Of a stretch of DNA of 64,000 nt, positions 1-64,000 are shown piece after piece (within the stretch, counting starts at the first letter, position 1; each line of letters opens with the position of its first letter). The notes beneath the pieces are model-generated. The model was not told the DNA's origin. It made no database searches and saw only the letters and a list, made by a program, of their open reading frames with translations. A program made the position numbers and the translations under genes. Source of the DNA: Christiangramia gaetbulicola (GTDB taxonomy: Bacteria > Bacteroidota > Bacteroidia > Flavobacteriales > Flavobacteriaceae); contig NZ_QBKQ01000003.1 in the NCBI RefSeq assembly GCF_003054225.1, positions 558,001 to 622,000 of the forward strand, written 5' to 3'.

Positions 1-170
<170 letters not shown>

Positions 171-236
171 CTATTTATTTTTTTGCTATGACCGATTTAA
201 GAGTCGGATTAGCGGGCACAAAATTACGAAATAAAA

Positions 237-258
237 AAAGGTGGCGAAAGCCACCTTT
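237..258 (-). terminator. Intrinsic terminator after the 281-679 lipoprotein gene
   Basis: A perfect 9-bp stem (AAAGGTGGC / GCCACCTTT) with a GAAA loop. On the minus strand it is followed by a run of seven T. It lies about 20 bp past the lipoprotein stop codon. Confidence 0.85.
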
Positions 259-280
259 ATATTCAATATATTAAAAACCT

Positions 281-679
281 TTAGTTCCTGGCAAAAGTTA
301 GACTTGAAGTTGGAAGATCATTCGGAGTAAAGGTAAATCTGTTCTCGTTACTGAAATTAACTGTTCCGGCTACAGGATCATCGAAACCAGGAATTTTAAT
401 GGTATACTGAGAACCCGAGGAATTGCTCCATGTTCCAGAGTCATTACTAGAGACACATTGGTCTTCAACCGTAGCATAGAAAGTCGAAGATGCGGTGTTA
501 TCTGCATTAAAGGTGATTGTGGATCTTCCCGTACAATCATCTATGGTAAATCCAGGTACATTGGTCGCTGCTACAAGTGTCCAGGTACCAACAATATTTC
601 CTTCGGCACCAGAATCGTCATCGTCGCTGCATGCGGTAAACAAGCTCATTGCTAAAAATAGGATCAAAAACTTTTTCAT
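281..679 (-). CDS. Small lipocalin-like lipoprotein
   Basis: Starting at the ATG at 677-679, the product is about 132 residues. It has a short basic N-terminus, a hydrophobic stretch and a lipobox ending FTAC, then SDDDD, the acidic export signal typical of Bacteroidota surface lipoproteins. After that comes GNIVGTWTLVAA, the opening strand pattern of the lipocalin-like (DUF5004/DUF4923-type) lipoproteins of this phylum. The rest is rich in Ser, Thr and Phe and fits a small beta-barrel. An upstream in-frame ATG would add eleven residues ahead of the signal peptide and was rejected. Specific ligand and function are unknown. It sits downstream of the MORN-type gene, separated by 35 bp. Confidence 0.75.
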   Translation of the reverse strand: MKKFLILFLAMSLFTACSDDDDSGAEGNIVGTWTLVAATNVPGFTIDDCTGRSTITFNADNTASSTFYATVEDQCVSSNDSGTWSNSSGSQYTIKIPGFDDPVAGTVNFSNENRFTFTPNDLPTSSLTFARN

Positions 680-714
680 AAGTAGATATTTTAGTTGTTC
701 AAATATATTCAATT

Positions 715-1380
715 TTAATAATCTTCTTCACTGTCTATTTTTCCATCTTCGTAATATATCCAATGGCCAGACTTTCTGCCTTCAGAATAAAATCCTTCGA
801 TGGTCTTAACACCTTTTACAGTATAATACTCGGCAGTGCCATGTAATTGTCCATTTTTATAGTTCAGTTTTTTGGTGATCTGGCCATTGTCTGCATATAT
901 AATACTGAGTCCGTCTTTTTCTCCTTTAGTATATTCAGTCTTTTCTGCCAGGTTCCCGTTTTTGAAATATGTTTTTTGAAGTCCGTGTAGCGTATCATTC
1001 TTATATTCTTCGGTCATCATGATGCTATCTGATTCCTGATGGAAATAAACCCATTCACCTTCACGTTTCTTATCGACCATTTTTCCCTTACTAATAGGAT
1101 AGCCTTTTTGAGTATAATAAGTGACCTGAACCGAATCTTTTCCTTTTTCGAAATCCATGATCGCCGCGGGATGATCATAAAATCCTTTCTTATAGAATTT
1201 GAAAGTTCCAATTTCTTCTCCATGTTCAAAATTCCCTTCAAATTTTGGGTTAGAAGTACCTTCAAAATCCACTTTCCAGGCTCCATGACGGCGTCCTTGC
1301 TCGTCAAACTGGTTGTTTTGCGATTTACAAATCGCTGAAAAATAGAGTGATACGAATAAAAAAAATAGATGTTTATTCAT
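715..1380 (-). CDS. Secreted MORN-variant (YwqK-like) repeat protein
   Basis: The product is about 221 residues with an N-terminal signal peptide (MNKHLFFLFVSLYFSAICKS). The body is a string of roughly 22-residue repeats of the form G-x-WxYY-x-NGxxxEExxY, for example GEWVYF, KNGNLAEKTEY, DNGQITKKLNY and GHWIYYEDGK. This is the toxin-antitoxin YwqK / MORN_2 pattern. The ATG at 1378-1380 is preferred because the earlier in-frame start adds only three residues. MORN-variant proteins are common surface or periplasmic proteins in Flavobacteriia. The antitoxin label comes from remote homologues, and no toxin partner is visible here. Confidence 0.8.
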   Translation of the reverse strand: MNKHLFFLFVSLYFSAICKSQNNQFDEQGRRHGAWKVDFEGTSNPKFEGNFEHGEEIGTFKFYKKGFYDHPAAIMDFEKGKDSVQVTYYTQKGYPISKGKMVDKKREGEWVYFHQESDSIMMTEEYKNDTLHGLQKTYFKNGNLAEKTEYTKGEKDGLSIIYADNGQITKKLNYKNGQLHGTAEYYTVKGVKTIEGFYSEGRKSGHWIYYEDGKIDSEEDY

Positions 1381-1468
1381 TTTTAACAAAGATTAAACAG
1401 AATTATATCTAATTTGGTTCTACTTTTATAAAAAATCAAAAGCTAATCAATAACTAAAACTTAGAATT

Positions 1469-2482
1469 ATGAATTTTATTTTAAAAAATGCGAAGTTAAG
1501 TATTCTTGCACTTATCATTTGCTTCGGATTCACTTCTTGTGACGAGGATGATGATTTTCAATTTGAAGATGATGTCGTAGTGACACCAGATCCAGGTCCA
1601 GATCCTATGCCTGTATCTATTATTGACTTTGTAAATAACAACGATGATTATTCTTCTCTTGCTGCTGCCATCGAGGCTGCGGGTTTAACAGCCACTTTAG
1701 ATGGTGATACAGAATATACTGTATTCGCACCAGATAATGATGCATTCCAGGCATTGCTTGATTCGAATGAAGACTGGAGTGAATTAGGAGATATTCCTGT
1801 AGATGTATTAACACTGGTACTTATGAACCATGTTCAGCCAGGAATTGTGATGTCTACCGATCTTGAAACCGGGTACATTCCAAGTTTAGCCGAGGCTGGA
1901 CCAGATGGAGAGGCAGTTAGCTTATACATCAATGTTGGAGATGTGGTAACATTAAACGGGATGTCTGATGTAGAAACTGCAGATATCGAAGTAGATAACG
2001 GAGTGATCCATGCCGTTGATGCTGTAATTGGTTTACCAGATGTGACAACTTTTGCTTTGGCCGATCCTACTTTCTCAATTCTTGTTGAGGCATTGACTTT
2101 TGATGATTCTTATACTTTTGTTGAGACATTACAAGATGAAGGGCCATATACTGTTTTCGCTCCAACAGATGATGCTTTCGCAGCGCTACTTGAAGAGCTG
2201 GAGATAAGTGGTCTTGGAGATCTTGATTCTGACCTTTTAGCCGATGTTTTATCGTACCACGTTGTTACCGGGGCTAATGTAACTTCAGATGAATTGACCA
2301 ACGGTATGGCGGTTACTACTTTCCTAGGTGAAGACTTTACAGTTAATCTTGCAGCCGATTCTAATAACGTTTCGATCACAGATGTAAATTCAAGAACTGC
2401 TAATGTTGTAGCTGCAAATGTGCAAGCTACTAACGGTGTAATTCACGCTATCGATATGGTACTTTTACCGACTTTAGAATAA
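1469..2482 (+). CDS. Fasciclin (FAS1) lipoprotein with two FAS1 domains
   Basis: 337 residues. A signal peptide ends in a lipobox (GFTSC), followed by the acidic stretch DEDDDFQFEDD, a Bacteroidota surface-export signal. Two FAS1 domains follow at about 50-190 and 195-335. Each has the family hallmarks YTVFAPDNDAF / YTVFAPTDDAFAALL and a C-terminal NGVIHAVD / NGVIHAIDMVLLP. FAS1 proteins mediate adhesion in eukaryotes and bacteria; this one is most likely a surface-anchored adhesin or matrix protein (inference). It is a single-gene transcription unit with its own strong terminator. Confidence 0.92.
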   Translation: MNFILKNAKLSILALIICFGFTSCDEDDDFQFEDDVVVTPDPGPDPMPVSIIDFVNNNDDYSSLAAAIEAAGLTATLDGDTEYTVFAPDNDAFQALLDSNEDWSELGDIPVDVLTLVLMNHVQPGIVMSTDLETGYIPSLAEAGPDGEAVSLYINVGDVVTLNGMSDVETADIEVDNGVIHAVDAVIGLPDVTTFALADPTFSILVEALTFDDSYTFVETLQDEGPYTVFAPTDDAFAALLEELEISGLGDLDSDLLADVLSYHVVTGANVTSDELTNGMAVTTFLGEDFTVNLAADSNNVSITDVNSRTANVVAANVQATNGVIHAIDMVLLPTLE

Positions 2483-2521
2483 TAAGGATTATTAATGTTT
2501 TGTTTATTTGTTTGAATAGAA

Positions 2522-2549
2522 AGGCCTCTGAATTTTCAGAGGCTTTTTT
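2522..2549 (+). terminator. Intrinsic terminator after the fasciclin gene
   Basis: An 8-bp perfect stem (GCCTCTGA / TCAGAGGC) with an ATTT loop, followed by TTTTTT. It lies about 40 bp past the stop codon. Confidence 0.9.
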
Positions 2550-2867
2550 CTTTTAGATACTTCCTGCGTGTTTCCCGAACTAGCGAATTACTCTATTGAC
2601 CTTAATTATTTCACGTTTTTCTCCTTTGGTATTTTCAATTCCTTGCTCTTGTTTTTATTCGGTGCTTATTGCACATGGCTTAACCATCATTTTTGAATGT
2701 ACTTTTATATGTTCTTCAAATAATTATATACTATCTATTTTGGTTGACGAATAAAACGATCAGAAAGGTATTCCCTAATTGATCTAATATGAATATTTCG
2801 ATCTTTATTAATCGAAAGAGGTGTATCAAAAAATCTAGATTTACTCTACTATTTCAGTTAAGACATA
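2550..2867. other. Non-coding gap between converging fasciclin and yidC units
   Basis: About 320 AT-rich bases between two facing terminators. No plausible gene, tRNA or repeat was seen. The short open frame running into the yidC 3' end has no coding character. Confidence 0.5.
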
Positions 2868-2897
2868 AAAAAAGGCCTTGTAAATACAAAGCCTTCT
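2868..2897 (-). terminator. Intrinsic terminator after yidC
   Basis: On the minus strand AAGGCTTTGT / ACAAGGCCTT forms an imperfect hairpin followed by a run of T. It lies about 20 bp past the yidC stop codon. Confidence 0.75.
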
Positions 2898-2918
2898 TTT
2901 TAATAATGAGTGACGCTA

Positions 2919-4772
2919 TTAACGTTTCTGTTTCTTTTGCTGCTCTTCAGCCTGCTCCATCATTTCCTGGAACTTTTTCGTAAACCTGTTCTGTTTCTTA
3001 GGTTTCTTTTTATTCTCCTGGATCTTCGCATGTATCTTATCTTCATCGATGATCACATATTTTATTACCAGCATGATACCTATGGTAATCAGGTTTGAGG
3101 TAAAATAATACAGAGATAATCCACTCGCATAATTGTTGAAGAATATCAACATAATAAGCGGAGAAAGGTACATAAGGAACTTCATGTTTGGCATTCCAGG
3201 TTGCTGACTTGCCTGCATGTTCTGTCCTGTGGTCATCATCATATAGATGAAGATAGCGATAGAGGCAAGGATAGGGAACAAACTAACGTGATCACCATAG
3301 AATGGGATATTGAATGGTAGTTCAGCTATCGTATCATAACTTGAAAGGTCATCTGCCCAAAGGAAACTTTTCTGTCTTAGCTGAAAAGCACTTGGGAAGA
3401 ACTGGAATAATGCATAGAATACCGGGATCTGCATTAGTGCAGGTAAACATCCGCTCATAGGGCTGGCTCCTGCCTTGCTATAAAGCTTCATGGTCTCCTG
3501 CTGCTTCTTCATCGCGTTATCCTTATACTTCTCGTTAAGCTCATTGATCTCTGGTCTAAGGATCTTCATCTTGGCCTGAGACAGGTAAGACTTATAAGTT
3601 ACCGGAGATAATACGATCCTAACCACAATGGTCATGGCGATGATCGCAAGTCCATAGCTTGGTAGTACTCCCGCTAAAAATGCGAAGAATGGAATGAAAA
3701 GATATTTGTTTATCCAACCAAAGATTCCCCAGCCAAGCGGAATTATCTCATCCAGGTTGCGATCATAATCGTTCAGGATCTTGTAATCTGAAGGACCATA
3801 ATACCAATTCATATTATAATTCAACTCACCAGCTTTAAGATCTAATGGGATGGTAGAAGCGAAAGTCTTTGTGAATACAGTATCAACTTCTTCATCTTCC
3901 ACCAGGTTTTCTACTTCAAATTTTGCCGTTTTAAAAGGAGTGTCTGTTAATAGAATAGAAGTAAAGAAATGTTGTCTGTATGCTATATAACTTACATTTT
4001 CATCTTCATCATCACCACTGGATAAATGATCGTCATCACCACCATCATATTCATAGATAAGGTCTGTGTATCTGTTTTCATAGGAAATACTTTTCGCATG
4101 GCGATATCCTTTCAGTTTCCAGTCAAGAACCGGAGTTTCAGCCGAGTTAAGGACACCGGTTAGACCCTGGGAACTAATGGTGAAGTCAAGCATATACTCT
4201 CCCGAACGTAGCGCATAGCGATATTCCAGGTATTCATCTTCAGAAACTTTAAGCTTCATAGAAAGAACCTGGTTGCCATTATTTTCGGTAAGCGAAGGCT
4301 CAAAATATAGATTTTCAGTATTTAAAGTTCTACCATCGGTAGTACTGAAATTCATATTCAATGAGGCATTGCCATCTTTAATAAGATACACCGGGATAGA
4401 ATCGTAAGTCTTGAAATTTTTAAGCCTGGCTTCCTCAATATAACCTCCTTTGTTAGAGATCTTCAATTCCAGAAGGTCATTGGAGATGGTTGTAGTACCT
4501 CCCTGGGCAGAAGCCAGAGTTTCAGAATAACCAAAAGCTCCTAATCTGCGCTGTGCGTCTGCCAGCGAAGTAGAATCATTTTGTGCGGTTCTGGTTTCCG
4601 GTAGGTTATCTGGGGTTTGAGATTCCTGGGTATTTTGTTCAACCTGTTCAGTAGTGGTTTCATCTACGGCTTCGGTCTCTTCAGGAGTGTTATTGTAAAG
4701 CATCCATAAAAGGATACCACCAATTAGAATAAATCCAATTATAGATTGAATATCTATTTTCTTTTCTTCCAT
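2919..4772 (-). CDS. yidC: Membrane protein insertase YidC
   Basis: 617 residues, the usual length for the long Gram-negative form. An N-terminal membrane anchor (about 10-27) is followed by a large periplasmic beta domain (about 80-350) and the Oxa1 insertase core (about 365-590). The core shows the family signatures LSPVTYKSYLSQAKMK, SPMSGCLPALMQIPVFYALF and NMKFLMYLSPLIMLIFF. The C-terminus is basic (KKPKKQNRFTKKF) and fits ribosome contact. YidC inserts and folds inner-membrane proteins with or without SecYEG. It lies 46 bp downstream of pyrG on the same strand, so the two are probably co-transcribed. Confidence 0.97.
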   Translation of the reverse strand: MEEKKIDIQSIIGFILIGGILLWMLYNNTPEETEAVDETTTEQVEQNTQESQTPDNLPETRTAQNDSTSLADAQRRLGAFGYSETLASAQGGTTTISNDLLELKISNKGGYIEEARLKNFKTYDSIPVYLIKDGNASLNMNFSTTDGRTLNTENLYFEPSLTENNGNQVLSMKLKVSEDEYLEYRYALRSGEYMLDFTISSQGLTGVLNSAETPVLDWKLKGYRHAKSISYENRYTDLIYEYDGGDDDHLSSGDDEDENVSYIAYRQHFFTSILLTDTPFKTAKFEVENLVEDEEVDTVFTKTFASTIPLDLKAGELNYNMNWYYGPSDYKILNDYDRNLDEIIPLGWGIFGWINKYLFIPFFAFLAGVLPSYGLAIIAMTIVVRIVLSPVTYKSYLSQAKMKILRPEINELNEKYKDNAMKKQQETMKLYSKAGASPMSGCLPALMQIPVFYALFQFFPSAFQLRQKSFLWADDLSSYDTIAELPFNIPFYGDHVSLFPILASIAIFIYMMMTTGQNMQASQQPGMPNMKFLMYLSPLIMLIFFNNYASGLSLYYFTSNLITIGIMLVIKYVIIDEDKIHAKIQENKKKPKKQNRFTKKFQEMMEQAEEQQKKQKR

Positions 4773-4818
4773 TATTTAATTTTACTTAATCTTCCTTTGT
4801 CAAAAAAACGACCAATTC

Positions 4819-6483
<1,665 letters not shown>

Positions 6484-6571
6484 TTATTCAGGGCGCTAAA
6501 TTACAAAGAAGAATAGAAAAAGCAGACAATTTAGAAAGCTAATATTAAGAGCTTTTTAACGATAGTAGAAG

Positions 6572-6808
6572 CTAGGATCTTGGGCGCGGATATCTTTTCC
6601 TTATCTGTCTCAGCAGGCCTTCCAGGCTGTTTATTTTAAGCTCAAAAACCTGTTGCATCTGGTCGCCAAGTTTACCAGGAGGGAAACCTTTTTGCCTGAA
6701 CCATACATAATATGGCTCTGGAATATCTGAAAGATAATAGTCTTTATACTTGCCAAAATGCATTTTAGCATAGGCAAGTTCGAGTAATTTATTTGGATCT
6801 GGTTGCAC
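6572..6808 (-). CDS. DUF3820 family small protein
   Basis: 78 residues. It carries the core DUF3820 pattern: LLELAYAKMHFGKYK, then DIPEPYYVWFRQKGFPPGKLG. No in-frame ATG precedes this conserved part. The start must be the GTG at 6808, which lies inside the 3' end of the response-regulator gene and gives a 20-bp overlap and likely translational coupling. The biochemical function of DUF3820 is not established. It ends in a basic tail (RKRYPRPRS). Third gene of a unit with the sensor and receiver genes. Confidence 0.75.
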   Translation of the reverse strand: MQPDPNKLLELAYAKMHFGKYKDYYLSDIPEPYYVWFRQKGFPPGKLGDQMQQVFELKINSLEGLLRQIRKRYPRPRS

Positions 6809-7181
6809 TTATCTCAGGGAGATTTAAGAATTCTGAAAGTTCTAAAAACTTTTTCTTATTCATGGGTTTTACCATGTATTTTATTACAGCGGGGAAATCC
6901 TGTGCTCTGTCTATATCCATTTTGCTAGTGCTGGAGGTTAGAAGGATCACTTCATGTTTCACGTTATCGGCCTGCATGGCATTTAAAAAATCCCATCCGT
7001 TCATCATAGGCATGTTCAGGTCTAGAAAGATAAGGGCATCTTTATCATTTTTCAGAATTCTAAACGCCTCTTCTGGATCTGTAAAATCTATTATTTCGCC
7101 GGTGTAACCTTCAAGTTCAAATAACTTTTTAGTAATAAAATTAGATATAGGCTGGTCATCTACCAAATAGATCTTCTTCAT
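6789..7181 (-). CDS. Stand-alone response regulator receiver domain
   Basis: 130 residues, a single CheY-like receiver. The acidic pair is D8/D9 (YLVDDQ), the phospho-acceptor is D54 in IFLDLNMP, the switch residues are T82/S83 (LLTSS), and the conserved K105-P106 lies in YMVKPMNKK. There is no output domain. Its ATG overlaps the stop of the upstream H-box sensor gene by 4 bp (ATGA), so it is very likely that protein's phosphorylation partner. Such single-domain regulators act through protein contacts. Confidence 0.9.
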   Translation of the reverse strand: MKKIYLVDDQPISNFITKKLFELEGYTGEIIDFTDPEEAFRILKNDKDALIFLDLNMPMMNGWDFLNAMQADNVKHEVILLTSSTSKMDIDRAQDFPAVIKYMVKPMNKKKFLELSEFLNLPEISATRSK

Positions 7182-8047
7182 AGTTCAGCGGCCTTTAGTT
7201 CAGTTAATTCTTTAGATGCCATCTCCACAACTTCTTTTAGAACCTCGTCCATTTCTCTGGCACTGGAAATTAGTTTCGGCACCAGTTCTTTCCGGCAGGT
7301 CTCATCATCCATAAACTCAAAAAGTTCTATAATTCCCTGTATCCTGGAAAGCGGTTCCCGCACATTATGCGCGTTTAATGCTGAAATATGCAGGAGTTTT
7401 TCATTCTTTAAAACAATCTCGCTAGTCCTGGCTTTGATAGTTTCTTTTTGATTCAGAACAATTCTCTGGATCTCTTCATTCTTCTCTTTGATCGTAAGGT
7501 AGGCATCAGAAAGGTTCTGATTCTGGATGGCAAGTTGCCTTTTCAGATAGATCTCGCTGAATTTTGCCTGGATACAATCAACCATCAGCTTCAGAATATC
7601 CACATCTCCAACAGAAAACGCTTTGTTTTGATCGGCGAGCAAAGATACTAATACTTTCCGTTCATTTTTATCAAAACACCAGCCCCAGAGTACGGGGTCA
7701 TAAAGAGCATTCAGCCCCACCTTGTCTCTAACCAGTTTGTCTGGGATCTCGTTCGTGATAAGTGGAATTCCTCGTTTAAATAGCTCGTCTTCATAGGGGA
7801 ATAGCTCGGTCTCCCCCTTGAGATCATACCAGATACTATTTCCAAACAATTCAAAAGTGAAAAGTTTATCACCCTGGAATATAGTCATCCTGATAATATG
7901 AAAATTAAGCAGATACTTTAAATGGGTCTTACAAACTTCAGCCACCTCTGCAAGATCTGAGCAGCGATTTACCTCATTGGCAAATTTGGAGTAAGCCTCA
8001 TAAGTGATCCTGTAAAGCTGAGGAGTATTTTGAGATAGATTTTGCAT
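7178..8047 (-). CDS. GAF-like sensor with histidine H-box but no kinase ATPase domain
   Basis: 289 residues. A GAF-like sensory region spans about 20-165, followed by a predicted coiled coil (about 166-218). Then comes a dimerisation/phospho-acceptor segment with the H-box AHNVREPLSRIQGI (candidate His at 227). The protein ends about 60 residues later without any N, G1, F or G2 box, so no HATPase_c domain is present. It has no membrane segment and should be cytoplasmic. Flavobacteria carry many proteins of this H-box-only form (recalled). It overlaps the receiver gene by 4 bp, which suggests it works as a phosphotransfer or scaffold partner. Confidence 0.75.
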   Translation of the reverse strand: MQNLSQNTPQLYRITYEAYSKFANEVNRCSDLAEVAEVCKTHLKYLLNFHIIRMTIFQGDKLFTFELFGNSIWYDLKGETELFPYEDELFKRGIPLITNEIPDKLVRDKVGLNALYDPVLWGWCFDKNERKVLVSLLADQNKAFSVGDVDILKLMVDCIQAKFSEIYLKRQLAIQNQNLSDAYLTIKEKNEEIQRIVLNQKETIKARTSEIVLKNEKLLHISALNAHNVREPLSRIQGIIELFEFMDDETCRKELVPKLISSAREMDEVLKEVVEMASKELTELKAAEL

Positions 8048-8063
8048 CTAAAAAAGATCGTTC

Positions 8064-8651
8064 CTATTCAGGAGTTTCCAATAATTCATTATCGATCTTG
8101 ATACCGGAAACATCAGCAATGGTATTCAGCATATTTACAAGATCTGCCTGAGCCATTAATTCCTGAATTTCTTTAGCCGTGAATCCCGCTTTTTCCAATT
8201 CAGAAAAATCTTCATCGGTTATTTGTGAATGTTCCAAAGCTGCTTTGGTAACGATCTGTACTGCGATCCTGTAACTAACAGGCATAGATGGTGAGTTTAA
8301 ACTCTGGGTTGCGCGGAATCCTTCTTCCTCAGAGATCATCGAGCTCATGCTGTCTGCGAAAATCCCGTGAGCGTGAGAACAGTAATTACAGCCACGTTGC
8401 TTGGAAACATTATATATGATCAATTGTTTCAGCACATTGGGCACCTGACCCTCCATCAGGGTGTTCTTTAATTTGCTCCAGTTACCTTTTAATAAAAGGG
8501 CATTGTCACCCTGGCATTTGAACCAGTTAAGAACAAATGGTAATTGTAAGGTCTTTTTTGTGTCATCATAAATGGCTTTGACTTCTGCAGTTGCATCGTC
8601 ATAAGACACCATTTTATATCTTGAATGGGTTTGGGGTATAGATTGATTCAT
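8064..8651 (-). CDS. AhpD-like carboxymuconolactone decarboxylase family protein
   Basis: 195 residues, all-helical in character. It has the alkylhydroperoxidase motif C88-x-x-C91-x-x-x-H95 (RGCNYCSHAHG), which is the redox centre of AhpD-type members. This points to a peroxidase-related or thiol-redox role rather than carboxymuconolactone decarboxylation. The ATG at 8649-8651 fits. It is divergent from the GH3 gene across a 236-bp intergenic region and 17 bp upstream of the sensor gene on the same strand. Confidence 0.85.
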   Translation of the reverse strand: MNQSIPQTHSRYKMVSYDDATAEVKAIYDDTKKTLQLPFVLNWFKCQGDNALLLKGNWSKLKNTLMEGQVPNVLKQLIIYNVSKQRGCNYCSHAHGIFADSMSSMISEEEGFRATQSLNSPSMPVSYRIAVQIVTKAALEHSQITDEDFSELEKAGFTAKEIQELMAQADLVNMLNTIADVSGIKIDNELLETPE

Positions 8652-8745
8652 AGCAATTTGTAGGGAATAAGGTTAGATTTTCGTTTTTTCAGACTGTAAA
8701 TATTACAGTTATTCTTCAGTTTTACATTGGAATGAATAGACTTTA

Positions 8746-8775
8746 ACGAATAATATAGGAATTCTTACGAATAAT
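8746..8775. repeat. Two 9-bp direct repeats, period 21 bp, between divergent genes
   Basis: ACGAATAAT occurs at 8746-8754 and 8767-8775, exactly two helical turns apart, between the divergent AhpD-like and GH3 genes. The geometry suits a regulator-binding site, but no regulator is identified. Confidence 0.35.
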
Positions 8776-8887
8776 GGTGATTATGTAGGCTTTTTATTAC
8801 ATTTTACCGGAGTTAAATATTTGATAATCCCTGCTGCTGCTCTAAATGGTATTTCTAGATTTATCCTTTCAAATTCACTAGCATATT

Positions 8888-10423
8888 ATGGCAATTTTCG
8901 GATCTATTATAAAAAGTATTATCGACTTAAAAGAAACGCTTACCCCAGAGGGAGAAGCGGTAAAGGACCAGGAGCAGGTACTTGTAAACCTTTTAAAGAA
9001 AGCAAAGGACACTTCTTTTGGTAAGCATTATAAGTTCGAGAAAATACTGGAATCTGAAGATGTTAGAAAAGCATTCGCGGAAAAAGTGCCTTATTTCGAT
9101 TATAATAAAATAGATAAGGAATGGTGGCATAAATATCATGAAGGAGAGGAGAACGTAACCTGGCCGGGAAAACCGCCTTATTTCGCTCTAAGTTCGGGAA
9201 CTACCGGTAAAACCAGTAAGAGAATTCCCGTTACTGAAGAAATGGTGGAAGCCATTAGAAATGCCGGTATAAAACAGGTAAGTGCTTTAAGTAATTTCGA
9301 TCTGCCTCCAGATTTCTTTGAAAAGGAGATCATGATGCTGGGAAGCTCAACAGATCTTCATAAGGAAGGAGATCATCAGGAAGGTGAAATTAGCGGGATT
9401 AGCGCTAGCAGAATTCCCTTCTGGTTCAGAAGCTATTATAAGCCGGGCGAGGAAATTTCCAAAATTGATGAATGGGATGACCGCGTACAGAAAATAGCCG
9501 AAAATGCCGAAGAATGGGATATTGGTGCTTTGAGCGGAATTCCATCCTGGATGGAGCTTATGCTTAAAAAAGTTATTGAACATCACAACCTTAACCACAT
9601 CCATGAGATTTGGCCAAATCTCCAGGTGTATACTTCTGGTGGTGTAGCCTTCGAACCTTACGAGAAAAGTTTTAACGCGCTTCTGGGTAAACCGATACAG
9701 GTGATTGATACTTACTTAGCTTCAGAAGGTTTTCTTGCCTTACAGGATAGGCCAGACACGCACTCGATGCGGTTAATCACAGATAATGGGATCTACTTTG
9801 AGTTCGTTCCGTTTAAACCAGATTACATCAACCAGGATGGTTCGTTGACTGAAGATGCTCCGGTAATTCCTTTGGAGGAAGTTGAAGAAGAAAAAGATTA
9901 TGTTATTCTAATTTCAACGGTAAGTGGAGCATGGAGATATCTGATAGGGGATACGATCAAATTCACAGATAAATCCAGGAATGAGATCAGAATCACTGGA
10001 AGGACCAAATTCTTTTTGAATGTAGTTGGCTCACAACTTTCAGTAAATAAAATGAACGATGCGGTTCAGGAACTGGAAAATAAATTCGAGATCAGAATTC
10101 CGGAATTTGTGGTGGCAGCGAAAAGGGGGGAAGATGGAGAGTATTATCACTACTGGTATCTAGGAACTGAAGATAAAGCAGAAGACGATAAATTAGCCGA
10201 AGCTCTGGATGAGGCCTTAAAGAATGCCAATAAGAATTATAAAGTAGCCAGGTCCAAGGCGCTTAAAGGAGTCAAGGTCACCACCATAGATCCTAACATG
10301 TTCCATGAGTGGAATGCGAAAAACAAGAAAAAAGGAGGCCAGGTAAAGATGGAAAAGGTGATGAACGAGGAGAAGTTCGCTGAATGGGAAAAATTCATCA
10401 AGGAACAAAGCCCGGCAACTTAA
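8888..10423 (+). CDS. GH3 auxin-responsive promoter family acyl-adenylate enzyme
   Basis: 511 residues. The ANL-superfamily phosphate loop is at about 100-112 (ALSSGTTGKTSKRIP). The GH3-family region GVAFEPYEKSFNALLG and the later RYLIGDTIKF / ITGRTKFFLNVVG segment match the GH3 hinge and C-terminal domain. Plant GH3 enzymes adenylate jasmonate or auxin and join it to amino acids. Bacterial members are common in Bacteroidota and their acid substrate is unknown. Its stop codon interlocks with that of the converging gene (shared TTAA). Confidence 0.88.
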   Translation: MAIFGSIIKSIIDLKETLTPEGEAVKDQEQVLVNLLKKAKDTSFGKHYKFEKILESEDVRKAFAEKVPYFDYNKIDKEWWHKYHEGEENVTWPGKPPYFALSSGTTGKTSKRIPVTEEMVEAIRNAGIKQVSALSNFDLPPDFFEKEIMMLGSSTDLHKEGDHQEGEISGISASRIPFWFRSYYKPGEEISKIDEWDDRVQKIAENAEEWDIGALSGIPSWMELMLKKVIEHHNLNHIHEIWPNLQVYTSGGVAFEPYEKSFNALLGKPIQVIDTYLASEGFLALQDRPDTHSMRLITDNGIYFEFVPFKPDYINQDGSLTEDAPVIPLEEVEEEKDYVILISTVSGAWRYLIGDTIKFTDKSRNEIRITGRTKFFLNVVGSQLSVNKMNDAVQELENKFEIRIPEFVVAAKRGEDGEYYHYWYLGTEDKAEDDKLAEALDEALKNANKNYKVARSKALKGVKVTTIDPNMFHEWNAKNKKKGGQVKMEKVMNEEKFAEWEKFIKEQSPAT

Positions 10424-11082
10424 TCCTCATGACCGCTGTCTATCAAGACCATGATCTCTTCGGGAGATAGATAAAGGTCCTGGATTCTACTTTTATATGT
10501 ATCTGAGAGTTTCGAATGATTAATGATAAAATTCTTGGTGGCGATAATTTCCTCGCCAAGGCCATGGTTTACGGCGTAAGTATCTGCAGCCTTTTCAGCT
10601 TCTCTTATATAGTTTTTTGAGGTAAGATATTTAACACCGAACCACACCAGGTCTGCGGCAGATCTCTCCCGGTAATCCATAATATGCCCCAATTCGTGGC
10701 CTATCCAGCCAATAAGCACTTCAGAAGGCACAGCGGTAATATCGAAAACTTCATCTTCAATAGTGAACTTTTCATTGATGAATACCAGATAACCCCTGTT
10801 CTTTTTACTTTTCAGCAAACTATTGACCTTGGGTTGAGCCTGCATAAAAGACTTTTTGATATTCTTCTTAAAGCGAAATTCGATAGGAGTATCCTTTAAT
10901 TCCGGATAATGCGAGAGGGCGACATAGACTTCTCTCCATATAGTATCTGGAACGATTTTATTGCTAAATTCTAAACTGTCTTTTTGTTGCATGTTTGATT
11001 GCTGGGCATAACAAGCGGGAATAAATATTAAAAAAAATATTAGGTAAAAGCCTCTTTTTAATGTGCCTGTCATATAATTCAT
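10420..11082 (-). CDS. Secreted HExxH metallopeptidase-like protein
   Basis: About 220 residues. A hydrophobic signal segment (GFYLIFFLIFIPACYA) is followed by a single zinc-protease-type motif in IGHELGHIMDYRERSAADL, then a stretch with EAEKAADTYAV that could supply the third ligand. The arrangement resembles M48-like or DUF-type minimal peptidases, but no named family is certain. A longer version would need a TTG at 11094; the ATG at 11080-11082 or the one at 11071-11073 is more likely. The C after IPA could be a lipobox, but no acidic export run follows. Confidence 0.6.
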   Translation of the reverse strand: MNYMTGTLKRGFYLIFFLIFIPACYAQQSNMQQKDSLEFSNKIVPDTIWREVYVALSHYPELKDTPIEFRFKKNIKKSFMQAQPKVNSLLKSKKNRGYLVFINEKFTIEDEVFDITAVPSEVLIGWIGHELGHIMDYRERSAADLVWFGVKYLTSKNYIREAEKAADTYAVNHGLGEEIIATKNFIINHSKLSDTYKSRIQDLYLSPEEIMVLIDSGHED

Positions 11083-11173
11083 ATTGTTTTCCAAATTACA
11101 ACAAAATTGATGCCTTGGGAATTTTCAAGTTTTAAAATAGACTTAAATTATGTTGTATTTGATTATTGAAACT

Positions 11174-11203
11174 AAAAAAGCAGGCTACATAGCCTGCTTT
11201 TTT
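11174..11203 (-). terminator. Intrinsic terminator after the DUF4168 gene
   Basis: A stem of 12-13 bp (AAAAAAGCAGGCT / AGCCTGCTTTTTT) with an ACAT loop. It is symmetric, so it can act on either strand. On the minus strand it follows the DUF4168 gene by about 20 bp. Confidence 0.9.
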
Positions 11204-11221
11204 CATTTTAATTCAATTTAT

Positions 11222-11686
11222 CTAGCTCTTCAGGATCTCCTGTAGTCTTTGTTGAAGCTCAACATCAGACCTCAGGGCCATTGCAAGTTGCTGATATCTT
11301 TCCATACTAAGATCGCTTTCGGTAATTACTTCCTGCATCTGTTTCTGGTATTTTGGTTGAATTACTTCAATTTCAGCAACCACAGCTTTATATTTTTTAT
11401 CTTCTTCGCTTGTAGTTTCGATGTCCTTATTAGGATCCATTTCTGCCTGGTGGATCTCATTGAATCTTTGTAATTCAAGATCCTCATTAGTGACTACAGC
11501 CATCATTTCCTGTTGAACCTGCTGATTCATCATTCTCATTTTCTGGAAAACATCTGCGAATTTTTCCAGCTCAGCATCACTAACTTCTATTTTTTCCTGC
11601 TGTTGTGGCATTGCGGTAGATTGAGCCGTAACTGAGGCGGTTCCTAATGCAAATACGAATAACAGACTACTAAAAAACTTCTTCAT
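11222..11686 (-). CDS. Secreted DUF4168 domain protein
   Basis: 154 residues. A signal peptide (MKKFFSSLLFVFALGTASVTAQ) precedes a Glu/Gln-rich helical body. It contains VSDAELEKFADVFQKM and, later, SDLSMERYQQLAMALRSDVELQQRLQEIL, the two halves of the DUF4168 pattern. The domain is widespread in periplasmic proteins of Bacteroidota and Proteobacteria and has no assigned function. It is monocistronic with its own terminator. The long helices could give a coiled-coil chaperone-like fold, but that is inference. Confidence 0.8.
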   Translation of the reverse strand: MKKFFSSLLFVFALGTASVTAQSTAMPQQQEKIEVSDAELEKFADVFQKMRMMNQQVQQEMMAVVTNEDLELQRFNEIHQAEMDPNKDIETTSEEDKKYKAVVAEIEVIQPKYQKQMQEVITESDLSMERYQQLAMALRSDVELQQRLQEILKS

Positions 11687-12007
11687 TCTAACTTCTTATT
11701 TTATGATTTCACTGTTAAAGTTGCGAAAACTATGCCTTAGATCTGGAAATTCCCAGCCTTTAAGAACTCATCGCCAGTTCTTAATAAAATTTTAACAATA
11801 TCGGCTCCTGTATTTAAGAAAACAGGGGAGTATAGGGGTTTATTTTAATGATTTCTGCATTCATCTGGCCAGGTGTAGCTCTTATATAGCCCCACCTGTC
11901 AAATTGTCGAGTACAAAAGTTTGCGTTCTCTGGCGTAATGTTCATCGGAACTGTAGAACTTTGAAGCAATAATTTCATCACAAATCAAAAATCAGAGATT
12001 CTGAATT
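11687..12007. other. Non-coding gap
   Basis: About 320 bases between two minus-strand genes. It should hold the promoter of the DUF4168 gene. An imperfect hairpin (CAGGTGTAGCT / TAGCCCCACCTG, near 11870-11905) is the only structure noticed. No gene seen. Confidence 0.45.
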
Positions 12008-12466
12008 CTATTTCTTTTTTACATTTTTTTCATAGATAGTTATCCATTCCTTAGGCGTTATTTTGCCAGATAATTCGCCAATTAGTTCGTACGGAATATC
12101 ATCCATTTTCTTAAACCTGATACAGCTTTTACCCATGTCTGGTTTTTTACCAACCCGTTTTTTATATTCTTCGGTAAACCAATCAGATAGATCTTTATCG
12201 GCATAGATCCCTGAGTGGTATAATGCGATATAGTTTTTTTGCGAGGCGAGATTCATGAACGGCAGGGGGAGAGAAGTGTCGCAATGGTAACCTTCCGGAT
12301 ATATGGATTGTGGCACCACATAACCGATCATCCCGTAACTCATGGTCTCCTGGAAACCATCGGGAAGGTTTTCCTTGATCACCGCGCGAAGCCTGGACAT
12401 TACATCCTTTCGTTCTTCAGGTACGTTATCAATATATTCCTGTGGAGAGTCAGCTTCAATTTTCAT
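12008..12466 (-). CDS. DUF1801 (YdhG-like) domain protein
   Basis: 152 residues, cytoplasmic, no signal peptide. It shows the DUF1801 layout: an N-terminal SPQEYIDNVPEERKDVMSRLR helix, the central ETMSYGMIGY and YPEGYHCD motifs, then NYIALYHSGIY and GKSCIRFKKMDDIPYELIGEL near the C-terminus. The fold is known from structural genomics (YdhG/YjhA/DUF1801), but the biochemical role is unsettled. A function in iron or heme chaperoning has been proposed for some members. Lone gene, minus strand. Confidence 0.8.
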   Translation of the reverse strand: MKIEADSPQEYIDNVPEERKDVMSRLRAVIKENLPDGFQETMSYGMIGYVVPQSIYPEGYHCDTSLPLPFMNLASQKNYIALYHSGIYADKDLSDWFTEEYKKRVGKKPDMGKSCIRFKKMDDIPYELIGELSGKITPKEWITIYEKNVKKK

Positions 12467-12645
12467 AATATTAATTTTGATGATACTTTAAATGTAAAGA
12501 TTAAAACAGGAATAATTTCAGTTCCTTGGGTCTTTTCAATTCTAGGAAACTTTATTCTGAAAGATCAATTTTTGAAAATATGATGAACTAAAGTTTTGAC
12601 TGAAATTGAATACCTTAGAGTAAATACTTTTAAATGACTAATGCT

Positions 12646-13380
12646 ATGTGTTACCAGAAATCGCTGAACCAGTCTGAAGACAATCTCACCAGGTATATGG
12701 ATAAACCGCCAATAGAGGAAGGTATCCTGGAGCCTTATTTCTTAAATGATGGTTTTGCGCACAACCATATTTATATTGTGCCTATGGATGAGCCGGGACA
12801 CTGGTACCAGGCAACATGGGGATTGGTACCTACCTACACCAAACCTGAAGAGTTTTTTAAAAGCGGAAAGTATAATACCCTGAACGCCCGGGATGATAAA
12901 GTTTTTGATTCGCGATTATATTCAAAACCCATACGTGAAGGCAGGTGCCTTATCTTCGCTGATGGCTTTTTTGAACCGCATCATTCCGGAAAGGAAAGTC
13001 AGCCTTATTTTTGTTATCTCGAAGAAAGTAAGGATTACCGGGAACGCTCTATTTTCACTTTTGCCGGAATTTATACAAATGATGCCGAGGGTAATTATTT
13101 TACCTCGCTAATTACGGTTGATGCCAACCCGCTTTTTGAGAAGGTTCATAATAAGGCCAAAAGAATGCCTTTGGTGCTGGACAGGAAATATGAGCAGGAA
13201 TGGATACAAACCGGGCAATCTGAATCTGTGATCAAAGATATTATGAGCGAAGGTTTTACCAGCAAATCCTTTCATGCCCATCCTGTGATCAATTACCGGC
13301 TAAAAAAGAACCGTGAACTAAAGAATACAGCAAAGGTCCTGGAACCTACAGAGCCTATAGATAAATCTCTTACGCTTTAG
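12646..13380 (+). CDS. SOS-response-associated peptidase (SRAP, YedK/HMCES type)
   Basis: The start is placed at the ATG at 12646, not the ATG at 12634, because SRAP proteins need Cys at position 2 to become the N-terminal nucleophile, and this start gives MCYQKS. With this numbering the other active-site residues are N80 and R82 (NARDD), E110 (ADGFFEPHH) and H168 (HNKAKRMP). SRAP proteins form a thiazolidine crosslink with abasic sites in single-stranded DNA and shield them. 244 residues. The stop codon interlocks with that of the converging MFS gene. Confidence 0.9.
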   Translation: MCYQKSLNQSEDNLTRYMDKPPIEEGILEPYFLNDGFAHNHIYIVPMDEPGHWYQATWGLVPTYTKPEEFFKSGKYNTLNARDDKVFDSRLYSKPIREGRCLIFADGFFEPHHSGKESQPYFCYLEESKDYRERSIFTFAGIYTNDAEGNYFTSLITVDANPLFEKVHNKAKRMPLVLDRKYEQEWIQTGQSESVIKDIMSEGFTSKSFHAHPVINYRLKKNRELKNTAKVLEPTEPIDKSLTL

Positions 13381-14570
13381 GAATTGGCGGTTGAAGTATT
13401 TCTTCTTCTGAAAAGAGCTATCAATCCAAAAGCTGGGCCTATTGCTAAAACCGTAAAGATCAGGTTTGGTGTAATATGCTTAATGAGCATATTCAATAAC
13501 TGGATACTGAAAATGGTAATGCTGAAACCTATACAATTAACGATGGTTAAGGCCGTGCCTCTGGAATTGGCAGAGGCAGTTTTCGCGACCAGAGTAGAAA
13601 ACAACGGAGAATCTGCAATGACTACTAAACCCCAGAAAATTAAAAATCCGATCAAAAGGATTTCAGAATTCGCATAAAAGATCAAAGGAGAAATTAAACA
13701 ACAGATACCAGATAAAAATAGTGCTCCTCCCGCTGTTCTCCTTACCCCGTTCTTTTCAGAAATATAACCTCCCAGAACGCAGGCTAGTCCGCCTAATCCA
13801 ATTACCAGGAAAGATATAAAAGGTATACTGAAGTCGGCTGCAGGGTGAATTTGCTTATAGAAACCAAGGATCACCGGGACAAAAGCCCAGAATGCATATA
13901 GTTCCCACATATGCCCGAAATACCCAAAAGCAGCTGAACGAAAATCTGCATTTTTAAAGATTTTGAAAATGAGGCTTAGATCTGGTTTTTGTAAACCCGA
14001 TCGATATGGACCATTGGGCACCAGCCATAGAATTAAGAACCCACCAGAAAAGGCGAGAGCGCAAGTGAAATAAATGACCCATCTCCACTCCAGATCGATA
14101 TTACCGGAAATCTCTTTTAGCAGATGAGGAAATGCCGTTCCCAGCACTAAAGCACCAACGAGATATCCCAGGGATCTGCCAAGGCCTTTATCAAAATAAT
14201 CTGAGGCTATTTTCATACCTACCGGATAAATTCCAGCGAGGCTAAAACCAGTGAGGAACCGGAAGCTCATTAAACTGAAAAAGCTATTGTTATCTAGAAG
14301 AATTCCTGCATTGAAAACGGCGCCAAGCATGGCACAGAAAAAGAAAACCTTTGAAGGCGAGAACCTGTCTGAGATCGTGAGAAAGGCGAAACTCAAAGTT
14401 CCAAGTATAAATCCAAATTGGACCGCCGAGGTAAGATGTCCCAGGGCATCTGCATCTAGACCAAACTCAGATACCAGGTCTGGCATAACCGCGTTGCCGG
14501 CAAACCAAAGCGAGGTACAGCAAAACTGAGCTAAAACAATAACAGGTAATATCCTGGCTGCTGGTTTCAA
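13377..14570 (-). CDS. Major facilitator superfamily transporter
   Basis: 397 residues with about twelve hydrophobic segments, starting with ILPVIVLAQFCCTSLWFAGNAV. The cytoplasmic loop after helix 2 (ISDRFSPSKVFFF) corresponds to the MFS motif A region. The start is a TTG at 14570 that overlaps the stop of the cupin gene (TTGA); the first in-frame ATG would remove helix 1. Close relatives are annotated CynX/NimT- or YfcJ-like, but the substrate cannot be told from sequence. Co-transcribed with the upstream cupin. Confidence 0.85.
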   Translation of the reverse strand: MKPAARILPVIVLAQFCCTSLWFAGNAVMPDLVSEFGLDADALGHLTSAVQFGFILGTLSFAFLTISDRFSPSKVFFFCAMLGAVFNAGILLDNNSFFSLMSFRFLTGFSLAGIYPVGMKIASDYFDKGLGRSLGYLVGALVLGTAFPHLLKEISGNIDLEWRWVIYFTCALAFSGGFLILWLVPNGPYRSGLQKPDLSLIFKIFKNADFRSAAFGYFGHMWELYAFWAFVPVILGFYKQIHPAADFSIPFISFLVIGLGGLACVLGGYISEKNGVRRTAGGALFLSGICCLISPLIFYANSEILLIGFLIFWGLVVIADSPLFSTLVAKTASANSRGTALTIVNCIGFSITIFSIQLLNMLIKHITPNLIFTVLAIGPAFGLIALFRRRNTSTANS

Positions 14571-14926
14571 AGAAATTCCTGGTTGTTATTGGTAAGATCG
14601 TGTTTCTCTTTCCCGGTATGTTGGGTAGATGCTGGTTCAAAAAGCATCACGTGCACTTCTTCCTCAGCAATTGGTTTGTGTTCAACTCCGCGTGGAACGA
14701 TAAAAAATTCATTTTCATTCAGCTCTACCATTCGGTCCCGGAATTCGATCTTCAGCTTCCCTTTAACGATCCAGAACATTTCGTCTTCATCTTCATGGGA
14801 ATGCCAGATGAATTCACCTTTTAGTTTAGCCAGTTTCACCTGCTGGCCATTTAATTCGCCTACGATCCTCGGATTCCAGTGATCGGAGAATTTTTCGAAC
14901 TTTTCCTTTACATTCACTTTTCTCAT
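14567..14926 (-). CDS. Small cupin domain protein
   Basis: 119 residues, a single cupin barrel. Motif 1 is in EFIWHSHEDEDEMFWIVKGKL (two His and Glu as metal ligands), and motif 2 is in FFIVPRGVEHKPIAEE. This is the DUF861/ChrR-like stand-alone mononuclear cupin form. Its role is unknown; tight coupling to the MFS gene (4-bp overlap) suggests both handle the same small molecule (inference). Start ATG at 14924-14926, 2 bp past the stop of the DUF4440-like gene. Confidence 0.82.
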   Translation of the reverse strand: MRKVNVKEKFEKFSDHWNPRIVGELNGQQVKLAKLKGEFIWHSHEDEDEMFWIVKGKLKIEFRDRMVELNENEFFIVPRGVEHKPIAEEEVHVMLFEPASTQHTGKEKHDLTNNNQEFL

Positions 14927-14928
14927 AG

Positions 14929-15423
14929 CTATTCTGGGTTTTTATGATCGTAACTTAAAACTCTTTTCAGTATCCATTCTTCGTTCTTCAAGATCCACAC
15001 ATGGGTGAATTTGGCTGAACTGGTTTTATACATTTCTTTGCCAGGCTCTTTGATATAAAAATCGTGAACTCCCTGTTGTATGGCCCCATATAATTTACCA
15101 TTTTCAAATAATGGATAAACTTCCAGGGTTCCGGGGGTGAGCAAACGGATTGGTTTCTTCGAAGCATTAGAACAAATATTATTTCTAACATTCCTGAGAA
15201 AATCTTCTTTATTCCCGGTTAAACCTCCCTGGTCGTGATAGAATTCAAGGTCTTCACTAATAAATCCTTCGAATTCGCTGATCTTGCATTCATTAAATCC
15301 CAGGTCGAATAACAAACTGTCGCGAGCTTTTAAGGCTTTGAAAAGTTCAGAGTCATGGTTAACCTGGGCAGATAGACTGGACCCAAGTAAGAGGACTATG
15401 AGAAATGGAATTATTTTTTTCAT
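14929..15423 (-). CDS. Secreted DUF4440/NTF2-like protein
   Basis: About 164 residues when started at the ATG at 15421-15423, which puts the signal peptide MKKIIPFLIVLLLGSSLSAQ first. The earlier in-frame start lies inside the esterase gene and is rejected. The body has the SnoaL/NTF2 fold pattern: LFKALKARDSLLFD, FISEDLEFYHDQGG, then SAKFTHVWILKNEEWILKRVLSYDH. This matches the DUF4440 family of cone-shaped alpha+beta proteins. Second gene in a minus-strand run esterase - this gene - cupin - MFS. Confidence 0.8.
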   Translation of the reverse strand: MKKIIPFLIVLLLGSSLSAQVNHDSELFKALKARDSLLFDLGFNECKISEFEGFISEDLEFYHDQGGLTGNKEDFLRNVRNNICSNASKKPIRLLTPGTLEVYPLFENGKLYGAIQQGVHDFYIKEPGKEMYKTSSAKFTHVWILKNEEWILKRVLSYDHKNPE

Positions 15424-15436
15424 AAGGTTTAAAGCA

Positions 15437-16237
15437 TCATTGCAATAACCAAAGATATGATTCTGCAAAATGACCGCTCCACATGGCTTCGTTATGCTCA
15501 CCGTCTTTTACATATTTTACCTGGTAATTCTCAGGTTTCAGGCCGTTTTTAGTTAGTAAAGAGATCATATTTTTGAGATCGGGGACCATTTCTTCAGATT
15601 CTGCCGTACCTGCCAGGAAATAGAACCTGGTATTTTGATCGAATTCGGTCTCTTCCGCAAGTTCGTAGATCTTTTTATTAAACCAAAAAGAAGGGGAGAA
15701 GACACCTATCATTCCAAAAGTATCTGGATATTTTAAAGCAGCATAAAAAGAAACCAAACCTCCCAGGGAAGATCCGAATATTCCGGTGTTTTCATGATCT
15801 GCTAATGTTCTGTAATTGCTGTCTATATGTGGTTTTAGTTCTTTAACTATAAACTCAAGGTAAGTATCTGCTTTACCGCCACCATATTTTTCATGTGAAA
15901 AAGGCGTAAGCTCATCTATCCTTTTATTCCCACCATGCTCAATTCCCACAATAATAGCTTCTGGATTCTTTAAACTGTCCAGGCTTTCGTCTACCTGCCA
16001 TTCTACCACGTAAGAAGTTTCCCGGTCAAAGAGATTCTGACCGTCGTGCATGTAGATGACGGGGTATTTTTTATCTGATTGCTGATAATTCTCAGGCAGG
16101 TAGATCCAGATCTTTTTCAGGGTATCCAGTTTTTCCGATTTAAATTCGATGGAAGTTACATTTTGAGATGCTGTGCTTTGGGCATATACGTTAAACGTTA
16201 ATAGATACAGAAAGCAGATAATTATATTTCGGGTCAT
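15437..16237 (-). CDS. Secreted alpha/beta-hydrolase, esterase D / IroE-Fes type
   Basis: 266 residues with a signal peptide (IIICFLYLLTFNVYA). The fold landmarks are YLPENYQQSDKKYPVIYMHDGQ, where the HDGQNLF oxyanion segment is typical, and the nucleophile elbow GSSLGGLVSFYAAL. A late His lies in VKDGEHNEAMWSG. This corresponds to COG2819 and the putative-esterase family that includes enterobactin esterases. No siderophore genes are nearby, so the substrate is open. Heads the run that includes the DUF4440-like, cupin and MFS genes. Confidence 0.85.
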   Translation of the reverse strand: MTRNIIICFLYLLTFNVYAQSTASQNVTSIEFKSEKLDTLKKIWIYLPENYQQSDKKYPVIYMHDGQNLFDRETSYVVEWQVDESLDSLKNPEAIIVGIEHGGNKRIDELTPFSHEKYGGGKADTYLEFIVKELKPHIDSNYRTLADHENTGIFGSSLGGLVSFYAALKYPDTFGMIGVFSPSFWFNKKIYELAEETEFDQNTRFYFLAGTAESEEMVPDLKNMISLLTKNGLKPENYQVKYVKDGEHNEAMWSGHFAESYLWLLQ

Positions 16238-16389
16238 TAAGCATGCAGGTTTTAATTCAGTTCAAAATAAAGCTAAGTTTAGACAAAAAGCAATTTTATG
16301 AGTTTTCTGCTATTTAAATAATTTTAATAAGTAATAATGCGGCTTTAGCTTCGTTTTAGATTTAGCAAAATTTATTAAAATTCAGACTT

Positions 16390-17139
16390 ATGAAAAATTG
16401 GAGAAAATTTGGAATTTTACTCAGCGGCCTTCTCGTTTTAGGGTCTTGTAGCGACGATGATGATGCAACTGGAAATGAAGTTGATCTGGATGCCCGCTAT
16501 TTTAATGCAGATGTTCATGTTAGCACTTCCAGTCTCCCTCAGGATATTCTCGATTATGTAACGACGAATTACCCGGGTGTTACCATAAGGGAAGCAGAGA
16601 TCGAGGATAATAACAATTTTGAGATCTATTTAAGTAACGGGCTGGAGCTTAATTTTAACCAGGACGGAGATTTTCTTGGCATCGATGACGATGATAATAA
16701 TGATTTTGGGGATGAATATCTCCAGATTTCAGAGATCCCTCAAAACATACTTGACTTTATTGCAGCTAATTTTCCCGGGGTGAATATCGATGAGGCAGAG
16801 AGGGAGAATAATGGTAACTACGAGATAGAACTGGAAAATGATGTAGAGTTAATATTTGACGCCGACGGAAATTTTCTGGGGCAAGGAGAAGATGAAAACG
16901 AAGACGACCAGGATGAAGAGGAAATAAATCCTGCAGATCTGCCGCAGAACATTCTGGATTATATAACTGAAAATTATCCAGATAATACAATAATCGAAGC
17001 CGAGAAAGAAGATGACGGAAAGTATGAAGTTACTTTGAATAACGGGGTGGAACTGGAATTTGATTCCGAAGGAAATTTTCTAAGTGCCGAAGATGGTAAC
17101 GGGGAGGATGAGGATGAAAACGATGGGGATGATGATTAA
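16390..17139 (+). CDS. Triple-repeat PepSY-like (BLIP-like) surface lipoprotein
   Basis: 249 residues. The lipobox ends at C20 (LGSC) and is followed by SDDDD. Three repeats of about 50 residues occupy about 48-97, 115-164 and 183-232. Each runs LPQ(D/N)ILDY(V/I) ... YPG ... EAE ... G(L/V)EL.F...G(D/N)FL, which is the PepSY-like / putative beta-lactamase-inhibitor-like (PF11396-type) pattern. The linkers are extremely acidic (runs of D/E), as is the C-terminus, which suggests calcium or cation binding (inference). Monocistronic with a terminator. Confidence 0.85.
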   Translation: MKNWRKFGILLSGLLVLGSCSDDDDATGNEVDLDARYFNADVHVSTSSLPQDILDYVTTNYPGVTIREAEIEDNNNFEIYLSNGLELNFNQDGDFLGIDDDDNNDFGDEYLQISEIPQNILDFIAANFPGVNIDEAERENNGNYEIELENDVELIFDADGNFLGQGEDENEDDQDEEEINPADLPQNILDYITENYPDNTIIEAEKEDDGKYEVTLNNGVELEFDSEGNFLSAEDGNGEDEDENDGDDD

Positions 17140-17160
17140 TCCCTTTTAGATACTTGATAT

Positions 17161-17188
17161 AAAAGCCCCATTATAAAGGGGCTTTTTT
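17161..17188. terminator. Bidirectional intrinsic terminator
   Basis: AAAAGCCCC / GGGGCTTTT with a short AT loop, flanked by T runs on both strands. It serves both the PepSY-like gene (+) and the converging Fam20-like gene (-), whose stop codon overlaps its edge. Confidence 0.88.
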
Positions 17189-18461
17189 ATTTACACTCAA
17201 AACAACGTATCAAAGGAGAATTTTCCAGATCAAGATCTTCAGAACCTTTTAGAGGTTCATTTAAAGCTCCTTTTTCCTGGATGATTGAATGGAAAGCCAC
17301 GGCATATTCGACTAAGTTATCTCTTCTGCTTTTTAATTTTTCGCTTATTTCAGCCTGGTCCAGTTTAGCGATCTGCTCCGGCAATACCTGGAAAGCATCC
17401 TTTATGGCTTCGTTAGTTAGTGACTTTTGAAGTTGTTTTGCCTGTTCCACATATAACTCTTTTGGTGTATCTAGTAAAAAGTAGCGATCAAAAGGATACA
17501 CCAGGCCGGGCATATAGTCTATTTCCTTTTCATAAGGCCTTACCAGTGGTTCAATTTTTTCATTGGTAATGATAGAAGGGATCACTCCACTTAAGTTAAA
17601 GAAGGCATTATCACGATCACCAGCCAGGGGAATGGCTTTCAGCTTATTGTCTTCCTTCACTAGCACCCAACCCCACTGTTCGGCGTGCCGGTCCCAGTCA
17701 CCGATCAGCAGATCAAATAACCTGGCTTTTATTAAAGCAGCCCTGTCTATGCTCAGGTTATCTCCCTTTTCCTGTTTTAATTCCTGAAGATCCTTGGTTT
17801 CCACGATCTCATCAACATTCTTAAAAGAAGTCCAGTTCTTTTCGCTTTCGGTCTCATATTCCAGCAAGTAAAGGCGGTTGCCATATTTTTTATTGTATTC
17901 GCCCAGGGCATCCTGTTTCGGAATAAATAACATGTTAGGATGCGTATGAAGCACCCCGGAAATTTCAGCGAGTTTTGCGGCCAGAATCGCGCCAAACGGA
18001 TGTTGAGCAGAAATTCCGTCTACAATGATATTCTCTAGCCCCAGGTCTTCTGCTACTTCAGGGATCAGTTTCTTTGGATCTTTGGTGACACTTCTAAGGG
18101 TGTAGATAGTACCATCCTTGCTTTCCAGTTTTAAGGAATGAGTTTGCTTACCGCCACCTTCTTTTTTGATCTTCAGGCCTCCCTTGAGGGTATCCAGAAA
18201 AGCGATGGGAACTTTTACCGGGGTAGACCAGGCTTCCCTATAGTTCTTGCCCTGCATGAATTCCTTCAAAATATTTCCTTCATATAGACTGCTCGGGGCA
18301 ACCAGAACTGAATCATGATCTTTGAAATCGATCTTTTCCAGATCTTCAAAGTTCTGGATCTCACAGGTTTCAAATTCTTTATCGGTGCTTGAAACCGACC
18401 AGTATACGAGTGCCAGGAACACGATGAAAAGAATTGCAACGAAAGCAAGTATTTTTTTCAT
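17187..18461 (-). CDS. Membrane-anchored protein with Fam20/atypical-kinase-like motifs
   Basis: 424 residues. A single N-terminal hydrophobic segment (about 4-22) anchors or exports it. A Gly-rich stretch at about 101-111 (EGGGKQTHSLK) is followed by DGTIYTLRSVTKDP. The signature LFDLLIGDWDRHAEQW at 249-263 and AGDRDNAFF at 280-288 match in order and spacing the catalytic loop (xGNxDRHHYE) and metal-binding Asp (DNGxxF) of Fam20-type secretory kinases. Similar modules are fused to large Bacteroidota surface proteins (recalled). It may phosphorylate a periplasmic target; activity is unproven. Monocistronic. Confidence 0.6.
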   Translation of the reverse strand: MKKILAFVAILFIVFLALVYWSVSSTDKEFETCEIQNFEDLEKIDFKDHDSVLVAPSSLYEGNILKEFMQGKNYREAWSTPVKVPIAFLDTLKGGLKIKKEGGGKQTHSLKLESKDGTIYTLRSVTKDPKKLIPEVAEDLGLENIIVDGISAQHPFGAILAAKLAEISGVLHTHPNMLFIPKQDALGEYNKKYGNRLYLLEYETESEKNWTSFKNVDEIVETKDLQELKQEKGDNLSIDRAALIKARLFDLLIGDWDRHAEQWGWVLVKEDNKLKAIPLAGDRDNAFFNLSGVIPSIITNEKIEPLVRPYEKEIDYMPGLVYPFDRYFLLDTPKELYVEQAKQLQKSLTNEAIKDAFQVLPEQIAKLDQAEISEKLKSRRDNLVEYAVAFHSIIQEKGALNEPLKGSEDLDLENSPLIRCFECK

Positions 18462-18583
18462 TTAGGATCTGTTTAAAGATTTTTCGGAAAATAAAACTAT
18501 GATTTTAGCCAGTGAATAATTGAAATAAAAAGTTATAATATTCAGAAAATAATTCTGAACACCATGTAATAGTGCGTTAAGCG

Positions 18584-19084
18584 CTAGTCCATTTGTAATT
18601 CACTGCGCTTATTTCGAAGATCGGGGCCGTTTTGAAGGATAGATTTAAGGTTCAACATATAGAAGGTCCAGCCGGTCTTACAGCCTACATAGAAATTCAT
18701 TCTGGATTCTTCGTCCTGCGGAATATTTTCCTGAATAAGGCGTAAAATGGTCTGGCCATGTTCCTGAACAATACTTACTCCCACCTTTCCGGCTTTTCCA
18801 AACTGAAATCTTAAAAACTCACCTTGTTCGGGATTAAGCAATTTACCATGCTCCTCTACAGTCTCTGGCCATCCAAACCATTGCCATCTATAAGCATCCC
18901 CTGGTTTAATTTGCTCCTGTCTTTTGCGTTTTTCACCATTAGGGGTAGTGAATTCTGCCAGCTTAAGGAACCATTTTTCCAATGCTTCCTGCGTCATCCA
19001 GGCGTTAATGATATCCTCTTTCTGTACATCGAGGGGAAGATTCACCGTGAAGCGGCTCCAGTCTAATTTTTTTCTTTCTTCCAT
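18584..19084 (-). CDS. SRPBCC / AHSA1-like domain protein
   Basis: 166 residues with the activator-of-Hsp90-ATPase-homologue-1-like helix-grip pattern: FTVNLPLDVQKEDIINAWMTQEALEKWF at the N-terminus, a WQWFGW turn mid-protein and the closing helix KTGWTFYMLNLKSILQNG. Such proteins bind hydrophobic ligands in a deep cavity. Divergent from the VOC gene with only 46 bp between start codons, so the two probably share regulatory DNA. No enzyme function can be assigned. Confidence 0.82.
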   Translation of the reverse strand: MEERKKLDWSRFTVNLPLDVQKEDIINAWMTQEALEKWFLKLAEFTTPNGEKRKRQEQIKPGDAYRWQWFGWPETVEEHGKLLNPEQGEFLRFQFGKAGKVGVSIVQEHGQTILRLIQENIPQDEESRMNFYVGCKTGWTFYMLNLKSILQNGPDLRNKRSELQMD

Positions 19085-19130
19085 AACCTAGAATTTTAAA
19101 GATCATCTATTAAATTTAAAGAAAAATAAG

Positions 19131-19616
19131 ATGTCAGGAAAGTATAAAGTACCCGATGAAACCAGAATAGGTCATGTTCATTTGAAAGTTTCTAATCTGG
19201 ATAAAGCCCTGAAGTTCTACAGGGATATTCTTGGTTTTGAGATCACCGAAAGAATAGGGGAACAGGCAGTTTTTCTTTCGGCAGGAGGTTATCACCATCA
19301 TATAGCTTTGAATACCTGGCACAGTGAAGGTGCGAACAGGGCAGCTAAATCTGGGGTGGGTCTTTTTCATGCTGCAATACTGTATCCAACCAGGAAAGAC
19401 CTTTCAGAAATCACCAGAAGATTATTTGAAAATGAATATCCGCTTAGCGGTGCGGCAGACCATGGAGTATCTGAAGCCATTTACTTAGACGATCCAGATG
19501 GTAATGGTATTGAACTTTATTGGGATAAACCACGGGAAAAATGGCCCACAAAAACCGATGGAAGTATTAAAATGTATACCAGGAGTTTAGATTTAGAAGA
19601 TCTGATGAATGTGTAA
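19131..19616 (+). CDS. VOC family protein, catechol-2,3-dioxygenase (CatE)-like
   Basis: 161 residues. The N-terminal betaalphabetabetabeta module opens RIGHVHLKVSNLDKALKFYRDILGFE with a metal-ligand His. A second His lies in GGYHHHIALNTW and the Glu ligand in DPDGNGIELYWDKP. These three match the Fe/Mn-binding triad of CatE-type extradiol dioxygenases, though family members also include glyoxalases. Only one domain is present, so it probably acts as a dimer. Divergent from the SRPBCC gene. Confidence 0.82.
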   Translation: MSGKYKVPDETRIGHVHLKVSNLDKALKFYRDILGFEITERIGEQAVFLSAGGYHHHIALNTWHSEGANRAAKSGVGLFHAAILYPTRKDLSEITRRLFENEYPLSGAADHGVSEAIYLDDPDGNGIELYWDKPREKWPTKTDGSIKMYTRSLDLEDLMNV

Positions 19617-19720
19617 TTTATTGATTGTTAGCAGTCTGGCTTTAAAATCTCGTATTTTACACCTAACCGATAGTTTTTTGCTATTGATTTTCATATCATT
19701 GTAGCCTCATAATCATCACT

Positions 19721-20368
19721 ATGCAAAACTTTATCATCACCCTTGTCTTATTTTTACTTTCTCTTTTTGTAAGTGCCCAGGAGGCACCTAAGAAATTTTT
19801 AATTGAAAAAGGAACCTGGAGTTTGGGAGGTTCTTTCGCTGTAGGTTCCGCCCACACAAGTAGTGAAAGAGTAGATTATCCCAGAGATTTCAAAACTTTT
19901 TCTTTTAATATCAGACCGGATGTAGGATATTTTATTGCTCCTAATTTACAGGCCGGTATTCAATTAGGATATGGTTATTCCAAAAACAAATATGAAGAAT
20001 CAGTCTTAACAGAATTAAAAAGAAATTCGTTTAGCATAGCACCTTATCTCAGGAAATTTTTCGGTTTAAGTTCAAAATTTTCAGTATCCCTAACTGGTTC
20101 TCCTTATTATAATTTTTCTCAAAATGATGAGTATTCTGATAATGAGCAATTTGGCCAGTTAAGATCCGAAAATTATGGCGTTAATATCAGACCTGGAATC
20201 TTTTTTATGTTGAGTGAAAAGTTTTCATTGAATGCAGATTTTGGTAGGCTTTATTACTCCCATTTCAGTGATTCCAGGGATGGTGAAGACAGAGAAAAAA
20301 GTGATCAATTTGGGCTTAGTTTTAGTACCGATAATATTTGGATTGGGTTGCGATATTATATCAATTGA
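19721..20368 (+). CDS. Outer-membrane beta-barrel protein
   Basis: 215 residues. A signal peptide ends in SAQ. The mature part alternates aromatic/hydrophobic and polar residues in strands separated by turns, e.g. [47 protein letters not shown] and WIGLRYYIN with a terminal aromatic-rich strand. About eight strands fit the OmpW/OmpA-like or porin-family (PorT/opacity-like) small barrel. It overlaps the converging acr3 gene by 13 bp at the 3' ends. Confidence 0.75.
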
Positions 20369-21405
20369 TTTTGGTTTGCATAGAACCTTTTTCTTAACCA
20401 AAAAGAGACTCTAACCAGTAATATCAATGCCGGTACTTCTACCAGTGGACCAATAACCCCGGCAAAGGCTTGCCCACTATTGAGTCCGAAAACAGCTATG
20501 GCAACAGCAATGGCCAGTTCAAAATTATTTCCAGCCGCTGTGAACGAAATGGAAGCATTTTTATCGTAAGATGCTCCCATGGCTTTACTTAAAAAGAATC
20601 CTATAAGGAACATCAGGCTGAAATAGATCAATAGCGGAATGGCGATCCTTACCACGTCCATTGGTATTTCTACGATCAATTCTCCTTTTAGAGAGAACAT
20701 CAGGATTATGGTAAATAACAACGCAATAAGGGTTAATGGAGAAATAGCCGGGATAAATTTATTTTCATACCAATTCTCTCCCTTTACTTTCACCAGGATC
20801 AGGCGACTAAGAATACCAAGAGCAAAAGGGATTCCCAGGTAGATCGCTACACTTTCGGCGATCGTGGCAATTGAAATATCTACGATAGCCCCATCAAAGC
20901 CGAAAAGAGGAGGAAGCCAGGTGATGAACAACCAGGCATAAAAACTATAAGCAAAGACCTGGAAAATACTGTTCAATGCAACCAGGCCAGCACCATACTC
21001 GCTGCTTCCTTCGGCGAGATCATTCCAAACCAGGACCATAGCGATACAACGGGCAAGACCAATAAGAATAAGACCTACCATATATTCCGGGTGATCCTGC
21101 AGAAAGATTATCGCCAGGAAAAACATTAAGAATGGCCCGATGATCCAGTTAAGCACCAGGGAAATACTAAGGATCTTTACATTCTTAAATACCTTTGGCA
21201 ACAGCCTGTATTTTACCTTGGCCAGTGGCGGATACATCATAAGGATAAGTCCTAAAGCAATAGGAATATTGGTGGTTCCTGAGCTGTAAGAATTGATGCT
21301 GTCTGGAATTGATGGGATAAAATATCCTAAACCAACTCCAATACCCATTGCCAGGAAGATCCATAAGGTGAGATTCTTGTCCAGGTAACTTAATTTCTTT
21401 GCCAT
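20356..21405 (-). CDS. acr3: Arsenite efflux permease ACR3
   Basis: 349 residues with about ten transmembrane helices. The region [21 protein letters not shown] contains the conserved membrane Cys of ACR3 transporters, and [20 protein letters not shown] is the second signature. ACR3 exports arsenite using the proton-motive force. Last gene of the arsR-DUF6428-arsC-acr3 operon; it starts one base after the arsC stop codon. Confidence 0.95.
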
Positions 21406-21406
21406 A

Positions 21407-22024
21407 TTATTTTATGTGTTGGAATACATAGATCATTTCTGAAGCGATCTGGTCACTACGTTCTTCATATTTCTCCATTGCCAATGGAGTATCATCAAAT
21501 TGTTTTGGGTCTTTATAATCTAGTGGGATCCTGGCCTTCGACCCAGGGATGAAGGGACAGTTCTCATCGGCATGGGAGCAGGTCATTACTGCCGCGAAAT
21601 TTTCTGTTGGATTTTCCGGAGCATCATATACTTTGGAGTAACAAACCAGGGGTTCAGCTTCTTCGGAATAAAATACCTGGAAATGGGGGTTTTCTCCAGA
21701 GCCGGATTTTATTATAAAACCGGTTTCTCTTAAAGTTTCTACCGCATTCTTAAAAAAAACTGTTTCTTCTGTACCTCCCGAAAAACATTCGGTTTTGATC
21801 CCAAAATGAGCCGAGATCGCCTGCGCCCAAACCTGGGCTAACTGGCTACGCCTCGAATTGTGGGTGCAGATGAAATTCAGTTTAATTGCTTCTCCTGAAT
21901 TCTTTTGCTGCTGAATAAAATCGATGAGAGGTTGCAGCACCTTTTTCCGGTTTTCGGGAATATCAGTACCTTCTAACTGATCTAGTTTTTTTATAAGGAC
22001 CGGGAATAATTTTGTTTTGTACAT
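21407..22024 (-). CDS. arsC: Arsenate reductase / LMW-phosphatase fold, thioredoxin-coupled type
   Basis: 205 residues, longer than the classical 130-residue ArsC because of an extra N-terminal helix region (about 1-45). The active-site P-loop is C53-T-H-N-S-R-R ([17 protein letters not shown]). The redox-relay cysteines are seen in [16 protein letters not shown], with the C-x6-C spacing of C82/C89 in staphylococcal ArsC. It reduces arsenate to arsenite for export by the adjacent ACR3. The operon lies only 1-10 bp apart at each junction. Confidence 0.92.
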
Positions 22025-22033
22025 AGAAAAATA

Positions 22034-22498
22034 TTAGCAGCAACCAGATTCGGGAGTACAATAGGAATTCTGAAGTTCAGATAATTTCACTTTTGGTTTT
22101 TGTTCCTGGATTCCGCATTGATCTTTAGCCAGGCAGGTAGTTTGAGTATTTACCAGCAGGAAGTTCTTCCCGTCAAAATCAAGCGCAAACTTATTAATGC
22201 TTTCTCCCTGGTATTCCACCTCTATCTCTGCATCTGGTAAAGCCAGTTTATCCTTAGCCAGGTCTATGATCTTTACCAGTTTTTCAGGATGCAAACGATG
22301 GTTGTAATCGTTCTCTTCCCAAAGTTGAAAGGAGATCTTTTCTTCATTTCTTAAAGTTCCTCCGCAATCAATAAAGTGCTTGCTTATTTTTCCTACTTCG
22401 GTTACATGAAAATGTTCCGGTACTAATTGGCCAGAAGGAAGCTCGAAAGCGATCTCTTTTAGGCCAGATAAATGATCTCTAAATTCTGAAAGTTTCAT
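22034..22498 (-). CDS. DUF6428-type protein of the arsenic operon
   Basis: 154 residues. It starts MKLSEFRDHLSGLKEIAFELPSG. A His-containing strand (VPEHFHVTEVGKISKHFIDCGG) resembles a small metal-binding fold. It ends in a Cys-rich tail (CTPESGCC), and CLAKDQCG is further upstream. Genes of this kind sit beside arsR and arsC in many Bacteroidota (recalled). The cysteines and His could bind As(III) or another soft metal (inference). An ATCGTA/TACGAT palindrome precedes it. Confidence 0.75.
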   Translation of the reverse strand: MKLSEFRDHLSGLKEIAFELPSGQLVPEHFHVTEVGKISKHFIDCGGTLRNEEKISFQLWEENDYNHRLHPEKLVKIIDLAKDKLALPDAEIEVEYQGESINKFALDFDGKNFLLVNTQTTCLAKDQCGIQEQKPKVKLSELQNSYCTPESGCC

Positions 22499-22513
22499 AT
22501 CATTAATCGTTTT

Positions 22514-22529
22514 ATCGTATTATTACGAT
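22514..22529. promoter_or_regulatory. Probable ArsR operator before the DUF6428-arsC-acr3 genes
   Basis: Inverted repeat ATCGTA-TTAT-TACGAT, 16 bp, in the 49-bp gap between arsR and the next gene. Its arms match one arm of the palindrome upstream of arsR, so the same repressor could bind both. Confidence 0.6.
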
Positions 22530-22547
22530 GTTTAATAATAAATTTTT

Positions 22548-22883
22548 TTAACAACATTCGCCAGACCCGCAATCCTGAATCTTATCGAACATGCCGTTGA
22601 AGAGCTGTTGCACTTTCTGCCATTTTTCAGGATTAATGCAATAGCTCATGGACACTCCTTCGATATTTCCCTGAATGAGTCCTACATTTTTTAATTCTCT
22701 TAAATGCTGACTAATAGTTGCCTGCGCCAGGCCAAGTTCATGTACCAAATCACTGTTAATACATTTATTAGACGCAAGCAAATACTGCAGGATAGCGACC
22801 CGGGCAGGATGCGCAAAGGCTTTAGCTAAATTAGCCAGCTCATTCTGCTCTTTGGTAAATAGGTCTGTTTTTGTAAGCCCCAT
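22548..22883 (-). CDS. arsR: ArsR/SmtB family transcriptional repressor
   Basis: 111 residues, winged helix. Typical segments are ANLAKAFAHPARVAILQYL and the recognition helix AQATISQHLRELKNVGLIQG. Cysteines lie at 41 and 82 and in the C-terminal tail CGSGECC (105, 110, 111). These are candidates for As(III) sensing, though not in the classical CxCxxC position. It represses its operon until arsenite binds. Upstream is the palindrome at 22897-22914. Confidence 0.92.
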   Translation of the reverse strand: MGLTKTDLFTKEQNELANLAKAFAHPARVAILQYLLASNKCINSDLVHELGLAQATISQHLRELKNVGLIQGNIEGVSMSYCINPEKWQKVQQLFNGMFDKIQDCGSGECC

Positions 22884-22896
22884 ATTATGGTATATT

Positions 22897-22914
22897 ATAT
22901 TGCAATATTACGAT
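22897..22914. promoter_or_regulatory. Probable ArsR operator in the arsR promoter region
   Basis: The perfect 12-bp palindrome ATATTGCAATAT (22897-22908) extends into TACGAT at 22909-22914. It is 14 bp upstream of the arsR start codon. TATTTTTG on the minus strand (22930-22937) could be the -7 element, putting the operator at or just after the transcription start. Confidence 0.6.
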
Positions 22915-22953
22915 GAATAAGATTATTGGCAAAAATATTACTGAAAAATATTC

Positions 22954-24030
22954 TTAGATAAGGATTCTCTGGTTGGTTGCGGCTGCCTCGTTTATCTTCT
23001 GAACAATATGGATATCTTTCATGCCCTCAGATCCCGGCACTAATACTTGGGTGTCATTAATAATGGCCAGGGCATCATCATCCATTTGCACAGCCTGCTG
23101 GTTTTTCTTCATTGGCGGCAACACCAAACCATCGCTGGTCTTACCCTGAACTCCCGAATATGATTGCATAGGTCTTAAATAGTACCAGCCATTTTCTGCG
23201 GTGACTTCCAGGTTATTCAGATTTTGCCCGAAACTGGTTTTCCCATCCACTATGATTCCGCCTGGAAATTCCATTTTAAAACTGGTAGTTTCATCCACCT
23301 CAGTAAAAATGTCCGGTCTTTGGGTACTTTGTGTAGCCGTTACCGCAATAGGTTCCATGCCTGTGGAATATCGTGCTGCGTTTATAGAATAAACACCCAT
23401 GTCGTAAATGGCACCACCTCCCATTTCTTTTTTAAGTTTCCATGGATTGATAGTACCGCCATTATAACCAGCTTCAGAAATCACATTTTTTATATTTCCA
23501 TAGGGCTTGGTTTCAGCCCAGGTCATGATCTTTTGAGTATTGGTCTCATGCTGCATTCTATAACCAATAGAAAGTTTAACCCGGTTCTTATTACAGGTAT
23601 CAATGATCTGCTGGCATTCCTCGGCAGTTCTGGCCATTGGTTTCTCACACCAAACATGTTTGCCGGCATTAGCGGCTTTAATAGCATATTCGGCATGTAG
23701 ACCGGTTGGAAGAACAATATAGATCACATCGATATCATCATTGTTTACGATCTCATGCATATTCTGGTAATTATATACATTGGAGTCTTTAATGCCATAC
23801 TTCTTTTGCCACACAGGAATCTTCTCTGGACTTCCCGTGACAATACCTCGTAATTCGCAATGATCTGTTTGCTGAAGCGCAGGAGCGAGAAGGTCCCGGC
23901 TATAATATCCCAGGCCAACCAGGGCTACTCCCAGTTTCCTTTGTGAGGAGGCGATACAGCTGGGAAAGGGTAATAAAGCTGCACCTAATAACAGGCCAGA
24001 TTTTTTCAGGAAAGTTCTTCTGTTGTCCAT
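22954..24030 (-). CDS. Tat-exported Gfo/Idh/MocA family oxidoreductase
   Basis: 358 residues. The N-terminus has the twin-arginine signal (RRTFLKKSGLLLGAALLPFPSC). The Rossmann motif is VALVGLGYYSRDLLAPAL and the family catalytic segment is WCEKPMARTAEECQ. The C-terminal half has GGGAIYDMGVYSINAARY, typical of glucose-fructose oxidoreductase relatives. It should act in the periplasm on a sugar or polyol with tightly bound NADP. SC near the end of the signal might be a lipobox. Lone gene; it shares the DNA around 22900-22953 with the arsR promoter. Confidence 0.88.
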   Translation of the reverse strand: MDNRRTFLKKSGLLLGAALLPFPSCIASSQRKLGVALVGLGYYSRDLLAPALQQTDHCELRGIVTGSPEKIPVWQKKYGIKDSNVYNYQNMHEIVNNDDIDVIYIVLPTGLHAEYAIKAANAGKHVWCEKPMARTAEECQQIIDTCNKNRVKLSIGYRMQHETNTQKIMTWAETKPYGNIKNVISEAGYNGGTINPWKLKKEMGGGAIYDMGVYSINAARYSTGMEPIAVTATQSTQRPDIFTEVDETTSFKMEFPGGIIVDGKTSFGQNLNNLEVTAENGWYYLRPMQSYSGVQGKTSDGLVLPPMKKNQQAVQMDDDALAIINDTQVLVPGSEGMKDIHIVQKINEAAATNQRILI

Positions 24031-24081
24031 ATCTTAGAATTTACTATTAAAATAAGTTTTTTTTCAAACTTGACAGAGATC

Positions 24082-24110
24082 AAAAAAGACTGGAGGTTTT
24101 CCAGTCTTTT
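24082..24110 (-). terminator. Intrinsic terminator after the 24143-25243 lipoprotein gene
   Basis: Stem AAAGACTGGA / TCCAGTCTTT with a five-base loop, followed on the minus strand by a T run. Confidence 0.88.
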
Positions 24111-24142
24111 CAAAATTGTAAGCTTATTTTATCCTGATGTTT

Positions 24143-25243
24143 TCAATAATATTCGAAGGTCATCACCACATTTTCATTAATTAACTGTTTAATCGGCTTG
24201 CCCTCGACATTAAACTCATAAGTATAGTTGTATTCTGCATATCCCCAGCCATCCTGAGATTCTAAAGAGCTGTACAAATTCTTATGTACTGGTATAGTGG
24301 GAATGATCTCATTTAATGGGAATGGATTTAATACTTCTAAATAATCGTCATAAATATAAGAGGCTACCAATTCGTTTGCAGGTTTAGTATTTGAAGGGAT
24401 ATAGACCAGGATCTTATGTAAATTTCCATCTTCAAAGTATTCATATTCATAAAGGTATTGCAATACGAATTCGCCCTGCCCATTTTTGCCGGTCTGGGTA
24501 TTCTTACTGATATTTCCTCTGGGATCATATTCATAGATGGAGTAGAGGATAAGTTCATCTTGAAATCTCTCTTCAGATCTAACAATTTTTTGATCTTCCC
24601 AGAAATATAATTTTTCAGAACCCAGATAGTCTTCATTTATTTTTTCTATCAGGCCATCTTCAGAGTAAAAATAATTTTCAGAATAATCCCACATGTCCAT
24701 AGCTTTATATTCTATTTTTTTGATCTTACCATCTTCCCGGTAATGGTAGATAATATTTTCGTTTAGGGATTTCGGCATTCCTTTGAGCTCGTCATCGATC
24801 ACTGTAATAGTAAGTCCATTATTATCTGCCTTGCGGAAACCGCTACTCATAGAATCGAAGGTTAAAGAAATGTTCTTCATCCCTTTAATCACATTATCGT
24901 CAACCGGTGCAAGCTGAAACGAAATTGATTCATCATCTTCTTTCACCTGAAGTGTGATTATGTTTTCTAATACTTCTGGAATAGTTTGAATTTCAAGGTC
25001 TTGCTGATGATGTAATTTTATCCTAATCTCACCAGCAGTGATTGCAGCCTGGTCAAAATCTATAGTTACAGTAGTGAAGCTCCCATTTTCATCAATAGAG
25101 TAGTTTTCTCTAAAACTAACTGTGGTTGCAAGGTTCCCGGGCGGGTCATCATCTGCCGCTATCTGCCCTGGACCATCATCTCCTGAGCAGCTAATAACCA
25201 TAACTGCTAGAAATGAAAAGCAAAGTTTTAAAAATGCTTTCAT
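24143..25243 (-). CDS. Lipoprotein with Calx-beta-like N-terminus and YD-type beta repeats (paralog A)
   Basis: 366 residues. The lipobox ends VISC, then SGDDGPG. The N-terminal part (about 40-150) has alternating strands ending in LTITVIDDEL, a Calx-beta-like pattern. It is followed by GMPKSLN and a long series of Tyr/Asp-rich strands (YHYREDGKIKKIEY, YEYDPRGNISKN, YEYEYFEDGNLHKI) resembling RHS/YD-type or DUF4595 repeats. No catalytic motif is seen. A paralog is immediately upstream on the same strand. Confidence 0.65.
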   Translation of the reverse strand: MKAFLKLCFSFLAVMVISCSGDDGPGQIAADDDPPGNLATTVSFRENYSIDENGSFTTVTIDFDQAAITAGEIRIKLHHQQDLEIQTIPEVLENIITLQVKEDDESISFQLAPVDDNVIKGMKNISLTFDSMSSGFRKADNNGLTITVIDDELKGMPKSLNENIIYHYREDGKIKKIEYKAMDMWDYSENYFYSEDGLIEKINEDYLGSEKLYFWEDQKIVRSEERFQDELILYSIYEYDPRGNISKNTQTGKNGQGEFVLQYLYEYEYFEDGNLHKILVYIPSNTKPANELVASYIYDDYLEVLNPFPLNEIIPTIPVHKNLYSSLESQDGWGYAEYNYTYEFNVEGKPIKQLINENVVMTFEYY

Positions 25244-25315
25244 GGTTATCTATAATTATAAATCTAAAATTGGTAAAACAGTATTCAAAGAATTGAGTTA
25301 TGTTCCAAAAAATCC

Positions 25316-26467
25316 CTACTGATAATTAAAAACTGCTGTTTCATCATCTGTGGTTCTTTTAGTTAACTTTCCCTCAACATTAAATTCATAGCTGTAATTT
25401 AAAATTACAGCTAAAGCGCCCTCCTCTTCAATTTTCATAAATCCGGGTAGATTCTTTTGGTAAATAACTCCGGGGATTATCTCATTTACAGGGAAGGTAC
25501 CCTCATACTCTACATACTCCCCGTAGGTGATTTTACTTACTGTTTCATCATCCTGACTATCCCATTCATTGGGATGGTAATAGGTTGTTATGTGTTTTTC
25601 GGTGAGATTGTCATTACCGTCATAGCTGTATATCGTTCTATAGGTTAGTATTGGTTCTTCAAGTGGGGATTGTACATAATATTCCTCAGCCATACTTACA
25701 TTATGATGTGCATCATATTCATAAACCGTATAGTATTGTTTGATCTCGCCTGCCATATAATTTGTTTGAACTACCAGATCATTTTCCCAGATATATATAA
25801 TTTCATGCACCTGTTGGGGATTGGCATCATCTAATCCAAGCGAATGTTTAGTCTTGATAAGTTTCTTTTCATCATCATAATAATATTTTATGACCTCGTT
25901 CAGATCGAACCAGTCGTCGCTGTATAATTGGTTGGTTTTATGTAGCTTTTTATCTGAATTATAAAAAAATTCGATGTTCAGTTCTGAACTTTTGCTGGAA
26001 GATTCAAAGTTCCTGGGCATGCCATTTAATTCGTCATCGTAGATACCGATTTCCAGGTTATTCTCGTTGGCTCTTCTAAAATATTCACTGAGCGCGGTGA
26101 GAGTGAAACTATAATCATGATAACCATTTATACCTTCATCATTTTGAGGAGTTACTATTAATACTGTATTGGCATCACCTTTTTTCACCTTGAAGCTGAT
26201 CAATCCGTTGAGCATTTCTGGAATAGTCTCAAAATTGATCTCATCTTCAGTGTGTAGTGAAAGTTTGAATTCTCCATCTGAATATGCGTTGCTTACAAAG
26301 GGGATAATGATCTCCTGTGGACCTTGATCTTCAAAGAATCGGAATTCCTTTTCAATTTTTATCAGCGTATATCTTGGAGTTTGCAGGGGAGGTGTTTCGT
26401 CATCTTCTGAACAGCCTAAAAATACTATCATCAGAAAAGTGATACTTAGTTTTACAATTGTTTTCAT
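25316..26467 (-). CDS. Lipoprotein with Calx-beta-like N-terminus and YD-type beta repeats (paralog B)
   Basis: 383 residues. The lipobox ends FLGC, followed by SEDDE. It parallels the next gene throughout: strands ending IGIYDDELNGMPRNFE, then IEFFYNSDKKLHKTN, YYDDEKKLIKTK, YEYDAHHNVSMAEEY and YSYDGNDNLTEKH. Both end with YSYEFNVEGKLTKR / YTYEFNVEGKPIKQ and a closing aromatic strand, so they arose by tandem duplication. Surface location is likely. The function is unknown. Confidence 0.65.
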   Translation of the reverse strand: MKTIVKLSITFLMIVFLGCSEDDETPPLQTPRYTLIKIEKEFRFFEDQGPQEIIIPFVSNAYSDGEFKLSLHTEDEINFETIPEMLNGLISFKVKKGDANTVLIVTPQNDEGINGYHDYSFTLTALSEYFRRANENNLEIGIYDDELNGMPRNFESSSKSSELNIEFFYNSDKKLHKTNQLYSDDWFDLNEVIKYYYDDEKKLIKTKHSLGLDDANPQQVHEIIYIWENDLVVQTNYMAGEIKQYYTVYEYDAHHNVSMAEEYYVQSPLEEPILTYRTIYSYDGNDNLTEKHITTYYHPNEWDSQDDETVSKITYGEYVEYEGTFPVNEIIPGVIYQKNLPGFMKIEEEGALAVILNYSYEFNVEGKLTKRTTDDETAVFNYQ

Positions 26468-27128
26468 TGGTTTGGTATTGAAAGAAGAGAAACCGGGAGG
26501 GGAATAATTAAAAAGAGGAGGTTAGTATTAAAGAGCTGGTGTAGGTTGAAGTTGCACCATGTCTTTAAATTGAATAATTCATGGAAAGAAAAAAGATCTA
26601 TCACCGTTCTTTTCAGAAAATAACGGACATGAACTTTAAGGTGGGGAGTGTACATGGAAATCGATCTGATTTTCCGGTTACCTACACCATAGATGACTTT
26701 TAAATTTGATTTCCCAAAAATTAAAAGCCCGGAAAGATAATTCCTTGTCATTTAGCTTCATATAAAGCTTAAGACTTTAATAATCAGTAAATTACGTGAA
26801 AATAAATGATCTAACTGCTGTATGTCGCGTTAAATTATAAGGTGTATTATATTTATTTCTAACGGAACATTTCAACCAATTTGCCGTAAAACCTCTGCGA
26901 GTTAAACTTTATCTACGTCTTTTATCTCTCACTTAATGATTTCAAATTCCGACAAATAGAAATAATAATTAAAGGTTAATTTTTCTGAAAATTTTAAGCT
27001 AAAGAAAAAAACTTTTGTCTTAAAATCGGTTAATTATCATAAACTCAACAAAGCCTTAACTCTTTATTAGCAGGCATTGAGAGCATTACGGTGTAATTTC
27101 ATCCTACCTAATCAAAACTACTGTTACG
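26468..27128. other. Long AT-rich intergenic region
   Basis: 660 bases between divergent units. No gene, RNA or clear repeat was recognised. An imperfect hairpin (GGAAATC / GATTTTCC, near 26655-26680) is present. It should hold the promoters of the lipoprotein pair and of the L,D-transpeptidase gene. Confidence 0.4.
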
Positions 27129-28067
27129 ATGATACGCTTAAATGCATTAAGAAGAATTTCTTTATTATTTATATGTAGTGCCTTTTTCTACGCTTGTAAT
27201 TCCAATACTCAGGTGGTAGAACCAACTGTTCCGCAGCCGGAAAAATTAAGTATGAGAAATCCGGTGATAAAAAAGGAGCCCAAGATCTACCGAAAAGAGA
27301 TCAGTTATACCATCGATTCCTTAAAAACAAGAAAGCAGATAGATAGTCTGTTCAATGCTTATTCAGAAGAGCAATTACAAACTATACTTGCCTTAAACCG
27401 TATAGAGAAGAACCGGTTAAGGCCAGAAAGACCTATCGTGATCCCAGATTGCGCGTCAGAAGACTTTAAGGCCTATAGTCCTTTCCCTGAAACTATTAAT
27501 TCCCTGCAGTGTATTCCTAAAACTGTTTTGATCTCCCAGAGAGTTCAGGCTTTTGGGTTGTATGAAAACGGGGAGCTCGTAAAATGGGGACCGGTGAGTA
27601 CCGGGAAGAATTCAACCCGTACCCCAAACGGACTTAATTATGGAAATTATAAGGCTAAACGTAAGGTTAGTACCGTTGATGATTCATGGATCTTACCATA
27701 CTATTTTAATTTCATGAATTTCGAAGGAGTAGGAGTACATCAATATGCCCTGCCGGGTTATCCTGCCAGCCATGGTTGTGTTAGACTTTATATGGATGAC
27801 GCGAAGTATATTTTTGAATGGGCAGATATGTGGAATGTTGAAGGATCTAAAATTGCCAGAAACGGAACGCCTTTTATGGTATTCGGGGAATATGATTATT
27901 CATCAGATAAACCATGGATTAATCTTTCACAGAATATGAAAGCGAATGACCTTACTCAGGATGAAATTAATACCCTGGAGAATTATATCCAGGAATATCA
28001 TGAGGACCCAAAGAATTTTCACAATATCGCTTCGAAAAATAAAGAAGGAGAATTAGCCAAAGCTTAA
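27129..28067 (+). CDS. L,D-transpeptidase (YkuD domain) lipoprotein
   Basis: 312 residues. The N-terminus ends in a lipobox-like FYACNSN without a strong acidic run, so it is probably a periplasm-facing lipoprotein. The YkuD active site is HQYALPGYPASHGCVRLYMDDA, with the catalytic Cys in SHGCVRL. Upstream are the substrate-loop residues STGKNSTRTPNG. Such enzymes make 3-3 crosslinks in peptidoglycan or attach proteins to it. It is separated by only 42 bp from the next gene, with a terminator-like hairpin between and across that start. Confidence 0.9.
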   Translation: MIRLNALRRISLLFICSAFFYACNSNTQVVEPTVPQPEKLSMRNPVIKKEPKIYRKEISYTIDSLKTRKQIDSLFNAYSEEQLQTILALNRIEKNRLRPERPIVIPDCASEDFKAYSPFPETINSLQCIPKTVLISQRVQAFGLYENGELVKWGPVSTGKNSTRTPNGLNYGNYKAKRKVSTVDDSWILPYYFNFMNFEGVGVHQYALPGYPASHGCVRLYMDDAKYIFEWADMWNVEGSKIARNGTPFMVFGEYDYSSDKPWINLSQNMKANDLTQDEINTLENYIQEYHEDPKNFHNIASKNKEGELAKA

Positions 28068-28090
28068 TTGATTAAGTTTTAATTAAATTA

Positions 28091-28141
28091 GCCGGTAAAC
28101 ATTGATACTATGAAAGGTTTTAATTTTTACCGGCTTTTTTT
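28091..28141 (+). terminator. Terminator-like hairpin enclosing the start codon of the next gene
   Basis: A perfect 9-bp stem, GCCGGTAAA (28091-28099) with TTTACCGGC (28126-28134), followed by seven T. The 26-base loop contains the ATG at 28110. It follows the L,D-transpeptidase stop by about 25 bp. Confidence 0.75.
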
Positions 28142-28874
28142 CGTTCTTATTTTTTCTATTTTTTCAGCAAAAGGATTTGCCCAGGAAACTAATATCATGA
28201 TCAGGGCTAAGGCCAAGGATGCTAAATTTATTGGTTCGTCAATTGGCGGAGCGAGGATATTGGTAAAGGATGCAGTTACAGGTGCGATACTGGATGAAGG
28301 AATGACCATTGGTAGTACCGGAGATACAGAAAAGATCATGAAAAATGACTGGAAGCGCTCACAAACGCTTTCAGATGATAAGACCGCGGGCTTCCTGGCA
28401 AAAATAGATATCGATGTACCATTGTTTGTAACGGTGGAAGCTCTCGCTCCATTTAATAAAAAACAGGCAAGCGTCTTAAGCAGTACCCAATTATGGGTGA
28501 TCCCGGGTAAGGATATTACTGGCGATGGAGTAGTGCTGGAAATTCCAGGTTTTGTAGTAGATATTTTATCTCCGCAAACACATGAAAGAATAAAAGCTTC
28601 TGAAAAAATAGAGCTAAAGGCAAACGTCGTCATGATGTGCGGCTGCCCGGTTACCGAGGATGGTATCTGGGATGCCAGTCAATACGAGGTGAAAGCAATA
28701 GTTACAGATGCAGAAGGGAATTCTACTGAACTTGAACTAAAACCAACTGAAAAGCCAAGTACTTTTGGTACTGAAACTTCCCTGGAAAAAGGTTTATATG
28801 AGGTACTTGTTTATGCTTACGATGCTGCCACCGGGAATACCGGTGTAGATAAGACCAATATTATTATTAATTAA
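28110..28874 (+). CDS. Secreted protein of unknown function with an MCGCP motif
   Basis: 254 residues. The signal peptide is MKGFNFYRLFFVLIFSIFSAKGFAQ. The mature part begins TNIMIRAKAKDAKFIGSSIGGARILV, has a beta-rich character, and carries a short Cys pair in VVMMCGCPVTEDG at about 175. It ends with a CARDB- or Big-like strand set (YEVLVYAYDAATGNTGV). I do not recognise the family. The start codon lies in the loop of a terminator hairpin, so expression may be attenuated. Its stop codon interlocks with that of the converging HAD gene. Confidence 0.6.
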   Translation: MKGFNFYRLFFVLIFSIFSAKGFAQETNIMIRAKAKDAKFIGSSIGGARILVKDAVTGAILDEGMTIGSTGDTEKIMKNDWKRSQTLSDDKTAGFLAKIDIDVPLFVTVEALAPFNKKQASVLSSTQLWVIPGKDITGDGVVLEIPGFVVDILSPQTHERIKASEKIELKANVVMMCGCPVTEDGIWDASQYEVKAIVTDAEGNSTELELKPTEKPSTFGTETSLEKGLYEVLVYAYDAATGNTGVDKTNIIIN

Positions 28875-29665
28875 GCTTTTAATAATCCCAGAGACTCGAT
28901 AGTTCTTAAGACCCCGTTATTGTTGTTATCATGGCTGGTCACAAAATTGCTGGCTTCAATGATCTCGGGATGCGCATTTTTCATGGCATAGCTATGTTTA
29001 GCAACCTGCATCATTTCAAGGTCATTAAGGTAATCTCCGAATACTAAAGTTTCCTCAGGGGTGATATTCAATTCTTTCTGAATTCCCTTGATAGCATTTC
29101 CCTTATTCGCATCCAAAGCGGTAATGTCTATAAATACCTTTGCTGCGATGGCTACTTTATACCGGTCTGTATAATTTACGAAATGCGGGAAAGTGTTGTC
29201 TTCCACCCCGTTAAAATTACAAAGAGTAACCTTTAGGTAAGTGTCTTCTACTTTAGTAAGATCATCTACCACTTGCAGGCGTTCGTAGAACTTATTGATC
29301 TCTTTTCTGAAATCTTCATCTTTGGTTTCTATATAAGCCGAATCTTTACCGCAAAGCACAAGACTGGTATTTTCTAATTCTCTACCAATTTTTATAAAAT
29401 CTATAGCAGCACTTTTCTCAATCGGGTTCACATATAACTCCCTGCCTTTGTGCGAAACATAAGTTCCATTCTCTGCAAAGAACATCGTGCGGTCCTTGAT
29501 CTTCTCAAATTTGGTTTCCAGATTGTAGAACTGGCGACCACTGGCAATAGAGAATAAAATTCCCTTACTGGTTAGTTGTTCTTCTATTTCCCAAAAATCT
29601 GGATGTAACTCGTGGTTATCATTCAACAAGGTTCCATCGACATCGGTTACAATTAATTTGATCAT
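28871..29665 (-). CDS. HAD-superfamily Cof-type phosphatase
   Basis: 264 residues. Motif I is VTDVDGTLLND with nucleophile and acid Asp; motif II is SIASGR; motif III/IV includes NKGNAIKGI and the metal-binding VFGDYLNDLEMM. The C2-type cap lies between. Cof-type enzymes dephosphorylate sugar phosphates, FMN or pyridoxal phosphate with broad specificity. Family assignment is firm but the substrate is open. Starts at the ATG at 29663-29665. Confidence 0.92.
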   Translation of the reverse strand: MIKLIVTDVDGTLLNDNHELHPDFWEIEEQLTSKGILFSIASGRQFYNLETKFEKIKDRTMFFAENGTYVSHKGRELYVNPIEKSAAIDFIKIGRELENTSLVLCGKDSAYIETKDEDFRKEINKFYERLQVVDDLTKVEDTYLKVTLCNFNGVEDNTFPHFVNYTDRYKVAIAAKVFIDITALDANKGNAIKGIQKELNITPEETLVFGDYLNDLEMMQVAKHSYAMKNAHPEIIEASNFVTSHDNNNNGVLRTIESLGLLKA

Positions 29666-29876
29666 AGGATTATTTTTGAAAAATTAAAAGTAAGGGATTG
29701 GATCGTCAATTATTTTAAATTGAGATTAAATTTGGCTGTTTTTCTATAGTTAAACTTTATGCTAATAAAGCTTCAGAATGTGTTATATACGGAAAGGCCA
29801 CCTGTTTCAAAAGTTATGGCAAAATAAAAAGGAAGAAAAAACAGGATGAAACATCTCACCCGGTAATTTTAAATTT

Positions 29877-30233
29877 TTAGAAAAGGATCGCGTCTACGAT
29901 TCCGCCAATAATGGCGATAAGCACGGCCAGCCATATGGAAGCCCAGAAACCTTCGGTCTTAAAATCTGAAGTCATTTTATCTGCGATCTCAATAATAATA
30001 GCGTAAGCGATCACTCTGGTCACAAAACCAATTCCGAGGAAATAGAAAATTCCCAGAGTAGCAATATTGAGTATAGCGGTTAGCAGCCAGCTTAAAAGAA
30101 AGCTAAGTATCCCAATGATTAGAGCCACGATTAGGGCCGATCTAAATCCTTTTAAATGTACCTTATTCAGGAAGTTTGCAGCTATAAGAAGTACCAGGGC
30201 GTCTATAAGGATGTGAATGATCCACTGAAGCAT
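29877..30233 (-). CDS. Four-helix membrane protein, phage-holin-4-superfamily type
   Basis: 118 residues, almost entirely hydrophobic with four predicted transmembrane helices. It has the family turn pattern (NKVHLKGFRSALIVALIIGIL; ATLGIFYFLGIGFVTRVIAY). It matches the Phage_holin_4_2 / YvlD-like superfamily, which in chromosomes is usually a plain membrane protein rather than a lysis factor. There are no phage genes nearby. The SanA-like gene lies 53 bp upstream on the same strand. Confidence 0.78.
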   Translation of the reverse strand: MLQWIIHILIDALVLLIAANFLNKVHLKGFRSALIVALIIGILSFLLSWLLTAILNIATLGIFYFLGIGFVTRVIAYAIIIEIADKMTSDFKTEGFWASIWLAVLIAIIGGIVDAILF

Positions 30234-30286
30234 ATTCTTTAATTTAGAAGTTAGTAGTACTCTAAGATAGCTAAAAAGATATTAAC

Positions 30287-30931
30287 TTATTGATTATTAA
30301 TGCTTAAGCGTTGCTCCATGGTTTCAGGTTCTTTCCTTAATAAAACCTCCCATAAAGCTTTAAAATTTGCAAGTTTTTCTCTTTGTTTCAACCGGTATTC
30401 TGTTTGATAGGCTCTTTGATCTGCAGTAAAACCAATATAATTGAAGCCCAGGTTTGAAGCGATGAACAGGGCTCGGGGTAAATGAAATTCCTGGGTCACT
30501 ACGATGGCATTTTCAATACCGAATACGTTTCCTGCACGATACATACTATCGTAAGTGTCCAGTCCCGCATGGTCTGAGATAATGAGATCTTTGCCTATTC
30601 CATTTTCTTCTAGATAGCCAACCATTGCTGCTACTTCATTGTAATCTTCGGTTCGGTGATCTCCTGTAACCAGGAAATTGTCGACTTTGTCGTTGCGGAA
30701 TAATTTTATCGCGGTATCCACCCGGTCTTTTAAAATGGGCGATAATTTACCATCGGCATGAACGCTGGCTCCTAATACAATTACTGTTTTCGCATTCGGC
30801 ACGGCAGATATGTCTCTATAGATAAGATCGTTGGTTTGTCTTTTAAAGATGGCCTCGAGACCAAGAATAGTGAAAATTATCAGTACCAGACCAATGACCG
30901 AGAACAGGATGAATTTTTTAAGCCGCCGCAT
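30287..30931 (-). CDS. SanA/YdcF-like DUF218 membrane protein
   Basis: 214 residues. One N-terminal membrane segment (about 8-27) is followed by the DUF218 domain: TVIVLGASVHADGKLSPILKDRVDTAIKLF, NFLVTGDH and IVVTQEFHLPRALFIASNLGF. SanA of enteric bacteria is linked to envelope barrier function and vancomycin sensitivity at high temperature. It is divergent from the nitroreductase gene, with a 14-bp palindrome between them. Confidence 0.85.
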   Translation of the reverse strand: MRRLKKFILFSVIGLVLIIFTILGLEAIFKRQTNDLIYRDISAVPNAKTVIVLGASVHADGKLSPILKDRVDTAIKLFRNDKVDNFLVTGDHRTEDYNEVAAMVGYLEENGIGKDLIISDHAGLDTYDSMYRAGNVFGIENAIVVTQEFHLPRALFIASNLGFNYIGFTADQRAYQTEYRLKQREKLANFKALWEVLLRKEPETMEQRLSINNQ

Positions 30932-30998
30932 TATAATGGGATAAAAGTCTTATCGAAGATAGCCATAATATTTGGATGTATCAGATTAATCTATGCGC

Positions 30999-31012
30999 TA
31001 ACGCCGGCGTTA
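30999..31012. promoter_or_regulatory. 14-bp perfect palindrome, candidate operator
   Basis: TAACGCCGGCGTTA stands out as GC-rich in an AT-rich gap. It covers the -33 region expected for the -7 element at 31027. Confidence 0.45.
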
Positions 31013-31026
31013 CTTTATACATTGTG

Positions 31027-31034
31027 TACATTTG
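31027..31034 (+). promoter_or_regulatory. Putative -7 element of the nitroreductase promoter
   Basis: TACATTTG matches TAnnTTTG and lies 24 bp upstream of the ATG. No good TTG/TTTG is found at the expected -33 position, where the palindrome sits. Confidence 0.4.
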
Positions 31035-31057
31035 TAAAATATTATTTAAACAAATTT

Positions 31058-31690
31058 ATGAGTAATATAAAAGCTTTGAACTGGCGCTATGCGACCAAGA
31101 AATTCGATGATTCTAGAATACTTTCTGAAGATAAGATAGAGGTGCTGAAACAGGCCTTTAATCTTACCGCGACTTCTTATGGTTTGCAGCCGCTTAAAAT
31201 GCTTGTTATTTCTAATAAAAAGCTTCAGGCTGAGCTAAAGAATTTCTCTTTCGGCCAGGAGCAGGTAAATACTGCCTCCCATGTTCTGGTAATCTGTATC
31301 GAAAATAAGATCGATGAGGAATTCATTACCAACTACTTCAAAAGGGTAAAACACGTAAGGGAAACTCCCGAAAAAATTCTGAAACCATTTCATGAATTTC
31401 TTATCAATGATTTTAAGACCAAGGAAGTTGAAGAAATTGAAGCCTGGGCTATTAATCAGGCCTATTTGGCTTTAGGTACCTTGCTTACGGTTTGCGCAGC
31501 AGAAGAGATAGATGCCTGCCCAATGGAAGGTTTTGAGCCCGAAAAGTATGACGAGTTCCTAAATCTTCACGAGAAGAATTTAAGATCTGTGCTGGTACTT
31601 CCCGTAGGCTATCGCTCACAGGATGATATGTTCTCTAAATTCAAAAAAGTTAGAAGACCTTTGGACGAGGTCATCATCGAGATCGATTAA
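31058..31690 (+). CDS. NAD(P)H-dependent nitroreductase family oxidoreductase (NfsB-like)
   Basis: 210 residues from the ATG at 31058. An upstream in-frame extension would overlap the divergent gene and has no family match. Segments ALNWRYATKKFDDSRILSED, AFNLTATSYGLQPLKMLVI and CPMEGFEPEKYDEFL match the FMN-binding nitroreductase/dihydropteridine reductase family. It likely reduces nitroaromatics or quinones. The stop codon interlocks (TTAA) with that of converging ribB. Confidence 0.9.
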   Translation: MSNIKALNWRYATKKFDDSRILSEDKIEVLKQAFNLTATSYGLQPLKMLVISNKKLQAELKNFSFGQEQVNTASHVLVICIENKIDEEFITNYFKRVKHVRETPEKILKPFHEFLINDFKTKEVEEIEAWAINQAYLALGTLLTVCAAEEIDACPMEGFEPEKYDEFLNLHEKNLRSVLVLPVGYRSQDDMFSKFKKVRRPLDEVIIEID

Positions 31691-32835
31691 TAATCTACAT
31701 ATTCGGTGATCTCAAGACCATAACCTATCATTCCCACACGTTTAGTATGCTGGGAATTTGAAAGTAACTTGATCTTATGTATCTCCAGGTCATGGAGTAT
31801 CTGTGCTCCAATTCCAAAATCTTTATTGTCCATCTTAACTGGTGGAGCTTTTATTTCACCTTTCTTCTGACTTTCCTTTAATTCGGTAAGTCGGTTCAAT
31901 AGGTTAGGGGACTGGTTGGCGGGATTAATAAAAACTATCGCACCACGACCTTCATCATTGATCGCCTTGAACATTCCGTCCAATTTTTTATCAACGTTAT
32001 TGGTAAGCGTTCCAAGAAGATCATTATTCACTCGAGTAGAATTCACTCGTACCATGATCTCTTCATTTGGTTTCCATGATCCTTTGGTAAGGGCAATATG
32101 TACTTGAGAATTGGTAGTTTGTTTATAAGCACGCAGTCTGAATCTTCCAAACCTGGTATCCAGTTCAAAATCTTCTTTTTTCTCAATAAGAGAATCATGC
32201 TGCATTCTGTAAGCCACCAGGTCTTCTATAGAAACGATCTTAAGATCGAATTTCTTAGCTACCTCCATAAGCTGAGGTAGACGAGCCATAGTTCCATCTT
32301 CATTCATGATCTCCACGATCACACCAGCAGGTTCAAAACCTGCAAGCCTGGCGAAATCAATAGCCGCCTCCGTATGTCCTGTACGCCTTAGTACTCCACC
32401 TTCTTTGGCTTTCAACGGAAAAATATGTCCGGGTCTGTTTAGGTCTTGTGGTTTGGTTTCAGGATCGATCAAAGACTGAATGGTCTTAGCCCTGTCTGAT
32501 GCTGAAATTCCGGTAGTAACGCCTTTCCCTCTCAGGTCTACAGAAATGGTAAACGCCGTCTCCATGGGGTCGGTATTATTACCCACCATCATTTCCAGCT
32601 TAAGTTCATTACATCTTGCTTCGGTAAGAGGGGCGCAAATAAGGCCTCGGCCGTGAGTGGCCATGAAATTGATCATTTCTGGGGTAACCTTTTCTGCTGC
32701 CGCAAGAAAGTCTCCTTCATTTTCACGATCAATATCATCTACCACGATAATCACTTTTCCTTCGCGAATATCATCGATAGCTTCCTGAATATTATCCAGT
32801 TTTACAGAATATTGATTGTTCTCCACCTGAGCCAT
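31687..32835 (-). CDS. ribB: 3,4-dihydroxy-2-butanone-4-phosphate synthase with degenerate GTP cyclohydrolase II domain
   Basis: 382 residues. The N-terminal RibB domain (about 10-215) looks complete: [13 protein letters not shown] acidic loop, [32 protein letters not shown] and [16 protein letters not shown]. The C-terminal domain (about 222-382) keeps the GCH II fold ([28 protein letters not shown]). The three zinc cysteines expected here are R268, N279 and V281, and the RQEGRG catalytic loop reads NPANQS. It should make the butanone phosphate but not open GTP. It is 29 bp downstream of lptF. Confidence 0.88.
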
Positions 32836-32864
32836 AACATCTAGTTTTGTGGCTGCAAAGATAT

Positions 32865-34313
32865 TTATTCTGTTTTACTTTTGTCCTTGAAAAGGCCAGC
32901 TTTTTTGAAGAGTTTCTTGATTGGCGCTATAAAATTATCAAAAACAAATAGACCCTGATCTGTGGTTGCCCTATAGGTTAAATAAACTCCTAATGGTAGC
33001 ATAATCCAGGTAGATAACCAGGTCGCTATAAATGGGGGTATAGTCCCGTTCTCTGCAGAGTTCTTGGCGAAAATTCCTATAAAGTGATAGGTGAGGAATA
33101 ACAGTATCGCCACGACTATAGGAAGTCCCATACCTCCTTTCCTAATGATCGCTCCTAGAGGTGCTCCCACAAAGAAAAGTACAATACAGGCAATTGCAAG
33201 GGCATATTTTTCGTGAAGGGCGATCTCAAATTTGTTGATCTGCTTGATGCTTACCTTGAATTCCTGTTCTTTCATGCCTAGGTGAGCAAGGGAAGAATTC
33301 ACAGAACCAAGGGCCAAATTGGCGATCTGAGCGCCATCATAAGTATCATAATAAGATAACAGCCCTTCTTCCTGGTTAAAAACCGTATCCTTTCTTTTAT
33401 AATTCAAATGTAGATTCTTAAAACCACTCCTGGTATACATGGAGTTCCTGAACTCGGCCATCTTTTTGTTATAGGCGACCGAAAAGGAATCTATACTTTC
33501 ATCGAGCTCAGAGATCTTAAGCATTCCATGAGCAGAATTATAGGTCTCATCCTCCAGATCTACATTGTTGAAATCTGAAAGATCTATATTGATCACGTAC
33601 CTGTCGAAATAGCTTTTGGTGAAAGGCTTACGCTTTCGTTTTTTATAATCACTGGGTTCAACTTCATCGTAGTAATTACCCTCTTTCAGAATAAGGGACA
33701 GTACGTCTGAATCTGTGCTTCCCACCAATTCTCCTTCTTTGGCTTTGATTACAGTGTTATTTCCACCAGTACTTTTTTTCTGGTGAATGATCACATCTGT
33801 AAGATACTGGTCGTTCTCACCGCTTTTTTCATCTACCTTGATGTTGAAAGTTCCAATGTCATTAAAGATACCTTCTGAAATCGCCATGGCCGGTTTGAGC
33901 TGGGCGATATTTTTCCGAAGGTTTATAGATTTAAATTCCGCTGCCGGAATCACATTATTGGCAAAGAAGAAGGCTATAAGACTAATAAAAACTATAAAAA
34001 CCGTTAAGCTACGCATAGCCCGGCCCAGGGAAATCCCTGAGGATTTCATCGCTGCAAACTCGTAATTTTCGGCAAAAGCACCAAAGGTCATTATCGAAGT
34101 AAGCAGGATGGTGAGCGGTAATACCAGTGGCACCAGTTTCGGGGAGAAGTACAACAAGAATTTAAAGATGACTTCTGCATCCAGGTCTTTACCAGCAAGT
34201 TCACCTATGTATAACCAGATCGTCTGGAGAACAAAGATGAACATGAGGATTATAAAGACCGAAAAAAATGTTTTTAAAAAACTGGTTAGTATGTACCGGT
34301 CGAGTATTTTCAA
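32865..34313 (-). CDS. LptF/LptG family lipopolysaccharide export permease
   Basis: 482 residues. N-terminal RYILTSFLKTFFSVFIILMFIF, then further helices by residue 110, a large periplasmic beta-jellyroll part and three C-terminal helices (ALAIACIVLFFVGAPLGAIIRKGGMGLP). This is the YjgP/YjgQ layout. The start is TTG at 34311-34313, one base after the lolA stop TAA; this is the conserved N-terminus and no ATG is available. It extracts LPS with LptB2 and passes it to the Lpt bridge. Confidence 0.93.
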   Translation of the reverse strand: MKILDRYILTSFLKTFFSVFIILMFIFVLQTIWLYIGELAGKDLDAEVIFKFLLYFSPKLVPLVLPLTILLTSIMTFGAFAENYEFAAMKSSGISLGRAMRSLTVFIVFISLIAFFFANNVIPAAEFKSINLRKNIAQLKPAMAISEGIFNDIGTFNIKVDEKSGENDQYLTDVIIHQKKSTGGNNTVIKAKEGELVGSTDSDVLSLILKEGNYYDEVEPSDYKKRKRKPFTKSYFDRYVINIDLSDFNNVDLEDETYNSAHGMLKISELDESIDSFSVAYNKKMAEFRNSMYTRSGFKNLHLNYKRKDTVFNQEEGLLSYYDTYDGAQIANLALGSVNSSLAHLGMKEQEFKVSIKQINKFEIALHEKYALAIACIVLFFVGAPLGAIIRKGGMGLPIVVAILLFLTYHFIGIFAKNSAENGTIPPFIATWLSTWIMLPLGVYLTYRATTDQGLFVFDNFIAPIKKLFKKAGLFKDKSKTE

Positions 34314-34314
34314 T

Positions 34315-34956
34315 TTAGTCTAATCTGTTGATGTAATAATCACTGTATCGCGATTCGTTAAAGGTAAACAGATTTTGCGCCAGTGGCTGATCTGTCTTGA
34401 AGCTTTTTACAGTAATGGTCACTTTAGTACCATTTTCCTGGGTCTGGATCAGGTTATAAATATGCTTGGTCTGGCTGTCTATACCCAAAAGGATATTCTT
34501 GATCTCTGCATTGCTGTCTTTTGGAGTAAGCTTAACATACTGTATCTCACGTCCTTTTACGTTTTGAGTGATGTCCATTTCATAGTTGTAGCCTTCTTCA
34601 TAAAAACTGAACATCTTAGAAGGTGTAATGCTATTACTATCTTCCTCTACATAATTTGAAATGTTGATCTCCTCATCTTCAGGAATAATGGTATAGATCT
34701 TTTTTCCGTCGAACATTTGGGTAGTACCCATAAGATTCAAAACATATTTTTCTCCTTTGATACTAACATCTCCTCTTGTTTCCTGACTAACATTTTCGGC
34801 TTTGTTCTCCAGCGCGTACTTAAATTCGATGACCATATTGTCATAGTTCTTCACCTTGGAAGAAACTTCGTTAAGTAATTTTTCTGCTTTTGGAGAATTC
34901 TGTGCCTGAGCATTAAAAGTGAAAATTGCTGCCAGGATAAATACTAATTTTTTCAT
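34315..34956 (-). CDS. lolA: LolA-like outer-membrane lipoprotein carrier
   Basis: 213 residues. Signal peptide MKKLVFILAAIFTFNAQAQ, then SPKAEKLLNEVSSKVKNYDNMVIEFKYAL and the beta-strand series GEKYVLNLMGTTQMFDGKKIYTIIPE typical of LolA, an open beta-barrel that ferries lipoproteins through the periplasm. No LolB is visible, as usual in Bacteroidota. It lies 9 bp downstream of ftsK and one base upstream of lptF, so ftsK-lolA-lptF-ribB is likely one transcript. Confidence 0.9.
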   Translation of the reverse strand: MKKLVFILAAIFTFNAQAQNSPKAEKLLNEVSSKVKNYDNMVIEFKYALENKAENVSQETRGDVSIKGEKYVLNLMGTTQMFDGKKIYTIIPEDEEINISNYVEEDSNSITPSKMFSFYEEGYNYEMDITQNVKGREIQYVKLTPKDSNAEIKNILLGIDSQTKHIYNLIQTQENGTKVTITVKSFKTDQPLAQNLFTFNESRYSDYYINRLD

Positions 34957-34965
34957 TTTGATTTT

Positions 34966-37338
34966 TTAATTGTCTGGTTCATTTAATAGCTGATCTAATG
35001 CTGCAAGATCTGTAATTAAAACCTGTCTGGCCTTGCTTCCTTCAAAAGGACCAACAATGCCTGCGGCTTCCAGTTGATCTATAATTCTACCTGCACGGTT
35101 GTAGCCAAGTTTCAATTTTCTCTGAAGTAATGAAGCCGATCCTTGCTGGGCGGTTACGATCACTTCTGCAGCTTCGCGGAATAGCTTGTCCCGCTCGCTC
35201 ACATCTATATCAACTCCTGTGCCACTTTCCTCACTTTCATAGGCTGGTAACTGGTGCGCATCTGGATAAGCTTTTTGTGAACCTATGAATTCTGTTATTT
35301 TGTCAACTTCCGGGGTATCTACAAAAGCACACTGCAGTCGTTTTAATTCATTACCCTGGGTGAAAAGCATATCACCGCGCCCAATTAACTGGTCTGCTCC
35401 CTGGTTGTCCAGAATGGTCCTGGAATCTATTTTTGAAGTTACTCTAAAGGCAACCCGGGCCGGGAAGTTAGCTTTAATGATACCGGTAATTACGTTAACC
35501 GAAGGTCTTTGTGTTGCAATGATAAGGTGGATACCAATCGCACGAGCCAGCTGGGCCAAACGGGCAATAGGTGTTTCTACTTCTTTTCCTGCGGTCATGA
35601 TAAGATCTGCAAACTCATCTACTACCAGAACAATATATGGCAGGAACTTATGACCGTCATTCGGATTAAGCTTCCTTGCCTTGAACTTGGTGTTGTATTC
35701 CTTGATGTTACGACACATGGCATTTTTCAGCAGTTCGTAACGATCATCCATTTCAATACAAAGTGAATTCAGGGTATTTATCACTTTGGTGTTATCTGTA
35801 ATAATGGCGTCTCCAGAATCTGGCAATTTAGCCAGGTAATGACGCTCGATCTTATTGAATAAAGTTAGTTCAACCTTTTTAGGATCTACCAGCACAAATT
35901 TTACTTCCGCCGGATGTTTGGAGTAGAGCAGGGAAGTAAGGATCGCATTTAATCCTACAGATTTACCCTGTCCTGTAGCACCTGCCATTAACATATGCGG
36001 CATTTTCGCCAGGTCTACTACAAAAGTCTCATTAGAAATAGTTTTTCCAAGCGCCAGAGGTAATTCCATTTCGGCATTCTGGAATTTCGCTGAAGCGATC
36101 ACAGAACGCATAGAAACAATGCTGGCGTTTTTATTGGGAACCTCGATACCAATGGTTCCTCTTCCTGGGATAGGAGCGATTATCCTTATCCCGAGTGCCG
36201 ATAGCGAAAGTGCGATATCGTCTTCCAGGTTCTTGATCTTGGAGATCCTGATGCCGGCTTCGGGTACAATTTCGTAAAGGGTAACTGTAGGTCCTACGGT
36301 CGCCTTGATCTGGGCGATCTCAATTTTATAATTCTTAAGTGTATCTACGATACGGTTTTTGTTCTCTTCCAGTTCCTGCTGGTCTATGGTGATCGACCCA
36401 CCATAGTCTTTAAGCAGTTCTATGGTTGGGAATTTATAATTCTTTAATTCAAGGGTTGGGTCAAACTCTCCAAAGTCCTTTACCAGCTTGGTGCTAAGAT
36501 TATCTTCCTCTTCCTCTTCAGGAGCAGCTTCAACCTCCATGGCCACTTCGTCTTCTGGCGGGGTGCTTACCTCCATTTTAGGTGAAGGTTCAGGAGCTTT
36601 CTTAGGCTCTGGTTTTTCTTCGGAAAGATCTAAGCTTGGAGTTCTTTCTTCTTCTACTTTGGGCTGGATCACCGTTTCTTTCCAGTCTTTTTCTTCATCG
36701 GTTTCAGAAATGGTGGATTTATGCTCCTGCATGGCATCCTGTAATTCCTTTTTGCCAGATTTAAAATAACCTCCGACCATTTCAGGAGTAACCTTCAGGC
36801 GTATGGTCACATAGGCTATAAATAGGAATAGCATTAAAAGTGCAGTTCCAAAAAAGCCCAGATAATCCTGAATAAAATCATTGGTTTCAAAACCTATTCG
36901 TCCTCCCAGTAAGGCATTCTTTTCAGCAAAAAAGCCAAAAAATACAGATAACCAGATCATTACCAGAACTCCCCAGAACCAGAACTTTCTAAGATTAACA
37001 CTGTTAAATCCAAAGAAAAGATAGATCCCGCTTAATAAGATCAAAAATGCGATAGAGAAGGAGGCAAGTCCAAATCCTTTATAGATAAAAAAGTCGCTTA
37101 TCGTAGCTCCAAATTTACTAAGCCAGTTCCTGGCTTCGATCTCGCGGTTGGCAAATTCGTTCAGAACACTTTGGTCTGCCTGCCAGTTAAAAAGAAAAGA
37201 TATAAATGCGACGATTAAGGCCAGGCCAAAAAGCATTAGGAAACTACCTAAAACCACTTTTTGCTGACGGTCCAGCTTCAGTGAAAAATTACGGGTTTTT
37301 TTGGCGGTTTTCTTGGTCTTAGCTTTCTTTTTAGCCAT
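34966..37338 (-). CDS. ftsK: DNA translocase FtsK/SpoIIIE
   Basis: About 790 residues from the ATG at 37336-37338 (an alternative start adds eight residues). A basic tail (AKKKAKTKKTAKK) is followed by four membrane helices (about 30-190), an acidic/proline linker (about 200-290), the motor with Walker A GATGQGKSVGLN and the Walker B stretch YIVLVVDEFADL, and a C-terminal gamma winged helix (SLLQRKLKLGYNRAGRIIDQLE) that reads KOPS-like sequences. It coordinates chromosome segregation with septation. Confidence 0.97.
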   Translation of the reverse strand: MAKKKAKTKKTAKKTRNFSLKLDRQQKVVLGSFLMLFGLALIVAFISFLFNWQADQSVLNEFANREIEARNWLSKFGATISDFFIYKGFGLASFSIAFLILLSGIYLFFGFNSVNLRKFWFWGVLVMIWLSVFFGFFAEKNALLGGRIGFETNDFIQDYLGFFGTALLMLFLFIAYVTIRLKVTPEMVGGYFKSGKKELQDAMQEHKSTISETDEEKDWKETVIQPKVEEERTPSLDLSEEKPEPKKAPEPSPKMEVSTPPEDEVAMEVEAAPEEEEEDNLSTKLVKDFGEFDPTLELKNYKFPTIELLKDYGGSITIDQQELEENKNRIVDTLKNYKIEIAQIKATVGPTVTLYEIVPEAGIRISKIKNLEDDIALSLSALGIRIIAPIPGRGTIGIEVPNKNASIVSMRSVIASAKFQNAEMELPLALGKTISNETFVVDLAKMPHMLMAGATGQGKSVGLNAILTSLLYSKHPAEVKFVLVDPKKVELTLFNKIERHYLAKLPDSGDAIITDNTKVINTLNSLCIEMDDRYELLKNAMCRNIKEYNTKFKARKLNPNDGHKFLPYIVLVVDEFADLIMTAGKEVETPIARLAQLARAIGIHLIIATQRPSVNVITGIIKANFPARVAFRVTSKIDSRTILDNQGADQLIGRGDMLFTQGNELKRLQCAFVDTPEVDKITEFIGSQKAYPDAHQLPAYESEESGTGVDIDVSERDKLFREAAEVIVTAQQGSASLLQRKLKLGYNRAGRIIDQLEAAGIVGPFEGSKARQVLITDLAALDQLLNEPDN

Positions 37339-37485
37339 ATGTAGGTTGAACGGTTTCGGCAAAAATACAAATTAGCCTTTGCCAAATTAAAGAAAAAAAT
37401 CCTCAATTTTAAAAGTTATGCATTTTATAGGTTTTACCCTATGAACGAAAACTTTTAATTTCGGAATTTATTATAAACCGTGTTG

Positions 37486-37848
37486 CTAAAAAATGTAGGG
37501 AAAGTAAATAAAGCAGGCGATGATCACCGCGATTAGTGCCGCGATAAAAACAGCGCCGGCGGCGACATCCTTAATATGTCCTATCTTATTATGAAAGTCT
37601 GGATGTACAAAATCTGCCATTGCTTCCAGCGCAGTATTCAAACCTTCAGCAGCCATGACCAGGCCAATTGCCAGGAACTGAAAGATCCATTCGTACCTGT
37701 TGATCCCAAAAAAAAGACCGGCTATACATACAAGGATCGAAATTACGAATTGAACCTGAATGCTTGGCTCATGCTTAAGCAAAAGCCAGGCACCTTTTAT
37801 GGCATATCCTCCTCCTCTTATTCTTTTACCGAGGAAACTGTCTTTCAT
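37486..37848 (-). CDS. dgkA: Diacylglycerol kinase (DgkA family)
   Basis: 120 residues with an N-terminal amphipathic part (KRIRGGGYAIKGAW) and three transmembrane helices. The family signature AEGLNTALEAMADF is complete, and GHIKDVAAGAVFIAAL follows. It phosphorylates diacylglycerol or undecaprenol in the inner membrane. Its ATG overlaps the tpx stop by one base (TAATG), so the genes are translationally coupled. ftsK follows 147 bp downstream. Confidence 0.94.
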   Translation of the reverse strand: MKDSFLGKRIRGGGYAIKGAWLLLKHEPSIQVQFVISILVCIAGLFFGINRYEWIFQFLAIGLVMAAEGLNTALEAMADFVHPDFHNKIGHIKDVAAGAVFIAALIAVIIACFIYFPYIF

Positions 37849-38348
37849 TATAATAAGGTTTTCAGGGCGGCAAGATAATCTGGTTCGTCTTCGATCTTTG
37901 GAACCTGTTGTGAATGGATCACATGGCCGTTTTCATCTAATACCAGAACTGCTCTGGACAGCAGCCCTTCAAAAGCGCCATCCATCATTTCAACTCCATA
38001 GTCCTTACCGAAATTTCTATCTCTGAAATCTGAAAGGTTTACCACCTTGTCTAATCCTTCGTCGCTCACAAATCTTTGCTGAGCGAAAGGAAGATCACGA
38101 GAGATACACAAAACTACAGTATTTTTCAATTCTGCGGCTTTCTTGTTGAAGTTTCGAACAGAAGTTGCGCAAACACCGGTATCTACACTCGGAAAAATAT
38201 TCATGATCACTCGCTTGCCTTTGAAATCTTCAAGGGTGCCTATGCTAAGATCTGCTTTAATAAGTTCAAAATGAGGTGCTTTTTCATCTAATGCAGGAAG
38301 GTTGCCATAGGTCGTCACTAATTCATCTCCAAGTTTAATCTTTGCCAT
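37848..38348 (-). CDS. tpx: Thiol peroxidase Tpx, lacking the usual resolving Cys
   Basis: 166 residues, the usual Tpx length. The peroxidatic Cys is C60 in FPSVDTGVCATSVRNF. The next conserved block reads LCISRDLPFAQQRFVSDEGLDK, where the usual resolving Cys in RFCxxEG is Val in this protein. The only other Cys nearby is C81 (VVLCIS). Tpx reduces hydroperoxides in the cytoplasm or periplasm with thioredoxin; this copy may act as a 1-Cys enzyme. Leads a tpx-dgkA pair. Confidence 0.93.
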   Translation of the reverse strand: MAKIKLGDELVTTYGNLPALDEKAPHFELIKADLSIGTLEDFKGKRVIMNIFPSVDTGVCATSVRNFNKKAAELKNTVVLCISRDLPFAQQRFVSDEGLDKVVNLSDFRDRNFGKDYGVEMMDGAFEGLLSRAVLVLDENGHVIHSQQVPKIEDEPDYLAALKTLL

Positions 38349-38418
38349 GCTATTTTTTTATTTGGTCTATAAATTTATAAGATTGTCTTTCGGGAATTAC
38401 TAAAATTATCATAAAACA

Positions 38419-38452
38419 ACAAGGGCTGTTTCCCAATGAAAACAGCCCTTGT
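38419..38452 (-). terminator. Intrinsic terminator after the peroxiredoxin-thioredoxin unit
   Basis: Perfect stem of about 13 bp (ACAAGGGCTGTTT / AAACAGCCCTTGT) with a T-rich tail on the minus strand, about 20 bp past the last gene. Confidence 0.85.
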
Positions 38453-38472
38453 GAATTGATTTGTAAGAAAAT

Positions 38473-38721
38473 CTATTTGTCTATAGAACCTAAGACTTTC
38501 TTTACAAAGTTATTTGCAGCGTCCCTTTCTGGAACACCATCTTCTATCATTTTGTGAACTTCTACAGCTCCGCAAAGATTGGTAAGCAATTCACCAATTA
38601 CGTCCATTTCTTCTTCAGAAACTGAACGGTGCTCGGTGAAATTTTCAAGAACTTCAATTGTGTTCTCAAGCTTTTCAACCTCATTGTTCTTCTGCAGATG
38701 TCTAATTACTGGTAACTTCAT
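38473..38721 (-). CDS. Small DUF6952-type protein linked to thioredoxin and peroxiredoxin
   Basis: 82 residues from the ATG at 38719-38721, which overlaps the thioredoxin gene by 20 bp. It is acidic and helical, starting MKLPVIRHLQKN, with VSEEEMDVIGELLTNLCGAVEVHKMIEDG and ending NNFVKKVLGSIDK. I recall this as a small conserved gene always behind a thioredoxin and a 2-Cys peroxiredoxin in Flavobacteriaceae. Its role is unknown; a partner in the peroxide-reducing system is a reasonable guess. Confidence 0.75.
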   Translation of the reverse strand: MKLPVIRHLQKNNEVEKLENTIEVLENFTEHRSVSEEEMDVIGELLTNLCGAVEVHKMIEDGVPERDAANNFVKKVLGSIDK

Positions 38722-39016
38722 CAACTAAGTTTTTTAACTGGTCAAACTTATTTGTCTGAACCTGATTCTTAAAACTTCCATTTTTGAATGTGGCGAAGGT
38801 TGGAAGGTTATCCACTTTCGCAAGTTTTCTTGATTCCGGAAACTTTTCGGCATCAACAAATACGAATTGTGCATCTTCATTTTCTGAAGCCAGTTTCTTG
38901 AATTTCGGCTTCATTAATCGACAGTTACCACACCATCCGGCCATATACTGAACCACAACGGTATCATTGCTGCTAATTACTTCGCTTAAGTTATCCTGAT
39001 CTAATTCCTTAATCAT
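38702..39016 (-). CDS. Thioredoxin family protein
   Basis: 104 residues, a single thioredoxin fold. The active site is C29-G-N-C32 in VVQYMAGWCGNCRLMKPKF, not the common CGPC. The cis-Pro segment is KVDNLPTFATFKNG. No signal peptide, so cytosolic. It lies 41 bp downstream of the peroxiredoxin gene and probably reduces that enzyme. Confidence 0.9.
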   Translation of the reverse strand: MIKELDQDNLSEVISSNDTVVVQYMAGWCGNCRLMKPKFKKLASENEDAQFVFVDAEKFPESRKLAKVDNLPTFATFKNGSFKNQVQTNKFDQLKNLVDEVTSN

Positions 39017-39057
39017 AGCAATTTTTTTAGATTCTTAATTTAAGCTCTTTTCTTTTC

Positions 39058-39696
39058 TTAGTTTAAACTAAGGTAAGATGCAACACCTTCTCTATCGGCA
39101 TTCATAGCTTCTTTACCTTCTTCCCAGTTTGCAGGACAAACTTCTCCTTTTTCCTGTACGTGGGTATAAGCATCGATCAATCTAAGGAATTCGTTCACGT
39201 TTCTACCAAGTGGCATATGGTTTATTCCTTCATGGAATACAGTTCCTTCTTCATCTATAAGGTAAGTAGCTCTGTAAGTTACATTATCACCTTCCAGAGT
39301 TACCGCTCCTGTTTCTTCATCGTAGGTTTCGCTCATGATATCAAGGATATCTAGTCTAGAACTCAGATTGCGGTTAGAGTCTGCAAGGATTGGGTATGTT
39401 ACACCTTCAATACCACCGTTATCTTTTGGGGTATTTAACCATGCAAAATGTACTTCAGGAGTATCGCAAGATGCTCCGATCACCATAACATTTCTCTTTT
39501 CAAATTCTTCCATAGCATTTTGAAAAGCATGTAGTTCTGTAGGGCAAACAAAGGTGAAATCTTTCGGGTACCAGAAAAGCAATACTTTCTTATTGTTTTT
39601 CTGAGCTTCTTCCAAAACGTTTAATTTGAAAGTATCTCCCATTTCGTTCATAGCGTCTACGCTAAGATTTGGAAATTTTTTTCCTACTAAAGCCAT
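39058..39696 (-). CDS. Typical 2-Cys peroxiredoxin (AhpC/Prx1 type)
   Basis: 212 residues. The peroxidatic Cys is C51 in DFTFVCPTELHAF, and the resolving Cys is about C187 in GEVCPANWEEG. An additional conserved Cys lies in VIGASCDTPEVHFAWLN. It reduces hydrogen peroxide and alkyl hydroperoxides. It heads the peroxiredoxin-thioredoxin-DUF6952 unit. A TAnnTTTG-like element is at 39742-39749 on the minus strand. Confidence 0.95.
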   Translation of the reverse strand: MALVGKKFPNLSVDAMNEMGDTFKLNVLEEAQKNNKKVLLFWYPKDFTFVCPTELHAFQNAMEEFEKRNVMVIGASCDTPEVHFAWLNTPKDNGGIEGVTYPILADSNRNLSSRLDILDIMSETYDEETGAVTLEGDNVTYRATYLIDEEGTVFHEGINHMPLGRNVNEFLRLIDAYTHVQEKGEVCPANWEEGKEAMNADREGVASYLSLN

Positions 39697-39741
39697 ATAA
39701 TTTTATTGTTTTTAATTAAACTTTCTTCTTTTTCTACGGCA

Positions 39742-39749
39742 CAAATTTA
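39742..39749 (-). promoter_or_regulatory. Putative -7 element of the peroxiredoxin promoter
   Basis: On the minus strand TAAATTTG matches TAnnTTTG, 46 bp upstream of the start codon. A convincing -33 partner is not seen. Confidence 0.4.
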
Positions 39750-39899
39750 GGAACTAAGACTGCTTTATAAAGCTTGAAAAATTTTAAAATTTTATTGTTT
39801 AATAGGGTTTGTCTATGATTATATATAATCGCAATAGCGTGCCTCTATAATTGTCAAATTATCAGGAATTTAACCTTAGAACAGCAGAAATAGCAAGGA

Positions 39900-41372
39900 T
39901 TATTTTTCGGTAAGCATTTTAATTTTTATTCCTACCGCCGCGAATAATAATGTCATAAACGGGCTCAGGTAATTAAAAAAGGCATAGCCGGCATAAGAAA
40001 GAACCGGTACTCCCAGAACTCCACTATGATAAGCACCACAGGTATTCCACGGAACCAGTACTGAAGTTACTGTTCCAGAATCTTCTAAACTACGGCTTAA
40101 GTTCTCCGGGGCAAGTCCTTTGTTTTTATAAGCTTTGGCAAACATTTTGCCGGGAACCACGATGGCCAGGTATTGATCTGAAGCGGTTACGTTCAAAGCC
40201 AGGCAGCTAAATACCGTACTGGCAAATAGACCGAATGTCGTATGGAACATATTAAGTAAAGCCTTACTGATCCTAGCCAGGGCGCCAATAGCTTCCATAA
40301 TTCCTCCAAAGACCATCGCACAGATAATAAGCCATATTGTTCCTAGCATTCCTGCCATTCCGCTTGATGCGAAAAGATCGTTCAGTGCTTCAGAATCTGT
40401 TTCTACCGCTGTATCGACGGTGATAGCATTCATAATTCCTTTATACCCGCTAATGAAATTGAGGTTCTCCATTCCGCTTACGGCTAGAACGATATCTGGT
40501 TGGGCTATAAGTGCAGCTACAGCACCTAATAAAGTCCCGATTAGTAGCGCGATCAAAGGTGATGTTTTCTTTACGATCAATACGATCACAATAACAGGAA
40601 CCAGGAATAACCATGGGCTGATGTTGAAAGAAGCCTCGATAGAATTCAATATAGAAGTAGTATCCGTAGAGCCACTGGTATCCAGGTTCAATCCTATGAT
40701 GATAAAAGCTATTATGGTAATTGTAATGGTAGGTACAGTGGTTAGGGCCATATACCTTATATGGGTAAAAAGATCTGTTCCTGCCATCGCTGGAGCCAGG
40801 TTGGTAGTATCACTTAATGGCGACATTTTATCTCCGAAATAAGCTCCGGAAAGGATAGCTCCTGCCGTCATACCAAGAGAAATTCCCAGGGCATCGGCAA
40901 TCCCGATCAGGGCGATACCAACCGTAGCGGAGGTCGTCCAGCTACTTCCGGTTGCCAGGGAGATCACAGAACATATAATTACACATGCTGCGAGAAAGAT
41001 CGTAGGATTCAAAATTTGGAGTCCGTAATAGATCATGGTCGGGATAATACCGCTTATAAGCCAGGTTCCGGCAAGCGCTCCAACCATTAATAATATAAGA
41101 ATGGCGCCAGCGGTACTCTGAATGTTCTTGGCGACCTCGTCTATCATATAGTCGAATTCCACTTTATTGAAATAACCAACGATAGCGGCAACACCACCTC
41201 CAAGAAGCAGGATGAATTGATTAGAACCACTTAGGGCATCATCTCCAAAAACAAAAACGTTAAAGGCGAGCATGGCAATAAGTGCGAATACTGGAATTAA
41301 TGCTTCCCAGATATTCAACTCTTTATTCTCAATTACTGCTTCATTTTCTGGCTTCTCGGTAGAGTTTTCCAT
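39900..41372 (-). CDS. nhaC: Na+/H+ antiporter, NhaC family
   Basis: 490 residues with about twelve hydrophobic helices. Signatures include SLATGSSWTTSATVGIALIGIA, GAYFGDKMSPLSDTTNLAPAMAG and VTASDQYLAIVVPGKMFAKAY, which are the conserved regions of NhaC. It exchanges sodium for protons across the inner membrane, suited to a marine lifestyle. Monocistronic. The lyase-gene terminator is just upstream of its start. Confidence 0.92.
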   Translation of the reverse strand: MENSTEKPENEAVIENKELNIWEALIPVFALIAMLAFNVFVFGDDALSGSNQFILLLGGGVAAIVGYFNKVEFDYMIDEVAKNIQSTAGAILILLMVGALAGTWLISGIIPTMIYYGLQILNPTIFLAACVIICSVISLATGSSWTTSATVGIALIGIADALGISLGMTAGAILSGAYFGDKMSPLSDTTNLAPAMAGTDLFTHIRYMALTTVPTITITIIAFIIIGLNLDTSGSTDTTSILNSIEASFNISPWLFLVPVIVIVLIVKKTSPLIALLIGTLLGAVAALIAQPDIVLAVSGMENLNFISGYKGIMNAITVDTAVETDSEALNDLFASSGMAGMLGTIWLIICAMVFGGIMEAIGALARISKALLNMFHTTFGLFASTVFSCLALNVTASDQYLAIVVPGKMFAKAYKNKGLAPENLSRSLEDSGTVTSVLVPWNTCGAYHSGVLGVPVLSYAGYAFFNYLSPFMTLLFAAVGIKIKMLTEK

Positions 41373-41404
41373 TCAGGTTAAGGGCTTTATTTGCGGTAAA
41401 AATA

Positions 41405-41450
41405 AAGCCTCACGGTATACCTGAATATCATCAGATTTACCGTGAGGCTT
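41405..41450 (-). terminator. Intrinsic terminator after the lyase gene
   Basis: A perfect 13-bp stem (AAGCCTCACGGTA / TACCGTGAGGCTT) with a 20-base loop and a T-rich minus-strand tail, 83 bp past the lyase stop and 33 bp before the nhaC start. Confidence 0.8.
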
Positions 41451-41532
41451 AGAATTTTAAAACCGGTCGTTAATATAGATCATTTTTTTTCTGATCGTAA
41501 TTTTACGACTTTCGGCTTAATCCTGCAAAATT

Positions 41533-42747
41533 TTAGGCCATTTCAGTATCCATCACCCCAACTTTGGTCATACATTCTTTCATCATTTCATAAGTTCTTG
41601 CAATATCGTTATCAAGACCAATAGAAAAACGGATCAACCCATCACTTAATCCCATTTCCTTTTGCTCTTCAATTGGGATTTCTGAAGAAGTTGAAGTTCC
41701 CGGCGCACTGAATAAAGTTTTGTAGAATCCTAAACTAACCGCGAGGTAGCCCAGGTTGCGCTCCTGCATTAGCTCCATAAGCTCATTCGCTTTATCCAGC
41801 GAACCAACATCTATGGTCAGCATTCCACCAAAGCCATAACTTTCATTCATCATTTTACGGAAAGTCTCATGTCCCGGGTGAGATTTAAGACCAGGATAAA
41901 CGGTTTTAAATCCGTCTTCCTGGAATTTATGAGCCAGGTACATGGCGTTATGACTGTGTTGTTTCATTCGAATATGCAGGGTTCTGAGATTCTTAAGAAT
42001 GGAAGCCGCTCTCAGGCTATCCATAGTTGGTCCCAGCAACATCGCAGCACCGTCATTCACGTTACGCAGGTCGTTGATGAATTCCTTAGTTCCGCAAACA
42101 ACTCCACCCACAGTATCACTACTACCATTAATAAACTTGGTAAGACTATGAATAACCACATCTGCTCCTAATTTAGCCGGGCTAATTGAAAGCGGAGAGA
42201 AGGTATTATCTACTACCAGTTTAAGTTTGTGCACTTTGGTGATATTCGATAAAGCCTCCAGATCTGCAACCTCCAGTAACGGATTGCTTACAGATTCACA
42301 GTAGATAAGCTTTGTGTTTTTTTGTATTGCTTCATTAACCAGAAGCGGATTGGTGATGTCCACAAAAGTTGTTTCTATCCCGAACTTCGGAGCGAAATTC
42401 TTAAGAAAAGCATAGGTGCCCCCATAAATGGTTCTGCTGCAAACAATATGATCCCCGGCATTGCATAACTGCATTAATACAGAAGTGATCGCGCCCATTC
42501 CAGAAGCGGCAACATTTGCTGCTTCGGTTCCTTCCATTGCGGCAAGAGCTTCACCAAGATAAAGATTTGAAGGAGAGGAATGTCTTGAGTATAAGTAACA
42601 ACCTTCAGCATTTCCTTCAAATGTATCGAACATCGTTTTGGCTGAAAGGAAGGTATAAGTTGATGAATCGGAAATTGAAGGATTTACTCCTCCAAATTCT
42701 CCAAAGTATTGTAGATCCTGAATACGGTCTGCCGGTTTATATTTCAT
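41533..42747 (-). CDS. Cys/Met-metabolism PLP enzyme, methionine gamma-lyase type
   Basis: 404 residues, fold-type I PLP enzyme. YLYSRHSSPSNLYLGEALAAMEGTEAANVAASGMGAI shows the Tyr/Arg phosphate-binding region of the adjacent subunit and the Gly-Met of the MGL family. The PLP Lys is in VIHSLTKFINGSSDTVGG. It could be a methionine gamma-lyase, cystathionine lyase or O-acylhomoserine sulfhydrylase; the length and SGMGAI favour a gamma-lyase. Divergent from an Lrp-type regulator, an arrangement that often means amino-acid-responsive control. Confidence 0.82.
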   Translation of the reverse strand: MKYKPADRIQDLQYFGEFGGVNPSISDSSTYTFLSAKTMFDTFEGNAEGCYLYSRHSSPSNLYLGEALAAMEGTEAANVAASGMGAITSVLMQLCNAGDHIVCSRTIYGGTYAFLKNFAPKFGIETTFVDITNPLLVNEAIQKNTKLIYCESVSNPLLEVADLEALSNITKVHKLKLVVDNTFSPLSISPAKLGADVVIHSLTKFINGSSDTVGGVVCGTKEFINDLRNVNDGAAMLLGPTMDSLRAASILKNLRTLHIRMKQHSHNAMYLAHKFQEDGFKTVYPGLKSHPGHETFRKMMNESYGFGGMLTIDVGSLDKANELMELMQERNLGYLAVSLGFYKTLFSAPGTSTSSEIPIEEQKEMGLSDGLIRFSIGLDNDIARTYEMMKECMTKVGVMDTEMA

Positions 42748-42904
42748 GATGAGTCATTTTATACTATCAAAATTGGTTAGAATATGTACTAAAAACAATG
42801 ATTCTTATCATATTCAGAAAATAAATCTATGGTTAGTCTTAATTTCAGTTTTAAAATCTATATTTAATTGAAAACTGAGTGACTTTCTGAAAATTTGTAA
42901 GAAT

Positions 42905-43363
42905 ATGAAAATTGATGAAATAGATAAAAGGATCCTGAGGCATCTCCAGCAGGATAGTAAAAAGACCAATAAAGAGATAGCAAATGATCTGGGACTTTCG
43001 GTAACCGCAGTATATGAAAGGATAAGGAAACTGGAAAGGGAAGGGATTATTTCGAAATATGTAGCCTTGCTGAATCCCGAAAAGATCGAAAAAGGATTTA
43101 TGGTGCTATGCCAGATCAAACTCATTCAGCATAAAAAAGATTTCTTGACTAAATTTGAAAAGGAGATCACCAGCCTCCCTGAAGTTATCGAATGTCTACA
43201 CGTTAGTGGTGATTACGATTATATACTAAAAGTGCTGGTAAAGGATATGGATGCCTACCGGGAATTCATGGTTACCAAGCTCACCAGCCTTGACCATATT
43301 GGGAGCACCAAAAGTATTTTTACGATCAATAAAGTAAAGCAAAGTACGGTGATTAGTTTGTAG
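42905..43363 (+). CDS. Lrp/AsnC family transcriptional regulator
   Basis: 152 residues. N-terminal HTH: IDEIDKRILRHLQQDSKKTNKEIANDLGLSVTAVYERIRKLEREGII. C-terminal RAM/AsnC ligand domain: VIECLHVSGDYDYILKVLVKDMDAYREFM. Such proteins bind amino acids and wrap DNA as octamers. It lies 157 bp from the divergent lyase gene and 456 bp upstream of the aminotransferase that starts the next cluster, so it may control either. Confidence 0.94.
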   Translation: MKIDEIDKRILRHLQQDSKKTNKEIANDLGLSVTAVYERIRKLEREGIISKYVALLNPEKIEKGFMVLCQIKLIQHKKDFLTKFEKEITSLPEVIECLHVSGDYDYILKVLVKDMDAYREFMVTKLTSLDHIGSTKSIFTINKVKQSTVISL

Positions 43364-43819
43364 GAATTAAGACGATTCAACTATTTCAAAATGTCGGAAT
43401 AAGAAAATTATAAATAAGAACTCTGCGAATCCTCTAGTCAGTAAAAAATCACCAAACTATTTTCATCGCTATTTTTCCGACCAAATTCTTGCCGTGATTT
43501 CTAAATAGCCTTAACCGTAATTTTATTCTTGTTTCTAAAGGAAGGGACCGCCTTCGATTCTTTTTCCATTGATCCTATCCAGGTATCAAAGTACCATAAT
43601 AATTGAAACTCTTCTGCTTTTTTGAACAGACTCTTTCCTCCGTGAAAACTATTAATTCCGGGATTAATGGAAAATTAAACCAGTAAGACGATAAAAAGCT
43701 GTATATTAAGAAAGTAGTAGTAATTACCTTATAAGGACGCATAATTTCATGGTATGCGACGTCCCCTCCCTTCCAAATCCATAAAATAACATTTAAAGCA
43801 TTAATAATTTGTTTTTCGT
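43364..43819. other. Intergenic region with probable decayed gene
   Basis: 456 bases with no intact gene. It holds an open minus-strand frame described separately (43501-43674) and the likely promoter of the aminotransferase cluster. Confidence 0.45.
43501..43674 (-). pseudogene. Possible C-terminal remnant of a lost gene
   Basis: The minus-strand frame between the stops at 43675-43677 and 43501-43503 reads like real protein. It includes NSFHGGKSLFKKAEEFQLLW and YFDTWIGSMEKES and ends in ITVKAI. It has no start codon and no upstream continuation. The family is not recognised; an alpha/beta-hydrolase C-terminus is one guess. Confidence 0.3.
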
Positions 43820-45130
43820 ATGATCGAACAGAAAAGCCAGTCAGAAGAACTACTGGAAAGAAGAAAGAATATAGTAGCCAACGGAGTTGGAGTTTTTAAT
43901 ACAGCCACAGTAAAAGAAGCAAAAGGAGCAATAATCACAGATGTAGATGGCCGGAAACTTATAGATTTCGCCGGTGGCATAGGAGTAGTAAATGCAGGCC
44001 ATTGTCCTGAGCCGGTAGTTGAAGCTATTCGGGAACAGGCAGGGAAATACCTGCACACCAGCTTTAATGTGGTGACTTATGAGCCTTATATTAAACTCTG
44101 TGAAGAGTTGGCAGAAATACTTCCACATGGTGAGAAAACTAAAGCCATGCTTATTAGTACCGGGGCTGAAGCCGTAGAAAATGCGATCAAGATTGCTAGG
44201 CAGGCTACTAAAAGACCGGCGGTATTATGTTATACAGAAGCTTATCATGGCCGTACCCTTATGGCGATGAGTCTTACGAGTAAGGTGAATTATAAGTTTT
44301 CTTCGGGACCCTTCGCTCCTGAAGTTTACCGTATTCCTTTTCCTAATTTCTATAAATACAGTGGGACACAGGACATGGATGATTTTGTCGAAACTGAGCT
44401 AAACCGCCTCCGGGATAGCGCCCATAGCATAGTTGATATTAATAGTGTAGCTGCGATCATTATAGAGCCTATCCAGGGAGAGGGAGGTTTTAATCCTGTA
44501 CCTCAGAAATACCTGGAAGGTCTGCGAGCATTTTGTGATGAATATGGCGTGCTGTTGATAATGGATGAGATCCAGAGTGGCTTTTGCCGAACCGGGCAGT
44601 GGGCAAGCTGGCAACATTATAATGTACAGCCAGATATAAGTACGTACGCCAAGTCCCTTGGTTCTGGTTTACCCATAGCTGCAGTTCTTGGTAAGGCAGA
44701 AATTATGGATGCGGCTGGACCGGGTACTATTGGCGGAACCTATATTGGAAGTCCCGTTTGTTGTGCTGCAGCCCTTGCCACGATTCAGTATATGAAAGAT
44801 CTGAATCTTAACGAAAAAGCGATTCATATTGGAAAAATCGTCACTGATAGAATGAAAAAACTTCAGAAGGAGTTTTCTGATATAGGTGATGTAAGAGGGG
44901 TTGGAGCAATGATAGGAATTGAGTTCGTCAAGGATAACGACCCAGGAAAACCTAACGGAGAACTTTGCGATAAAATAGTAAAAGGTTGCGCCGCCGAAGG
45001 TTTAGTGCTTTTAAGTGCGGGAACCTTTAAAAATGTGATAAGGATACTTTCTCCCCTTGTAATTTCAGACGAGCATCTAAATCAAGGTCTCGATATTCTG
45101 GAAGATCAGATCAGAAAAAATATAGGATAG
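43820..45130 (+). CDS. gabT: Class III omega-aminotransferase, GABA aminotransferase-like
   Basis: 436 residues. FAGGIGVVNAGHCPEPVVEAIREQA, then STGAEAVENAIKIAR binds the PLP phosphate, YHGRTLMAMSLTSK follows, and LIMDEIQSGFCRTGQW holds the Asp contacting the PLP ring. The Schiff-base Lys is in TYAKSLGSGLPIAAVLG. This matches GabT, which turns GABA or a related omega-amino acid into a semialdehyde. A dehydrogenase for such a product is encoded about 7.4 kb downstream at the end of the same gene run. Confidence 0.88.
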   Translation: MIEQKSQSEELLERRKNIVANGVGVFNTATVKEAKGAIITDVDGRKLIDFAGGIGVVNAGHCPEPVVEAIREQAGKYLHTSFNVVTYEPYIKLCEELAEILPHGEKTKAMLISTGAEAVENAIKIARQATKRPAVLCYTEAYHGRTLMAMSLTSKVNYKFSSGPFAPEVYRIPFPNFYKYSGTQDMDDFVETELNRLRDSAHSIVDINSVAAIIIEPIQGEGGFNPVPQKYLEGLRAFCDEYGVLLIMDEIQSGFCRTGQWASWQHYNVQPDISTYAKSLGSGLPIAAVLGKAEIMDAAGPGTIGGTYIGSPVCCAAALATIQYMKDLNLNEKAIHIGKIVTDRMKKLQKEFSDIGDVRGVGAMIGIEFVKDNDPGKPNGELCDKIVKGCAAEGLVLLSAGTFKNVIRILSPLVISDEHLNQGLDILEDQIRKNIG

Positions 45131-45236
45131 GTACACTGGAATGAGTCAATTCTGAAAAAGAATGACGAAAAATTCTGTGTGCAGAAAGCTCATTCAGTTT
45201 AAACCCATTAACCATTTAAAATAATAATTATAAGTA

Positions 45237-46172
45237 ATGAATCCATTCGCAATTGCAGGAATACAAATGAAAGTCTCAGCGGTCGCTCCCAATGTGGAGA
45301 TGATGAAGCTGAAACTTGATATTACCATGAGCCTTTATCCATGGGTAGATATGGTAGTATTTAGTGAGTTATGCGGGTATGGTCCATTAACCCATACCGC
45401 GCAGGAAATACCTGGAGATTTTGAACAGGAAATGTGCAAAATGGCCAGAAAACATAAGATCTGGTTATTGCCGGGTTCTATTTTTGAAAAATCTGAAGGT
45501 AAGATCTACAACACAGCCACGGTAATAAATCCCGATGGAGAAGTAGTTACGAGATATAGAAAAATGTTTCCTTTTTATCCCTATGAAGTAGGGGTAACTC
45601 CCGGATCAGAATTTTGTGTATTTGACGTACCGGGTGTTGCGAAATTTGGTTTATCCATCTGTTACGATATGTGGTTTCCTGAAACCGTGCGTACCCTAAC
45701 AGTTATGGGAGCAGAGGTAATTCTGCATCCAACGATGACGGGGACCATAGACAGAGAAATTGAATTATCTATAGTCAGGGCCATGGCAGCGGTTAATCAA
45801 TGCTACTTTTTTGACGTAAACGGATTGGAATCGGGTGGAAGCGGTAGATCTATAGTATGCGGTCCAGATGGACGTGTGATCTATCAGGCAGAAGGGAATG
45901 AAGAAATTTTTCCGCTGGAATTAAATATAGACAGAGTAAGAAGAAGCAGGGAGCTTGGAATACTTAGACTAGGCCAACCCTTAAAAAGTTTCAGGGATCA
46001 CATTGGCCAGTTCGGCATCTATCAACAAGGTGCGCAATTACCTTATCTCAATTCACTGGGGCCACTTATAAAGCCAACCAAACTCGACACCCTGTCAAAA
46101 TTAAAAATGCAGGAAAATGAATATGAACCACCTGCAAATCCTACAGGTTATAAAGGCTTTAACGAACTATAA
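45237..46172 (+). CDS. Carbon-nitrogen hydrolase (nitrilase superfamily amidase)
   Basis: 311 residues. The catalytic triad is visible: E44 (VVFSELCGYG), K109 (TRYRKMFPFYP) and C142 (GLSICYDMWFPE). The FPFYPYEVGVTPG insert and length resemble the aliphatic amidase/formamidase and N-carbamoyl-amine amidohydrolase groups. It should hydrolyse an amide or carbamoyl C-N bond in the cytoplasm. The substrate is unknown; neighbours imply an amine or amino-acid derivative. Confidence 0.88.
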   Translation: MNPFAIAGIQMKVSAVAPNVEMMKLKLDITMSLYPWVDMVVFSELCGYGPLTHTAQEIPGDFEQEMCKMARKHKIWLLPGSIFEKSEGKIYNTATVINPDGEVVTRYRKMFPFYPYEVGVTPGSEFCVFDVPGVAKFGLSICYDMWFPETVRTLTVMGAEVILHPTMTGTIDREIELSIVRAMAAVNQCYFFDVNGLESGGSGRSIVCGPDGRVIYQAEGNEEIFPLELNIDRVRRSRELGILRLGQPLKSFRDHIGQFGIYQQGAQLPYLNSLGPLIKPTKLDTLSKLKMQENEYEPPANPTGYKGFNEL

Positions 46173-46184
46173 AATAAGAAAACT

Positions 46185-46589
46185 ATGGGCGGAACTACAT
46201 CAAAGAGAAAAAAGAAAGAAACCAATAAAGGCATTATAAGCTGGTTTGAGATCCCGGCTATAAATTTTCAGCAATCTGTTGATTTCTACAATCAGATCTT
46301 CGGAATTGATATGGAAAAGAACTTTGATGATAATTATGCCATGGCTTTTTTTCCAGTTGATAACGGTATAGGAGGGGCCATCGTAAAAGGTCCAGGCTCC
46401 ACGCCAAGTGACACAGGACCACTGTTATATTTAAATGCAGGGCAAGATCTAAATACTATTCTGAAAAGGGTGGAACCTGCAGGAGGAAGGATCGTAATGA
46501 CGAAAACACTCATTAATGAAGAGTCTGGTTTCTTTGCCATTTTCATTGATTCTGAAGGAAATAAACTGGCCCTACATTCAAACAAATAA
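46185..46589 (+). CDS. VOC/glyoxalase-like protein with basic N-terminus
   Basis: 134 residues. One glyoxalase/bleomycin-resistance module: ISWFEIPAINFQQSVDFYNQIFG at the start and FFAIFIDSEGNKLALHSNK at the end, the usual last strand. The first metal-ligand position is Glu in FEIPA. The N-terminus MGGTTSKRKKKETNKG is strongly basic, as are tails on the next two proteins. It is 12 bp after the C-N hydrolase and 5 bp before the decarboxylase, so the three are surely co-transcribed. Confidence 0.85.
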   Translation: MGGTTSKRKKKETNKGIISWFEIPAINFQQSVDFYNQIFGIDMEKNFDDNYAMAFFPVDNGIGGAIVKGPGSTPSDTGPLLYLNAGQDLNTILKRVEPAGGRIVMTKTLINEESGFFAIFIDSEGNKLALHSNK

Positions 46590-46594
46590 AATTT

Positions 46595-49342
46595 ATGCAA
46601 GAAAATAAACCGGATAGTTCATATCATTATAATGTCGCCCAACTTCGGCTGGAGTCCTGGAATAATTTAAAGAATGAATCCACAAAACTGGAAAAATGTA
46701 ACCGCGGTTCTTCAGACGAAAAAAAGCTACAGAACAATCTTCGTCGTTTATTAAACGACATAGAGGTTATTGAGAGCTATTTTGCATTTCCTGGCATTTT
46801 ACGTTTGCGCACACTGAATGAAATGCTGGAAAGGCAGGAACATACTGCTCTTACCAATAAGATAGCCGAAATTACCAAACATCTGGTAAGCGACAGGTAC
46901 AGGAGCAATCCAGATTTGATGGAAGATGAAGACCAGGGTGTGGAGATCTCTGATAGAGGAGAATATCCCGAAGCTGTTAAAAAGAACTATTTTGAGGTTT
47001 TATTTGTTGAAGATATTTCACTTCAGGAGGAGTGTAAACTTCGTAACGACCTTAAAGATCTTAGGGGAGCTAACGAACAGTTTAATTACGGCATTGTGGT
47101 GCAACGCTCTTTTGAGGATGCATTAATCGCTTTGCACTTTAATTATAACATTCAGGCCGTGGTGGTTCGCTATGCGCCGCCTTATCATTCCAAGAAGTTA
47201 ACTCCAACTTTAAAACCATTTGTTCAGAAAGTTTTGAACCTCGACCTGGCTTCAAAACCTTCCTCTGAACTGGGGCCGGTACTGGGAGATCTCGTAAAAA
47301 AGTTCAGACCAGAATTAGATACTTATTATGTTACCGATACAGCTCTGGGAAAACTTAAGGACACAACCTTAAAAAGTTTCAGGAGAATTTTCTACCGTAC
47401 AGAAGATCTCCAGGAATTACATCTTACCATATTACGCGGAATTAGTGAGCGTTATGAAACCCCATTCTTTTCAGCATTAAAGGAGTACAGTAAAAAACCA
47501 ACCGGTATATTTCATGCGATGCCTATTTCAAGGGGGAATTCGGTTTTTAAGTCAAGGTGGATCAATGATTTCGGTAATTTCTACGGAAGAAATATGTTCC
47601 TGGCCGAAACTTCTTCCACTACGGGTGGGCTGGATTCCTTACTGCAGCCAACCGGATCTTTGAAGAAAGCACAGAAAATGGCCAGCGATGCCTATGGCTC
47701 GTTGAATACCTTTTTTGTGACCAATGGAACTTCAACAGCAAACAAGATCGTAGTTCAGGCACTGGTAAAACCTGGGGATGTGATCCTGATTGACCGGGAC
47801 TGCCATAAATCACATCACTACGGACTGGTCCTTTCCGGAGCCTATCCCGTTTATCTGGATTCTTATCCTATAGAGGAATATTCAATGTATGGAGCGGTGC
47901 CACTGGAACAGATTAAAGAAAAACTGCTTCGTTTAAAAAAGGAAGGCAGACTGGACCTGGTAAAAATGTTATTGCTAACCAATTGCACCTTTGATGGCCT
48001 TGTTTACAACGTTGAAAAAGTAATGCAGGAAATTCTGGCCATTAAGCCAGATATGGTCTTTTTATGGGATGAGGCATGGTTCGCTTTTGCAGGCTTCACT
48101 TACAATTATAAGCAAAGAACAGGAATGTTCGTAGCCAAGAAACTTTATGAAAAATACAATAGCAGCGCCTATAGGGAAGAATATGAAGAACATGTAAAAA
48201 ACCTGAAGAAGGATGAGATCACGAGACTGCCAGATCCAGATAAAGTAAGGATCAGGGTATATTCAACCCAGAGTACGCACAAAACTTTGAGTAGCTTCCG
48301 CCAGGGTTCCATGATACATATCTGGGACGAAGATTTCAGAAGAAAGAGTGAAAATACCTTTATGGAAGCATATATGACGCATACTTCCACCTCACCTAAT
48401 TATCAAATGCTGGCTTCATTAGACGTTGGCAGAAGACAAGTTCAGTTTGAAGGCTATGAGCTTGTGGAGAAAAGTATAGAGATGGCCATGGTGCTTCGTG
48501 CAAAAATAAATGACCATCCAAGACTTAATAAATATTTTGATGTGCTCACCGTAAGTGATTTTATTCCTGCTGAACTTCGTAAATCAGGTCTATCTGAATA
48601 CTATAGCTCAAAAGAGGGCTGGAACAGGATGGAAACAGCCTGGGAAAAGGATGAATTTGTACTTGATCCTACTAAGATCACGCTGCATATTGGACGTACC
48701 GGGGTTGACGGCGATACCTTCAAGAACAAATATTTGATGGATAAATTCAATATCCAGATCAATAAAACCTCAAGGAATACGGTGCTGTTTATGACCAATA
48801 TCGGTACTACCCGGGGAAGTGTTACCTACCTTACCAATGCGCTGCTCAAGATAGCAGATGAACTGGATAAGGAGTTGCTTTCCCTGAGTTCAAAAGAAAG
48901 TAAAATTCGGGAGGAGAAGATATATTCTTTAACCAAAGATTTTCCGCCATTACCTGATTTTAGTTATTTCCATAATTCGTTCCAGGCGGTACCGGGAGTT
49001 CCCGGAGGAAACATCAGGGAAGCCTTTTTTCTGGCTTACAATGAAGAAAACTATGAATATATGCCTCTTGAAGAGTGTCTGCCTGCAATGGAAAACGACA
49101 GAATTCTGGTAGCATCATCTTTTATTATTCCTTATCCACCTGGATTTCCAGTGCTTGTTCCTGGCCAGGTAGTTAGTAAAGAGATCATTAGATTTTTAAC
49201 GGCATTAGATGTGTCAGAAATTCACGGTTATCGTGCCGATCTGGGATTGAGAATTTTTAAGGAAAATGTGCTGAACCGGCAAAAAACCGTGACCTCCATG
49301 GGAGCGATGGGAAATAATAAAAAGAAGAAATTAATTAAATAA
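46595..49342 (+). CDS. Large Orn/Lys/Arg decarboxylase-like PLP enzyme
   Basis: 915 residues, bigger than classical decarboxylases of 710-750. Residues about 130-200 look like a wing/receiver-type domain. The PLP core has FFVTNGTSTANKIVVQA, DRDCHKSHHYG (H404), DEAWFAFAGF (D492) and the Schiff-base Lys K563 in YSTQSTHKTLSSF. HIGRTGVDGDTFKNKYL begins the C-terminal region. It should decarboxylate a basic amino acid, but the specificity is unclear. It ends in a poly-Lys tail (NNKKKKLIK). Central enzyme of the cluster. Confidence 0.87.
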   Translation: MQENKPDSSYHYNVAQLRLESWNNLKNESTKLEKCNRGSSDEKKLQNNLRRLLNDIEVIESYFAFPGILRLRTLNEMLERQEHTALTNKIAEITKHLVSDRYRSNPDLMEDEDQGVEISDRGEYPEAVKKNYFEVLFVEDISLQEECKLRNDLKDLRGANEQFNYGIVVQRSFEDALIALHFNYNIQAVVVRYAPPYHSKKLTPTLKPFVQKVLNLDLASKPSSELGPVLGDLVKKFRPELDTYYVTDTALGKLKDTTLKSFRRIFYRTEDLQELHLTILRGISERYETPFFSALKEYSKKPTGIFHAMPISRGNSVFKSRWINDFGNFYGRNMFLAETSSTTGGLDSLLQPTGSLKKAQKMASDAYGSLNTFFVTNGTSTANKIVVQALVKPGDVILIDRDCHKSHHYGLVLSGAYPVYLDSYPIEEYSMYGAVPLEQIKEKLLRLKKEGRLDLVKMLLLTNCTFDGLVYNVEKVMQEILAIKPDMVFLWDEAWFAFAGFTYNYKQRTGMFVAKKLYEKYNSSAYREEYEEHVKNLKKDEITRLPDPDKVRIRVYSTQSTHKTLSSFRQGSMIHIWDEDFRRKSENTFMEAYMTHTSTSPNYQMLASLDVGRRQVQFEGYELVEKSIEMAMVLRAKINDHPRLNKYFDVLTVSDFIPAELRKSGLSEYYSSKEGWNRMETAWEKDEFVLDPTKITLHIGRTGVDGDTFKNKYLMDKFNIQINKTSRNTVLFMTNIGTTRGSVTYLTNALLKIADELDKELLSLSSKESKIREEKIYSLTKDFPPLPDFSYFHNSFQAVPGVPGGNIREAFFLAYNEENYEYMPLEECLPAMENDRILVASSFIIPYPPGFPVLVPGQVVSKEIIRFLTALDVSEIHGYRADLGLRIFKENVLNRQKTVTSMGAMGNNKKKKLIK

Positions 49343-49351
49343 TAAAGCATT

Positions 49352-51031
49352 ATGGATAATAAGAAACCAAAAACAACTAAAGATAAAAAGACCAAATCTG
49401 CAATTAAAACAGGTTCAGACAGAACTAAAATTCCTATCCGGGGGAAGTCTGATAATTCTAAAAAGCAAGCTCCGAAAGCTAAACCCCAACCTGCGGCGAA
49501 AAAATCGAGAGCCAAAGCTAAAACTGCAGCTTCCAAGGAAAAGGACACTAAAAAAACTATAAAAAAAGCTGTTTCGAAGAAGTCTGAATTAAATGGAGTT
49601 TCAGATATCAGAAGGTCTTTTCATAAGAACGAGGAACCTCTGTATTTTATCAGCGCCACCAATTTTAATCTGTTAGGAGCAGATGAATGGATCAAAGGTT
49701 TCAAATTCATTACTTATATCGAATGTTTTGACGGTTTGCATCCAAATGTATTTTCTCCAAAACAGGAAATTCCTCATGATGATTTTGAAGGAATAGAAGA
49801 TATCAACAACTATTTGCTTCAGCATCCTGAAGTACAGGACTATCTAAAGACCAGATCTGTAGATGGAAGGCCGGGAAAAGCAATGTTTCTTATGTTCAAT
49901 GAAGAAACAGAAAGACTTGCTGAGAAACTAGGCCTGGAGATCATGTTCCCAAGTGCCGAAATGAGAACTTTCCTTGATAATAAGGTAAATACTAATAGAA
50001 TTGCTGAGAGAGCAGGAGTTTCCTGTGTTCCTTATGTACTTTCAAAAGTGAATGATTATGGACACCTTCAGGAAGTATCCAAAGAACTAGGGGAAAAACT
50101 CGTAATCCAAACACCTTTTGGGGATTCAGGGCATACTACTTTCTTTATTTCCAATGAGGAAGAATATCAAAAATACGCCGAGGAGATCGAGTCCGAAGAT
50201 GAGGTAAAGATCATGAAACGTATTCGTTGCAGAGGTTCTGCAATTGAAGCTTGTGTAACCCGTCACGGAACTATCGTAGCCCCGCTAATGACCGAATTGG
50301 TGGGCTTTGAAGAACTAACTCCTTATGAAGGTGGTTGGTGTGGAAACGAGATCTATCCCAACGCTTTTACCCCTGAACTAAGGCAGAAGGCAATCGAGAA
50401 TACCCAGTTATTTGGAGATCAGTTACGTAAAGAAGGTTACAAAGGGTATTTTGAGCTTGATTTTTTAATAGATCAGGATAACGGTGAAATTTACCTGGGT
50501 GAACTTAATCCAAGGGTGACCGGAGCGAGTTCTATTACCAACCATGCGGTATTTGCCCTTGCAGATGCGCCATTATTCGTTTTTCATATTCTGGAATGGA
50601 TGGATATTGAATATGATCTGGACATAGCTGCGATCAACAAGCGCTGGTCCAATCAGGAAAATCTTGATGGCTGGAGCCAGTTAATAGTAAAACATACAGA
50701 GGATACTGTAGAGTATGTAACCGGAGCACCAAAATCAGGGATATGGAGAATGTATGATACCGGTCATATCCAGTATGATAGAATGGATACACACCGTAGA
50801 GCTGTGGAAAATGAAAATGAAGCATTCTTTTTAAGGATTTCCAAAAAAGGAGATTACCTGTATGAAGGAGCCGATATGGGAATTCTGGTAACCAGAGGTC
50901 GAATGATGACAGATGATTTTAAACTGAATAACAGAGCCAAGCACTGGATAAAAGCGATACGTTCACAGTATACATCTGAAATGGTAGAGGATAAGAAGAA
51001 GCCTAACCTGTCTGGAACTTTAACTAAATAA
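49352..51031 (+). CDS. ATP-grasp ligase with histone-like basic N-terminal tail
   Basis: 559 residues. Residues 1-80 are a Lys/Ala/Pro-rich low-complexity tail (KPKTTKDKKTKSAIK, PAAKKSRAKAKTAASK). The rest is a biotin-carboxylase-like ATP-grasp enzyme: DNKVNTNRIAERAGVSCVPYV, the ATP-binding strand KLVIQTPFGDSGHTTFF, and the Mg-binding YFELDFLIDQDNGEIYLGELNPRVTG. No biotin carrier domain is present, so it more likely joins a carboxylate to an amine. It is 9 bp after the decarboxylase. Confidence 0.85.
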   Translation: MDNKKPKTTKDKKTKSAIKTGSDRTKIPIRGKSDNSKKQAPKAKPQPAAKKSRAKAKTAASKEKDTKKTIKKAVSKKSELNGVSDIRRSFHKNEEPLYFISATNFNLLGADEWIKGFKFITYIECFDGLHPNVFSPKQEIPHDDFEGIEDINNYLLQHPEVQDYLKTRSVDGRPGKAMFLMFNEETERLAEKLGLEIMFPSAEMRTFLDNKVNTNRIAERAGVSCVPYVLSKVNDYGHLQEVSKELGEKLVIQTPFGDSGHTTFFISNEEEYQKYAEEIESEDEVKIMKRIRCRGSAIEACVTRHGTIVAPLMTELVGFEELTPYEGGWCGNEIYPNAFTPELRQKAIENTQLFGDQLRKEGYKGYFELDFLIDQDNGEIYLGELNPRVTGASSITNHAVFALADAPLFVFHILEWMDIEYDLDIAAINKRWSNQENLDGWSQLIVKHTEDTVEYVTGAPKSGIWRMYDTGHIQYDRMDTHRRAVENENEAFFLRISKKGDYLYEGADMGILVTRGRMMTDDFKLNNRAKHWIKAIRSQYTSEMVEDKKKPNLSGTLTK

Positions 51032-51139
51032 AATTTTTATTTAACAGCTAACACAAATAAAAGGAACTACTTTGCTCCACTTGTTTTTAGATTAAAATAA
51101 GAGTAAAAACGGGCTTACACAGTTTAATAATAAAAATTC

Positions 51140-52378
51140 ATGCAACTACATTTTAATGCAGTTTCTGAAGCCGGTTTACCGGGGAAGAAGTGGCAAAATT
51201 TATATAATACACACTGGTCTGCCTATAAGAACTGGCTACTTTCCAAAGGAAAAGCCTATGAACCAGATCTGAAAACATCCCAGGCGGCACTTAAAAAATA
51301 TATGCCAGAAATGTGGCCCACCTATAAACGTCTTTGCAAACTGGCAAAGGCAGACGATGTAGCGGCACGCTTTTTAACCGGTTTTCAGCCACCGGCTTAT
51401 ATCAGTGCCTGCTCCAATGCAGTACTTTCTGGTGAAGAGATACAACTGGTGCGAAATTATGATTATCATCCAGATCTTATGGAAGGCACGCAATTGTTGA
51501 GTGCCTGGAATGGTAAAAAAGTGATCGCGACCAGTGACTGCCTTATTGGGGTAGTGGATGGGATGAATGAAGATGGCCTCGCCATTTCCCTTACTTTCGG
51601 TGGTCGAAAAGAAGTTGGGGTAGGTTTCGGAATTCCATTTATCTTGAGGTATGTCCTTGAATTTTCTAGTAATGTAGAGGAGGCGGTCGCAGCCTTGATC
51701 CGTATTCCTTCGCATATGTCTTATAATGTTACCGTCGTAGATAAGACGGGAGCTTTTAAGACCGTTCGTATTGCACCAGACAAAGACGCAGTGGTTACCA
51801 ATGCCGCCTTTACTACTAATCACCAGGGCGCTGTGGATTGGCCGGAGAATGCGGCTTTCAATAAAACGTTGGAACGATCTGCTTTTTTAGAAAAGGTACT
51901 GGCGAAAAAAGGGATAAATGCAACTAAAATTGCAGATGCCTTTCTTAAAAAGCCTTTGTATAACACTCAATTCAAAGAAGGCTTCGGAACCTTATTCACT
52001 TCAGTTTACCGCCCTCTTGATGGAGTTGTTGAAATGCGCTGGCCGGGTATAAAGATCAGTCAGACGTTTGAGGATTTCCAGGAGCAGTACAAATTGATCG
52101 AACTTGAGCAGCCTTCTGTAAGGCCTGAGAAAGTTTCAGCAGATACCCCTGTGTACAGTCCAGTCTCATTATTGAAGAGTCAGGATGAGGTGAATTGGCA
52201 GGAAACTGTCACCGCAGCAATTGCGAATGCTATGGCAACAGCGTATCCAGATTTAGATAAAGAGGAGTTGAAAAATCTTCAGGGAGAATTAATTCATCGT
52301 GGAGAAGTGTCCTGGGAGGTTCTGGCCGATTTCTGGTCCAGGGTTGGAACAGACTACGGCAGCAGATGGTATAATTAG
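51140..52378 (+). CDS. C45-type Ntn-hydrolase / acyltransferase
   Basis: 412 residues. The candidate nucleophile is C91, following A90 in YISACSNAVLSGEEI. The motif LVRNYDYHPDL next to it is typical of the acyl-CoA:6-aminopenicillanate acyltransferase (peptidase C45) family, which cleaves itself before the Cys to create the active N-terminus. About 90 residues would be the propeptide/alpha chain. FGIPFILRYVLEFSS and SHMSYNVTVVDKTG are further family segments. It hydrolyses or transfers an amide-linked acyl group; substrate unknown. Follows the ATP-grasp ligase by 108 bp. Confidence 0.83.
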   Translation: MQLHFNAVSEAGLPGKKWQNLYNTHWSAYKNWLLSKGKAYEPDLKTSQAALKKYMPEMWPTYKRLCKLAKADDVAARFLTGFQPPAYISACSNAVLSGEEIQLVRNYDYHPDLMEGTQLLSAWNGKKVIATSDCLIGVVDGMNEDGLAISLTFGGRKEVGVGFGIPFILRYVLEFSSNVEEAVAALIRIPSHMSYNVTVVDKTGAFKTVRIAPDKDAVVTNAAFTTNHQGAVDWPENAAFNKTLERSAFLEKVLAKKGINATKIADAFLKKPLYNTQFKEGFGTLFTSVYRPLDGVVEMRWPGIKISQTFEDFQEQYKLIELEQPSVRPEKVSADTPVYSPVSLLKSQDEVNWQETVTAAIANAMATAYPDLDKEELKNLQGELIHRGEVSWEVLADFWSRVGTDYGSRWYN

Positions 52379-52517
52379 AGATTCAAGGAACTCAAATATT
52401 TTATTTAAACTGCATAAATTCTTACTGCAGCAAAGTTTTATTGATCAAATCCTGGTATTCCGGATTCGATGTGGAAGCTGCATGAGGTGAAGTATTTTTC
52501 AATCCAGATAAGGTTCA

Positions 52518-53903
52518 ATGGCAAGCCTTCAAATACCAAATAAACAGATGGAATTTCATAGTGTTAACCCATATAATGGAGAACAGGTAGGTAAATATAA
52601 CGCTCAAAACAGCGTGGAACTGGATGAAGCTTTGAACAGATCTTCTGAAGCCTTTAAAACCTGGCATACTAAACCAATATCTTATCGTACGGGTTTGATC
52701 AAAAAAGCCGGACAGGTTCTTCGGGATAATCTTGAAGAATATGCTCAGATGATCACTTCTGAAATGGGGAAACCAATTTCAGAATCCCGGGCCGAAGTGA
52801 ATAAATGTGCGTGGGTTTGTGATTACTATGCAGAAAATGCTGAAACTTTTCTTTCTCCCGAGATCATAAAAACCGATGCTGCTCAGAGTTTTGTAAGACA
52901 TGATCCCATAGGGGCTGTCTTTGCTATTATGCCATGGAATTTTCCTTTCTGGCAGGTCTTTAGGTTTGCAGCGCCAACTTTAACCGCCGGGAATACTGGA
53001 TTATTGAAACATGCACCGAATGTTTTTGGTTGTGCCGTGAAAATCGAAGAAGTTTTTACCAAGGCCGGATTTCCTGAAGGCGTATTTCAGAATTTGATAG
53101 TTCACCACGATCAAACGGAAAAGATCATAGCACATGATGCTGTAAAAGCAATCACGCTTACGGGAAGTGAGATGGCAGGATCTGCTGTTGCTCAAATAGC
53201 CGGAAAATACATTAAAAAAAGTTTGCTGGAACTAGGAGGGAACAACTCCTTTATTGTGTTAGAAGATGCTGATATAGATCTTGCGGTAAAGACCGCGGTT
53301 TCTGCGAGAATGCTTAATTGTGGACAAAGTTGTATCGCGGCAAAACGCTTTATTTTAATAGAATCTATACACGATGAGTTCGTATCGAAATTTACCGATG
53401 CCATAAAGAACCTGAAAGCAGGAGATACAAAAGATGGCGCTACCCAGGTAGGATCGCTGGCAAGAAAAGATCTGGCAGATCAACTTAACCGTCAGGTAAA
53501 AGAGTCTGTTTCGCAGGGAGCAAAGTTACTTCTGGGAGGAAAACAGGATAAGTGTTTTCATGAACCTACTATCCTGGGAAATGTAAAACCCGGAATGACC
53601 GCTTTTGAAGAAGAAACCTTTGGCCCTTTAGCTGCGATTATTAAAGCTAAAGATATAGACGAAGCTTTCGAATTATCTGAACAGTCAAAATTTGGACTTG
53701 GGGTTAGTGTTTTTACAAAAGACACTGCAAAAGCTGTGGAATATGCTTCCCGGGTTTCTGACGGAGCCTTTTTTGTAAATGAACTGGTGAAGTCTGATCC
53801 CAGATTGCCCTTTGGAGGAACAAAACGATCTGGTTACGGACGGGAACTGGCCAAGGATGGCATGATGGAATTTATGAATAGAAAGGTGGTTTACGTGAAA
53901 TAG
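52518..53903 (+). CDS. gabD: NAD(P)-dependent succinate-semialdehyde dehydrogenase family
   Basis: 461 residues. Class of aldehyde dehydrogenase with AIMPWNFPFWQVFRF, GLLKHAPNVFG, LTGSEMAGSAVA, the general-base Glu in LLELGGNNSF and the catalytic Cys in LNCGQSCIAAKRF. This length and RLPFGGTKRSGYGREL fit the GabD/SSADH group. It oxidises a semialdehyde to the acid. Start is the ATG at 52518; the ATG at 52548 (MEFHSVNPYNGE) is also possible. It ends the gabT-started run. Confidence 0.87.
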   Translation: MASLQIPNKQMEFHSVNPYNGEQVGKYNAQNSVELDEALNRSSEAFKTWHTKPISYRTGLIKKAGQVLRDNLEEYAQMITSEMGKPISESRAEVNKCAWVCDYYAENAETFLSPEIIKTDAAQSFVRHDPIGAVFAIMPWNFPFWQVFRFAAPTLTAGNTGLLKHAPNVFGCAVKIEEVFTKAGFPEGVFQNLIVHHDQTEKIIAHDAVKAITLTGSEMAGSAVAQIAGKYIKKSLLELGGNNSFIVLEDADIDLAVKTAVSARMLNCGQSCIAAKRFILIESIHDEFVSKFTDAIKNLKAGDTKDGATQVGSLARKDLADQLNRQVKESVSQGAKLLLGGKQDKCFHEPTILGNVKPGMTAFEEETFGPLAAIIKAKDIDEAFELSEQSKFGLGVSVFTKDTAKAVEYASRVSDGAFFVNELVKSDPRLPFGGTKRSGYGRELAKDGMMEFMNRKVVYVK

Positions 53904-53979
53904 TGGAAAGAGAAAATTAAATAGTGAGAAGTGTGAAGTTTTTGATTACTATAGAAGTCAAGGTTTAAATTTTTATTTT

Positions 53980-54070
53980 CTGCTAACTGCTAACTGCTAA
54001 CTGCTAACTGCTAACTGCTAACTGCTAACTGCTAACTGCTAACTGCTAACTGCTAACTGCTAACTGCTAA
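53980..54070. repeat. 13 exact tandem copies of the heptamer CTGCTAA
   Basis: 91 bp = 13 x 7 with no mismatch by my reading. It is placed between gabD and lpdA and ends 7 bp before the -33 element of the putative lpdA promoter. A heptamer cannot be in-frame neutral, but no gene is crossed. Confidence 0.95.
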
Positions 54071-54077
54071 TTGAGTA

Positions 54078-54108
54078 TTGGTCATTGCAGAGAATAGTTG
54101 TACTTTTA
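54078..54108 (+). promoter_or_regulatory. Putative lpdA promoter
   Basis: TTG at 54078-54080, a 20-bp spacer, then TACTTTTA at 54101-54108, one base from the TAnnTTTG consensus. It lies 35 bp upstream of the lpdA start codon and just downstream of the heptamer array. Confidence 0.5.
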
Positions 54109-54143
54109 CGATCGATTTTTGAAAAACAAAAAAACAAACAATT

Positions 54144-55547
54144 ATGAGTACATATGATGTTGCAGTTATAGGATCAGGACCCGGTGGATATGTAGCCGCC
54201 ATTCGTTGCGCCCAACTAGGTTTGAAAACTGCAATCATAGAGAAATATTCCACTCTTGGTGGAACCTGTCTTAACGTGGGATGTATCCCAAGTAAGGCAC
54301 TTTTAGATTCTTCTCACCATTTTCATGATGCAATCACGCATTTTGAAGAGCACGGAATTGAAATTCCGGGTGAAGTAAAACTGAATCTTGAAAAAATGAT
54401 GGAACGTAAATCTTCTGTAGTGAGCCAGACTTGCGACGGGGTGAAGTTCCTAATGGATAAGAACAAGATCGATGTGATCGAAGGCGTTGGTTCTTTCAAG
54501 GATAAGACTCACATCAATATCGAAAAAGATGGTGAAACAAAAACGATCGAAGCGAAAAAGACCATAATCGCAACCGGTTCCAAGCCTGCAAATCTTCCGT
54601 TCATTGAACTTGATAAGGAGCGAGTGATCACTTCTACCGAGGCTTTAACGCTGAAGGAAGTTCCAAAACACATGATCGTAATTGGTGGTGGAGTTATTGG
54701 TCTTGAGCTTGGTCAGGTTTACCGTCGTCTTGGTGCTGAGGTTACTGTGGTGGAATTCCTTGACAGGATCATCCCAACCATGGATAGCGCCCTTTCAAAA
54801 GAACTTCAGAAAGTATTGAAGAAGCAGGGAGTTAAATTCCATACCAGTACTAAAGTGAAGTCGGTTGAGAGAAAAGGAGATGAGATCATCATCAAAGCTG
54901 ATGATAAGAAGGATAAAGAGATCGAATTCAAAGGTGATTACTGCCTTGTTTCTGTAGGTCGTCGTCCTTACACCGATGGATTGAATGCTGAAGCTGCCGG
55001 AGTTGAGCTTGATGATAAAGGAAGAGTAAAAGTGAACGATCATCTTCAAACGAACGTAGATAATATCTATGCGATCGGGGATGTGGTTCGTGGAGCGATG
55101 CTTGCGCATAAAGCTGAAGAAGAAGGAACGATGGTGGCAGAATTGATCGCAGGTCAGAAACCTCATATCGATTATAACCTTATTCCTAACGTGGTTTATA
55201 CCTGGCCAGAAGTTGCTTCAGTAGGGAAAACTGAAGAGCAATTAAAAGAAGCAGGTGTAAAATATAAAGAAGGTAAATTCCCAATGCGTGCACTTGGACG
55301 TTCCAGAGCCAGTGGTGATATCGACGGATTGATAAAGATTCTTGCAGATGAAAAGACCGATGAGGTTCTTGGAGTTCATATGATTGGAGCCAGAACAGCA
55401 GATCTTATTGCTGAAGCGGTGACTGCGATGGAATTCAGAGCGTCTGCTGAAGATATTTCAAGAATGAGCCATGCTCACCCAACATATGCGGAAGCGGTTA
55501 AAGAAGCGGCATTAGCAGCAACAGAGAACAGGCCTTTGCATATCTAA
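54144..55547 (+). CDS. lpdA: Dihydrolipoyl dehydrogenase (E3)
   Basis: 467 residues. FAD-binding GSGPGGYVAAIRCAQLG, redox disulphide in GGTCLNVGCIPSKALL, NAD-binding VIGGGVIGLELGQVYRRLG, second FAD motif IYAIGDVVRGAMLAHKAEEEG, and the active-site His-Glu in HAHPTYAEAVKEA near the C-terminus. It reoxidises lipoamide in pyruvate and 2-oxoglutarate dehydrogenase and glycine cleavage. Single gene here; E1/E2 genes are not nearby. A decayed copy of its last 32 codons lies at 57958-58053. Confidence 0.97.
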   Translation: MSTYDVAVIGSGPGGYVAAIRCAQLGLKTAIIEKYSTLGGTCLNVGCIPSKALLDSSHHFHDAITHFEEHGIEIPGEVKLNLEKMMERKSSVVSQTCDGVKFLMDKNKIDVIEGVGSFKDKTHINIEKDGETKTIEAKKTIIATGSKPANLPFIELDKERVITSTEALTLKEVPKHMIVIGGGVIGLELGQVYRRLGAEVTVVEFLDRIIPTMDSALSKELQKVLKKQGVKFHTSTKVKSVERKGDEIIIKADDKKDKEIEFKGDYCLVSVGRRPYTDGLNAEAAGVELDDKGRVKVNDHLQTNVDNIYAIGDVVRGAMLAHKAEEEGTMVAELIAGQKPHIDYNLIPNVVYTWPEVASVGKTEEQLKEAGVKYKEGKFPMRALGRSRASGDIDGLIKILADEKTDEVLGVHMIGARTADLIAEAVTAMEFRASAEDISRMSHAHPTYAEAVKEAALAATENRPLHI

Positions 55548-55574
55548 TTGCATTGTTTCCAAAATAAATTTTAG

Positions 55575-55604
55575 ACCCGGACGTTATAAAGTCCGGGTTT
55601 TTTG
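55575..55604 (+). terminator. Intrinsic terminator after lpdA
   Basis: Stem ACCCGGAC / GTCCGGGT with an 8-base loop, followed by TTTTT. Confidence 0.9.
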
Positions 55605-55638
55605 TTTTATTGCGTCCCTGCTACCTTAACCAACTTTT

Positions 55639-57828
55639 ATGAAAAAAATATTCCTTCTGTTCCTGCTAATTACGGCCGTAAGTAATGCTCAAAATAAGTA
55701 CAATCTAAACCTAGATCAATTCGTAAAAGATGGCGATCTGCCAGATGACTGGATTGTGTGGGGTGACTATGAAATTGAGATGGATTCCGTGGAAGTCGTT
55801 TCCGGGAATTATTCCGCAAAAATAACTTCAGACGAAAACGGAAATTCATTTGGAAGTATAGCCTATAAAATCCCGGCAAATTACGGTGGAAATTCTCTAA
55901 TGCTGGAAGGCTACATTAAAACTGAAAATGTCGTTGACGGATTTGCCGGTTTATTGATCAGGGTGGACGGTTCAGCCGGCTCGCTGGCTTTCGATAATAT
56001 GCAATCTGAAGGTTTGAATGGAACCAACGACTGGAAGAAATACAAGGTGACAGTTAGATTTCCTGATGATGCAAAGAATATCTACGTAGGAGGGATTATT
56101 ACCGGTAAAGGTGTAGCCTGGTTCGATGATTTTAAACTACTGGTTAATGGGAAAAAAGATATCCAGTTTATGAAGGAAAAACCTATTGAATATAAACCGG
56201 CAGATCTGGACTCTACTTATACCAATAATTCTAATTTCAAACTTGAGCATCTAACTAATATTCAGGAAGAACGGTTATACAAACTCGGAAAAGTATGGGG
56301 TTTTGTTAAGTACCACCATCCCGAAATAGCCAGGGGAAATATCAACTGGGATAATGAACTGTTCAGCTTTTTACCAAAGATAAATTCGGTTGATTTTGAT
56401 GCTGAATTAACTTCCTGGATTTCAGCATTGGGAAGTATCGAAACTGGAGAGCATGATTTACCAGATACTAAAGAATATGAGCACATTCCAGATTATAAAT
56501 GGATCTATGATACCAATTTCATAAGTGCAGGGCTTTCCCAGGAACTTAAAAATATTCTGACCTCAAAACGAGAAAGGAATCATTATTATTTTGGGATTAA
56601 CCGTGGAGTTAGGAATCCATCTTTTACCAACGAAAAAAGTTATCCCGAAATGGAATGGAATGATACGGGGATGAAACTTCTAGCCTTGTATCGATACTGG
56701 AATATGATGGAGTATTTTAATCCAAATAATCATTTAACCGATAAGGACTGGGATGTAGTTCTGAAAGAGTACATTCCAAGATTCGTTAATAATAATGAAG
56801 AGCTAGATTATAAACTCAACATGCTCCAGCTAATTGGAGAAGTTAATGATACCCATGCTAATATGTGGTATTATGATGAGGCTCTAAACCGGTTTTTTGG
56901 AAAAAGAAGAATACCAGTAAAAGTTGAATTCATTGAAGAAGAACCTGTTGTTTTAAAAGTAGGGGATTCCTTGAATTCGAAAATTCAGGTTGGAGATGTG
57001 ATCACGCATATCGAAGGCAAAGCAATCGCAGATATAATTGATGAAAATTTGAAATACTTTCCAGCTTCAAATTATCCTACCAAGTTGAGGGATATGGCCA
57101 GAAAACTATTATGGACTAATAAAGATAGCCTGGAGATTAAATTTCAAAATAAGAACGGAAAGTTTAAAGAGAAAATAGCTTCAGTAGAGGAATGGAATAA
57201 TATGGCGGACCCTATTCCAAGCCATAAAATGATCAAGAACGATATTGGTTATATCTATCCAGAATCCCTTAAAAAAGGAGAGATAAAAGATATCTTGAAC
57301 AAGTTTGAAGACACTAAGGGAATTGTCGTGGATCTCCGTTGCTATCCTTCAGATTTTATTGTTTTCAGCATGGGGAATAAGGTAGTTCCCAAACCTACCG
57401 ACTTTGTAAAGTTTACCAATACAACCATACAAAATCCGGGATATTTCAGTTTTAGGAACGGTTCGAAGGTAGGTTCTTATTTGCGCAGGAATTATGAAGG
57501 GAAATTGACGATCCTTGTAAATGAACAAACTCAAAGTAATGCAGAATATACCACTATGGCACTAAGCGCAGCCCCCGGAGCGGTAGTTATTGGAAGTCAG
57601 ACAGCCGGTGCTGATGGTAATATTAGCAGGATTATTTTACCAGGAGGAATAAGGACTATGATTTCAGGAATAGGTGTTTATTATCCCGATGGTACCGAAA
57701 CTCAAAGGATAGGAATAGTTCCTGATATTGAAGTGAAGCCAAGTATAGAAGGATTTAGAAATGGCCGCGATGAATTGCTGGAAAAAGCCATAGAAGTTAT
57801 AGAGGATTCAAATGCAAGTACAAAATGA
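55639..57828 (+). CDS. Secreted S41 family (C-terminal processing) peptidase
   Basis: 729 residues. Signal peptide MKKIFLLFLLITAVSNAQ. An N-terminal beta-sandwich (about 25-175, ending VAWFDDFKLLVNGKKD) resembles a carbohydrate-binding or discoidin-like domain. Then comes an all-helical stretch with WGFVKYHHPEIARG, a PDZ (about 440-490: SKIQVGDVITHIEGK) and the S41 protease with GIVVDLRCYPSD and the Ser in NEQTQSNAEYTTMALS. The following GSQTAGADGN is a family feature. It should cleave C-termini of extracytoplasmic proteins. Confidence 0.88.
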   Translation: MKKIFLLFLLITAVSNAQNKYNLNLDQFVKDGDLPDDWIVWGDYEIEMDSVEVVSGNYSAKITSDENGNSFGSIAYKIPANYGGNSLMLEGYIKTENVVDGFAGLLIRVDGSAGSLAFDNMQSEGLNGTNDWKKYKVTVRFPDDAKNIYVGGIITGKGVAWFDDFKLLVNGKKDIQFMKEKPIEYKPADLDSTYTNNSNFKLEHLTNIQEERLYKLGKVWGFVKYHHPEIARGNINWDNELFSFLPKINSVDFDAELTSWISALGSIETGEHDLPDTKEYEHIPDYKWIYDTNFISAGLSQELKNILTSKRERNHYYFGINRGVRNPSFTNEKSYPEMEWNDTGMKLLALYRYWNMMEYFNPNNHLTDKDWDVVLKEYIPRFVNNNEELDYKLNMLQLIGEVNDTHANMWYYDEALNRFFGKRRIPVKVEFIEEEPVVLKVGDSLNSKIQVGDVITHIEGKAIADIIDENLKYFPASNYPTKLRDMARKLLWTNKDSLEIKFQNKNGKFKEKIASVEEWNNMADPIPSHKMIKNDIGYIYPESLKKGEIKDILNKFEDTKGIVVDLRCYPSDFIVFSMGNKVVPKPTDFVKFTNTTIQNPGYFSFRNGSKVGSYLRRNYEGKLTILVNEQTQSNAEYTTMALSAAPGAVVIGSQTAGADGNISRIILPGGIRTMISGIGVYYPDGTETQRIGIVPDIEVKPSIEGFRNGRDELLEKAIEVIEDSNASTK

Positions 57829-57849
57829 TTTATCTAAACCTGTAAATTG

Positions 57850-57900
57850 AAATGCCCATTTCATAAAATTTTATTCAGTTAGTTCTGAGGGCGTTTTTTT
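57850..57900 (+). terminator. Probable intrinsic terminator after the S41 gene
   Basis: AAATGCCC / GGGCGTTT (one G-T wobble) with a loop of about 31 bases, followed by a T run. Confidence 0.6.
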
Positions 57901-57957
57901 AAAAAAAAGAATAGAACTTAACATCTGCGTTTTGATGACTTTACTTAAAACGCCTTG

Positions 57958-58053
57958 AATATTTCGAAGATGCGTCATGCTCACCCAACATATGCGGAAG
58001 CGCTTAAAGAAGCTGCAATACCAGCAACAGAGAACAGGCCTTTGCATATATAA
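57958..58053 (+). pseudogene. Duplicated 3' fragment of lpdA
   Basis: Aligned by hand, these 96 bases differ from the last 32 codons of lpdA at 11 positions. They keep the same reading frame and stop, including HAHPTYAEA and ATENRPLHI. There is no start codon, FAD or NAD domain, so this is a remnant. Confidence 0.85.
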
Positions 58054-58138
58054 TTATTTAAAATAGACAGGTTTATTTTTGCGAATTTCGCAATAAAACA
58101 ATCACTACATTTAACTGTTAATTCTAATCATAGAAATC

Positions 58139-58246
58139 ATGCCTAAAGAAAAATCTCCTTCCAAGAATTCGGCTAAAAAAGAGCCGGTATTGAGCTTAAA
58201 AGAGAAGCGTGCAGCGAAAGCAGCAAAGAAGAAAAATAGAAGTTAG
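58139..58246 (+). CDS. 35-residue basic protein
   Basis: Reads MPKEKSPSKNSAKKEPVLSL, then KEKRAAKAAKKKNRS. It has fourteen Lys/Arg and no Cys, and an A-rich helical second half. I recall similar short genes with the SLKEKRAAK core in other Flavobacteriaceae; the function is unknown, perhaps nucleic-acid binding. A 15-bp palindrome and a TAnnTTTG element lie upstream. Confidence 0.6.
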   Translation: MPKEKSPSKNSAKKEPVLSLKEKRAAKAAKKKNRS

Positions 58247-58277
58247 TAGAAGAGGTAAATTAAACCTTATTGCTTCC

Positions 58278-58361
58278 GTCAAGCTGCCCCGATTCTTCGG
58301 GAGTTTCAGCTTCTCATATTAATATCAATTATTTGAGATCCTGAAATGAATTCAGGATGAC
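58278..58361. repeat. REPIN-like pair of inverted hairpins
   Basis: Hairpin 1 is GTC-AAGCTG...CAGCTT-CTCA (58278-58315) with an inner stem CCCGA/TCGGG. Hairpin 2 is TGAG-ATCCTGAA...TTCAGGAT-GAC (about 58334-58361). Read on opposite strands, the two have the same form, GTC-stem-stem-CTCA, so they are REP-like units in inverted orientation. Confidence 0.6.
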
Positions 58362-58385
58362 CATCATACTAAGATTAATAAAACC

Positions 58386-58412
58386 AAAAGGAGCGCCATA
58401 GCGCTCCTTTTT
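58386..58412. terminator. Bidirectional intrinsic terminator
   Basis: AAAAGGAGCGC / GCGCTCCTTTT with a CATA loop. It follows the DEAD-box gene on the minus strand. Confidence 0.88.
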
Positions 58413-58420
58413 ATATTTCT

Positions 58421-59764
58421 TTATTTTTTCCTTCTTCGGTTAGCGTTCTTGTCGCCACGTGTTTTAGGTTTTTTATACTTTTTGGCGATCTCTCTTCGAT
58501 AGGATCCACCAAGATTAACCTTTTTATTCTTTTCCTTTTTTTCATGAAAGGCAGGTCCGGCCTCTACAGAATCTGAATGCGGATTATTGATCTCTATAGC
58601 TCTCGGCTTTTCTTCATCTATAAGTTCTTCTGAAATAACTACGTTCTCAGGAATTTCATGTTCAGGAATTTCCATGCCCATGAGTACCTCGATCTTATCA
58701 AAATTCTCTTCGTCCTTTTCGGTTTTGAAAATGATGGCAACTCCCTTTTTCTCAGCACGGCCGGTTCTACCAATCCGGTGCATGTAATTTTCAGGATAAT
58801 GTGGAGTGTCCAGGTTTATAACGTGGGAAACATTTTCGATATCCAGACCACGTGCCATCACGTCTGTAGCGATCATGATGCGGGTACGACCTTCAGCAAA
58901 TTCAGCAACGCTGTTCAGTCTGCTGTTCTGGCTTTTGCCGGTGTGTACCACGCTAATATCCCGGGTGAAAATATCATCCAGTTTTTCATATAGTTTATCG
59001 GCAAACCTTTTATCACTGGTAAAAATAAGCACCTTGCGATATTCTTCTTCATCCTGGAAAAGCTCAATCATAAGATTAGCCTTTGTATTGAAGTTTTCAA
59101 TCTTATAAGCCCGTTGCTCAATATTTTCCAGTGGCGTTCCACTAACGGCAACAGATATCTTTTCTGGCGCCTTAAAATTAGCATCGATCATTTCCTCCAC
59201 AGTTTCGGTCATGGTCGCAGAGAACATAATACTTTGTCTGTTGGGAGGAAGTAATTCCAGGATGTTGTTCACCTGGAATTTAAAACCAAGATCCAGCATC
59301 ACGTCTACTTCATCTATCACGAATTTCTGGATAGACTTTAGCTGAACTGCTCTTCTCAGAACCAGGTCATAAAGTCTTCTGGGTGTTGCCACAAGAATGT
59401 CCTGTCCCTGCATTAGATCCTGGTGTTGAGTATTGATATTTACCCCACCATATACTCCGGAAACCCGAACATTGATATACTTGGCAACTTTTGCTATCTC
59501 CTCAACCACCTGTACGACCAGTTCCCTCGTAGGTACCAGGATTAGAATACGCGGATTCTTTTGTTCGGAATATTTAAGCATTCTTAAAAGCGGAAGTAAG
59601 TATGCGAAGGTTTTTCCGGTACCGGTTTGCGCTATTCCTACCACGTCTCTTCCAGACATGATAGATGAAAATGCCTGTTCCTGTATAGGAGTGGGAGTCT
59701 GGAAATTCAGATCTTCCAGGGCATTGCGTAACGGGGTGTTTAAATTTAGATCCTGAAAACTCAA
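58421..59764 (-). CDS. DEAD-box RNA helicase (RhlE/DeaD type)
   Basis: About 447 residues. Q motif FQTPTPIQEQA, Walker A AQTGTGKT, PTREL, TPRRL, a DEVD version of motif II in VIDEVDVMLDLGF, SAT (MFSATM), ARGLDI and HRIGRTGR. A basic C-terminal tail (YRREIAKKYKKPKTRGDKNANRRRKK) suits RNA binding. No ATG fits: the start is TTG at 59762-59764 (MSFQDLNLN form) or an earlier TTG at 59788. DEVD instead of DEAD is a known variation. Confidence 0.92.
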   Translation of the reverse strand: MSFQDLNLNTPLRNALEDLNFQTPTPIQEQAFSSIMSGRDVVGIAQTGTGKTFAYLLPLLRMLKYSEQKNPRILILVPTRELVVQVVEEIAKVAKYINVRVSGVYGGVNINTQHQDLMQGQDILVATPRRLYDLVLRRAVQLKSIQKFVIDEVDVMLDLGFKFQVNNILELLPPNRQSIMFSATMTETVEEMIDANFKAPEKISVAVSGTPLENIEQRAYKIENFNTKANLMIELFQDEEEYRKVLIFTSDKRFADKLYEKLDDIFTRDISVVHTGKSQNSRLNSVAEFAEGRTRIMIATDVMARGLDIENVSHVINLDTPHYPENYMHRIGRTGRAEKKGVAIIFKTEKDEENFDKIEVLMGMEIPEHEIPENVVISEELIDEEKPRAIEINNPHSDSVEAGPAFHEKKEKNKKVNLGGSYRREIAKKYKKPKTRGDKNANRRRKK

Positions 59765-59836
59765 AGTGCGTATTTTAATTTCGTGCAAAGGTACGTCATG
59801 AAACCCAAAGTATTACCTGCTTTTCCCAAGTAAAAC

Positions 59837-60715
59837 TCAGGCGATGCTTATCGTATAGTCTGCATTGAATTCATTTTCTGCTGCAAGTTTTAAGATCCCT
59901 TCTTTTTTCTTAAGGTTCTGGTCTGTTCCTTCAACATCTGCAATTCCCAACCAGGGTTCAATGCAAACATAAGGAGCACCCGGCTTAGCCCATATGCCCA
60001 GGTTCCTGAAATCCTTGTATTCGACCGATAGGATCCTGCCATTTTTGGCGCTTACCAGATCCACTTTTTTAGACTTGATATTTTTAAAAATTAGGGCATC
60101 TTGATCAAAAATATGTTCAGTGAGCTGGATCTTATGCTCGTTCTTAAGAACACTTTCTGTTTTTGAACTCACCAGGCCTTCATCGTTAAGAAGGTAAGTT
60201 TCCAGGTCCATTTTTCTATCGAATTCCAGCGAATAGTCTTCGATCTTTTCATTTTTAAAATGCAGGATATTGAATGCAGGATGTCCTCCTAAAGAGAAAT
60301 ATATAGGTTTTTCGTCGAGATTGATAATGTGATGATTTACTTCCAGAGACTTTCCATTCAGGGTAAAGGCGATCCTGAAATCAAATTTGAAAGGATACAT
60401 TTCCAGGGTTTCCTGAGAATACAATAATTCAAAAACCAGCTGGTGTTCAGATCTTTCTTTGAGCCTTATCTTTACGTTATGTCTTATAAAACCATGTTTT
60501 GGCACACTATACTCTTTACCCTCGAATTTATAAACTCCATCTTTGATCACGCCTATGATCGGGAAAAGGTTAGGAGCATGGCTGGCCCAGATCTCCGGGT
60601 CTGCCTGCCAGATATATTCTTTTTTGTTTTCCTTATTCAAAATACTGCAAAGTTCAGCGCCGGTCTCTTTAACAGTGATCTTCAGGAACTCATTTTCAAT
60701 ACTATGCTTTTTCAA
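59837..60715 (-). CDS. Aldose 1-epimerase family (LacX-like) protein
   Basis: 292 residues, galactose-mutarotase-like beta-sandwich. IENEFLKITVKETGAELCSILNK opens the domain. KHGFIRHN contains a conserved His region, and YFSLGGHPAFNI carries the second catalytic His. It may act on a free sugar anomer. The only available start near the N-terminus is TTG at 60713-60715. Divergent from the FMN reductase gene with 101 bp between. Confidence 0.86.
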   Translation of the reverse strand: MKKHSIENEFLKITVKETGAELCSILNKENKKEYIWQADPEIWASHAPNLFPIIGVIKDGVYKFEGKEYSVPKHGFIRHNVKIRLKERSEHQLVFELLYSQETLEMYPFKFDFRIAFTLNGKSLEVNHHIINLDEKPIYFSLGGHPAFNILHFKNEKIEDYSLEFDRKMDLETYLLNDEGLVSSKTESVLKNEHKIQLTEHIFDQDALIFKNIKSKKVDLVSAKNGRILSVEYKDFRNLGIWAKPGAPYVCIEPWLGIADVEGTDQNLKKKEGILKLAAENEFNADYTISIA

Positions 60716-60816
60716 TACTTATAATTTTAAATAAAGTTACAAAAACAAGTAAGAGCGGGCAGGATTGATATGTATTGCTGATTAATTTTCGGTATTTTTA
60801 GCTGAAAATCGACCTG

Positions 60817-61353
60817 ATGAAAAAAATACTGGCCTTCGCAGGCTCTAATAGCAGCACTTCTATAAATCAGCAATTATTGCATAATGTTTTAAGCAGGATC
60901 CAGGGTCATGAGATCAAGGAAATTAAACTGACAGATTATCCATTGCCTATTTATAGTGCTGATATTGAAAAAAATGAAGGTTTCCCAATAAACGCTACTA
61001 TTATCAAGAATTTAATTTTGGAAAGTGATGCCCTGATTATTGCCGTAAATGAGCATAATGGAGGTCCTTCTGCATTTTTTAAAAATATAATCGACTGGGT
61101 TTCCCGGGTGAACAGGAATTTTCTGGAAGGTAAAAAGATCCTTTTAATAAGTACTTCTCCTGGAAAACGTGGTGCTGCCAGTTCGTTGGAATACTCTAAG
61201 AATATCTTCGGAAGGTTTGGCGGAAATGTTATCGAAAGTTTCAGTCTGCCTTCGTTTAAGGATAATTTTGAAGATGGAAAGGTCATAAACGAAGTTCTGG
61301 ATATGGGAATTGAGGATGTGCTTACTACCTTTGCGCATCAAATTGAAGATTAA
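60817..61353 (+). CDS. NADPH-dependent FMN reductase-type flavodoxin-fold protein
   Basis: 178 residues. FAGSNSSTSINQQLLHNVL is the phosphate loop of the family. VNEHNGGPSAFFKNIIDWVSRVN replaces the usual PEYN/PxAxKNxxDW motif, and LISTSPGKRGAASSLEYSKNIF follows. It reduces FMN, quinones or metals. The stop codon is directly followed by the GTG of pabB, so both are co-translated. Confidence 0.9.
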   Translation: MKKILAFAGSNSSTSINQQLLHNVLSRIQGHEIKEIKLTDYPLPIYSADIEKNEGFPINATIIKNLILESDALIIAVNEHNGGPSAFFKNIIDWVSRVNRNFLEGKKILLISTSPGKRGAASSLEYSKNIFGRFGGNVIESFSLPSFKDNFEDGKVINEVLDMGIEDVLTTFAHQIED

Positions 61354-62646
61354 GTGCGCACTTCCAGAGTTTTTTCGGTAAAAGAAACAAAGAAATTTAA
61401 AGAACAGTTATTGTCCTGGAGCAGGCAGTTTCAGGAAATTGCCTGGTTGGATAGTAACGAATACGATTCCAAGACCGGCGAATATGAGGCCATTCTTGCC
61501 GTAGAAGCTTTTACGGCGATCAAGACCGATTATGTGCAGGCCTTCGATAAACTCAAAGAATACCAGGAAACCACTGCCGACTGGATTTTTGGGTATTTAA
61601 GTTATGACCTAAAGAACGATGTGGAGAAATTAAGTTCTAAGAATTTCGACGGACTGCATTTTCCCGACCTCTACTTTTTTCAGCCCCAGAAACTGATCTT
61701 TATCAAAGAGGGGCGGGTTGAACTTAGTTACCTGAGAATGGTAGATGATGAGATAGAGGATGACTTTAAGGAGATCCAGGATTATAAAGTGGAATTGGCA
61801 TCAGACCACACACCGGTAAAAGTTGAAGCCAGGATTTCCCGGGAAGAATACTTGGAGAAAATAAGGTTGATGCTTAACCATATTCATCGCGGAGATATTT
61901 ATGAAGCTAATTTTTGCCAGGAATATTATTCTGAAAATGTGGACATAGATCCTTTCAATATTTACAGATCATTAAATGAAATTTCTACTCCTCCTTTTGC
62001 TGCCTATCTGAAACTCGAGAATTTCAATCTTATCTCGGCTTCTCCTGAAAGATATTTAAAGAAAAAAGGAGATCATTTATTATCCCAACCGATCAAAGGA
62101 ACTGCACGCCGGGCTGATAATGTTGAGGAAGACCTAAAGATCGCTGCAGAACTTGCTGAAGATCCAAAAGAGCAGTCTGAAAATGTGATGATCGTAGACC
62201 TCGTGAGAAATGATCTTTCCAGGATCGCGAAAAAAGGAAGTGTGAAGGTGGATGAACTTTGTAAAGTCTATACTTTTAAACAGGTTCATCAGTTGATTTC
62301 CAGTGTGACCACTGAAATTTCTGAAGATATTCCTCCGGTAGAAGCTCTGCGCACCAGTTTCCCCATGGGAAGTATGACCGGGGCCCCAAAGATCTCTGCC
62401 ATGAAAATTATCGAACAGCTTGAGGAATCAAAACGCGGTCTTTATAGTGGAGCCGTAGGATATTTTACGCCAACCGGTGATTTCGATTTTAACGTGGTGA
62501 TTCGCAGTATCCTTTATAATTCGGAGAATAAATATCTTTCCTTTTCTGTAGGTGGAGCCATCACCGCCAAATCTGATCCCGAAAAAGAATATGAAGAATG
62601 CCTTCTAAAGGCAAAAGCAATGCGTGAGGTACTTACCAATTTATAG
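61354..62646 (+). CDS. pabB: Aminodeoxychorismate synthase component I (PabB)
   Basis: 430 residues, chorismate-binding family. The PIKGTARR motif has the Lys characteristic of PabB, where anthranilate synthase has PIAGT. Further blocks are ENVMIVDLVRNDLSRIA, FPMGSMTGAPKISAMKIIE and the C-terminal YSGAVGYFTPTGDFDFNV. With PabA it makes aminodeoxychorismate for folate. The start codon is GTG, immediately after the preceding stop; no ATG lies near. Confidence 0.9.
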   Translation: MRTSRVFSVKETKKFKEQLLSWSRQFQEIAWLDSNEYDSKTGEYEAILAVEAFTAIKTDYVQAFDKLKEYQETTADWIFGYLSYDLKNDVEKLSSKNFDGLHFPDLYFFQPQKLIFIKEGRVELSYLRMVDDEIEDDFKEIQDYKVELASDHTPVKVEARISREEYLEKIRLMLNHIHRGDIYEANFCQEYYSENVDIDPFNIYRSLNEISTPPFAAYLKLENFNLISASPERYLKKKGDHLLSQPIKGTARRADNVEEDLKIAAELAEDPKEQSENVMIVDLVRNDLSRIAKKGSVKVDELCKVYTFKQVHQLISSVTTEISEDIPPVEALRTSFPMGSMTGAPKISAMKIIEQLEESKRGLYSGAVGYFTPTGDFDFNVVIRSILYNSENKYLSFSVGGAITAKSDPEKEYEECLLKAKAMREVLTNL

Positions 62647-62706
62647 GCCTTAACATGTTGTAGTTCTAAATAAATAAGGAGAGCGAAAAAGTACTTCTAA
62701 CTTGAA

Positions 62707-62736
62707 TTGATTTAGCACCGGCCTTTTGTATCTTTG
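62707..62736 (+). promoter_or_regulatory. Putative tilS promoter
   Basis: TTG (62707-62709), 19-bp spacer, TATCTTTG (62729-62736), a full TAnnTTTG match. The ATG at 62744 begins only 8 bases past the last G, so the transcript should be nearly leaderless. Confidence 0.6.
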
Positions 62737-62743
62737 AGAAACA

Positions 62744-64000
62744 ATGGAAAAAACCTTCAAGAATCTTATAAAAGCAGACTATCCCTATTTATGCGGAAGT
62801 AAACTATTGCTGGCAGTAAGCGGTGGAGTAGACAGTGTGGTTTTAGCTCATCTATGTAAGCTGGCTAAACTGGACTTTTCCATGGCACATTGCAATTTTA
62901 ATTTAAGAGGTGATGAAAGTGATGGCGATGAAAAGTTTGTGGTAGATCTGGCCGATTCTCTCGAAGTGGATGTATATACCGAAAGTTTTGACACCCTTAA
63001 TTTTGCAGAAAATCATGGAGTTTCTGTCCAGATGGCTGCTCGCGATCTGCGTTATGAATGGTTTTCTGAACTCAGCAGCTCGGCTCAGTTCGAATATACT
63101 CTTACGGCACATCATGCTAATGATAACCTCGAAACCTTTCTTATCAATCTTATCCGTGGAACGGGTCCTGAAGGTTTAACCGGGATAAAAAATGAAAGGG
63201 ATAATATTGTGAGACCCCTTTTGGGTTTTTCACGGTCTGAGATCGAAAGCTTTGCCAGGGAGAAAAAGTATAAATGGAGGGAAGACAGTAGTAATGCGTC
63301 AGATAAGTATATGCGCAATAAGATCAGGCACCAGATCATTCCCGTTATGGAAGAGATCAATCCGCAGTTGCTGGACAGCTTTGCCAAAACTCAGCAGCAC
63401 CTGCAGGAAAGCCTGGATCTGGTCGAGGATTACATGAGCCTTTTATATCCAAAACTGGTGGAAAAGGATAAATATGGCTATACGCTGGATATAGAGTTCC
63501 TGAAAAAAGTTCCAAATCAAAAACAGATCTTATATCAGCTACTCAAATCATTTGGGTTTACTGAATGGGATGATGTGTATGATCTTATAGACGCGCAGAC
63601 TGGGAAAATGGTGCTTTCAGATACTCATCGTTTGATAAAAGACAGAAAGAAATTGCTGCTCACTGAACATAATGAGAAGATCGGGAATAAAGAATATCAC
63701 CTGGAAAAGGAAGAAGACCTAGTCATGATCCCGGGAATGGGAAGCTTTCATATAAGTGAAGTTGAGAAGATGGGACAGACCTCTCCAAGCTGTATTTACG
63801 TGCCTGAGCGAAAATTGAAATTTCCGTTAGTGATCAGGAAATGGAAAAAAGGGGACTTCTTTTATCCTTTCGGGATGAAGGGTAAAAAGAAACTTAGCGA
63901 TTTCTTTAAGGATGAGAAATTTTCTCTGCCAGAAAAAGAACATACCTGGATCCTATGTTCTGGCGATGAAATAGTCTGGATCATTAATCATCGCGCCGAT
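62744..64000 (+). CDS. tilS: tRNA(Ile)-lysidine synthase TilS (3' end outside window)
   Basis: First 419 codons. The PP-loop is LLLAVSGGVDSVVLAHL; SMAHCNFNLRGDESDGDE and TAHHANDNLETFLINLIRGTG are TilS signatures; RNKIRHQIIPVMEEINP matches the N-terminal domain end. It modifies C34 of tRNA-Ile(CAU) to lysidine so that it reads AUA. The C-terminal domain (VIRKWKKGDFFYPFGMKGKKKLSDFF) is partly present. Start ATG at 62744. Confidence 0.95.
   Translation, partial: MEKTFKNLIKADYPYLCGSKLLLAVSGGVDSVVLAHLCKLAKLDFSMAHCNFNLRGDESDGDEKFVVDLADSLEVDVYTESFDTLNFAENHGVSVQMAARDLRYEWFSELSSSAQFEYTLTAHHANDNLETFLINLIRGTGPEGLTGIKNERDNIVRPLLGFSRSEIESFAREKKYKWREDSSNASDKYMRNKIRHQIIPVMEEINPQLLDSFAKTQQHLQESLDLVEDYMSLLYPKLVEKDKYGYTLDIEFLKKVPNQKQILYQLLKSFGFTEWDDVYDLIDAQTGKMVLSDTHRLIKDRKKLLLTEHNEKIGNKEYHLEKEEDLVMIPGMGSFHISEVEKMGQTSPSCIYVPERKLKFPLVIRKWKKGDFFYPFGMKGKKKLSDFFKDEKFSLPEKEHTWILCSGDEIVWIINHRAD

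What the first reader, a model, noticed from the sequence alone, without database searches (positions are those of the whole stretch)
43820..53903. Seven-gene amine/amino-acid pathway that may use an amide-protected intermediate
Seen: seven co-oriented genes encode a GabT-like aminotransferase, C-N hydrolase, VOC protein, a 915-residue Orn/Lys/Arg decarboxylase-like enzyme, ATP-grasp ligase, C45 Ntn-hydrolase and SSADH-like dehydrogenase. C-N hydrolase to ATP-grasp junctions are 5-12 bp. Known: in the Puu pathway putrescine is gamma-glutamylated by a ligase, oxidised to aldehyde and acid, then freed by a hydrolase. Inference: decarboxylase makes an amine, the ATP-grasp enzyme caps it, aminotransferase and dehydrogenase oxidise the free end, and the C45 or C-N hydrolase removes the cap. 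The reverse, biosynthetic direction is equally possible. I know of no described pathway with this exact set.
Basis: partly seen in the sequence, partly recalled or inferred. Interest (0 to 1): 0.72.

Follow-up and report, generated by a model that had tools for sequence, protein, structure and literature searches.

The report
Conserved GABA-linked decarboxylase–ligase–hydrolase gene cassette
A seven-gene cassette shared by many marine and soil bacteria probably makes GABA from glutamate, ties it to and frees it from another molecule, and burns it for energy; the exact chemistry is undescribed, and one of its enzymes belongs to a family whose reaction is not yet known.

Summary
The seven genes are real, co-oriented and tightly spaced. 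They form a conserved cassette: in 32 Bacteroidota/Ignavibacteriota loci, picked by the ATP-grasp gene and held with both flanks, the decarboxylase is present in 32, C-N hydrolase 31, GabT 31, VOC 30, dehydrogenase 28, C45 27, collinear in 32 of 32. Ligase and decarboxylase also co-occur across genomes.

The diamine-capping reading is partly supported. The 915-aa decarboxylase is not a standard ornithine/lysine/arginine enzyme; it is full-length homologous to the orphan protein Rv2531c. Of nine relatives read without a ligase gene nearby, six sit beside AspT (aspartate antiporter) genes; of the three that do not, two come from genomes or records with the ligase elsewhere. Some ligase-linked copies lie beside glutamate genes. 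I infer an acidic-amino-acid decarboxylase, most likely glutamate to GABA, then GabT and an SSADH-like enzyme; the ligase would join GABA to an unknown partner, and C45 and/or the C-N hydrolase release it. In 11 proteobacterial loci the ligase, C45 and C-N hydrolase lie in arginine-to-GABA clusters. All activities and the partner are untested.

The parts
42905..43363 (+). Lrp/AsnC-type regulator, candidate regulator of the cassette
   Evidence: an Lrp match is found in 10 of 32 Bacteroidota/Ignavibacteriota loci with full flanks
43820..45130 (+). GabT-like class III aminotransferase; inferred GABA to succinate semialdehyde
   Evidence: TIGR00700 501.8 bits, cut-off 506.65; present in 31 of 32 loci
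45237..46172 (+). C-N hydrolase (nitrilase superfamily) with E44, K109, C142 invariant; inferred amidase
   Evidence: best solved profile match nitrilase homolog 2, 95.4 bits; 31 of 32 and 19 of 27 loci
46185..46589 (+). VOC/glyoxalase-fold protein, role unknown, accessory
   Evidence: 30 of 32 Bacteroidota/Ignavibacteriota loci, 0 of 27 proteobacterial loci
46595..49342 (+). OKR-fold PLP decarboxylase of the Rv2531c family; inferred glutamate (or aspartate) decarboxylase
   Evidence: 32 of 32 and 13 of 27 loci
49352..51031 (+). ATP-grasp enzyme (PRK06524 family, labelled biotin carboxylase); inferred amide ligase; ~80-residue Lys/Ala/Pro-rich N-terminal stretch not shared with the proteobacterial rows
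51140..52378 (+). C45 Ntn hydrolase with invariant C91, R105, N106, D108, N227, R246; inferred amide hydrolase
   Evidence: 27 of 32 and 26 of 27 loci
52518..53903 (+). SSADH-like aldehyde dehydrogenase; inferred succinate semialdehyde to succinate
   Evidence: 28 of 32 loci

Best explanation
A GABA-centred module. (1, inferred) The OKR-fold PLP enzyme decarboxylates glutamate (aspartate is the next candidate) to GABA. (2, inferred) The ATP-grasp enzyme is an amide ligase that joins GABA to an unknown partner X. (3, inferred) The C45 Ntn hydrolase, the C-N hydrolase or both hydrolyse GABA-X or a related amide. (4, inferred from family scores) GabT turns GABA into succinate semialdehyde and the dehydrogenase makes succinate. 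Shown here: the gene set, its conservation and order, its co-occurrence, intact catalytic residues, and the neighbourhoods. Not shown: any activity, the identity of X, and whether the amide is a store, a solute, a detoxified form or an imported nutrient.
For: Cassette and co-occurrence. AspT genes beside the decarboxylase in L109, L110, L111, L114, L115, L116 (two of them scored over TIGR03802's cut-off), with aspartate 4-decarboxylase genes in L114 and L115 and an HdeA/HdeB gene in L114; in the same search no AspT match at 1e-20 in the ligase loci held. NAD-glutamate dehydrogenase just upstream in L090 and PutA just downstream in L093; Glu/Leu/Phe/Val or glutamate dehydrogenase in L061, L062, L065, L127 (best model glutamate dehydrogenase, below cut-off); a glutamate-synthase-family gene in L058. 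R313 in 52 of 53 and R569 and N723 in 53 of 53 family rows after merging rows over 95% identical; LdcI has M, S and E there. GabT and dehydrogenase scores. Eleven proteobacterial loci hold ligase, C45 and C-N hydrolase in what looks like an arginine-to-GABA cluster without this decarboxylase nearby, so GABA is the shared node.
Against: AspT is named by similarity and may carry something else; L114, L115 and the ectoine genes beside L110 point to aspartate as much as to glutamate. Three of nine decarboxylase loci without a nearby ligase have no AspT: L112, and L082 and L084, whose genome or record has the ligase elsewhere. R727 is Ile in Rv2531c. C45 is missing in 5 of 32 loci, and no C45-family gene was found in two of those genomes. 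L045 keeps only VOC, decarboxylase and ligase. The window's genome and 14 of 18 others tested also carry PF00282, the family that includes ordinary glutamate decarboxylases. GABA as the ligase substrate rests on neighbourhoods alone; no structure could be predicted.
Confidence: 0.38

Rival explanations
1. Capped-amine catabolism: the ligase caps the terminal amine of ornithine or putrescine so that 4-aminobutanal cannot cyclise; decarboxylase, aminotransferase and dehydrogenase work on the capped chain; C45 or the C-N hydrolase frees GABA.
For: OKR fold; ligase and hydrolases inside operons that run from amino acids to GABA; in 11 proteobacterial loci ligase and C45 lie among arginine/ornithine-type genes, including a racemase with an arginase-like C-terminal part.
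Against: AspT and glutamate neighbours of the decarboxylase; no amine oxidase or second aminotransferase in the cassette; GabT and dehydrogenase look like GABA and SSA enzymes; the genome already has what reads by eye as an arginine decarboxylase and agmatinase pair at C1 (L103; agmatinase place).
Confidence: 0.22
2. Aspartate version: aspartate is decarboxylated to beta-alanine, and the ligase and C45 make and break beta-alanyl-X, as Black, Ebony and Tan do in insects (insect roles recalled).
For: AspT pairing and aspartate 4-decarboxylase neighbours; ectoine genes beside L110; C45 family of the hydrolase.
Against: Glutamate dehydrogenase and PutA neighbours; SSADH-type dehydrogenase and GABA-T score.
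Confidence: 0.15
3. Glutamyl route: the ligase first makes gamma-glutamyl-X, the decarboxylase turns it into GABA-X as BtrJ/BtrK do in butirosin synthesis (recalled), and a hydrolase splits it.
For: Decarboxylase and ligase are the smallest shared core (VOC, decarboxylase and ligase only in L045).
Against: AspT-linked relatives without a ligase nearby keep R313, R569, N723 and R727, which suggests a free acidic amino acid; the arginine clusters hold the ligase without this decarboxylase nearby.
Confidence: 0.12
4. Omega-aminoamide route: the PLP enzyme oxidatively decarboxylates ornithine or lysine to an omega-amino-amide, the C-N hydrolase makes GABA or 5-aminovalerate, and GabT and the dehydrogenase finish, as in the Dav pathway (recalled).
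For: C-N hydrolase, GabT and SSADH-like genes match the roles of DavA, DavT and DavD (Dav roles recalled); the C-N hydrolase keeps its catalytic residues.
Against: Leaves ligase and C45 without a role; I know of no such reaction in this fold; AspT pairing.
Confidence: 0.05

Closest known systems
GABA shunt (glutamate decarboxylase, GabT, SSADH)
   Same: GabT-like and SSADH-like genes in the cassette; a decarboxylase with glutamate-gene neighbours in some relatives
   Different: Decarboxylase of another fold family (OKR); an ATP-grasp ligase, C45 and a C-N hydrolase are added
Puu pathway of putrescine (PuuA, PuuB, PuuC, PuuD, PuuE), recalled
   Same: Ligase, hydrolase, GABA-T-like aminotransferase and aldehyde dehydrogenase in one cluster
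   Different: ATP-grasp instead of glutamine-synthetase fold, C45/C-N hydrolase instead of a class I amidotransferase fold, no oxidase, and a decarboxylase in the cluster
Black-Ebony-Tan (insect beta-alanyl amine cycle) and carnosine/homocarnosine synthesis, recalled
   Same: Logic: acidic amino acid decarboxylase, amide ligase, C45 hydrolase (Tan) or ATP-grasp ligase (carnosine synthase)
   Different: Decarboxylase from another PLP family; partner X unknown; orthology of the hydrolase with Tan not tested
Rv2531c family (M. tuberculosis, PDB 9n0n, 9n0o, 9n0p)
   Same: Full-length homology (residues 13-899, 792 bits)
   Different: Position 727 is Ile instead of Arg; reaction not clarified according to the review passages read
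Arginine transamination network of rhizobia (PMC7268258, passages read)
   Same: The 11 proteobacterial ligase-C45 loci hold enzymes of the same kinds (ketoarginine-type decarboxylase, ureohydrolase, aldehyde dehydrogenase)
   Different: The passages read name neither an ATP-grasp ligase nor a C45 enzyme as part of the route

Membership tests
OKR (group III) PLP decarboxylases | OKR_DC_1 domain with intact PLP lysine and motifs | tested here: met
   264.2 bits in Pfam, cut-off 27; K563 in 53 of 53 rows after merging rows over 95% identical
Known ornithine, lysine or arginine decarboxylases of that fold | Reach the curated cut-off of a named ODC, LDC or ADC model | tested here: not met
   Best 203.6 bits against a cut-off of 968; six models listed, none near its cut-off
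Acidic-amino-acid decarboxylase | Decarboxylates glutamate or aspartate | not testable with these tools
   Only neighbourhood and residue evidence
Biotin carboxylase | Full-domain similarity to solved biotin carboxylases | tested here: not met
   Best 34.9 bits over about 106 positions with a profile, although the NCBIfam family it passes is called biotin carboxylase; the bicarbonate motif QVEH is recalled and is not seen after ELNPR
ATP-grasp amide ligases | Amide formation from an acyl phosphate | not testable with these tools
   ELNPR stretch invariant in 22 rows; structure jobs did not run to the end
C45 Ntn hydrolases | NF040521 over cut-off and invariant nucleophile Cys | tested here: met
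   161.9 bits, cut-off 85; C91 invariant in 21 rows; autocleavage not tested
GABA transaminase (TIGR00700) | Score over the curated cut-off | tested here: not met
   501.8 bits, cut-off 506.65: just below
Puu pathway | PuuA ligase of glutamine-synthetase fold and PuuD hydrolase | tested here: not met
   Ligase is ATP-grasp; hydrolases are C45 and CN_hydrolase
GABA-amide ligase/amidase cycle | Ligase and hydrolase acting on the same GABA amide | not testable with these tools
   Needs enzyme assays

The most novel reading that the evidence does not exclude
A bacterial omega-amino-acid conjugation cycle: a glutamate decarboxylase built on the ornithine/lysine/arginine-decarboxylase fold feeds GABA to an ATP-grasp amide ligase; a C45 Ntn hydrolase and a nitrilase-type amidase take the conjugate apart; GabT and SSADH drain it. 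It would work like Black-Ebony-Tan with an unrelated decarboxylase and ligase, is spread over Bacteroidota, Ignavibacteriota and Proteobacteria, and has moved onto rhizobial symbiosis plasmids next to nifH.
Probability: 0.25. Interest if true: 0.78.

Novelty: new variant of a known kind. Interest (0 to 1): 0.6.

Why it matters
The decarboxylase belongs to a family with a cryo-EM structure but, in the review passages read (PMC12910592), no clarified reaction. The AspT pairing gives a cheap direct test: glutamate and aspartate. If right, the fold known for basic-amino-acid decarboxylases has an acidic-amino-acid branch, and labels such as 'ornithine decarboxylase' and 'biotin carboxylase' on rhizobial records mislead. 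The ligase-hydrolase pair would be a new metabolic use of GABA in marine bacteria and on symbiosis plasmids.

Tried and rejected
Structure prediction of the ligase and C45 would have opened a fold search; both jobs were interrupted and new ones were not accepted, so no fold evidence is used. PDB sequence and profile searches gave weak partial matches for the ligase, none for C45 by sequence and three weak ones by profile. Presence of PF00282 was tried as a test of redundancy and is uninformative, since that family is broad. Promoter scan: 19 sites, below the shuffle mean of 27.3; terminator-like sites 14 against 9.6; nothing used. A decarboxylase-ligase fusion was suspected from long open frames; one search shows a stop between the two genes in five loci where they share a frame (L074, L075, L078, L080, L092), and other frames in L077 and L090, so no fusion. 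The NifA link in P. phymatum (PMC8305402, passages) was dropped: its ATP-grasp gene was not shown to be this family. GabT and SSADH-like genes beside L110 first looked like GABA genes; they lie in an ectoine-catabolism stretch and are not counted for GABA. Nine paper searches (listings and starts of abstracts) gave no description of this gene set in what was listed (at most 7 to 15 papers each); the library lacks most subscription journals. The cryo-EM paper on Rv2531c is not held and is known only through its citation.

Rows dropped before counts: 10 of 42 Bacteroidota/Ignavibacteriota loci and 9 of 36 proteobacterial loci lacked full flanks (5.5 kb up, 3.5 kb down); L085 was left out as the same contig as L042. 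The 64 decarboxylase rows hold some genes twice; merged at over 95% identity they are 53, still with many close relatives. The search for related loci set favours close relatives of the query. Of 32 plasmid records with the ligase, 30 were listed and 11 of those opened; of 38 with the decarboxylase, 6 were opened from that list, chosen by eye: five labelled decarboxylase and one S. meliloti. NCBIfam names of the arginine-cluster genes were tested on one representative each, the arginase-like part on L054 only; L059 and L060 names are those of the records.
Full report
The observation. Pfam and NCBIfam confirm the family names. The window lies in a 3.64 Mb genome in 8 contigs; the nearest named locus is Christiangramia crocea, 97% identical in the ATP-grasp protein.

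Is it one unit? I used the ATP-grasp protein as bait: a scan of GTDB contigs gave 49 loci, plasmid records 32, whole-genome samples more. Of 42 Bacteroidota/Ignavibacteriota loci, 32 have enough flank; in these the decarboxylase is present in 32, C-N hydrolase 31, GabT 31, VOC 30, dehydrogenase 28 and C45 27, and the genes present are collinear and co-oriented in 32 of 32. Of 36 proteobacterial loci 27 have enough flank: C45 26, C-N hydrolase 19, decarboxylase 13, GabT 4, SSADH-like 2, VOC 0. The family is rare and patchy: ligase in 4 of 296 Bacteroidota-phylum genomes, decarboxylase in 5, C45 in 4, the same four in all three; the fifth decarboxylase hit begins at base 3 of its contig. In 337 genomes of the class of the Labrys locus, 9 have the ligase (one, G500, matched in a part only) and 9 the decarboxylase; 8 are shared. 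In the class of the Cupriavidus locus 9 of 321 genomes have the ligase. Pairwise distances of ligase, decarboxylase, C45 and C-N hydrolase correlate at 0.82 to 0.97 over 41 loci plus the window, with 0 of 2000 permutations reaching the value; vertical descent alone would also give correlation.

The decarboxylase. It matches the orphan protein Rv2531c over its length; the review passages read say its activity was not clarified. Named ornithine, lysine and arginine decarboxylase models score far below their cut-offs. PLP-binding motifs and the PLP lysine are intact. Against LdcI, M becomes R313, S becomes R569 and the Glu of the VEKTG stretch becomes N723; an arginine decarboxylase (6q6i) has G and S at the first two. 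R313 holds in 52 of 53 merged rows, R569 and N723 in 53, R727 in 50. Rv2531c shares the first three but has Ile at 727. That the lost Glu touches the far amine of the substrate is recalled, not tested.

The turning point. Nine decarboxylase loci without a ligase gene nearby were read. Six (L109, L110, L111, L114, L115, L116) have one or two AspT genes beside the decarboxylase; the two scored pass TIGR03802. Three have none: S. meliloti L112, among transposases, and L082 (Labrys) and L084 (Roseateles), whose genome or record has the ligase elsewhere. No AspT match at 1e-20 was found in the ligase loci held. L114 and L115 also hold aspartate 4-decarboxylase genes, and L114 an HdeA/HdeB gene, which looks like an acid-stress island. 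Decarboxylase-antiporter pairs usually exchange substrate for product, so an acidic substrate is the simplest reading. L109-L111 keep R313, R569, N723 and R727. In ligase-linked loci glutamate genes recur: NAD-glutamate dehydrogenase (L090) and PutA (L093), Glu/Leu/Phe/Val or glutamate dehydrogenase in rhizobia, a glutamate-synthase-family gene on the other strand in Roseobacter. With GabT and an SSADH-like enzyme in the cassette, glutamate to GABA to succinate fits best; aspartate to beta-alanine is the nearest alternative, and the aspartate 4-decarboxylase and ectoine neighbours speak for it.

The ligase and hydrolases. The ATP-grasp protein passes NF005096, a family named 'biotin carboxylase', but solved biotin carboxylases match it weakly and over a part only. 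It has an invariant ELNPR stretch and lacks the bicarbonate motif that I recall for biotin carboxylase, so an amide ligase is more likely than a carboxylase. C45 and the C-N hydrolase keep the residues that I take as catalytic (roles recalled). Neither could be given a substrate.

What the proteobacteria add. Eleven loci (L047, L048, L050-L054, L059, L060, L066, L091) share a D-amino-acid dehydrogenase, a ~600-aa racemase, a 5-guanidino-2-oxopentanoate-decarboxylase-type enzyme, an agmatinase-type ureohydrolase and a permease, most with an aldehyde dehydrogenase; the names rest on one representative each and on the records of L059 and L060. The racemase of L054 has an arginase-family C-terminal part. 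This set would make GABA from arginine. It holds ligase, C45 and C-N hydrolase but no PLP decarboxylase of this family within the stretch; of the six of these genomes or records tested (G296-G299, W02, W03), G296 and W02 have one elsewhere and G297, G298, G299 and W03 none at 1e-20. Two GABA sources thus share one ligase-hydrolase trio, which is why I place GABA, not glutamate, at the ligase. Cupriavidus L055 has ORFs beside the trio that I read by eye as arginine succinyltransferase-pathway genes.

What does not fit. C45 is absent from 5 of 32 Bacteroidota/Ignavibacteriota loci; of three such genomes tested, two have no C45-family gene and one a distant one. Five rhizobial loci (L061-L065) lack the C-N hydrolase in the stretch; L062, L064 and L126 have C45 and an amidase gene. 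Either hydrolase may do, or they act on different amides. L045 keeps only VOC, decarboxylase and ligase, and its genome has no C-N hydrolase match at 1e-15; this favours a biosynthetic core. PF00282 is present in the window's genome and in 15 of 19 genomes tested, the window's included. No transporter lies in the window cassette.

The unit, the ligase and the idea of making and breaking an amide stand; the diamine-oxidation scheme is weakened by the decarboxylase evidence. Neither scheme has been tested by experiment. I give the GABA-conjugate model 0.38, the capped-amine model 0.22, the beta-alanine version 0.15, the glutamyl-conjugate route 0.12 and the omega-aminoamide route 0.05.

Noticed in passing
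L064:1-11471; L126:1-18198: On R. leguminosarum symbiosis plasmids a decarboxylase-ligase-C45 unit starts next to and divergent from nifHDKE, followed by a peptide-type ABC importer and an amidase gene.
   Followed up: partly
L114:6839-15025: Decarboxylase relative, AspT, aspartate 4-decarboxylase and an HdeA/HdeB chaperone gene lie together, like an acid-resistance island.
   Followed up: partly
L054:13877-15688: A 604-aa protein with an alanine/ornithine-racemase-type N-terminal part and an arginase-family C-terminal part (Pfam E 8e-11).
   Followed up: partly
window 49352-49600: The ATP-grasp protein begins with about 80 Lys/Ala/Pro-rich, poorly conserved residues, also in other Bacteroidota and Ignavibacteriota rows but not in the proteobacterial stretches aligned.
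   Followed up: no
L029:11574-14050; L030:11615-13984: Two C45 genes in tandem in Brumimicrobium.
   Followed up: no
window 41533-43363: A Cys/Met-metabolism-type PLP enzyme (ORF on the - strand, read by eye as methionine gamma-lyase-like) and the Lrp gene lie beside the cassette in several related genera too.
   Followed up: no
L062:2602-6436; L127:133-3960: Beside the rhizobial copies lies a Nif11-like leader-peptide gene with two radical SAM maturation genes, then a Glu/Leu/Phe/Val dehydrogenase.
   Followed up: no
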